Shown here: positions 1-32,974 of the stretch, piece by piece | Layout: every line of letters starts with the position of its first letter | Numbering within the stretch: position 1 is the first letter of the stretch | The notes under the pieces: model-generated | Told to the model about the DNA's origin: nothing | The model's input: the letters and a program-made list of their open reading frames with translations, nothing else | Database searches by the model: none | Translations under genes and position numbers: made by a program | NCBI GenBank assembly: GCA_963169875.1 | Contig: CAUJEL010000194.1 | Coordinates: 1 to 32,974, forward strand | Source: Candidatus Zhuqueibacterota bacterium | Lineage (GTDB): Bacteria > Zhuqueibacterota > Zhuqueibacteria > Residuimicrobiales > Residuimicrobiaceae | DNA: 32,974 nt | Direction of reading: 5' to 3'

Positions 1-1
1 C

Positions 2-130
2 AAGCGCCGGGTCGCCCCGGTCACCCTTGCCGTCCAGCTAATGATTCCCCTTACCGGGCTCATGGGAGACTTCCACTCCCAAGTGTATGGTACATGCCGA
101 GCACACATAAAAAAAGGCCGTTCAAATTGA
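2..130 (+). other. Open frame running in from the left edge, unrecognised
   Basis: A plus-strand frame is open from the window edge to a TGA at 128-130 and would encode 42 residues ending in a basic stretch (CRAHIKKGRSN). Its last codons lie inside the terminator hairpin of the neighbouring gene, which argues against a real protein end. I do not recognise a family. It could be the tail of a gene or mobile-element remnant to the left, or chance. The rest of the first 169 bases shows nothing else. Confidence 0.12.
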
Positions 131-140
131 ACGGCCTTTT
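109..140 (-). terminator. Rho-independent terminator of the giant Ig-repeat gene
   Basis: A perfect 12-bp stem (AAAAGGCCGTTC at 112-123, GAACGGCCTTTT at 129-140) encloses a 5-base loop. Read on the minus strand, the stem is followed by a run of seven T (A tract at 109-115). It starts 30 bases after the stop codon of the upstream gene. The symmetrical A/T flanks would allow it to work in both directions. Confidence 0.85.
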
Positions 141-169
141 CTGTTGTAACTGATGGAGGTGATGTCGCG

Positions 170-3100
170 CTACTTGAGGAGCGCCATCTTTTTGGTCATC
201 ACCGTCCCATTGGCGATGATGCGGTAGTAGTAGACACCGGTCACCACCGGGATGCCGCTATCGTTTCTGCCATCCCAGACTGCCTGATGGAACCCAACCC
301 GGACCTGGGTATCAACCAGGGTGCGGATGAGTTGTCCATTGGTGTTGAAGATTTGCAGCAGCACCTTGCCTTCCGATGGCAACTGATAACGAATGGTGGT
401 CACCGGATTGAAAGGATTGGGATAGTTCTGCGATAACTCGAACGTCCTGGGTGCGAGTACTTCCGCGCTGGCAGGCCCGTGCAACGTGATCTGGCCGTCG
501 CGGCTGATGTCTTCAAGTTTGTAGAAATATCGCTCACCGGCTTTCACGGACTGATCGGAATAGCTGTAGATGCCATCCGGCCGGGCGGCGATGATTTCCC
601 GGTTGAGTTTGTCATAGGTGCCATTTTCCTGGCGGCTGCGCAGGACATTGAAACCGAGATTGTCGCTCTCACTGGCCGTCGCCCATTTCACCGTGACACC
701 GTCGAACTCTGTGGGTGTGGCTGAAAAACTCTTCATTTCCACGGACACAGAGGTGACAAACGCCACCCAGACTTTATTGATCTTGTGTTCGATGTCATAG
801 ATATCGACGTTGATGATGTAATTGCCAAGCTGATAATAGCGCGTGTCAAAGACAAATGCGGGCGCACTGCTGACAACCTGATCGTTCACTTTCCAGGAAT
901 AATAGATCTGGTCATTATCCGGATCCTCGGCCTGGATGGTGAAGGTTTTCGTCTGCCCCCAGGTCATGTTGACAAAGTCAGCGGTCGGGTCCGAGGTGAC
1001 GATGCGCGGCGCGCGATTATCATTGACAACCTGGATCTTCACTGAATCGATGTCGATGCCACCGCGGTTATCCTGAGCTGTGAAGACCGGCGTAAAAGTC
1101 TGTCCACCCTGCTCATACGTCGGCGTCCAGCAGAAGCGATAGACATTATTGACATCCATCTCAAAGGAGGAGCCTTCGGGCAGATTGCTGGTGCTGTAAT
1201 AAACCTGATCACCATCGGTGTCCGTTGCTTTGACATCGAAGCAGAGCTGTTCGCCTTCATTGATGGTATAACTGTTGACCAGTGCGAACTCGGGATAATT
1301 CTGGACATCACCGCGCGCATAGAAGCGAACCATGGGGGCGCCGCATGGCATGCTGGCTGTTGCCAGCGCTTCATTGGTACCCTGTTTTCCCAGCACCCAG
1401 TAGGCGCTGGCAATACCGCTGGCATCGCTGGTGACAATGGCTGATCCATCGATGTTGCCGCTGCCCGGCACCACCACAAAACTGATGAGGCCGCCACGAG
1501 CCGGGTTGCCGAACTGATCCTTGACCAGAATCTGAATCGGGAATACCATGCGTTTGCCAACCTGTCCGTACAGATTGGGATTCTCTATCTTTTCCATGCA
1601 ATAGGGATAATCCGAGCTTCCGGTGACCAGGAACTCGATAAAAGTCGGCTGCAGATTCGTGCCGGACGCACGCACCTTATTGAGTCCCGCATTGGTTCCC
1701 AGGGTGTATGAGGCCATGGCAATTCCCTGTGCATCGGAGAGCACGCTCAGCGTCGTGCGTCCGCCATCCAGCGTACCCTTGCCTTTGGTGCTGGCATCAT
1801 CGACGACCAGGAAAGAGACCGGCACATTGGCGACGGCATTTCCATAGGCATCTTCGACGCGAACCGCCAGCGGATTATAAAGAGTCCGGCCCACCGTGCC
1901 GGTCTGGTCGCTCCCGGAGACATAGACGAGTTTGCGGGCGCGATCCGGCGTGATTTCGGTCGACACGGTGAAAGTAACCGCGCTGATGGCTGAATAAGAA
2001 GGCAGATAGGCGCTGAACAGGGTGCTTCCGCTCTGCGTACCAGAGGTGGCCTGCGCAGAAGCTATGCCTTCCATATCCGTCACCACCGGGTTGTTGCTGG
2101 TGATGGCGCCATTGTTCACCAGGACACCGAAACGGACCGTCTCCCCGTATATGGGATATCCATTGATGTCCACCAGCTTGACCCGGAGTAATTCCGAAAG
2201 CTGCTGGCCAGGCGCGGCCTTCTGGTTCTCGCCGTCCACGATGACCAGTCTGGAGGGTTGCGACTTGACACCGATTTCCGTGAAGCGAACCGGTGAATTA
2301 TTCAAAGCCGAACCATCGCCTTTGCTGGCACGGGCTTCGACGAAATTAACGCCCGCCTGATTGCCAAGCCGGTAGCGCGCCGAGGCGATGCCGGTGCTGT
2401 CGGTGTAGATGACCTGCGGATCGAGCATGGAGCCGCCGCCCTGTGTCGGCACAAAGGTCACCGGATGCCCGGCGATCGGATTGCCGAACATATCGCGAAC
2501 CATGACGCGCAGCGGCAAAGGCAGCGCCGTGCCGGTATTGCGAGTCTGCGCATCACCATCGTTGACGCCGGTGCGGGCGATTTCATAGGCCGGCAGGGCG
2601 AGGAAGGTGACCGCGACACTATCGGCGACATTGACGCCGCTGTTGACATCACGCGCCTCGATCCATTTGCGACCAGCCTTGGTGGAGGCGACATATCCGA
2701 TGGCATCGCCATTGACGTCCGTTGTATTCAGTGGCTGGGTAATGCTCATCGAAGCGGTCGGATCGCTCGGCAAAAGCGTGACATATTTGCCTGTGACAGC
2801 GTTATCATATCTGTCTTTCAAACTGACTTTGATGGTCGCCTTGGAGACACCGTCCGCATTGACGACCGCATCCACCGCCTGAATGGTGGAGCGTTTTCCA
2901 TCGGTGATATCCGGCGTGGCCGCAGCATTGAACTGCAGTGGTGAATTCTCCAGGGCCGTAGTGCCATTGCTGGAACTGGCTTCCACGACGTTGCGGTCAG
3001 CGCCGGCTTTGCGGCCGAGACGCCAGGAGACGCGGGCGATGCCGTCGACACCCGTATCCACCACTTTGGTCAGGAGCGTATCAGCGCCAAGCGCGGCATT

Positions 3101-6100
3101 ATCAGAAGCGCCGACGAGAACGCGGAACTGGATTGGATGACCCTTGACGACGTTGCCATAGCGATCGTAGGCGATGACTTTCAGTTCATTTTGAACGTAC
3201 TTGCCCACTGTTCCGTTTCTGTTTTTATCACCGGCATCGACATAATTGATCGAATAGGCATTGCTGGGCGCCGCTGAAATCAAGTACACCACCGGAGAGC
3301 CCGACAGGGCCGCGCCATTGTGTTCCGCGCGCGCTTCGATGCGATTGATTTTGTTGCCCGAGTTTTTGCCCAGCGTGAACTGCACACTCACCAGACCATT
3401 GCTGTCGGTGAAGAGGCTCTTTTTCACATCCGTGGCACCATCCAGGGAGCCGCCATTGGCCTCGTTCTTGGACATCACTTCGAACGTCACCGAATGGTTG
3501 GCAATCGGGTTTTTGAACTGATCCGTGACGCGGGCCTTGAGGCGCTCGGACAACTGGTTGCCGATGATGCCGGTGAATTTGGTCGTATCGCTCGCCATCA
3601 GGATCAGACGCGGGGAACCGACCATGGCGCTGGCGTAAAAGATAAAGGGCGAATTAAGCAGATTGACGCTGTTATAACGGGCGGCTACTTCCAAAGCATT
3701 ATTCTTTGTGCCAGGCCGCTTGCCGAGGGTCCAGTTCACCGAAGCATAGCCATCAACGTCCGAGTTCACCGATTTCTCCACATCTCCATCGATACTGCCG
3801 CGAAGACTGTCCACGCCGCTGACATGGAAAGAGACCGGAGTGCCGGGAACGCCGTTGCCATATTTATCCTTGATCTGGACGCGAATGGCTTTGCTGAGGG
3901 TTTCACCAACATTGCCGAGTTGATTGTTGGTGGCAGCATCGGGCACCAATTGATAGGGCACATCCGGCGCAGCCGTGGCCTTGAAGACCTGGAGAAAACC
4001 ATTGACCACGCCCGAGCGCACTTCCAGTACGTTGTTGGCAATACCCGAGGTGGTGCCGAGCAGCCAGGAGACTTCGGCAATGCCGGAATCCGCTGAAGTC
4101 GGTACCGTGACCATGGTCTGATTATTCACCTTGCCGTTTCCTTGCGTCACCGAGAACGAAACCATGTATCCGCCCTTGGGCAGTGTATTGGCATCGGTGA
4201 CGCGGACGCGTACCTTACGGGAGACCACCTTGTCGACAGTCCCCACGAGCGTATCCGGCGTATTCCATTTCACCATGAGCCAGGCATCGCCGGTGATCGA
4301 AGTGGCTGTAAAATAAGCCGGGCTGTCGGTCAGCGCCGCGCCGTCTTCGCGCATGGCGTCGACGCGCATGCGAAATACACCCAGGGCGACCGGCATCTTC
4401 CAGCGCACCGTCGCATAGCCATCATTGCCGGTCATGATCACTTTAACCGTGGTCTCTCCGGTATCATCGATGATGGTGCCGCCGGCGCCTTCAACCTGGA
4501 AAGTGACCGGATAGTTTTTGATGGCGTTACCGTGAACATCCGTCACCAGGGCCTTGAGCGGCAGCGACAGTTCGCGGCCGTTTGGCGCCTGCTGATTATC
4601 GGTCGAGGCCAGTTTGACCAGCTTGGAGGCCGTGGATGCATTTCCATGCGCCCACACACGAATGGGTGCACCCTCCAAAAGGACGGTCGGCTGGTCCTGG
4701 CGGTAGGAGACCACCTCAACCACGTTGGTGCTGTCACCCGCCGTTTTACCCAGTGTGAGCGTCGCCTGGGCGAGGCCATTGGCGTCTGAATTGACGACTT
4801 TTTCCGCCATGCCGTCGAAATTGCCGCCGCCCTTGACCACTCTGAAGCGCACCGGATGGTTGGAGATGGCGCTGCCAAAGGGACCAAAAACCTGGACCAC
4901 GAAGGGGTTGCTGAGTTTGGCGGTCACAGTCGTATCCTGATCATTGCCGGAGACATATTGCACTTTGGCGGCAATGGCCGTCGTCGCTGTGGCCTGGAAG
5001 GTCACATTTTGCGGGGTTACATTTACGTCCGTGACCGATGCGCGCACCCGGTTCACTTCATTGACGGAGCTGCCCATATTCAGCCGCACAGAAGCGCGGC
5101 CGGAGGCATTGGTGTACTTGGTGCGTGTACGCTGTCCAACCTCATCGAGGTAGGCATCGGTGCCGTCCACAATCACGAAATCGATCTGTTTGCCGGCGAT
5201 CGGGTTATCCACGGCATCGGTGACCTTGACAACCATGGAATCCTTAACGGCGAGTCCGACCGGACCGGTCTGGCCATCGCCGGAGACAATGGCGAGAATT
5301 CGTGCGGCGCCGGTGTTGCCTGTGGCGCTGAAACTGATCGCCGGAATACTGGCCAATCCCTGCAGCCTCGCCTGGACCATATTGGTCCCGGTTTTGTTGC
5401 CGAGCGTCCAATAGACCCACGCTTCGCCGTTGGTGTCAGTGATCACCTTGACCGAAGTCTGTGGATTGGGCGGTGACTGCGGACTGACCTTGCCATCACC
5501 GGCGGTTACCGTAAAAGTGACCGGATAATTGGCATAGGGCGTGCTGTTGGCCCCCAAGACGCGCACTTTGAGTGGATTGGGCAACGTGGCGCCGGCATCG
5601 CCGGTCTGTCCATCCCCGGAGACCATTTCCATGGACGTGGGCGGTTTGCCCGTTTTGATGTTGAAATAGAGCGGTGAATTGGTCAATTCCTGACTCGCCG
5701 CATTAAAGGCCTTGGCTTCCACTTCAAACAGGGTATCGACCAGGCCCAGCGTCATGGTGACGCTGGCGCGGCCGTCCGGGCCCGAGATGCTGCTGGCGCT
5801 GGCGAGCGCACCTCCAATGCCCTTGGTCAATTTCCAGTTCACAGTAGTGCCGGGGACCGCATTTCCGGAAGCATCCTGCACCACAGCGATGATGGATGCG
5901 CCGGCGACTTCATCGCGGGTTCCGAGAATCGGTTCGGTGAGATCCGGATCTTTGACAATTTTACTCGCCGGTCCGGGCGTGGCATCGAGGGAAAAGTTCA
6001 CGGGCGCGCCGTCCAGCAGGGTGGTGCCATCCGCTTTATAGCCGGTGACGGAAACCACCACATTGGTGTCCGCATCGTCCGCAAATCTGACCCGCGCGGT

Positions 6101-8080
6101 GGCAAATCCCTGCGCATTGGTGACATTGGAGAGATTCGGTCCCGTGCTGCCCAGGGTGGAACCGCTGGGTCCGGCCACGTTGCTGGCGATGATGGCGATC
6201 TTGTCCCAATCCCAACCCGGCTCCAGAATGACCAGGCGGACGGTCTGCAGACCTTTGGCTAGCCTGAAGGTGGTCGGATGCGCATGCCAGGCCCAATTCC
6301 CGCTCAGATCGGTCACTTCGACATTGAAAGAATCGCGATCACTGTATTTAAATATGACGCCGTTCATGCTGCCGGATTTGGTGCGGTAGCGCAGATAAAA
6401 CTTGTAAGTCTGTTCCACCGGCACATAAATCGGGATTGAAACCGCCGTTTTATAACGATAGCCGGAGGTGTAGGACGTTTTAATATAGTGCCCGCCGGAA
6501 ACAGAGGTGGTCGGACCCGTCGTGTCTTTGGCGATCGGGATGAGCAGACTGCCGGATTCGACCTCTTTCCATATCTTGCCGTCAAAAGTGCCGGTTTCAA
6601 GGGTGGCGCGGCCCTGCGTGACCGAAAAGTCGAGGACCACATTGCCGACAGCCGTATTGGCATCATCGGTCACCTTGACCTTGAGTGAATCGGCCAGATA
6701 CTGGTTGATGGCGCCGGTCTGTCCATCGCCGCTGACTTTGATAATCCTGGTCGCGCCGGCCGGATTCAGGGAGGGCAAACAGACCTGGAAATTGTCGACG
6801 TTGGCATTATTTTGATTCTCATATTGGACCACGCCGACGTACCAGGTATCGGCCGGCGTCGTCGGCAGCGTGACGTTCGTCAGTCTGGAATCAAACACAT
6901 CATTAATATAATAAGTGATGGTTGCCGTTGTACCGGTCTGCTTGATGATGGCCGTGACCTTGTCCCCAGCCGCGGGGGTCGGTCGCGCCAAAGTGGTCGA
7001 TTGCGCCACAAAATTATTGAAAGAAGTGCCACTATTAGTGATTTGGTAAAGTTGCAGCGCTGTGTTTGAGCGGCGTAAAAAATAGCCATTGGAATTGTAG
7101 GTTGGGCTCTCCATCATCACGGCGAATCCCAGCGGAATCGAGCCCGAAGTGCCATAGTTCTGCGCATTGGCCCCAATGCTCATCGAAATTTTGATGGAAT
7201 CGGCGCCAGCCGATTTATTGCCGCCTGCCTTTTTATACATGCCCATGGTCCATTGTGCTAATGATGGATTAGGCGCAAGTTCATTGTTATCGATGACGTG
7301 ATTGGGGGCATCCCAATCGTCGCCCACTGTGGCGCGGGTGAACTGATCCACGTCGAGGCAATTCCACGAACCGGTCGTGGTGCCGCCGCCGGTACCACCC
7401 CCTGGATCGCCGCCGCCACCGGTCCCGCCGGAGTAGGTGGGATCGTTGATCACGGTGACCTCTTCGATGTCATTCAGCTTGGCGCCATAGAGCATGACGC
7501 CACCGTAACTGGCGGTGCTGAGGTTCACGGCGCCGGTGCCGTCGGTCAGCGTCGTGCCGATCTTGCTGCCGTTGAGGAACACTTCAAAGCTGTAGGTGGA
7601 CGGATTCATCTTGACAAAAAACTCTGAACCGGCCACCGCGGCAGGAGAGGCATCTGCTTCTGCTTTGAAAGAATAGGTGGCTCCACCGGTGATCGCATAA
7701 AGCGATATTTTGGGGCCCCTGAAGTAGATGAAATAACCATCGGATGTGATGGAGGCTTGTTTCATGAAGACAACGCCTCCATACTGTGTCCCGTCATTAT
7801 CGCATCCATCTCCCGCTGCAGCCCACTTGATTTTGACCTGATTCGTGTTGCTGAGCTTGTTCCACACGCCCAGCGATTTGGTCGCCAAGAGAGGAGCTGT
7901 TGAATGGATGTTGCCGTTCTGCACCACCAGTGTTGCACTGGCCGCCCACTCCGGACTCGGCATTGGGCCGTTGCTGGTTGTTTCAAAATCCGCCTTGAAG
8001 CTGGTCTGAGCCAGCACGGCTGCTGCAGTGAAAACCACAACCAGGACCAAGATTTTGAAAAACTGAGACGCTGACCTCAT
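170..8080 (-). CDS. Giant secreted Ig-repeat protein with C-terminal sorting domain
   Basis: About 2636 residues. The ATG at 8080 is chosen because GGAGGT lies 8 bases upstream and a typical signal peptide (hydrophobic core, cut near VLAQ) follows at once; an ATG 45 bases further up has no such site. Order of domains: two concanavalin/LamG-like jelly rolls (about 25-210 and 245-435) joined by a Gly-rich linker; about 15 Big_1-type Ig repeats (about 445-2240), many starting with SGDGQTG and carrying WTLG; a cadherin/PIG-like module with DTDGD; a second Ig-like module; an FN3-like module; and a final 84-residue FlgD/Por-type domain starting at SQNYPNPFNP. The first Ig repeat is interrupted by a carbohydrate-binding-like domain of about 140 residues. 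Expected role: surface-anchored or secreted adhesin, exported by Sec and probably a type IX-like system. The ligand is unknown. Gene continuity and fold calls are strong; the function is inferred. Confidence 0.9.
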   Translation of the reverse strand: MRSASQFFKILVLVVVFTAAAVLAQTSFKADFETTSNGPMPSPEWAASATLVVQNGNIHSTAPLLATKSLGVWNKLSNTNQVKIKWAAAGDGCDNDGTQYGGVVFMKQASITSDGYFIYFRGPKISLYAITGGATYSFKAEADASPAAVAGSEFFVKMNPSTYSFEVFLNGSKIGTTLTDGTGAVNLSTASYGGVMLYGAKLNDIEEVTVINDPTYSGGTGGGGDPGGGTGGGTTTGSWNCLDVDQFTRATVGDDWDAPNHVIDNNELAPNPSLAQWTMGMYKKAGGNKSAGADSIKISMSIGANAQNYGTSGSIPLGFAVMMESPTYNSNGYFLRRSNTALQLYQITNSGTSFNNFVAQSTTLARPTPAAGDKVTAIIKQTGTTATITYYINDVFDSRLTNVTLPTTPADTWYVGVVQYENQNNANVDNFQVCLPSLNPAGATRIIKVSGDGQTGAINQYLADSLKVKVTDDANTAVGNVVLDFSVTQGRATLETGTFDGKIWKEVESGSLLIPIAKDTTGPTTSVSGGHYIKTSYTSGYRYKTAVSIPIYVPVEQTYKFYLRYRTKSGSMNGVIFKYSDRDSFNVEVTDLSGNWAWHAHPTTFRLAKGLQTVRLVILEPGWDWDKIAIIASNVAGPSGSTLGSTGPNLSNVTNAQGFATARVRFADDADTNVVVSVTGYKADGTTLLDGAPVNFSLDATPGPASKIVKDPDLTEPILGTRDEVAGASIIAVVQDASGNAVPGTTVNWKLTKGIGGALASASSISGPDGRASVTMTLGLVDTLFEVEAKAFNAASQELTNSPLYFNIKTGKPPTSMEMVSGDGQTGDAGATLPNPLKVRVLGANSTPYANYPVTFTVTAGDGKVSPQSPPNPQTSVKVITDTNGEAWVYWTLGNKTGTNMVQARLQGLASIPAISFSATGNTGAARILAIVSGDGQTGPVGLAVKDSMVVKVTDAVDNPIAGKQIDFVIVDGTDAYLDEVGQRTRTKYTNASGRASVRLNMGSSVNEVNRVRASVTDVNVTPQNVTFQATATTAIAAKVQYVSGNDQDTTVTAKLSNPFVVQVFGPFGSAISNHPVRFRVVKGGGNFDGMAEKVVNSDANGLAQATLTLGKTAGDSTNVVEVVSYRQDQPTVLLEGAPIRVWAHGNASTASKLVKLASTDNQQAPNGRELSLPLKALVTDVHGNAIKNYPVTFQVEGAGGTIIDDTGETTVKVIMTGNDGYATVRWKMPVALGVFRMRVDAMREDGAALTDSPAYFTATSITGDAWLMVKWNTPDTLVGTVDKVVSRKVRVRVTDANTLPKGGYMVSFSVTQGNGKVNNQTMVTVPTSADSGIAEVSWLLGTTSGIANNVLEVRSGVVNGFLQVFKATAAPDVPYQLVPDAATNNQLGNVGETLSKAIRVQIKDKYGNGVPGTPVSFHVSGVDSLRGSIDGDVEKSVNSDVDGYASVNWTLGKRPGTKNNALEVAARYNSVNLLNSPFIFYASAMVGSPRLILMASDTTKFTGIIGNQLSERLKARVTDQFKNPIANHSVTFEVMSKNEANGGSLDGATDVKKSLFTDSNGLVSVQFTLGKNSGNKINRIEARAEHNGAALSGSPVVYLISAAPSNAYSINYVDAGDKNRNGTVGKYVQNELKVIAYDRYGNVVKGHPIQFRVLVGASDNAALGADTLLTKVVDTGVDGIARVSWRLGRKAGADRNVVEASSSNGTTALENSPLQFNAAATPDITDGKRSTIQAVDAVVNADGVSKATIKVSLKDRYDNAVTGKYVTLLPSDPTASMSITQPLNTTDVNGDAIGYVASTKAGRKWIEARDVNSGVNVADSVAVTFLALPAYEIARTGVNDGDAQTRNTGTALPLPLRVMVRDMFGNPIAGHPVTFVPTQGGGSMLDPQVIYTDSTGIASARYRLGNQAGVNFVEARASKGDGSALNNSPVRFTEIGVKSQPSRLVIVDGENQKAAPGQQLSELLRVKLVDINGYPIYGETVRFGVLVNNGAITSNNPVVTDMEGIASAQATSGTQSGSTLFSAYLPSYSAISAVTFTVSTEITPDRARKLVYVSGSDQTGTVGRTLYNPLAVRVEDAYGNAVANVPVSFLVVDDASTKGKGTLDGGRTTLSVLSDAQGIAMASYTLGTNAGLNKVRASGTNLQPTFIEFLVTGSSDYPYCMEKIENPNLYGQVGKRMVFPIQILVKDQFGNPARGGLISFVVVPGSGNIDGSAIVTSDASGIASAYWVLGKQGTNEALATASMPCGAPMVRFYARGDVQNYPEFALVNSYTINEGEQLCFDVKATDTDGDQVYYSTSNLPEGSSFEMDVNNVYRFCWTPTYEQGGQTFTPVFTAQDNRGGIDIDSVKIQVVNDNRAPRIVTSDPTADFVNMTWGQTKTFTIQAEDPDNDQIYYSWKVNDQVVSSAPAFVFDTRYYQLGNYIINVDIYDIEHKINKVWVAFVTSVSVEMKSFSATPTEFDGVTVKWATASESDNLGFNVLRSRQENGTYDKLNREIIAARPDGIYSYSDQSVKAGERYFYKLEDISRDGQITLHGPASAEVLAPRTFELSQNYPNPFNPVTTIRYQLPSEGKVLLQIFNTNGQLIRTLVDTQVRVGFHQAVWDGRNDSGIPVVTGVYYYRIIANGTVMTKKMALLK

Positions 8081-8263
8081 GATGTTTGACCTCCGATACA
8101 GTTGCAATGCAATTAGTTGTTTCATGACAAAACACTTGTCTGCGACTAAAACAAGACAGATGCGATTTTACAGCAATAAAACTTGGCTTAATTCAATATT
8201 TTCAATAACATTTACTTTTATTACTTTCTTATTTCGCAAAGACTATGCCAAGAAAAAGGAAAA

Positions 8264-8372
8264 AGAGGAAATAGGGAAATCAGGGAATAGGAAATAGGGG
8301 AATAAGGAAATAGGGGAAAAGAGCCAGTGGACAGATAGAGAGCAGAGGGCAGAGGACAAAGGGCAGACACAA
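8264..8372. repeat. Heptamer-period purine-rich arrays (GGAAATA and GAGGGCA types)
   Basis: Two adjoining low-complexity arrays with 7-base periodicity. About 8264-8320 is built from variants of GGAAATA/GGGGAAT. About 8331-8372 reads as consecutive heptamers ACAGATA, GAGAGCA, GAGGGCA, GAGGACA, AAGGGCA. They resemble the short tandemly repeated repetitive (STRR) heptamers known from cyanobacterial intergenic DNA; the similarity of style is recalled, not searched. The AT-rich stretch 8100-8250 on their left lies directly upstream of the giant gene and should hold its promoter, but I could not single out convincing boxes. Confidence 0.7.
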
Positions 8373-8378
8373 CAGCAA

Positions 8379-8441
8379 TTTCGGATTACGGATTTCGGAA
8401 AATAACATAAATTGTAAAGTGGCGTTAAAATTCCGAAATCC
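8379..8441. repeat. Heptamer array TTTCGGA plus inverted copy
   Basis: Three heptamers in a row (TTTCGGA, TTACGGA, TTTCGGA at 8379-8399). The 11 bases GGATTTCGGAA at 8390-8400 recur inverted as TTCCGAAATCC at 8431-8441, so the region could fold into an 11-bp hairpin with a 30-base loop. It belongs to the same intergenic repeat patch as the neighbouring arrays. Confidence 0.6.
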
Positions 8442-8465
8442 GCCATCGTAAAGTATAAAAGGCCT

Positions 8466-8561
8466 GTGTCCGTGTTCCGCTTGATGTCGTCTGTGGTCCG
8501 TGGTCCGCTTTGCGTCGTCCGTGGTCCGTGGTCCGCTTTACGTCGTCCGTGGGCCGTGGTC
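8466..8561. repeat. 28-bp tandem repeat made of four heptamers
   Basis: Units start at 8486, 8514 and 8542 (last one partial), each 28 bases long and composed of heptamers of the type GTCGTCC, GTGGTCC, GTGGTCC, GCTTTAC. A more degenerate unit precedes them from about 8466. The period of 28 equals four times seven, matching the 7-base periodicity of the arrays on its left. The array ends only 5 bases from the stop codon of the glycoside hydrolase gene. There are no spacers, so it is not a CRISPR array. Confidence 0.8.
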
Positions 8562-8565
8562 TTTT

Positions 8566-10656
8566 TTACCGTATCAGCTGCAGCGCCTCCGGACGCTGCG
8601 GCGGCGTCACATCCGGGGTGACGCGTTTCAGATAACGGAATCGCATGGCATCGGCCGCCACATACCCCTCGCATTGATTGGTCATGCGCACATGGCTCGT
8701 GATGCCTTGCGGCAGATACACAATGGCCAACCGGTTCCAGCGCCCGTAATTTTTGGTCTGATCGATCACACCGGATAATTTCCGCACGCCATCGACGACG
8801 ATCTCGAAGGGAACATCGGCCGCTTCCTGGTAAGCATTGGGCGTCTCCCCCACCATGGGATGCCACTCGGAAATTTCATAGTACCCGGGAACACCAATGG
8901 TGGGTCTGAAGGTGGCGCTGCCCGTCCCCAACCGTTTGTGGGAATAGTAATAGCCAATGCCGCTGGAATCGCTCGTAACCCACTGCGAATAGCAGCGGTT
9001 TCGCAGCGTGAAATCTGACGCATTATCAGCCTTGTCGGTGACTTTGTTGAAAGCGCCCTGCAGGATGACTTTGGCGGTGCCCGGGGAGGTATCGTTGTAA
9101 TAGCAGGTTCCGACAATGATATCAGCAACAACCGTATCAGGATGCGTCAGCAGCAGGATGCCGTCGCCGGCATTTTGCTTGGGCACCGGCCCGAGGTATC
9201 CGACCAGGTCCACCGAGGTGAACAACTGGCCTGTGTTGATATTTTGCGAAGTCCCGGCAATGTTTCTCTGACCCCCGAGAAAACGATAATAAGGCCCGTT
9301 GTATCCCGCCAATCCGGACAGCATCGCGTCGCTGACGGTGACATTTCCCCCCGTGGCATTGCAAATGGCGGCGCCGTTATCGAAAAAGCGGACATAGACA
9401 TCGCCCAGTCCCGGCACCTTTTGTCCCAGGCTGGTCGGGTACCCCATTTCCACGTCGAATTCATCATAATAGAGCGACATGCTGTATTCATTGCCAAAGG
9501 TCATGCCATAATACGCGCCCGAAATCATCGAAGCCGTTAATCCATAACGAATTCTTTTATAATCCATCGAATGGGAAATCCGGTCGACATAATCCTCGAC
9601 GACCATAAAGACAGAGTCATGTTTTGCCTCCCAGAGCTGATTGATGCGGATGAGCTCGGGACAGGTATAGGCAAATCGCATGTAACCCTCCCACATCATG
9701 CCATCGCAGTACGCCATGGGATAGGGATCTTCTTCCTGAGCGGATCCCATGTTGATGGAGACCACGACCGGTTCCCCGGGATGCAACGCCGCATATTTCT
9801 GACGCTCGTAGGGAAGCATCTGTTTGACGCCATCGGCCCATTGCTCGTTGAACCAGCTGATGCCTTTCCCGGGTTCACTGAGATCATCGAGGCGGTTGTA
9901 ATCCAGATCGACCGTTGCGGGAAATTCTTCATTCCAGAAAAAGAAACGAAACGAGTCGTAGAATACACCGTCAAAACGGCTAAAGTCCTGCTTATCGGCA
10001 TTGAAGCGCTGGTCGACAAAATGAGCCCAGACTTTTTTACCATTGACCTCGGGTGCGAAAGGCGTGATGTTATGGACATAGCCAAATCCAGGGAAACGCC
10101 ATGGCCGTTTGACGGAATCGCCGGCCGCGTGGGTCACGTTGATGGCCCACTCGCCGCTGACGGGAATGCCAAAGATGGTCGAATCGGTGTAACCCGTGAA
10201 AGAAATCCAGTCGTCGCTGCCGAGAAGTGCATAGACATCATCGCCGATGGTATTGGTTTTGAATCCCGCGGTGCTGGTGACGTGGAGTTGGCTTTCACCG
10301 GGCGCAGCAGCTGTCTTCAGCGTCTCAAAGTACCCCGTATAGACGAAACAGGCGGGGGGCCAGATCGAATTGCCCGGCCAAACCCCCTGTCTGGAGGTAC
10401 CGAGAATCACCGTATTGGGATTCAGGGCATGAATGCTGTCATTGAGCGCATAGGCATTAACCCCGGCGCCTCCGTGGATGGACAGGTCATAACGGCTGAT
10501 AAAATATTGAATGGCGCCCCCGCTGATGCCGCCCGGACGTTGAAATACCAGCCGCGGAAACGGCGGATTATAATTTTGTGCCAGGGTGATTTGCCAGGAT
10601 GATAAAACCGTTAACAATAGTATAAACAGCGACAAACGTTTTCGAAAAAGTGGCAT
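8566..10656 (-). CDS. Secreted predicted glycoside hydrolase with golvesin-like domain
   Basis: 696 residues from the ATG at 10656, chosen for AGGAGC 7 bases upstream; an in-frame ATG 21 bases earlier lacks it. A signal peptide (residues 1-27, ending TLAQ) is followed by a domain resembling hypothetical TIM-barrel glycosyl hydrolases of the GHL15 kind. It includes a FDGVFYDSF strand whose acidic residue is typical of barrel active sites, a later CDGMMWEGY and a VVEDYVDR segment. A golvesin/xanthan-lyase-like beta-sandwich follows at about 560-680 (W..S..GIGYYY, VDGVRKLSGVIDQT, YVAADAMRFRY). The substrate is unknown. The last residues, DVTPPQRPEALQL, look like the opening of an FN3 domain that then stops, right at a tandem repeat array, so the protein may be truncated. 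Export and polysaccharide binding are likely; hydrolase activity is inferred from fold only. Confidence 0.75.
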   Translation of the reverse strand: MPLFRKRLSLFILLLTVLSSWQITLAQNYNPPFPRLVFQRPGGISGGAIQYFISRYDLSIHGGAGVNAYALNDSIHALNPNTVILGTSRQGVWPGNSIWPPACFVYTGYFETLKTAAAPGESQLHVTSTAGFKTNTIGDDVYALLGSDDWISFTGYTDSTIFGIPVSGEWAINVTHAAGDSVKRPWRFPGFGYVHNITPFAPEVNGKKVWAHFVDQRFNADKQDFSRFDGVFYDSFRFFFWNEEFPATVDLDYNRLDDLSEPGKGISWFNEQWADGVKQMLPYERQKYAALHPGEPVVVSINMGSAQEEDPYPMAYCDGMMWEGYMRFAYTCPELIRINQLWEAKHDSVFMVVEDYVDRISHSMDYKRIRYGLTASMISGAYYGMTFGNEYSMSLYYDEFDVEMGYPTSLGQKVPGLGDVYVRFFDNGAAICNATGGNVTVSDAMLSGLAGYNGPYYRFLGGQRNIAGTSQNINTGQLFTSVDLVGYLGPVPKQNAGDGILLLTHPDTVVADIIVGTCYYNDTSPGTAKVILQGAFNKVTDKADNASDFTLRNRCYSQWVTSDSSGIGYYYSHKRLGTGSATFRPTIGVPGYYEISEWHPMVGETPNAYQEAADVPFEIVVDGVRKLSGVIDQTKNYGRWNRLAIVYLPQGITSHVRMTNQCEGYVAADAMRFRYLKRVTPDVTPPQRPEALQLIR

Positions 10657-10808
10657 GAAAAGCTCCTGCGTATGCATGATGATGACAAAAATGGCTGTGA
10701 AAGCGCTGTCAGCCTGTTCTTTAATACCGGCAAATCAGGCTTTTTGCAGACAACAGGTTGGGCAGGAAGGTGCGATGAAGAAGTGCTGGGCGGGAACACG
10801 CAGACGTT

Positions 10809-12239
10809 TTATTGACCGGAGGCTTTGATGATCTCCGGAATGGTGCGCAGGATGATTTTCAGGTCGAGCCAGATGGACCACTCATCGATATATTTGAGAT
10901 CCAGTTTCATCCATTCATAAAAATGCAGGCGATTGCGGCCGTTGATCTGCCACAGGCAGGTGAGTCCCGGACGCATGCTGAAGCGGCGCAGCGGCCAGTG
11001 TTCGTAAATGCCATTGACATCGCGCAGCGGCAGCGGCCGCGGACCGACAATGCTCATCTCCCCCCGCAACACATTGATTAATTGCGGGATTTCATCGATG
11101 CTGGTCCTGCGCAGCCAGCGGCCGATGGGGGTGATGCGCGGATCGTTGGAAATCTTGAAAACCGGTCCATCCGCTTCATTGAGATGTTCCAGTGCGGATT
11201 GCATGGCTTCGGCATTACTCACCATGGTGCGAAATTTGTACATGCTGAAACGGCGGCGGTTGTATCCCACCCGCTGCTGACGGAAAAAGACCGGACCCGG
11301 TGAAGTGAGGGCGATCATCGCACTGACGATGATGAACAAGGGTGCCAATACCAGCAAACCCACGCCGGCCAGCGCCACATCCATGAGCCGTTTCATCCAC
11401 AGATGATTGAGCTGCTGCTGGGTGCTGCTGTGGATGGTGAGCATGGGCACACCATCCAGTTCATAGGCGGAGGTGCGCGCGGTTTTCAACTCAAACCAGT
11501 CCGAGGGGACGCGGCAGAGGATGCCCAACTCCCCGCAAAAGTGGGCGATGCGGCGAATCTGTTCATAGTAGGATTTGATCGGCAATGCGATAAAAACCTC
11601 ATCCACCACATGACGGGTCAGATAATCCGGAAACGCATCCAGGGTACAGAGCCAACGGCCCTGCCATAAACGCGTGTTCTGGGGCTGATCATCCACAAAT
11701 CCGACCAGGCGGTAACCCAGTTCGCGGCGATTGAGAATTTTTTGGGCGAGATCGACAGCACGGGGGCCACTGCCCACAAAAACCACATAGCGGAGATTGC
11801 GGCCGTGACGCCGTAAAAATACCAGCCCTTGCCGCACCAGGGTGCGGGCGGACAAGGTGGATACAATCGCGACCAGCCAGAAGGTGAAAAAGCCATTCTT
11901 GTGCAGATCGGACGGAGAGAGCAGCAGGGTCAGAAAAGCAAAAACAACGGTTCCGGCGGTGACGGCCTTAAAAATATCAAACCACTCCTTGAGGCGGTCG
12001 TCCAGACGTCGAACGGTATAGAGACCAAAGAAAGCGAAAAGCCGGTTCCAGGCTATGGCGAGCAAGATCAGCAGGATCAAATCAGCAAGTTGGATACGCG
12101 CAGAGAGAATGGCCTTGAAAAATCGCTGTGGCAAATAAGACGTGTGCAGGATCAGGGTGAAGTACAGCGCCGCCGCCATCACCGTCAAATCCAGAATGCG
12201 TGTTCCGTTTGCAAGTATTTTTTTGCGAAAGCTATTCAT
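10809..12239 (-). CDS. Polyprenyl-phosphate sugar phosphotransferase (WcaJ/WbaP type)
   Basis: 476 residues. Transfers a sugar-1-phosphate from a nucleotide sugar to undecaprenyl phosphate, the first membrane step of exopolysaccharide or O-antigen synthesis. The N-terminal third holds four to five membrane segments. A CoA-binding/Rossmann-like domain follows (YVVFVGSGPRAVDLAQ). The C-terminal bacterial sugar transferase domain is complete: KRLMDVALAG membrane helix, SPGPVFFRQQRVG, YKFRTM, DPRITPIGRWLRRTSIDEIPQ, GEMSIVGPRPLP, RPGLTCLWQINGR. The start is uncertain: ATG 12239 has GGAGG only 2 bases upstream, and a GTG at 12257 has no ribosome binding site. No other polysaccharide gene is adjacent, but a C5-epimerase, GT4 and heparinase-like gene lie 13-20 kb away. 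The sugar specificity cannot be read. Confidence 0.92.
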   Translation of the reverse strand: MNSFRKKILANGTRILDLTVMAAALYFTLILHTSYLPQRFFKAILSARIQLADLILLILLAIAWNRLFAFFGLYTVRRLDDRLKEWFDIFKAVTAGTVVFAFLTLLLSPSDLHKNGFFTFWLVAIVSTLSARTLVRQGLVFLRRHGRNLRYVVFVGSGPRAVDLAQKILNRRELGYRLVGFVDDQPQNTRLWQGRWLCTLDAFPDYLTRHVVDEVFIALPIKSYYEQIRRIAHFCGELGILCRVPSDWFELKTARTSAYELDGVPMLTIHSSTQQQLNHLWMKRLMDVALAGVGLLVLAPLFIIVSAMIALTSPGPVFFRQQRVGYNRRRFSMYKFRTMVSNAEAMQSALEHLNEADGPVFKISNDPRITPIGRWLRRTSIDEIPQLINVLRGEMSIVGPRPLPLRDVNGIYEHWPLRRFSMRPGLTCLWQINGRNRLHFYEWMKLDLKYIDEWSIWLDLKIILRTIPEIIKASGQ

Positions 12240-12404
12240 CTCCTCCGTCCGCCACACAGGAAGCTGTCCAAAGGTGCCGCACTTTTTTCCCTTTGCTCAG
12301 GAAAAGCTGCTTTAAATTCCGCAAATTCTTTTGCAATCCATGTGCCAGAAAGCGAAGAAAAAACGGACGTAAATCATACAAATAAATCAATAAGTTAGAT
12401 CAAA

Positions 12405-12436
12405 TATCCCGCGGCGTCTGCAAAACACCCGGGATA
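12405..12436 (-). terminator. Weak hairpin after the NtrC-like gene
   Basis: TATCCCG (12405-12411) and CGGGATA (12430-12436) can pair across an 18-base loop, 43 bases after the stop of the regulator gene. The T run on the minus-strand side is short (TTTGAT), so termination is doubtful. The rest of the 239-base gap (12240-12478) shows nothing else clear. Confidence 0.25.
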
Positions 12437-12478
12437 AAAATCAGTTGATTTCGCGACATCGTCACTCTTTTTTTCCAG

Positions 12479-13798
12479 TTAATTGCCGGTCCAAACAGAG
12501 CCATTGTGATAGGTCAATCCGTATTTGCGCATCTTGTTATATAACGTGCCTCGGCTGATGCCCAGCGACTGCGCCGAACGGCTGACGTTGCCGGAATTCT
12601 GGTTGAGCGCCTTGCCAATCAGGACCTCCTCCGCCTCATCCAGTTGCAGGGAGTGTATGCCGATCTGCACCGAAAGCGCGGCGGCAGCGGATGTCAAACC
12701 CGCCATCTGCAGCACCTGGGGTTCAATTTGATCACCGCGGCTCAGCACCGCGGCGCGCTGCAGGATCAGGTAGAGCTCGCGAATATTGCCGGCAAATTCA
12801 GTGGAGCGCAGCAGCCGCAACGCCTCTGCATGGAGCGTCTTCTCCGGCAGCAGCAGATCTTCCCGAATCTGTTGCAGCAGGATTTGGCACAAAGGCTCGA
12901 GATCGGCGATCCGGTGCGCCAGATTGGGTATGGCAATCTGACTGGAGGCGATTTTTGTAAAGAGTCCTGATTTGGCGCGCGCCAGGGGCTCCGTGGTCAT
13001 TCCGATCAATCTTATGCCGGAGGTCGGCACCGTTTGGCTCTGCTCCTCGATATAATTGCCGAGGCGGTTTTGCACCGACACAGGCAGGCAGTGGCACTCG
13101 TCGAGCAGCAGCGTGGCATCGTAGGCCGGGTGCAAGAGTCCATCGTGGGATCCGAACAGTTCGAGCAGCAGGTCGCCGGAGGTTTTATTGGCGCAGGAAA
13201 TTCGAAACAGAGGCTGGTAACGTCTTGGGCTGAGAAAATGCAGCAGCCGGGCAAAATAGGTCTTCCCCGTCCCTCGCTCGCCGCTGATGAGCAGGTGCGT
13301 CTCTCTGCGCGCGATCTCACCCATCAATTGCAGGGTTTTACGCATCTCCTCGGATGAGCCGACCACGGCGCCCAGATCCCGTTCACGCAGCCAGCCGAGG
13401 TGCTGGGCGATGCGGAACTGCGGGAACAGATCGGACGTGAGCGCACGGGTCACCGCTTCGGGCGCATCCTCAGCGAGCACGGGTTGCAACAGATAATCCG
13501 TGGCGCCATAACGGATGGCGTGCATGGCGGCGTTGAGATCGGCGCTGGGGACAATGGCGATCAATGGTTTGCCCGGATAATAGGCGACCACATCGCGCAG
13601 CAAATGAAAGGGGGCAGGGTTTGTGCTCATGTCGATGATGGCGGCATCAAAGGAGGCAATGTTCTGCAGACTGTAGCGGAATTCAGCGTCGCGGCTGCAG
13701 CGAATGACCCTGCCGCCGGCGCTTGTCAGACTGGTCGAAACTAAAGTCAGTGTTCGTTCATCGGTTGAGAAGATAAAAATCCGCCCCAATTCAGACAT
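12479..13798 (-). CDS. NtrC-like regulator with degenerate receiver and no GAFTGA loop
   Basis: 439 residues from the ATG at 13798 (AGGAG 6 bases upstream). Three domains: receiver-like (1-115), AAA+ (about 145-370), Fis-type helix-turn-helix (about 390-430, SGNVSRSAQSLGISRGTLY). The phospho-acceptor Asp56 is present, but the acidic pair is weakened (FSTDE) and the conserved Lys is Gln105 (DYLLQP). Walker A is GERGTGKT at 173-180 and Walker B is LLLDE at 230-234. Between LFG (214-216) and Walker B there are about 12 residues fewer than in NtrC, and no GAFTGA motif is left. GAFTGA is the loop that contacts sigma-54, so this protein probably binds DNA and ATP without opening sigma-54 promoters, or acts with sigma-70 as TyrR does. 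No partner kinase is adjacent. It stands alone upstream of the sugar transferase gene. Confidence 0.9.
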   Translation of the reverse strand: MSELGRIFIFSTDERTLTLVSTSLTSAGGRVIRCSRDAEFRYSLQNIASFDAAIIDMSTNPAPFHLLRDVVAYYPGKPLIAIVPSADLNAAMHAIRYGATDYLLQPVLAEDAPEAVTRALTSDLFPQFRIAQHLGWLRERDLGAVVGSSEEMRKTLQLMGEIARRETHLLISGERGTGKTYFARLLHFLSPRRYQPLFRISCANKTSGDLLLELFGSHDGLLHPAYDATLLLDECHCLPVSVQNRLGNYIEEQSQTVPTSGIRLIGMTTEPLARAKSGLFTKIASSQIAIPNLAHRIADLEPLCQILLQQIREDLLLPEKTLHAEALRLLRSTEFAGNIRELYLILQRAAVLSRGDQIEPQVLQMAGLTSAAAALSVQIGIHSLQLDEAEEVLIGKALNQNSGNVSRSAQSLGISRGTLYNKMRKYGLTYHNGSVWTGN

Positions 13799-13880
13799 AG
13801 ATTCTCCTTTGAAGGACTCGGTCGATACACCCGTGCGTGTGGCGCCATTTATCAACAGCCAACAAAAAGCAGAATGTAAT

Positions 13881-13896
13881 TACAAAAAGTGTACCA
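13881..13896 (-). promoter_or_regulatory. Sigma-54-like -24/-12 element
   Basis: On the minus strand the sequence reads TGGTACACTTTTTGTA, which fits the -24 GG and -12 spacing of sigma-54 promoters with one mismatch at the -12 dinucleotide (GT for GC). It lies 83 bases upstream of the NtrC-like start codon. The pattern is short and could be chance. Confidence 0.22.
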
Positions 13897-14120
13897 GGAA
13901 TCTGGTCTCAGCGGGATGCAAGAAATAATCTTACTAATTGTTTTTATTGACTCATTTTTTGGGCGTCAAATTGAAAGTGTTCATAAAATGTTTTGTCGTG
14001 AGACGGTGTATCAAAATTGAACACTTTTTCGTCGCCACAGGTTGGGCCCAAGCCTGCCAATTTTTCTCACAGGGGCACAACCGCAGGATGGGCGTCGGCG
14101 CACCTTTTATTCCCGCAGGA

Positions 14121-14213
14121 GCGCAGAACCGCAGAGGAAAACTTTTCGCTGTATCTGTCAATCCTGAAATTACTTTTCTCTGCGCACCTTTGCTGCGTCC
14201 TCTGCGTTAAAAC
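14121..14213. repeat. Inverted repeat with CGCAGAGGA arms
   Basis: CGCAGAGGA at 14130-14138 recurs inverted as TCCTCTGCG at 14198-14206, with further partly matching flanks (GCGCAGA, AAAAC/GTTTT). The words resemble the left ends of the two dispersed repeats near mntP (ACGCAGAGG, CGCAAAG), so it may be a decayed relative. It sits in the 645-base gene-free stretch 13799-14443. The first part of that stretch, 13900-14120, shows no convincing gene. Confidence 0.45.
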
Positions 14214-14253
14214 TTGATCTCCCGGGAAAATCAGTACACTCTGTGTAATTCCC

Positions 14254-14283
14254 TTGACTATTTGCTGAAAAATTCTACATTAT
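14254..14283 (+). promoter_or_regulatory. Sigma-70-type promoter candidate
   Basis: TTGACT at 14254-14259 is a near-consensus -35 box. Possible -10 boxes are TACATT (14276-14281, spacer 16) or CATTAT (14278-14283, spacer 18). A perfect 6-bp dyad, AGTTCA-AAA-TGAACT (14284-14298), begins right at the expected transcription start and could be an operator or a 5' stem. Confidence 0.45.
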
Positions 14284-14376
14284 AGTTCAAAATGAACTCT
14301 GCAGTGGAGACACGGGAGGAAGGTTAGCGAGACACAAGCAGGCTCAGATCATCGTTTAATGGCTGGGCCTTTTTTT
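14284..14376 (+). ncRNA. Possible small RNA or transcription-attenuating leader
   Basis: This roughly 90-base stretch lies between a sigma-70-type promoter and a rho-independent terminator and encodes no credible peptide. It opens with a short perfect hairpin (14284-14298) and closes with the terminator stem. It may be a free small RNA, or the leader of the NTF2-fold gene 68 bases downstream, with the terminator acting as an attenuator. I matched it to no known riboswitch by eye. Confidence 0.3.
14340..14376 (+). terminator. Rho-independent terminator
   Basis: AGGCTCAG (14340-14347) pairs with CTGGGCCT (14363-14370) with one G-U pair, and seven T follow (14370-14376). Shortly after comes an isolated GGAGGAGG (14381-14388) with no start codon at a workable distance. 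Confidence 0.6.
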
Positions 14377-14443
14377 GTCTGGAGGAGGCAGTTTCGGTTC
14401 ATCAAAAAAATTCACTAAAAGTACCTTTATTGCGGAAAAAATT

Positions 14444-14842
14444 ATGAATCCATCTTCGGAAAAGGTAGGCAGTACAATCATAAAACTTGAATGCGATGCT
14501 CTCGAGAGGTGGGGCAAAGGGGATCCCTCGGGCTTTCTGGAAATCTGTGCGCCTGATGTGGTTTACTTTGATCCGGAGTTGGACAGGCGAATAGATGGAC
14601 TCGAATCCCTCACCCGTTATTACGAAACTATCCGGGGAAAGGTTTTCTTTAACCGTTTTGAACTATTAAATCCGGTTGTTCAGGTCGTTGGTGATGCTGC
14701 TGTCCTGACCTTCAATTATGTTTCCTACGTGGCAGATGGAAAAACGCGCCCGTGGAATTGCACAGAAGTTTATCGCCGCTCGCAAAATAAATGGCTTATC
14801 ATTCAGACTCATTGGTCCTACACGAGGTCTGTCAGAGCTTAG
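14444..14842 (+). CDS. NTF2-fold (SnoaL/DUF4440-like) protein
   Basis: 132 residues from the ATG at 14444, which gives the usual family length; a TTG at 14375 would add 23 residues overlapping the terminator and is unlikely. The pattern is that of small cone-shaped NTF2-like proteins: an N-terminal helix (ALERWGKGDPSGFLEICAPD), then VVYFDPELDRRIDG, and a closing beta-sheet with CTEVYRRSQNKWLIIQTHWS. Members are ketosteroid-isomerase-like enzymes or ligand-binding proteins; the substrate cannot be told. The ribosome binding site is weak (GGAAAA). After the TAG stop the same frame stays open for 32 more codons. It is one of only three plus-strand genes supported here, and its surroundings look like accessory DNA. 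Confidence 0.8.
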   Translation: MNPSSEKVGSTIIKLECDALERWGKGDPSGFLEICAPDVVYFDPELDRRIDGLESLTRYYETIRGKVFFNRFELLNPVVQVVGDAAVLTFNYVSYVADGKTRPWNCTEVYRRSQNKWLIIQTHWSYTRSVRA

Positions 14843-14941
14843 TTTCCCCGCAAGAAAGATTATCAAGCAGCAAAAGAGATCATGGAACGTCTTGAGCATC
14901 ATGACATTGCAGGCCAAGAAGTCGACTTTTCAAAGCTGTAA
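14843..14941 (+). other. In-frame continuation after the TAG of the NTF2-fold gene
   Basis: Directly after the TAG (14840-14842) the same frame runs for 32 codons to TAA and has a protein-like composition (KEIMERLEHHD, then GQEVDFSKL). It has no start of its own with a good ribosome binding site; an internal ATG at 14882 would give only 19 residues. It may be the remnant of a neighbouring gene, a former C-terminal extension, or chance. The remainder of the gap up to 15075 shows nothing. Confidence 0.2.
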
Positions 14942-15075
14942 AATACGGCCGCTGCCACCGCAAAACTGCAAGTTCAGCCTGCGTACGCCCGGGCTGACCA
15001 AGGCTCTCGAATGGAGGAGCCCCCGCTGCGGGGCAACAGTTCAGCATCTCAACAAAGTGCGCAAAGGAACCACAT

Positions 15076-15378
15076 ATGAAAATGTACATACTCATCAAGG
15101 AGGATGTCCCCATTGGCTTTGCTGTTCTCGCAGCTGCCCATGCTTCGCTTGCAGCCTATTTGAAGTTCAAGGACACACCAGAAATAGCAGAATGGCTGTC
15201 TGGTCCGTTCTACAAGGTTGTCTGCCGCGTCAATGAAAAGGAATTTGAGCAGGCCAGGACCTTTCCGGATCACGTCGTGCTGACTGAAGCCGCCTTGGAC
15301 AATCAGGAAGTAGCCATTGCGTTCCGCCCCAGAGAAGAATGGCCCAAACCATTCAAATTCTATCGGCTTCTCAGGTGA
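15076..15378 (+). CDS. PTH2-like (peptidyl-tRNA hydrolase 2 fold) protein
   Basis: 100 residues; ATG at 15076 with AAAGGA 7 bases upstream. The N-terminus (MKMYILIKEDVPIGFAVL, then AAAHASLAAYL) follows the plan of PTH2: a first strand, a short loop, and a helix with the conserved His. The usual Lys and Gln of the GK.AAQ stretch are absent. The middle (VVCRVNEKEFEQA, VVLTEAALDNQEVAIAF) matches the remaining alternating strands and helices. PTH2 enzymes release peptides from stalled peptidyl-tRNA. Because active-site neighbours differ, this may be a divergent paralogue with another task. It converges on the MFS gene with no clear terminator between them. Confidence 0.6.
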   Translation: MKMYILIKEDVPIGFAVLAAAHASLAAYLKFKDTPEIAEWLSGPFYKVVCRVNEKEFEQARTFPDHVVLTEAALDNQEVAIAFRPREEWPKPFKFYRLLR

Positions 15379-15458
15379 AGCAGCCAACCGGAACCGTGCG
15401 CGCCCGGAGTCAAGGTAAAACCAAAACTGACGTCACCCTGCACCGGTGGGCTGTCTGA

Positions 15459-16772
15459 TCACCCAGCCGCCGTCTCATCGCCTTTGTGCTTATCAGGCAC
15501 CCGGATCAGCAAAAACGCACCGATCAGCATGTTGAAAGCCAGCACCGCGATGGCAGCCTTGTATTTCACCACATTGCCATAGCTTGCCAGCGCAAAGGTG
15601 ATGGTGCTCCACAGCAGCGGTCCCAAAACAGCCGCAATTTTCCCCGACAACGCATACAATCCAAAAAACTCACCCAATTTTTCATGCGGCACCAACGAAA
15701 TCAGCAGCGGCCGCGCCGACGTCCAGGTGGAACCCATGAGCATGCCGATGACCATGCCAAACGACCAGAAGAGCGTGCGATTGTCCGTGCCCACCACACC
15801 CGCCAATGTCACCACCCAGAGAAAAATGACGCCCATCAGGGTCTTCTTGGGGCCGAAGTGGTCGGTGAGGATGCCGCACAACGCAGAGCCGATGACCGCC
15901 GAGGGGATAACGATGACGAAGAATTGACTCGTCTCCGCGCGGCTGAATCCGATCACCGCCTGGGTATAAATGCCCATGTAGATGATCACGGTTTCAATGC
16001 TGTCCTCATACAGCAGCTTGGCCAGCAGGAACCGCGGCAAGCCAGGATATTGTTTCGAATCGACCAGGGACTTGAAGGTCTTTTGGTAGGCGGCTTTGAG
16101 ACGCCATTTTTCGTCACTCCTGAGGGGTGAGTAAGGTTCGCGGACAAAGATGAAAATGGGGATGGCGAATAGCAGAAAAACCAGGGCCGTCGGAATGAAC
16201 GCCGCGGTGGTGCCGCCGGCTGTGATGCCCGGGATGGAGAATCCGTAAAAATTGCCCTCCACATAAAGCGCGGCCACCGCCAGGCCGATGATGGATCCCA
16301 AATACCCGACCGCCACGCCGTATCCGGAGACCCGGCCGATGGTGCGCGGTGTGCTCACAGCGGGCAGCAGGGCGTTATAAAAGACCAGACTGCCTTGATA
16401 ACTGTAATTGGCGATGATGAAGACGATCAACACCAGCGGCACCAGCAGTGCCAGATCCGTCAACTGGCCGCCGATCACCCCAAGGGCAGCGGTTCCGGCG
16501 ATGCAGAGAAAAGTGAACAGCCCGAGCAGGATCATTTTGCCGCCCCTGTGATCGGACCAGTGACCGAGCACGGGCATGGTCAACGCCACCAGAATCATGG
16601 AGAAGGAATTGGCGAAGGAGACGACGAAATCACTCTGACCGAGATTGATGATGATCCAGGTGCCGAAATAGAGCGAGACGACATTCATGGAATAGGCGGT
16701 GTTGGCCAAATCATAGAGAATCCAGGAGAGAGTGGCCTTAAAGTTGGGTTTAGCGCTGTCAGGTTTTTCCAT
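15459..16772 (-). CDS. MFS transporter, UMF1/Atg22-like family
   Basis: 437 residues with about 12 hydrophobic membrane segments. The opening WILYDLANTAYSMNVVSLYF is the hallmark of the UMF1 (Atg22-like) branch of the major facilitator superfamily, and the loop GHWSDHRGGK after helix 2 is the conserved MFS motif A. The second-half equivalent is GILTDHFGPKK. Family members export amino acids in yeast vacuoles; bacterial substrates are mostly unknown. It is the last gene of a five-gene minus-strand group and lies 31 bases after the Roadblock gene before it. No good ribosome binding site is seen at the ATG (GAGGAG is 14 bases away), so coupling to the upstream gene is possible. Confidence 0.88.
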   Translation of the reverse strand: MEKPDSAKPNFKATLSWILYDLANTAYSMNVVSLYFGTWIIINLGQSDFVVSFANSFSMILVALTMPVLGHWSDHRGGKMILLGLFTFLCIAGTAALGVIGGQLTDLALLVPLVLIVFIIANYSYQGSLVFYNALLPAVSTPRTIGRVSGYGVAVGYLGSIIGLAVAALYVEGNFYGFSIPGITAGGTTAAFIPTALVFLLFAIPIFIFVREPYSPLRSDEKWRLKAAYQKTFKSLVDSKQYPGLPRFLLAKLLYEDSIETVIIYMGIYTQAVIGFSRAETSQFFVIVIPSAVIGSALCGILTDHFGPKKTLMGVIFLWVVTLAGVVGTDNRTLFWSFGMVIGMLMGSTWTSARPLLISLVPHEKLGEFFGLYALSGKIAAVLGPLLWSTITFALASYGNVVKYKAAIAVLAFNMLIGAFLLIRVPDKHKGDETAAG

Positions 16773-16803
16773 ATTGAGTCGCCGGGCTCCTCGAGAGATG
16801 AAC

Positions 16804-17217
16804 TCAGGTTGTGGAAGATTGTTCGATGATACGACAGAGGCGGTTGGCGAGACCGCGATAGCTTCTCATGGCGGGGATGACCATGAGCAGGATGGCGGGT
16901 TGGGCAAAAACGGGCAAGAAACGAAAGACGAGCCGTTTGCCCTCCTGATCCTCGATGACGACTTCCTTGAGATCAGAGAGGCCGCTCATGCGCCGCACCA
17001 CCTTTTGCATTTTGGAAATCATGACCGAGAATTCGACGGCGTGGCCTTCCTTGAGCATGGACTCACTGTCGACGTGGGCGGCCAGCACCAATCCCTCCGG
17101 ATTGAAGAGATAGATGGCATCGTAGCCCCCCACTTGAACCAGTTCTTTCATCTCCCGCTCGATGTGGAGTTGAAAGGGCAGCGCTTCGGTGGGAACGTTG
17201 GAAAGAAAAGTGTCCAC
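16804..17217 (-). CDS. Roadblock/LC7 domain protein, distal copy
   Basis: 137 residues, starting at GTG 17217 with AGGGG 7 bases upstream. The single domain has the Roadblock/LC7 plan: an N-terminal helix (HIEREMKELVQ), a strand pair (DAIYLFNPEGLVLAA), a long helix (HAVEFSVMISKMQKVVRRM) and a closing strand (VVIEDQEGKRLVFRFL). Roadblock proteins form homodimers and bind small GTPases as activators or scaffolds, as MglB does for MglA. The gene lies only 15 bases behind an MglA-type GTPase gene, so a complex between the two products is the natural reading. It is weakly similar at best to the other Roadblock protein of the operon. Confidence 0.78.
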   Translation of the reverse strand: MDTFLSNVPTEALPFQLHIEREMKELVQVGGYDAIYLFNPEGLVLAAHVDSESMLKEGHAVEFSVMISKMQKVVRRMSGLSDLKEVVIEDQEGKRLVFRFLPVFAQPAILLMVIPAMRSYRGLANRLCRIIEQSSTT

Positions 17218-17232
17218 AACTGGCCCCTGAGG

Positions 17233-17805
17233 TTAAATTTTTGCCAACAACAGTTGTATGACGCCGCGCAGGGTTTCAAAAACCGCCACACCCTGTACAG
17301 CCACTGCTTCAAAATGAGGCACGCGAAGAAAATTGAGTTTCTGCTGCAGGAGCTCAACAGGATCTATGCCTGGCAGATCTCTTTTATTGTACTGAATCAC
17401 CCATGGGAACCTGGCCAGGGTATGATGCTGCTGGATGAGCTTCATCTCCAGATCCATCAAGGCATCGAGATTATCCTGCATGCGGAACGACTGGCTGTCG
17501 GCGACGAAGACCACGGCGTCGGCGCCGCGCAGGACGATTTTACGGCTGGCGGCATAGTACTGTTGACCGGGTATGGTATAGAGATGAAACCGCGGTTTTT
17601 TGCCTTTTATGGCGCCGAGATTCAACTCAAAAAAATCAAAATAGAGGGTACGCTCTTCCGGCGACTTTAGTACAACCAGACGGCCGCGCACCTGGGGATC
17701 GAGATGCGCGTGCAGGTACTCCAAATTGGTGGTTTTGCCACCCAGGCCAGGACCGTAGTAGACGATCTTGAAGACGATCTCCTGGCGAAACCAATCGACA
17801 TGCAT
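17233..17805 (-). CDS. MglA-type small GTPase
   Basis: 190 residues. MglA GTPases act as cytoplasmic polarity switches, cycling between GTP and GDP under Roadblock-family regulators. All G-box elements are readable: P-loop GPGLGGKT at 18-25, the switch I region around Arg52-Thr53 (PEERT), switch II TIPGQ at 77-81 (the MglA-style replacement of DxxG), YAASRKIVLRGADAVVFVAD after it, and NKRD at 140-143. KIVYYGPGLGGKTTNLEY is very close to the Myxococcus MglA pattern as I remember it. Roadblock genes lie on both sides in the same operon. No strong ribosome binding site precedes the ATG at 17805. In some lineages such proteins control motility or cell polarity; no motility gene is visible in this window. 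Confidence 0.93.
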   Translation of the reverse strand: MHVDWFRQEIVFKIVYYGPGLGGKTTNLEYLHAHLDPQVRGRLVVLKSPEERTLYFDFFELNLGAIKGKKPRFHLYTIPGQQYYAASRKIVLRGADAVVFVADSQSFRMQDNLDALMDLEMKLIQQHHTLARFPWVIQYNKRDLPGIDPVELLQQKLNFLRVPHFEAVAVQGVAVFETLRGVIQLLLAKI

Positions 17806-17880
17806 AGATAAGAAGCCAAGGTATGAGTGGGACGGTCCGGTGGCGTGCGTAAAAAGGACCGGTTCTTGAAACTCTGTGAC

Positions 17881-18393
17881 TTATTTGGGCCGCAAACTGC
17901 GCTCGAGCTGTTTGGATAACAGATCCCGGAATTCGAAATCGAGAAATTTCTGGGTCTGTTCGCTCTCCTGGCTGAGTTCGTGGATGTGCTGGCCGATTTT
18001 TTCCACGGCATAATGGGAGAGGACGCGAATGATGCCGAGCGCCACGCGGGTTTCATAGACCACGAGCAGAAAATAATCCTCACTCACGGTACAAAGATAG
18101 ATGCTGCGTGAGGTTCCCTCGTGATAGATGAATTTGAAACGGCCGTCATGACCGATGATGGAGGCCATTTCCGCGGTCGCGGCAAAATCACCGGCAGCCA
18201 GGGCGGTGAGCGCGGACAGGTCTAAACTCTCCGCATCGCCACGGCTGACCACAGGATACCCATTCATATCCGCAAAAATAGCCAGCTGCGCCTGCGAGCG
18301 CTGGAGAAATTCATCCAAAATCTGCGTCACATGGTGATAGGAGGTTTCAGAAAAAACCATTCTCTTGCCGTTTTTACGCTGTTGCACTTCCAT
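17881..18393 (-). CDS. Roadblock/LC7 domain protein, proximal copy
   Basis: 170 residues from ATG 18393; an internal ATG at 18360 is an alternative and neither has a strong ribosome binding site. The Roadblock/LC7 core spans about 20-125: LAIFADMNGYPVVSRGDAE, the helix DLSALTALAAGDFAATAEMA, then FKFIYHEGTSRSIYLCTV and the strand FLLVVYETRVALGIIRVL. A C-terminal helical extension (about 130-170, rich in Glu, Gln and Lys) goes beyond the usual 120 residues. It precedes the MglA-type GTPase gene by 75 bases and follows the phosphoesterase gene by 20 bases. It probably regulates or scaffolds the GTPase. Confidence 0.85.
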   Translation of the reverse strand: MEVQQRKNGKRMVFSETSYHHVTQILDEFLQRSQAQLAIFADMNGYPVVSRGDAESLDLSALTALAAGDFAATAEMASIIGHDGRFKFIYHEGTSRSIYLCTVSEDYFLLVVYETRVALGIIRVLSHYAVEKIGQHIHELSQESEQTQKFLDFEFRDLLSKQLERSLRPK

Positions 18394-18413
18394 AGAAGCA
18401 GTTCCATGTTCAA

Positions 18414-19142
18414 TTATTCACCAAACTGCAATCGCCTGATCAGGAATTCGGGCAAGTCATTATCTTGCATAAGTTTCTGGGTGCGCGTGAAATCATACGC
18501 GACCCGCCGTATCTCCACCACCCTTTCCCCGCTGTCATAAAGCGCATAACTGGCGTCCGGAACGCCATCCCGCGGCTGGCCGACGCTGCCAACGTTGATA
18601 ATATAACGATGTCCCTCTTCCAGTTCAATCCGCTCCCGCTGGTAGTGTTTGATCTTATTATCTTCTTTCTGATCAAAAACTATACCGCGGTGCGAATGCC
18701 CGATAAAACAAATATCATGCTGCAGGCTGCGTAAATGCAATCTTGCATCATAAATATTGAGTATATATGGCCAGTCCAACGGAGATCGCGGTCCGCCATG
18801 AACAAAAAAAGCATCACCCAGTGCCACATAGGGCTTGTAGGTCGCAATAATTTCGCGCGCCTCCGGACTTGTAACTGTCGACTGCCAGCGGAGGGCTTGA
18901 CGCGCATAGCTGTTAAAGTCGCGTATGTCCGTGCGGCCGAGAAGCGCATCGTCGTGATTGCCCAGGATGACGTTAGAAGCCGCGTCCGCCACAAGCTGCA
19001 CACATTCATTGGGGAGAGGCCCATACCCCACCACATCCCCCAGCGATATGAGCGCCTCATATCGTTCGTGTTCAAGCGCTCGCAAAACCTGCTGCAGTGC
19101 TTCCAGGTTTGCGTGCACATCAGAGAGGATGGCAATCCGCAT
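18414..19142 (-). CDS. Calcineurin-like metallophosphoesterase
   Basis: 242 residues from ATG 19142 (GGGGA 7 bases upstream). A longer frame to 19175 would overlap the promoter and is rejected. All metal-binding motifs of the family are present: SDVHANLEAL at the N-terminus (DxH), GDVVGYGP (GDxxxxG), GNHDD (GNHD), VHGGPRSPL and GHSHRG (GHxH). The size and motif spacing fit the YfcE/ApaH-related group (COG0639-like), which hydrolyses phosphodiesters or phosphoproteins with two metal ions in the cytoplasm. The true substrate is unknown. It is the first gene of the operon that continues with the Roadblock and GTPase genes, so a role in the same signalling circuit is possible but unproven. Confidence 0.9.
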   Translation of the reverse strand: MRIAILSDVHANLEALQQVLRALEHERYEALISLGDVVGYGPLPNECVQLVADAASNVILGNHDDALLGRTDIRDFNSYARQALRWQSTVTSPEAREIIATYKPYVALGDAFFVHGGPRSPLDWPYILNIYDARLHLRSLQHDICFIGHSHRGIVFDQKEDNKIKHYQRERIELEEGHRYIINVGSVGQPRDGVPDASYALYDSGERVVEIRRVAYDFTRTQKLMQDNDLPEFLIRRLQFGE

Positions 19143-19165
19143 GCATATTCCCCAGTAATTAGTAG

Positions 19166-19194
19166 AATATACCATTTACATGCGCGTGAATCAA
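19166..19194 (-). promoter_or_regulatory. Sigma-70-type promoter of the phosphoesterase/GTPase operon
   Basis: On the minus strand TTGATT (19189-19194) and TATATT (19166-19171) are separated by exactly 17 bases. The -10 box ends 23 bases before the start codon at 19142. This is the best promoter match in the window. Confidence 0.7.
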
Positions 19195-19313
19195 GCATAT
19201 TTTTTGATTTTTATTGCTTCTTTGCCGGGAGTGTGTTAGATTGTTGAGGACCGGCAGCAGCTCTCCCGGTCCTGAATAAATGCAATCCTGGCAATCATTG
19301 AAGGAGATACATT

Positions 19314-19835
19314 ATGTCCCCTGATGTCCAGCGTCTGGCGGAATCCATCCGCATGTCCATCGATCTCGAGAAAAAAGGCCGCGCCTTTTATCTCGAGGCA
19401 GCCGCAAAAAGCGTCAACGAAACCGGCAAGGCCATCTTCACCCGCCTGGCGGACGAAGAGGCGCTGCACCTGCTCACCTTCGAACGCATGCTCGACAGCT
19501 CGGAAAAGTTGTCAAATTGGCGTGAATGGGTCAAAACCTACCCGCAGCATCCGCCCATTCCCATATTTGAGAACAACCCGGCCAAATCCTCCAGGAAGGC
19601 AACCGCGGACGAACTGCAGGCCCTTCGCATTGCCATGCGTCAGGAGAGCGAAGCCATGCATTATTATGGCAGTATCGCGGAAATGGCCGAAGACGAGGGC
19701 GTCCGCAAAATATTCGACTTTGTACGCCAGCAGGAAATATATCATTATGATCTGCTCCAGGCAGAATACGATGCCATCACGCAATCCGGTTTCTGGTTTG
19801 ACACCCCGGAATTTCGCATGGACGGCAAGTTCTGA
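19314..19835 (+). CDS. Rubrerythrin-like diiron protein (ferritin-like fold)
   Basis: 173 residues; GGAG lies 8 bases before the ATG at 19314. A four-helix bundle with the paired metal ligands of rubrerythrins: Glu19 in the first helix, Glu49-x-x-His52 in the second, Glu113 (or Glu111) in the third, and Glu141-x-x-His144 in the fourth. The C-terminal rubredoxin domain of classical rubrerythrins is absent: no CxxC pair is present and the protein ends soon after helix four. Such proteins reduce peroxide or handle iron in the cytoplasm of anaerobes and microaerophiles. Electrons would have to come from a separate partner. It is transcribed alone, divergent from the phosphoesterase operon and ending at a strong terminator. 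Confidence 0.88.
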   Translation: MSPDVQRLAESIRMSIDLEKKGRAFYLEAAAKSVNETGKAIFTRLADEEALHLLTFERMLDSSEKLSNWREWVKTYPQHPPIPIFENNPAKSSRKATADELQALRIAMRQESEAMHYYGSIAEMAEDEGVRKIFDFVRQQEIYHYDLLQAEYDAITQSGFWFDTPEFRMDGKF

Positions 19836-19857
19836 CAAAAGCAAATCTCTGTTATGC

Positions 19858-19897
19858 AAAAAAGGGCTGTTACAATATGGTAGCAGCCCTTTTTTTT
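19858..19897 (+). terminator. Bidirectional terminator between converging genes
   Basis: AGGGCTGTTAC pairs with GTAGCAGCCCT over 11 bp with one G-U pair and a 6-base loop (19874-19879). Seven to eight T follow on the plus strand, and a run of six A precedes the stem, serving as the T run for the minus strand. It serves both the rubrerythrin-like gene and the converging terC gene. Confidence 0.9.
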
Positions 19898-19930
19898 ATC
19901 AAGCCTGGAAATCAGCCCTCCGGTGATCCG

Positions 19931-20671
19931 TCAGTCGTCCAATTTTTTATGCAGATGCACCGGCCGCACCTGTTTGTCGCGCAGACGGATGTTGAGCATC
20001 TCGACAACGACGGAAAAAGCCATGGCGAAATAGACATAGCCCTTGGGAATATGAAAACCCAGGCTTTCCGCCGACAGATTTACGCCGATAAGTATGAGAA
20101 AGCTCAAGGCGAGCATTTTTACAGTTGGATGCTTGTCGACGAAACGTCCGATGGCCTCGGCCGACGCCATCATGACGATCACCGCAAGAATGATGGCGAG
20201 AATCATCACCGGTACATCATTGGCCAATCCCACGGCTGTGATCACCGAATCCAGTGAAAATACAATATCGATGACGCTGATGAGGGCGATGACGCTCCAG
20301 AAACTGGCGGCCGTGTGCCCGGATTCCTTATCCTGTGGCCCTTCCAATGATTCATGAATCTCGCGCGTGCTCTTGGCGATGAGGAAGAGCCCCCCCACGA
20401 AAAGGATGATATCCCTGCCCGAAAAAGCATGATGGAACAGGGTGAACAGGGTGGTGTTGAGGCGCATGATCCAGGTGATGGAGAGCAGCAGCAGGATGCG
20501 CATGATCATCGCCAGGCCGAGCCCCACGAGGCGGGCGCGGCTGCGCTGCTCTTCCGGCAAACGGCCCACCAATATGGAGATGAAGATGATATTGTCAATG
20601 CCAAGAACGATTTCCAGCGACGTCAGAGTCACCAGGGCGATCCACGCCTGAGGATCAGAAAGCCAGCTCAT
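19931..20671 (-). CDS. TerC family membrane protein
   Basis: 246 residues with seven or so membrane helices. The TerC signature is present twice: LEIVLGIDNIIFIS near the N-terminus and VIDIVFSLDSVITA in the second half, each with the acidic residue used for metal binding. TerC-family proteins (Alx, MeeF and MeeY in other bacteria) move Mn2+ out of the cytoplasm, in part to load exported enzymes with metal; older names refer to tellurite resistance. The next gene upstream in the same direction is mntP, also a Mn2+ exporter family, supporting a manganese role. AAGGA lies 12 bases before the start, a little far. A dispersed repeat separates the two genes. Confidence 0.93.
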   Translation of the reverse strand: MSWLSDPQAWIALVTLTSLEIVLGIDNIIFISILVGRLPEEQRSRARLVGLGLAMIMRILLLLSITWIMRLNTTLFTLFHHAFSGRDIILFVGGLFLIAKSTREIHESLEGPQDKESGHTAASFWSVIALISVIDIVFSLDSVITAVGLANDVPVMILAIILAVIVMMASAEAIGRFVDKHPTVKMLALSFLILIGVNLSAESLGFHIPKGYVYFAMAFSVVVEMLNIRLRDKQVRPVHLHKKLDD

Positions 20672-20708
20672 AAGTATCTTATTCCTTTCAAGTCACTTTA
20701 CCTGAATT

Positions 20709-20849
20709 ATTCACCGCCGAGAACGCAGAGACGCGCAAAGAAAAGAAAAACATAAGAATAGCGTCGGCAGCAACTTTTATGACTGAGATGAAATACAAAT
20801 TATAAATTTATTGATAATCCCAATAAAAACAGCTCGGCGGTTTATGAAT
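20709..20849. repeat. Dispersed non-coding repeat, copy 1 (141 bp)
   Basis: Begins ATTCACCGCCGAG and ends CTCGGCGGTTTATGAAT, so the ends are imperfect inverted repeats with four extra bases on the right. The interior is AT-rich and contains AACATAA and ATGACTGAGAT. A second copy lies at 21503-21661 in the same orientation and matches along its whole length. No coding potential is seen. It fills most of the gap between terC and mntP. Confidence 0.8.
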
Positions 20850-20884
20850 TGAACAGGTTTATTCTATATGATTTCCATTTGCCA

Positions 20885-21448
20885 TCACCCCTGCAGCAGG
20901 TGTTGCAACAGTATTTTCAAACCAATGGCGATCAGAATGATCCCGCCCAGGACCTCGACGAATTTTCCCGCCGCGGCGCTGGCATGCTTGCCGGCATAGA
21001 CCCCGGCGCCGGAGATCAGAAACGTAGTGACGCCGATGATCAAAACAGCCGGGAACAACGGCACGCCCAGCATCGCAAAAGAGAGTCCCACGGCCAACGC
21101 ATCGATGCTCGTCGCCACGGACAGCAGTAAAAGCACTTTGTTCTGCGATGGATCCAACGGTTTTTCATTTTTATGATCCGCAACGGCTTCATGGATCATT
21201 TTCGCGCCCACGGCGCCCAGCAAAATGAAGGCGATCCAATGGTCAACCGGGACAATATACTGCCGCACCGTAGTGCCGGCCAGCCAGCCCAGGATGGGCA
21301 TCACCGCCTGAAACAATCCAAAAAATAAACCGATCTTGATGCCATGCGAGGCATTGACATCAGGAATCACCAGTCCGCTGGAGATCGATACCGCCAGTGC
21401 ATCCATCGATAATCCGACGGCAATGATGATAATGGTCAAAAGTTCCAT
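20885..21448 (-). CDS. mntP: Manganese efflux pump MntP
   Basis: 187 residues, the usual MntP length, with six membrane helices arranged as two related halves. Each half carries the family motif with its Asp: LSMDALAVS (Asp16) and TSIDALAVG (near 115). MntP exports Mn2+ across the inner membrane and protects against manganese excess. In Escherichia coli mntP is controlled by a yybP-ykoY riboswitch and MntR; no such riboswitch could be seen upstream here. No ribosome binding site is recognisable before ATG 21448. Dispersed repeats lie immediately on both sides of the gene, so it sits as an isolated cassette between them. Confidence 0.94.
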   Translation of the reverse strand: MELLTIIIIAVGLSMDALAVSISSGLVIPDVNASHGIKIGLFFGLFQAVMPILGWLAGTTVRQYIVPVDHWIAFILLGAVGAKMIHEAVADHKNEKPLDPSQNKVLLLLSVATSIDALAVGLSFAMLGVPLFPAVLIIGVTTFLISGAGVYAGKHASAAAGKFVEVLGGIILIAIGLKILLQHLLQG

Positions 21449-21502
21449 AGCATTAATCTGGATTATTCATAAATAATTTATTAACAGTAATTAAACTGAA
21501 AT

Positions 21503-21661
21503 ATTCACCGCCAAGGACGCAGAGGAACGCAAAGAAATAATAAACATAAAGATGGCATTGATAACAACTTAAATGACTGAGATCAAAATCAAATCAAAAA
21601 ATTTTCGATAATTATAATAAACATTGCTCGGCGGCCTCGGCGCGCTCGGCGATTTATGAAT
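21503..21661. repeat. Dispersed non-coding repeat, copy 2 (159 bp)
   Basis: Same orientation and same ends as copy 1: ATTCACCGCC(A)AG at the left, GCTCGGCG...TTTATGAAT at the right. Near the right end an extra GC-rich stretch of about 17 bases repeats the CTCGGCG word. It lies between the rhomboid gene stop and the mntP start, and probably contributes the mntP leader. Confidence 0.8.
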
Positions 21662-21669
21662 AGATCAGG

Positions 21670-22308
21670 TTAACGTTTTTGATAAGCCCGCATCATCACC
21701 AATCCAGCGATGAATCCGCCAACATGGGCCAGCCATGCTACCCCGCCGCCGCTGCTGGAGGCGAAAAAGGCGCTGCTCAACTGCATGACGAACCAGAAGC
21801 CCAAAACCAGTGCCGCAGGAATGGCGAACACGCGCCAGATCCAGATGAACAGAGGCACCAGGACCATCACCCGGGCATGGGGAAATTTGAGCGCATAGGC
21901 GCCCAAGACGCCGGAGATGGCACCGCTGGCACCGATCATGGGGATGGCGGAATCCATCGCAAAAACATAGTGACTGGCAAAAGCCAGTATGCCGCACAAC
22001 ACATAGAAAATCAAAAAGCGCACAGAGCCAAACACCGACTCGATGTTGTCCCCAAATATATAAAGATAGAGCATATTTCCGGCAAGATGCAGAAACCCGC
22101 CATGCAGGAACATGGAAGTGATGATGGTATGCCAGTCCTGTCCACTGCTGATGCTCAATGGTATGGCGCCATAAAGCATCACCATCTCCGTCGCCTGTAT
22201 CGTGGGCAAAAAGATCTGATAAACATAGACCGCGCAATTAATCCCGATCAGAATCAGGGTCACGACCGGAAAGTGGTGCCGGGGATTGTCATCACGTAAT
22301 GGAATCAT
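21670..22308 (-). CDS. Rhomboid family intramembrane serine protease
   Basis: 212 residues with six membrane segments. Rhomboids cut membrane proteins inside the bilayer with a Ser-His dyad. The catalytic Ser128 lies in GASGAISG and His195 in AHVGGF. The supporting HxxGNM segment (HLAGNM, Asn78) that builds the oxyanion site is also present, as is FLHGGFLHL in front of it. The opening PLRDDNPRHHFP is typical of a common bacterial branch. The start codon lies 11 bases after the stop of the M23 peptidase gene, so it is probably co-transcribed. Its substrate is unknown. It is the last gene of the minus-strand run that begins with DNA polymerase IV. Confidence 0.95.
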   Translation of the reverse strand: MIPLRDDNPRHHFPVVTLILIGINCAVYVYQIFLPTIQATEMVMLYGAIPLSISSGQDWHTIITSMFLHGGFLHLAGNMLYLYIFGDNIESVFGSVRFLIFYVLCGILAFASHYVFAMDSAIPMIGASGAISGVLGAYALKFPHARVMVLVPLFIWIWRVFAIPAALVLGFWFVMQLSSAFFASSSGGGVAWLAHVGGFIAGLVMMRAYQKR

Positions 22309-22319
22309 ACAGCATCTCT

Positions 22320-24434
22320 TTATTTTATCGCAAAGCTGTGGGTTCTACGCGTTTCATTGCCACAGCGGTCGCGCACGGTCACCGTCATTTCGTGGCGGCC
22401 AGGAACCAGTGCCTGCAACGGTCGATAAAACAGCATTTTCGCCTCGTAGTCGTATTCGGCGATGACCTTTTTCCCGTCCAGTTCCATGGACCAGCAGGTT
22501 TCATCTCCCAAGCCGGAGAGCTTATCCAGGATGCGCGCCTTGAGAAGGGGCCGGCGATCCTGCAGCGGCGTTTTGGCCCCCGGCGACACGATTTCCAGAA
22601 GCGGCGGTTCAGCATCCCGCAACAGAGCGAAAGTGCCGAGCGAGCGCGTGCGACCGGAGACCCATCCGTTTGCTTGATCCAGGTTGTTGCCGACAAATTC
22701 CCAATCATTGTGAGGCTGACGGCTATAAACAGCCAGCTGCTGCAGCTGCGTCTCTCCGGGAGGATACTGGAGTTTGATGGTGACGCTGCGCTGCAAAGGC
22801 ACATCTTCGGGTTCGATCTCGTACAGACTGCCGACCACGGGCCAGCCAGCAGGCGCCTGGTTCAACGTCCGCGCTCTGACAAAGAGGCTCTTGAAAAGCG
22901 ATTTATCCGAAAAATCCATCTGGCAGAAACGGTCGCTGGTCGTCACTGATTTTTCCCGATTCGCGCGAACTGTGATGTAATTGGCCTGGCCTTCATGAAC
23001 GATGGCGCGCTTGCCTTCCGTCTCTTCCATGACTTGAAGCCGCACCGGACCAGGCCGGTTGCTGTAAAGAGGAAGGCCCGCCCGCCACAGCGAAGCACTG
23101 ATTTGCTGCAGCGGCAGCTGTTCGTGATAGCCATCCGCATAGATGGCCATGATGCCGGTAAGACGGGATCGATCCGGCGGCGCCTGCAAGCTGACGCGCG
23201 CGTAGGTATCAAAATAATCAACATCCATATCAAAGCGATCGCGACCGGCCGCAACAGCGGTGCCTTTCTTCACTTTGGGAGCATACGGACCGGCGTGGAA
23301 ATTTCCGCTCACGACGGCGCTGTTGCCGGCAAAGTCAACGGTTTCAATCTCAAAGCGGTGTTCACCCGCCTCCAGCACACGTACACTGCCTGGCAAATCC
23401 CAATAGATACCCAGCGCATAGGAAAGACCTCTGAGCCAGTCGCGATCGGTTTCACCCGGTGCGCACTCCAATACGCCGTACAAGCTTTCGGGGCTGCCAT
23501 AAAAAGGCAGCTCATTGCCGATGTCGCGATACAGCCGTTGAAAATACCCCTTGCCCTGAACCAGGGCACGAAAGTCGCGGTCCAGATCGGATTGATGATT
23601 CAGTTCGTACGGAAACCAGTCATAGCGCGCATGAAAGAGTTCTTCGCCATTGATACGGAGTCGGTTTATATAGGTCCCGATATTATTTTGAGCGCCGTCG
23701 GTTTCATCAAAATGGTTGACGGCAAAGGCGATTCGTCCGATGACTTCTATGGGCTGGTCGATGACAAATCTTCCCGGGGCCAGGCGTTTGGCCGCTACGA
23801 TGAGAGGCGCCAGGTCCCCGTTCACCCGGCTATGGGCTTCCAACGGCAGAATCATGACCCGCCGGATGGTGGGCGGTGTGGTATCGGCAATTTGATATCC
23901 CCTCAGCAGGGGATTGAAGGGCCGGCCTTCTTCATCGAGCAGTTCAAAATGCAGATGCGGCGCGCCCACACCGGACTGGCCCGTGTAGGCAATCACATCC
24001 CCCTGTGCGACGGGGAACTGTTCTTCGGAAAAATCCAGCTCGATGCTCCATGCGCCCTTTTCCTCCTGTTGCTGCCGCACATGCGATTCCAGGGCAGCGG
24101 AAAATTTCTGCAAATGCCCGTAAAGGGCGGTCTCGCCGGTATCCAGTTTTAAAAGCAGGCAGCGGCCATATCCATAGGGCGAGAGTTCAACACGGGAAAT
24201 ATATCCCGGCCGCACCGCAAATACTTTGTAGCCAACCTGACCCCAGGTCTTGAAATCGATACCGCCGTGGAAACGATGGCTGCGGGATTCGGCGAAGGAT
24301 GACGTGAGCACTTGGCTGGCATCGGTGGGCCAGTGATATTCCGGGGATTCCGTTTCTGCGGCGCCCGGCTGTACAGGCGTGTACACATAGATTATGAGCA
24401 GTATGGCATAACGCAGTCTTTTCAGAATCGTCAT
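22320..24434 (-). CDS. Exported M23 family metallopeptidase with long beta-rich tail
   Basis: 704 residues. An N-terminal signal or anchor segment (5-26) leads into an LytM/M23 domain at about 35-190. The zinc ligands are His56 and Asp60 (HGGID) and His162 of the PHLHFEL motif (His160-x-His162), with His107 in YGHL. An insertion of about 25 residues separates YGHL from the GDVIAYTGQSG loop. The remaining 500 residues are Ig-like or beta-sandwich material with phrases such as HRFEIETVDFAGNSAVV and HEMTVTVRDRCGNETRR, common in FCB-group M23 proteins. It should act on peptidoglycan cross-links in the periplasm or at the surface. Ten bases separate it from the glycosyltransferase gene, so the gene is probably part of that operon. 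Confidence 0.9.
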   Translation of the reverse strand: MTILKRLRYAILLIIYVYTPVQPGAAETESPEYHWPTDASQVLTSSFAESRSHRFHGGIDFKTWGQVGYKVFAVRPGYISRVELSPYGYGRCLLLKLDTGETALYGHLQKFSAALESHVRQQQEEKGAWSIELDFSEEQFPVAQGDVIAYTGQSGVGAPHLHFELLDEEGRPFNPLLRGYQIADTTPPTIRRVMILPLEAHSRVNGDLAPLIVAAKRLAPGRFVIDQPIEVIGRIAFAVNHFDETDGAQNNIGTYINRLRINGEELFHARYDWFPYELNHQSDLDRDFRALVQGKGYFQRLYRDIGNELPFYGSPESLYGVLECAPGETDRDWLRGLSYALGIYWDLPGSVRVLEAGEHRFEIETVDFAGNSAVVSGNFHAGPYAPKVKKGTAVAAGRDRFDMDVDYFDTYARVSLQAPPDRSRLTGIMAIYADGYHEQLPLQQISASLWRAGLPLYSNRPGPVRLQVMEETEGKRAIVHEGQANYITVRANREKSVTTSDRFCQMDFSDKSLFKSLFVRARTLNQAPAGWPVVGSLYEIEPEDVPLQRSVTIKLQYPPGETQLQQLAVYSRQPHNDWEFVGNNLDQANGWVSGRTRSLGTFALLRDAEPPLLEIVSPGAKTPLQDRRPLLKARILDKLSGLGDETCWSMELDGKKVIAEYDYEAKMLFYRPLQALVPGRHEMTVTVRDRCGNETRRTHSFAIK

Positions 24435-24444
24435 GGTCAGCGGA

Positions 24445-25725
24445 CTACCTTTGCAAGGTTAAGGTGTTGAGGATTTGCGCCAGCTGGGCGGCTTGATAGT
24501 TACGTTCATAGAGCTGCAGAGGACGGCGTTGGGCGGCGTCCCGCAAACGCGCGTCCGTTTTGAGCTGCAAAAGAGCCGCGCTGATCCCGGCGGAATCCTG
24601 CGGATGACAAATCAGCACACCCGGCATCTCCTTGAGCAGCGCCAGGGTATCGGGAATGTTGCTGACCAGCAGAATCGGTTTGCGGCTGCCCAAATATTCG
24701 TAGGTCTTGCCCGGTATAAAATCCGCCGCCTGCTCATGGCAGGCGATCAGTAACAGGGCATCCGCGGCCTGCATCTCTGCGAGCGCCTGCGGATGGGTGA
24801 CGTATCCGCTGCAGGTGACTTTTGTCTGCAGCTGCAAAGCCGCCACCCACTCCGGGAAAGCCGAAAAAGTATCGTAACCCACAAATCGCAACGCCAGGTC
24901 TTCGGCCGCGACAGGATCACTCGTCTGCAGCCGGGCAAAGGCCTGTAAAACCGGTCTGGGATCGCTGAAGGTGGTGATGGAACCACAATGGCAGATCTGA
25001 AATCCATTTTTGCGGGCAGCGGGCGGCTGCACAAAATCATTCTCATCAAAACCATTGGGAATGAAATGATACTTGTTATTCGGATCATTTCCCCGCAGGG
25101 TTTTTAAAATGCCGGGCGTCACCGCAATGACCGCGTCTGCGCTACGGATGATTTTTTTTTGCCAACGCTGCTGCAGCGCATGGTGACATCGCGTGGGCTC
25201 ATGTACCACCACACTCCCGGCCCAGGCATCGCGAAAATCGGCGACCCAGGGCAGATTGAATTTTCGCGCCAGACGGCGCGCCGTCACATGCACCGAGTGC
25301 GGCGGCGAAGTGCTGTACACAGCCGCGAATTCTTCCTGCCGCAGTAACCGGGCGGCGGCGGCACAGGCATGACCGTGCCAGAGAATTTTACTGTCCGGCA
25401 ACAGAAAAAAAGGCAATACGCGCCGGTTGATCCAGTTGAAAAGCGATCGTTTCTTTCCGGATATGGCGGTGGCAGTTGTATTTTCAGCGGGTCTGGCCAG
25501 TTTTAGCAGCCGTTGCGGATCGAACGACCCCGTGCGAATGACGCGAGCGGATGGGATTTCATCCAGCAGAGAGGGGTCTTGCGCCCAGTAGGCGATGGGT
25601 TTGACCGTGATCACCGTGGCTTCCCACCCGTACGCCGGCAGATAGCGGACCATTTTCATGGAGCGTTGTGTTCCGCCCATGCCCAGGGGAGGGAAATAAT
25701 AGGATAGCATGAGCAGTTTTTTCAC
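24445..25725 (-). CDS. Glycosyltransferase family 4 protein
   Basis: 426 residues, starting at GTG 25725, which overlaps the TGA of the C5-epimerase gene in a 4-base GTGA and has AGGA 8 bases upstream. The fold is GT-B. The N-terminal domain opens with LMLSYYFPPLGMGGTQR, the glycine-rich acceptor loop of GT4 enzymes, and contains VADFRDAWAG. The C-terminal donor-binding domain has FIPNGFDE and the E-x(7)-E-like segment GKTYEYLGSRKPILLVSN. It would transfer a sugar from a nucleotide donor to a growing glycan on the cytoplasmic face of the membrane. The overlap with the epimerase gene implies coupled translation and a shared polysaccharide pathway. Confidence 0.92.
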   Translation of the reverse strand: MKKLLMLSYYFPPLGMGGTQRSMKMVRYLPAYGWEATVITVKPIAYWAQDPSLLDEIPSARVIRTGSFDPQRLLKLARPAENTTATAISGKKRSLFNWINRRVLPFFLLPDSKILWHGHACAAAARLLRQEEFAAVYSTSPPHSVHVTARRLARKFNLPWVADFRDAWAGSVVVHEPTRCHHALQQRWQKKIIRSADAVIAVTPGILKTLRGNDPNNKYHFIPNGFDENDFVQPPAARKNGFQICHCGSITTFSDPRPVLQAFARLQTSDPVAAEDLALRFVGYDTFSAFPEWVAALQLQTKVTCSGYVTHPQALAEMQAADALLLIACHEQAADFIPGKTYEYLGSRKPILLVSNIPDTLALLKEMPGVLICHPQDSAGISAALLQLKTDARLRDAAQRRPLQLYERNYQAAQLAQILNTLTLQR

Positions 25726-26591
25726 GACCAGGTCCTGCGCAGTCTCAATTTTTCTCTACTTTTCATGAGAAGCCAGATCATATTACACCAGGGATCTTGC
25801 AGCATGGCACGCCAGCGGCGCGCGACTTTATAGAAAACAGGTCTGGCTGTGCGATGAGCCAGCAGCGTCATCAGGCGGACATGAACTTTTTGATACATGC
25901 GCGATGCCAGGCGGTTGCTGGGGTGCAGATCGTATCGGGTCCAGAAACCGCGATCCCACAAACGCCAGTTTTTTTCAATGCTGGCCAGGCCACAGTCGTA
26001 ACGCAGCCACATATCCGGCAAATCCAGATAATCCGCAATATCCGCGACCCCCAGAAGTGCAAAAACGTGACCATTGAATACATGCGAAGCCGGCCGGGTT
26101 GGATATTCCTCAAACCAGCAGCTGTTATCCGGCAAAAAGCCGCGGGTTCCCCCCTCGTCCACGGGGAGATCAAGCGCTTTGATGGCGGCTTTGGCCACTT
26201 CCAGATAAGCTGGTTTGTTCTCCAGCACGTGGCAGCGGATCAGCAGGGAGACCGCTTCGCCCTGCGCCATGGCGGAAATCCAGGGCGCCTTGGGGCCGTA
26301 AAAGGGCAAATCATACTCATAAATCCAGGCCAGGAGATCATCGCCCCACACCCGGGCGTGTGACATCAGCCAATCCGCGCAGGACAATCCCAGGACGCGA
26401 TCCGCTTCCGCTCCGGCAGCAGCGAACCGCTGCAAGCGGTGCAGGCCGTATTGAGCGATCGTTATGGGATTGTAGCGCAACCCCGAATCAGAGCCGTAAT
26501 CAACCTGAGGAATACCGCTCGCATCGTACGTATAGGAGGAAAAATCCTCCAAACCACCCCAATCAAATGGATAATTTAATTTCAGCCGCAT
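25722..26591 (-). CDS. D-glucuronyl C5-epimerase family protein
   Basis: 289 residues from ATG 26591. A longer frame from GTG 26666 would start inside a promoter-like element with no ribosome binding site. The C-terminal catalytic fold of glucuronyl C5-epimerases (alpha/alpha toroid) is recognisable by YNPITIAQYGL, WISAMAQGEAVSLLIR, CWFEEYPTRPASHVFNGHVF and ALLGVADI, which are the family's most conserved stretches, including the Tyr and Glu residues near the active site. Animal members turn glucuronate into iduronate in heparan sulphate; bacterial members are found in surface polysaccharide clusters. It lacks the N-terminal beta domain of the animal enzyme and has no signal peptide, so it should act in the cytoplasm or on lipid-linked glycan. 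Confidence 0.88.
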   Translation of the reverse strand: MRLKLNYPFDWGGLEDFSSYTYDASGIPQVDYGSDSGLRYNPITIAQYGLHRLQRFAAAGAEADRVLGLSCADWLMSHARVWGDDLLAWIYEYDLPFYGPKAPWISAMAQGEAVSLLIRCHVLENKPAYLEVAKAAIKALDLPVDEGGTRGFLPDNSCWFEEYPTRPASHVFNGHVFALLGVADIADYLDLPDMWLRYDCGLASIEKNWRLWDRGFWTRYDLHPSNRLASRMYQKVHVRLMTLLAHRTARPVFYKVARRWRAMLQDPWCNMIWLLMKSREKLRLRRTWS

Positions 26592-26657
26592 AAGGCTTGC
26601 ATCCTGTCTAATCAGAGTGACCAGCTTGCGGGGGTATAAAACGCAAAATAGCGTGAT

Positions 26658-26686
26658 AAAATACACAAATAAAACAGGAATTGCAA
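26658..26686 (-). promoter_or_regulatory. Possible internal promoter before the C5-epimerase gene
   Basis: On the minus strand TTGCAA (26681-26686) and TATTTT (26658-26663) are 17 bases apart, each matching four of six consensus bases. The gap between the TtcA and epimerase genes is 110 bases, wide for this run of genes, which makes an internal promoter plausible. Confidence 0.35.
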
Positions 26687-26701
26687 GAAGGAGGTTGATT
26701 T

Positions 26702-27448
26702 TTACAGCAGATAATCGCGTTTGACGCGTTTCATGCTGTGAAAGAGGTTTTCGCGGGTGCCGGGAAAACGGCGTTCCAGGTCATCGAGCAGGACTTTAAT
26801 GTGCTGCCGTTTGGAAGCGCCATCGCTGGGGCAGAGCTGAGAAAAAACAGACAGATCGAGACCGAGGGCATATGCCTTGATCAACGCCTCATCGGCATAG
26901 ACAAAGGGCCTCACCATGTGATAGCGGCCGTTATGAATGGATAAATTCGGCGGGCTGGTGCTGATTTCGCGGCCAAAAATCATATTGAGCAACAGGGTCT
27001 CAACCAGATCATCCTTGTGATGACCAAAGACTATTTTGTTGCAGTTCAACTGTTCGGCCGCGGAAAAGATCTGCTTGCGGCGAATGCGCGAGCACAAGAA
27101 ACAGGGGTTTTCCTTATTGGCCTCGCTGTGCGCATAGGGACCGATCGTGGTGCGAAAAATGAGTCCACTGACGCCCAGGTGATGCCATAATTTTTTGATG
27201 GCATCCGTCCGTTCTTCGACGGCTTGCCCAAACCCCATATCCACGTATACCGAACGCACCACGATGCCGCGGCCATAGATATGCATTCGCTGGCTTAAAA
27301 GATGCAGCAACGACAACGAATCAGCGCCCCCCGAAACTGCCACCAGTACGATATCGTGGTCCTGGAACATGCGGTATTCCCATACCGCCTTGTCCACGCG
27401 GGCGCACAACGCGCGCGCGGTTGCGGATATTTTGCTGCGAGGTTTCAC
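26702..27448 (-). CDS. ttcA: TtcA-like tRNA 2-thiocytidine synthase
   Basis: 248 residues. TtcA adds sulfur to cytidine 32 of certain tRNAs, using ATP and an iron-sulfur cluster. The ATP PP-loop SGGADS is at 39-44. The cluster cysteines are Cys116 and Cys119 (PCFLCSRIRR), with a third candidate Cys in LCPSDG near 203. GHHKDDLVETLLLN is the conserved helix after the cysteine pair. The start at GTG 27448 is uncertain because no ribosome binding site is visible, and it lies 18 bases after the TPR gene stop. A tRNA modification gene among surface-polysaccharide genes suggests simple co-transcription rather than shared function. Confidence 0.85.
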   Translation of the reverse strand: MKPRSKISATARALCARVDKAVWEYRMFQDHDIVLVAVSGGADSLSLLHLLSQRMHIYGRGIVVRSVYVDMGFGQAVEERTDAIKKLWHHLGVSGLIFRTTIGPYAHSEANKENPCFLCSRIRRKQIFSAAEQLNCNKIVFGHHKDDLVETLLLNMIFGREISTSPPNLSIHNGRYHMVRPFVYADEALIKAYALGLDLSVFSQLCPSDGASKRQHIKVLLDDLERRFPGTRENLFHSMKRVKRDYLL

Positions 27449-27466
27449 AGGAACGAGGGGTCCGTA

Positions 27467-29602
27467 TCAACGCCGCGGCGGCGTTGTGCTGCGGATGGTT
27501 TCGATATCGCCGATGAGGCTTTGCAGTTTGCGCAAAAAGGCCTGTTCCTTCTCGGCATCGCCGTTGACCGATCCACCGCCCAAAACCATGGCGCCTTTAA
27601 TCTGCGAATAGCCGTCGCGCAGGCGTCCTTCCTTGAGATAGGCCAGGCCCTTGGCATAGGTTATCCTGGCCTGTTCATGCATATCATTCCTGGACTCGGC
27701 AATGAAGAGGGCGCGGTCGAGAAACTGCTGCGCCTGTTCCCATTTTCCATTGGCGGTGTATATTTCCGCGAGGTTGACCGTACTCAACAGCACCATGCTG
27801 GAGTCCCCGTTGCGCGCGGCCTGATTCAGCGCGGACAGGTAGCGTTGCCGCGCCTGCAGGGTGTCTCCGATCTGCCAGTAGATGGCGCCGATATTCAAAT
27901 CAGCGCGCGCGATGCCATTGATGTCGCCCAAAAGTTCCATGTAATCGCAGGCTTTGAGAAAATGCTCCAGCGCAAAGGGGCGTTCTTTGCGCGCGAGTCG
28001 CGTGAGTCCCATCTGAAAGTGAGCTCGGGCCAGGGCCGGTTCGCTGCCCATGGATTGAGATTGGGTCAAAAAGGTATCGAGATAGGCATACGAGAGATCG
28101 AGGCGGTTCTGTTCTCGCATGAGCTGTCCCAGGCGCTGATAGATCATGGCCGCATCGTAGGGACGGCCGATGCGTTGGTTGATCTTTGCGGCCGTGTGAT
28201 AGGCGTGCACCGCATCATCCGGCCTGTTTTGCTTTTCATACAGAGAGGCGATGCGCTGCATGACAAACGCTTGCAAGGCGCTGTCAGGCGGGAGGTGATA
28301 GAGGCGATCATAGGTCTGGCGTGCCGGGGCCCACTCGTTGAGCGCCATGAAGGCTTTGGCCAGTTCCAGCCGGCTGAGGATCAATCCATCCCGCAGCGGC
28401 AAAGGGCCAAAAAAGGTCTCGGCGTGCAAAAGATAATCACTGGCTTCCTGGTGTTGCCCCAGCTGGTTGAGCAAAGCGCCCAATTCGAGATGCGCCCAGG
28501 CATAGAGCAACTTGGAAGCCCGATCCGAAATAACCGCATCATACAAGCGCCGGATTTGCGAAGTGGAATCCGGCCGCGGCGCCTTGCTCGCGCGCAGCGC
28601 TGTTTCATGAAGACGCACAGCCGTGCGAAAAGCCAACACAGGTTGATCGATCCAGGCCGATAGCGGAATGATATCGGCCGGGCGATCCGGCATTTTCATG
28701 AGCGCAGCGTTGATCATCCAGGCAGCGGTGGAATCTGCGGGTAACTCGACACAACGCAACTCATCCAGAGCTGGATAGACGGGAAAGCGGATTTCCTCCG
28801 GTGGAGTTGCGGGCGGTGTTTTTTCAAACAGCCACACCTGTGCCATCGTCTGTCCGGAACGCTGATGCAATCCCAGGATGTAGCTCGTCTGCGTCTTTTC
28901 GATCAGTTCATCAGCCAGATCACAGATGGTGTCGTCTTCGCTGAGAATTTCTGAATTTTCTATGATTTTCAGCCGCAGCGGCTTCTGGCTCTCCTCAACC
29001 CGAAGATGGTGCAGAAAAGATTGGCATTGCACAAAATGGCTACTGTCCTGCAAATCCCCGGTGAGAATGAGCATACCCAATTCTTGCGGCGTGAATGGCG
29101 TCCCATAGAGTCGATCCGTTTCGCGGATACCACTGAGGAGCGGCGAAATGATCTCCTGAGCCTGGGGCACCTGCAGGGGCTTTATAACCACACTATCCCT
29201 GCCCACCACCACACCCGACGGAAACTCGATCACGGATGCCACAACACGGGTTGGGCCGCCTCCGGTAACCAGATCGCAAAAAAGGACACCCTGCAGTTGC
29301 AAGCCCTCATTGAGCTGTTTGAGACTGAAGGGTTCATAGATATCTGCAAAATCCTGTTGCAGTGGTTCATCCAGCCATTGTTGCAGCGAATCCTGGTTTA
29401 TCCAGGCAAAGCCGGACTGTCGCGGCAGCCAGCTCAGCAGCTGATTCATGGATTGGTTGAAGAGATCCACATCAGCGGGTTCAGCCGCGCCGTCATTGAG
29501 CGGGATGAAAGCCATTTTAAGGGGCTGCGATTGCGCTTGAAGATTCGCCGTCCATGCTGTGATCAAAAAAGCCAAAACTGCAGTTGCTGTAATTCTTTTC
29601 AT
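27467..29602 (-). CDS. Exported TPR repeat protein with TolB/FlgO-like N-domain
   Basis: 711 residues from ATG 29602 (GAAGGA 3 bases upstream). A signal peptide (1-24, ending LQAQ) is followed by a region of about 280 residues. Phrases there such as MAFIPLNDGAAEP and GVLFCDLVTGGGPTRVVASV resemble the TolB/FlgO-like N-domains found ahead of TPR arrays; this assignment is tentative. From about 370 to the C-terminus there are at least seven to eight tetratricopeptide repeats (for example HLELGALLNQLGQHQEASDY, IASLYEKQNRPDDAVHAY, NIGAIYWQIGDTLQARQRYL, VNLAEIYTANGKWEQAQQFL). It is likely a periplasmic scaffold. It follows a LytS-like membrane protein gene by 95 bases and may be part of the same surface-polysaccharide unit. 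Confidence 0.85.
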   Translation of the reverse strand: MKRITATAVLAFLITAWTANLQAQSQPLKMAFIPLNDGAAEPADVDLFNQSMNQLLSWLPRQSGFAWINQDSLQQWLDEPLQQDFADIYEPFSLKQLNEGLQLQGVLFCDLVTGGGPTRVVASVIEFPSGVVVGRDSVVIKPLQVPQAQEIISPLLSGIRETDRLYGTPFTPQELGMLILTGDLQDSSHFVQCQSFLHHLRVEESQKPLRLKIIENSEILSEDDTICDLADELIEKTQTSYILGLHQRSGQTMAQVWLFEKTPPATPPEEIRFPVYPALDELRCVELPADSTAAWMINAALMKMPDRPADIIPLSAWIDQPVLAFRTAVRLHETALRASKAPRPDSTSQIRRLYDAVISDRASKLLYAWAHLELGALLNQLGQHQEASDYLLHAETFFGPLPLRDGLILSRLELAKAFMALNEWAPARQTYDRLYHLPPDSALQAFVMQRIASLYEKQNRPDDAVHAYHTAAKINQRIGRPYDAAMIYQRLGQLMREQNRLDLSYAYLDTFLTQSQSMGSEPALARAHFQMGLTRLARKERPFALEHFLKACDYMELLGDINGIARADLNIGAIYWQIGDTLQARQRYLSALNQAARNGDSSMVLLSTVNLAEIYTANGKWEQAQQFLDRALFIAESRNDMHEQARITYAKGLAYLKEGRLRDGYSQIKGAMVLGGGSVNGDAEKEQAFLRKLQSLIGDIETIRSTTPPRR

Positions 29603-29645
29603 AATTCCTTCAAAAAGCCTGTGCAAAAATCAATCGTCTGTAGCC

Positions 29646-29651
29646 ATTATA
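29646..29651 (-). promoter_or_regulatory. Possible extended -10 box before the TPR gene
   Basis: In the 95-base gap the minus strand reads TATATATAAT (TATAAT at 29646-29651), preceded by a TG-rich stretch. No good -35 box is seen 16-18 bases further up. The spacing to the start codon (43 bases) is normal. Confidence 0.3.
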
Positions 29652-29697
29652 TATACCCATCGTTGCGCCGATTTGCAGAAGAGAATGGCACTGTCCT

Positions 29698-30498
29698 TCA
29701 GGCAATGGGCATGGAGATGCGCACGCAGGTTCCATGCGGCTGCACGCGAATCACTTCGATGCTGGTTCTGTTCTTAAAGTGCGAGCGCAAAAGTCGGCCG
29801 AGATCCGGGAAGCCGAGATTGACCAGCGCTTGATTCTGTTTATCTTCGTCATAGGTGATGTTGGCGTTGTCCTGCACCTCCAAGACCAGTGTGTGTGCTT
29901 GCCGGTGCGCGGACAAAACGATTTCCACCGGCTCCGGACTCATTTCAACGCCATGGAGCACGGCATGTTCCACGATGGGTTGCAAAATAAGACCGGGCAC
30001 CGGAACCTCGAGGCAGTCCGCGTCAATTTCCGTGCGCACCTGCAACCGGTCTCCCAGCCGCTCCTGCTCGATGGCGAGCAGCAGCTCGGCGCAGCGGACT
30101 TCCTGCGTGAGCAGCGTCAAAGATTGCGAGAAAAGATCGTTGACCGTGCGCACGTAAGCGGCCATCATTTCAATGACGTTACGGGCTTTATCCGCATCGA
30201 TCACGGTGAGCGCCGCCACGTTATGCAGGGTATTGAACAAGAACAGTTTGTTCACCTGCCAGGGCAGTCCCACATGGGGGTCAGCGACGCGCTTGCTGAG
30301 AAAAAGATTTGCGATCTTGGCGCCAAGCCAGGTGACATAGACGATCCCGCCCACCAGGCCGCCTATAAAACCGCTGAGAAACAACGGCCAGGCAGGTGTC
30401 ACCGGCATCATGAGGTAGAGAATCATGGTCAATACCATGCCAGCCACACCGGCCATGAACAGTTTCGCCGCGCTTTGCCGCTCCAATAGGTTCGCCAT
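29698..30498 (-). CDS. LytS/YehU-like membrane protein, degenerate histidine kinase
   Basis: 266 residues; AGAGGG lies 4 bases before ATG 30498. Two membrane helices (13-31 and 38-58) precede a PF06580-type kinase region. In that family the phospho-acceptor is the His of NPHFLFN; here positions 83-89 read NKLFLFN, with Lys and Leu in place of Pro and His. The N-box, normally LLLQPLVENAIKHG, reads LILQPIVEHAVLHG with His178 replacing the Asn that holds magnesium. The usual C-terminal glycine-rich GxGLxN box is reduced to LGFPDLGRLL. Autophosphorylation is therefore unlikely. It may be a scaffold, a sensor that binds another protein, or a nucleotide-binding regulator. It lies 10 bases behind the heparinase-like gene. 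Confidence 0.85.
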   Translation of the reverse strand: MANLLERQSAAKLFMAGVAGMVLTMILYLMMPVTPAWPLFLSGFIGGLVGGIVYVTWLGAKIANLFLSKRVADPHVGLPWQVNKLFLFNTLHNVAALTVIDADKARNVIEMMAAYVRTVNDLFSQSLTLLTQEVRCAELLLAIEQERLGDRLQVRTEIDADCLEVPVPGLILQPIVEHAVLHGVEMSPEPVEIVLSAHRQAHTLVLEVQDNANITYDEDKQNQALVNLGFPDLGRLLRSHFKNRTSIEVIRVQPHGTCVRISMPIA

Positions 30499-30508
30499 CT
30501 GCCCTCTG

Positions 30509-32542
30509 CTAAAATTTTAGTGAAATATCTGTCCTAATTTGCAAAGGAACCATGTTTTTTATGTTGACACAGAGCACAGGATTGGGTTTCTTGACCGCAA
30601 AATGCGGCGAATGCCAGCCCTGAAGCGGTTTTTTTTGCCCCGATATGAGCTTCGCCTCGTAGGGACGGGATGCCTGCACGCGAACATGTACTTCGAAAAG
30701 GGGGAATCTGGCACAAAATGAATCAGAGCTGATCTGTTCAAGATCGCAGGGCGCAAAATGCCACAAGAGCTGCACGTTATGGCGTCCCTTCCCGGCGAGA
30801 TCATCGACGATGGTCCAGGAGGTCGCCAGATCAAACTCCACATGGCGATTGTGTTCGACATCCAGATAACCTTTGTGTGAACCGTGCAGCAGAATGCCGG
30901 TGCTTCGATCCTCGGCTGAATGCAGCACAGCCCTTGCGTGGCGGGCCCACTGAAACGGTCCGGCAATTTCGGATTGATCCAGGCCGTCAATGAGAATGGT
31001 GTTGTGACTGGCGGTGCCGCGAAAATAATTCCGCCATTCCGGTGCGCCGCGATAGGTGTACGTGCCGCTGTCAATGAGGACCGGCTGAGCGCCGACGCTG
31101 AGTATAAAACTCAGCGCATCGGCATGGCCATGGGCTGCCATCGCGTCGAGCCCCAGCGGGCCCGCGTCCAACAATGCGAGTTGCTGTCGCGCACGCTGGC
31201 CGCTGCGAATGACGGCATACCCGCCCTGTGGAAAAGTAAACAACGTCCGGTCATCCCGCTGCGAAACCAAGCGGTTGAAGGTTCCTTCTGCATCGGCGCC
31301 AAAGAGCCAAAAACCGGCCGGCCTCCACCCTGCCGACTGGGCCTTGAAATCGGTACGGTCGAACAGCAATGCAGCACTTGCCAAAATATCAGCAAAGGGT
31401 TTTTCACTGAGCGCATCCAGCAGCAGCACCTGGCCGTCATCGCAGTCGCCCAGCGCGGGAACCTGTCCCGCTTCGTCCATGATGGCTGACACGAATTCGG
31501 CCATTTTCTCCATCCGCAGCATGATCACGGCGGGGACTTGTATTCCATTCAAGTCAGCGGCAAATTTTGCCAGCAAACCCATCTCCAGCAGGTAACGCTG
31601 GTATCCGGAACTCTGTTCCTTGATGACGCCATCTGGATGAACCTGCCGCTCCAGTTCCTGAAAAAACAGCTCAAATCCCTTTTGCCGGTATTTGGCGGCA
31701 TCGGGAAGTTCAGAAAAATAGCAGCCCGCATAAATCAAACCCAGCAATTCGCCAAGCAGATGGTTGTTGGCAGAGGAGAAAAGCGAGAGATGACGATAGA
31801 TATGCCGCGACTGTTCATGTATGGATTGCAGCACACGGCTGTAAACCTCGGCTTTCCAGCCTCGCGCGCGGCGCGACAGATGCAGTGCCCACGTCCACGA
31901 AACGATGCGCAACCCCATTTCCAGCGCACTGCTCCAATTGATGCCGGTATCGGCCGGATTCGCTTCCAGCCAATCCAGCCACTGTGCGATCAATTCATCG
32001 CTGTAGGATTCGTCGCCACTGATAAAGTAAGCCTGCGCCAGGGTGACAAAATGCTGATGCCGGTTGAGTTCCCAGATGTATTTAACGCCCGGCGCTGTCC
32101 CCGGCCGCCAATAGGGCAATCTGGTCCAATGCACGCGGGGCAGGCTCTTGTTGGCAATGATGTCATAATGCCAGTCTATTTTCTGCGAAAAATCCAGCGC
32201 ACGATCGAAAATCTGAAATTGATGGGCGCACAACCGATCCGCGGCTTTTAACAGTTCCTGGCGGTAATTGGGCCAGTGCGCGTCATAATAGCTGCACACC
32301 TGCGCGGCCGGCATGTTCTGCCACGAGAAAAAGTTACGGTTCGCCAGGGCACTCCACAAGGCATTGGGAGGCAGAGCGAAAGCCGCGGCAGCGCCTTTTT
32401 TCAAAGCGTATTTTTTGATCAGATTATATTGCGACAGTCGCGCCGAGAGATTGCGGCCAAGACGATACACCATCTCCCTTGCACTCATGGCGCGGATGCG
32501 ATGGTAATAGATATGTAATTGTTTTGAGATCAATGCACTCAT
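30509..32542 (-). CDS. Heparinase II/III family protein
   Basis: 677 residues from ATG 32542, which overlaps the TGA of the polymerase gene in a 4-base ATGA; an ATG at 32554 is possible. The first half is the alpha/alpha toroid of the heparinase II/III N-domain (NWSSALEMGLRIVSW, SSANNHLLGELLGL, EQSSGYQRYLLEMG). The second half is the beta-sandwich PF07940-like domain (GGYAVIRSG, HGHADALSFILSVG, LIDSGTYTYRGAPEWRNYFR, TASHNTILIDG), including the His, Tyr and Asn residues conserved in the lyases. Such proteins cleave uronic-acid polysaccharides by beta-elimination. Members in exopolysaccharide clusters are thought to trim the product. No signal peptide is seen, so location is unclear. Confidence 0.9.
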   Translation of the reverse strand: MSALISKQLHIYYHRIRAMSAREMVYRLGRNLSARLSQYNLIKKYALKKGAAAAFALPPNALWSALANRNFFSWQNMPAAQVCSYYDAHWPNYRQELLKAADRLCAHQFQIFDRALDFSQKIDWHYDIIANKSLPRVHWTRLPYWRPGTAPGVKYIWELNRHQHFVTLAQAYFISGDESYSDELIAQWLDWLEANPADTGINWSSALEMGLRIVSWTWALHLSRRARGWKAEVYSRVLQSIHEQSRHIYRHLSLFSSANNHLLGELLGLIYAGCYFSELPDAAKYRQKGFELFFQELERQVHPDGVIKEQSSGYQRYLLEMGLLAKFAADLNGIQVPAVIMLRMEKMAEFVSAIMDEAGQVPALGDCDDGQVLLLDALSEKPFADILASAALLFDRTDFKAQSAGWRPAGFWLFGADAEGTFNRLVSQRDDRTLFTFPQGGYAVIRSGQRARQQLALLDAGPLGLDAMAAHGHADALSFILSVGAQPVLIDSGTYTYRGAPEWRNYFRGTASHNTILIDGLDQSEIAGPFQWARHARAVLHSAEDRSTGILLHGSHKGYLDVEHNRHVEFDLATSWTIVDDLAGKGRHNVQLLWHFAPCDLEQISSDSFCARFPLFEVHVRVQASRPYEAKLISGQKKPLQGWHSPHFAVKKPNPVLCVNIKNMVPLQIRTDISLKF

Positions 32543-32974
32543 TCCCGAATCCATTGTGAATCGCGCCGGCCCTTCAACACGCTGGCCCGGTTGATCGATT
32601 GCGCGCCGAATTTCTGCCGGATATTATCCATGACGCGATCGAGTTTTTCCTTGCGGTCGTCACGCTCCGCAAACAAATCCATCTGTTTCTCCCCCTGCTG
32701 CAGATTGGAGAGTCTGGCGCCGATCAACCGCACCCGCAAGCCCTGGCGGTCAAATTCAGCATACAGTTTTTGCACCTGCTGGAACAGTTCATCACTCGAA
32801 TGCGTAAGATGCTCCAGGGTGCACGATCGGGTGAAGGTGGAGAAATCCTCCAGGCGTATTTTCAGCGTAACAGTACGGCCGGAAAGCCCGTGACGCCGCC
32901 TATCGTAACACAGATCATCGCAGAGATAAAAGAGCGTCGAGCGCAGCAACTCCTCATCGTCACAATCCATCTCA
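32539..32974 (-). CDS. dinB: DNA polymerase IV (Y family), C-terminal part
   Basis: At least 144 codons; the frame remains open at the right edge, so the start is outside the window. What is seen is the little-finger domain and tail of a DinB-type translesion polymerase: LSGRTVTLKIRLEDFSTFTR, LTHSSDELFQQVQKLY, LRVRLIGARLSNLQ, then QMDLF and a terminal RVMDNIRQKFG with SINRASVL, which are family-typical for Pol IV. The palm and finger domains with the catalytic acids are not in the window. The protein bypasses damaged template bases and would normally be SOS-controlled. Its stop codon overlaps the heparinase-like start, implying that the two are translated together. Confidence 0.85.
   Translation of the reverse strand, partial: EMDCDDEELLRSTLFYLCDDLCYDRRRHGLSGRTVTLKIRLEDFSTFTRSCTLEHLTHSSDELFQQVQKLYAEFDRQGLRVRLIGARLSNLQQGEKQMDLFAERDDRKEKLDRVMDNIRQKFGAQSINRASVLKGRRDSQWIRE

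Follow-up and report, generated by a model that had tools for sequence, protein, structure and literature searches.

Gene content of the operon

The window, i.e., the whole stretch of 32,974 nucleotides analyzed here (contig C194 of genome G000), belongs to the phylum KSB1, recently named Zhuqueibacterota (PMC11683472). Five genes were confirmed in it as open reading frames, all on the minus strand and arranged in one compact operon in the order MPE, RB1/MglB, MglA, RB2, and UMF1 (5′ to 3′), with intergenic gaps of 20, 75, 15, and 31 nt, respectively (Table 1). The original prediction, made from the DNA alone, had named this gene set, its families, and its arrangement, and family searches for each gene bore it out. 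The promoter-like site in Table 1 is a weak candidate, as the consensus scan returned 4 such sites against 2.6 expected.

Table 1. Features of the operon, with positions in the window.
Feature	Position	Strand	Basis
MPE, metallophosphoesterase (calcineurin-like, 3RQZ family), operon gene 1	18414..19142	-	PF12850 and 3rqz profile match
RB1, MglB-type Roadblock, predicted GAP of MglA, 170 aa	17881..18393	-	Robl_LC7 and 6hjm
MglA, group-1 small GTPase (by sequence), 190 aa	17233..17805	-	PDB MglA 6hjh
RB2, second divergent Roadblock, 137 aa, GTG start, apparently phylum-specific	16804..17217	-	Robl_LC7
UMF1/Atg22-family MFS transporter, 437 aa, last operon gene	15459..16772	-	PF11700 and MFS_1
Promoter-like site TTGATT-17-TATATT, second hexamer preceded by TG, shortly upstream of the MPE start	19166..19194	-	Consensus scan

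MglA matched the PDB structure of MglA (6hjh) at 6e-80, and every G box that had been predicted for it was found, with the motifs G1 GPGLGGKT, Arg-Thr, G3 TIPGQ, and G4 NKRD in the window. The intrinsic Arg finger, a criterion for group-1 MglA (PMC4316618), corresponded to R52-T53 beside the G2 threonine and was invariant in 25/25 homologues. The G3 motif was mostly T[VIT]PGQ in the homologues, not DxxGQ or GTPGQ, and T77, G80, and Q81 were invariant in all 25. With both an Arg finger and a TVPGQ-type G3, MglA is, as judged from its sequence, a member of group 1. It was encoded by a single-copy gene in the window genome and was found in 59 of 60 relatives, mostly as one copy.

RB1 was identified as a Roadblock protein (Robl_LC7, 1.4e-9) and matched MglB of M. 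xanthus (6hjm) at 6.2e-31. This homology, the C-terminal extension of the 170-aa protein, and the adjacency of mglA in all loci surveyed (see below) are the features of MglB, and RB1 is a predicted GAP that would turn MglA off.

MPE was assigned to Metallophos_2 (PF12850, 1.3e-16) with a full-length profile match to 3rqz (9e-75), and its metal ligands (D-x-H, GD, GNHD, H, and GHSH/GHTH) were invariant in 25 homologues. Most homologues begin with MR or MK at position 19142, which favors this start, also the end coordinate of the original prediction, over that of a longer ORF opening at 19175, where a start is not conserved.

UMF1 was assigned to Atg22 (PF11700, 3.1e-28; 99.2 bits against a curated cut-off of 24.1) and MFS_1 (3.9e-23). 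The Atg22 family is named vacuole effluxer by Pfam. An apparent in-frame TGA in the UMF1 genes of G035 and G055 proved to be the regular stop codon, lying close to where the match ends.

The second Roadblock protein

RB2 showed a weaker Robl_LC7 match (2.6e-5), and its gene and that of RB1 were the only Roadblock genes found in the 5.0-Mb window genome. Its AlphaFold model had a mean pLDDT of 91.5 and was closest to MglB structures in Foldseek, with a TM-score of ~0.7 at an identity of 10–13% (12–13% for the best matches, 3t1s and 1j3w), so that RB2 has a Roadblock fold according to a confident predicted structure. Comparison of its sequence with solved structures gave nothing beyond a chance-level Roadblock match, and no MglC chain (7CT3/7CY1) was among its PDB sequence matches up to E = 10. 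A recent duplication of RB1 as the origin of RB2 was rejected, since no significant relation was found in profile comparison; MglA is flanked by two unlike Roadblock proteins, as had been predicted. RB2 is short (137 aa versus 170 aa in RB1) and lacks the N- and C-terminal extensions of MglB, its model stopping at the third helix.

In M. xanthus, the β1–β2 turn of MglC (F25-D26-G27-I28) docks on a basic patch of MglB formed by K14, R115, and K120, and MglC is released by MglA-GTP (PMC7949163, PMC10329633). RB1 kept the equivalent of R115 in 81/81 sequences and K or R at the position of K120 in 59/81, with Tyr in the RB1 of the window. The corresponding turn of RB2 was [E/D]-G-L (conserved in 70/70, 70/70, and 68/70 sequences, respectively), with no F directly before the acidic residue, compared with F-[D/E]-G-I in MglC. 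As acidic-Gly turns are widespread among Roadblock proteins (e.g., SADGL in 7f8m), the turn of RB2 is consistent with an MglC-like role but does not by itself identify one. In f4, a clade that has lost RB2, RB1 was changed beside the docking site (A118 to P or S, and L109M), and MglA carried changes flanking the switches (L46F and S87G); these changes may be phylogenetic, since the loss of RB2 was one event.

RB2 was present in 73 of the 82 phylum genomes. It was not beside mglA in the mglA loci examined from other phyla, and a search of 49 genomes from Calditrichota and other phyla gave only four weak matches (E-values of 5e-6 to 9.5e-4), which are taken as general Roadblock similarity. RB2 thus appears specific to KSB1 at the search sensitivity used.

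Conservation of the operon in KSB1

The five gene families were mapped with their own HMMs in 75 primary loci from ~22 families, including more distant classes of the phylum; almost all of the genomes were metagenome-assembled. The loci are related by descent, and the following adjacency counts are accordingly not independent events. MglB directly preceded mglA in 75/75 loci, MPE directly preceded mglB in 69/72, and RB2 directly followed mglA in 69/73. UMF1 adjoined the block in 54 loci: directly after RB2 in 46/69, directly after mglA in the four loci without RB2, and directly before MPE in four others (L041, L052, L053, and L191). As controls, the neighbor upstream of MPE (priA) was kept in only 25/55, and X190, the gene downstream of UMF1, in only 8/47. 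These counts are far beyond chance, which rules out a chance neighborhood or a contig artifact. The compact GTPase unit with both Roadblock proteins, MPE, and the transporter that had been predicted from the window is thus conserved across the phylum, where the outer genes did not vary freely; outside the phylum, MPE did. MPE and UMF1 were present in 77 and 79 of the 82 phylum genomes, respectively, MPE being absent from one clade and UMF1 nearly always a single copy. In families f10 and f11, the four-gene block was kept with one copy of UMF1 elsewhere in the genome, and co-location of UMF1 is therefore not obligatory.

Occurrence outside the phylum

In 20 mglA loci from other named genomes, mglA was mostly accompanied by mglB and never by RB2 or MPE, and only one of them, from a Calditrichaeota genome, adjoined UMF1. 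Homologues of MPE occurred widely: the best 80 MPE loci in other records spanned many phyla, and 78 of them lacked both mglA and mglB in the flanks retrieved; the other two were KSB1-type records. MPE as a general partner of mglA was rejected on this basis. The MPE of KSB1 resembles the 3RQZ family (distant to SapH, 3QFM) in its full-length homology and intact metal site; the 3RQZ-family members examined from other phyla, in contrast, are not beside mglA.

In Calditrichota, mglA was found in 40/40 genomes searched. Many of them harbored mglB-mglA-umf1, in no case accompanied by MPE or RB2. Between priA and mglB lay genes for a histidine kinase with a PAS domain, a receiver protein, a protein combining DUF4388 and Roadblock, another Roadblock-like protein, and a Cache-HAMP protein. 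A small Roadblock-like gene of Calditrichota (RB3) was rejected as an RB2 orthologue, being closer to MglB-type RB1 than to RB2. KSB1 and Calditrichota thus have priA, mglB-mglA, and umf1 in common, and the slot from priA to mglB holds different modules. As the two-component/DUF4388-Roadblock module occupies the position that MPE has in KSB1, input appears to enter through this upstream position.

History of the UMF1-family transporter

MglA grouped the families as expected; UMF1 did not. The two operons compared from f13 shared 70% identity in MglA and only 28% in UMF1, and those from f8 shared 69 and 25%, with both UMF1 genes in the slot after RB2 in each pair. In f9 (72% for MglA and 34% for UMF1), UMF1 lay after RB2 in one operon and before MPE in the other. 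Families with divergent UMF1 had MglA identities of about 65–80% and UMF1 identities of 25–34%. By contrast, MglA and UMF1 were 57 and 55% identical, respectively, between the window and f12.

In the maximum-likelihood tree, UMF1 formed four deep lineages, most of them separated by starred branches of 1.4–2 changes per site, and two of the four mixed members from KSB1 and Calditrichota. The UMF1 sequences of f8, f9, f13, and Calditrichota were each split in the tree, and trees holding those of f13 or f8 together were rejected (p-AU of 3.2e-9 and 1.3e-15, respectively). Long branches limit the detail of this tree; the identity contrasts are independent of it.

A UMF1-family gene was thus put or kept beside the GTPase module several times, through in-place replacement, differential loss of tandem copies, or fresh insertion. 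Since a genome has a single UMF1 gene among several thousand genes, such repeated placement is difficult to account for unless the transporter and the module are functionally tied, and it provides the strongest support for the link to membrane transport that had been predicted. The recurrence of distant UMF1 genes beside the MglA switch suggests a role of the switch in transport as well as in movement.

Possible function of the operon

We tentatively propose that, in the phylum-wide KSB1 operon, a GTPase switch formed by MglA is coupled to a membrane transporter of the UMF1 family. RB1 would act as the GAP in this model, and RB2 would be an MglC-like adaptor that binds RB1 and is detached or rearranged when MglA is GTP-bound. 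RB2 would so place the GAP on or off a membrane partner, which would be UMF1, and the MglA switch would control the place or activity of UMF1 or be steered by the flux of its substrate. MPE may work in the same circuit, either by degrading a nucleotide signal of the Ap4A/Gp4G kind or by taking phosphate off a partner. We infer all interactions, the direction of control, the substrates, and the role of MPE in this model.

The conserved order could also be that of a housekeeping operon, in which MglA/MglB/RB2, a clean-up MPE, and an UMF1 exporter share a promoter without acting on each other. The wide occurrence of MPE in many phyla away from mglA, the ability of UMF1 to move away from the block (f10 and f11), and the age of other parts of the priA…tig-clpPX neighborhood agree with this explanation, which nevertheless seems somewhat unlikely, as the flanking genes of the same old neighborhood decayed while the block stayed, and the repeated placement of distant UMF1 genes is poorly explained by co-expression alone. 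Alternatively, the genes may form a polarity module of the Myxococcus kind, serving type IV pili or gliding, in which MglA-GTP sets the leading pole, RB1 serves as GAP, RB2 as MglC, and UMF1 and MPE are passengers. MglA of group 1 and an MglB of the motility type would fit such a role. PilT-family ATPases were detected in 66/82 phylum genomes and in the window genome, where the match on C80 (318.5 bits) was just under the curated cut-off of 319.1. The absence of motility genes that had been reported for the locus is therefore true of the operon and its immediate neighbors and not of the genome as a whole. However, eight genomes, all at least 95% complete (G003, G008, G016, G022, G027, G029, G032, and G040), kept the operon with no PilT/GspE-family match at an E-value of 1e-30. 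Pilus motility alone thus seems not to account for the operon, and we regard a polarity module as unlikely.

Two other readings concern the Roadblock proteins. RB2 could be an antagonist that pairs with RB1 or covers MglA, blocks GAP action, and sets the threshold of the switch. A protein shorter than MglB and highly diverged, yet with a Roadblock fold, is what would be expected of a non-catalytic competitor, whereas MglC of M. xanthus, the best-studied second Roadblock protein, does not bind MglA (PMC10329633); we consider an antagonist improbable. It is slightly less doubtful, and still quite unlikely, that a Roadblock scaffold holds the GTPase on the Atg22-family transporter in a manner similar to Rag-Ragulator, so that nutrient transport would set the GTPase state or the GTPase would gate the transporter, with an exchangeable input (MPE or the two-component/DUF4388-Roadblock module). 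The Rag GTPase-Ragulator system on lysosomes likewise brings together a small GTPase and several Roadblock proteins at a membrane, an analogy of parts only; unlike that system, KSB1 has no Rag-type fused GTPase-Roadblock protein, and nutrient sensing is not implied.

Comparison with known systems and significance

Like the MglA/MglB/MglC module of M. xanthus, the KSB1 operon has a group-1 MglA with an Arg finger, a predicted GAP of the MglB type, and a second, divergent Roadblock protein. In KSB1, however, the RB2 gene lies directly after mglA, RB2 has no sequence match to solved MglC, the set is joined to MPE and UMF1, and the operon persists without a PilT/GspE-family ATPase. In a survey of 1,611 genomes published in 2014, the neighborhoods of group-1 MglA were found to "vary widely" (PMC4316618); the coupling of MglA and MglB is alike in that survey and in KSB1, where in contrast the order of four to five genes is constant throughout the phylum. 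The actinobacterial conservon (CvnA-D), a conserved multi-gene operon around a group 2 MglA-family GTPase and a Roadblock protein, is also similar. Unlike the conservon, the KSB1 operon encodes an MglA with an Arg finger and adds MPE and an MFS transporter, and no gene for a CvnA histidine kinase or CvnC was found between MPE and UMF1 by family searches of the window ORFs.

Our literature search, the coverage of which was incomplete, found no paper joining MglA, Roadblock, and metallophosphoesterase, and none linking MglA and Roadblock to MFS transporters or to Calditrichota. The parts are known. What is new, as far as can be told, is their fixed combination throughout a phylum, together with the RB2 family of Roadblock proteins and the link to a transporter.

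Work on bacterial MglA-type GTPases has mostly dealt with polarity and motility. In KSB1, MglA is part of the nearly universal gene core of the phylum, with fixed partners that include a transporter and an enzyme. Should the link to UMF1 prove functional, genomes without RB2, without MPE, with unlinked UMF1, or without PilT would serve as natural knock-outs for dissecting each part, bacterial small GTPases would gain a role in membrane transport, and a partner would be named for an uncharacterized transporter family.

Operon variants and neighboring genes

Four loci of KSB1 family f4 (L032, L054, L088, L090) had lost the second, divergent Roadblock gene (RB2) and kept the metallophosphoesterase gene (MPE), mglB, mglA, and umf1. 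Position 118 of the MglB-type Roadblock protein (RB1), which adjoins the presumed docking site, was Pro in these loci and Ser in L080, for which a genome search for RB2 gave no match. MPE was not found genome-wide for L186 and L187 (family f22), where mglB was directly preceded by priA. Further, a few KSB1 genomes (L057-L060, L062) contained diverged mglA genes, mostly additional copies, which were accompanied by RB1-type Roadblock genes; MPE, RB2, and the UMF1 transporter were all missing nearby.

A conserved, apparently secreted protein of ~190 aa, without a match in Pfam, was encoded downstream of umf1/RB2, between the operon and tig-clpP-clpX, in L053 and 17 other loci. In Calditrichota (L242-L261), a conserved gene series separated priA from mglB-mglA-umf1, encoding in order PAS histidine kinase, receiver protein, Roadblock-domain-containing DUF4388 protein, additional Roadblock-like protein, ~155-aa protein, and Cache-HAMP membrane protein.

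Table. Genes outside the operon
Product	Position	Strand	Remarks
Rubrerythrin-like protein	window 19314-19835	+	upstream of operon, divergent; conserved in six loci (families f1 and f4)
2651-aa protein	window 170-8125	-	Big_1 Ig-like repeats (about ten); type IX-like sorting domain at the C-terminus
~190-aa protein	L053:9063-9626
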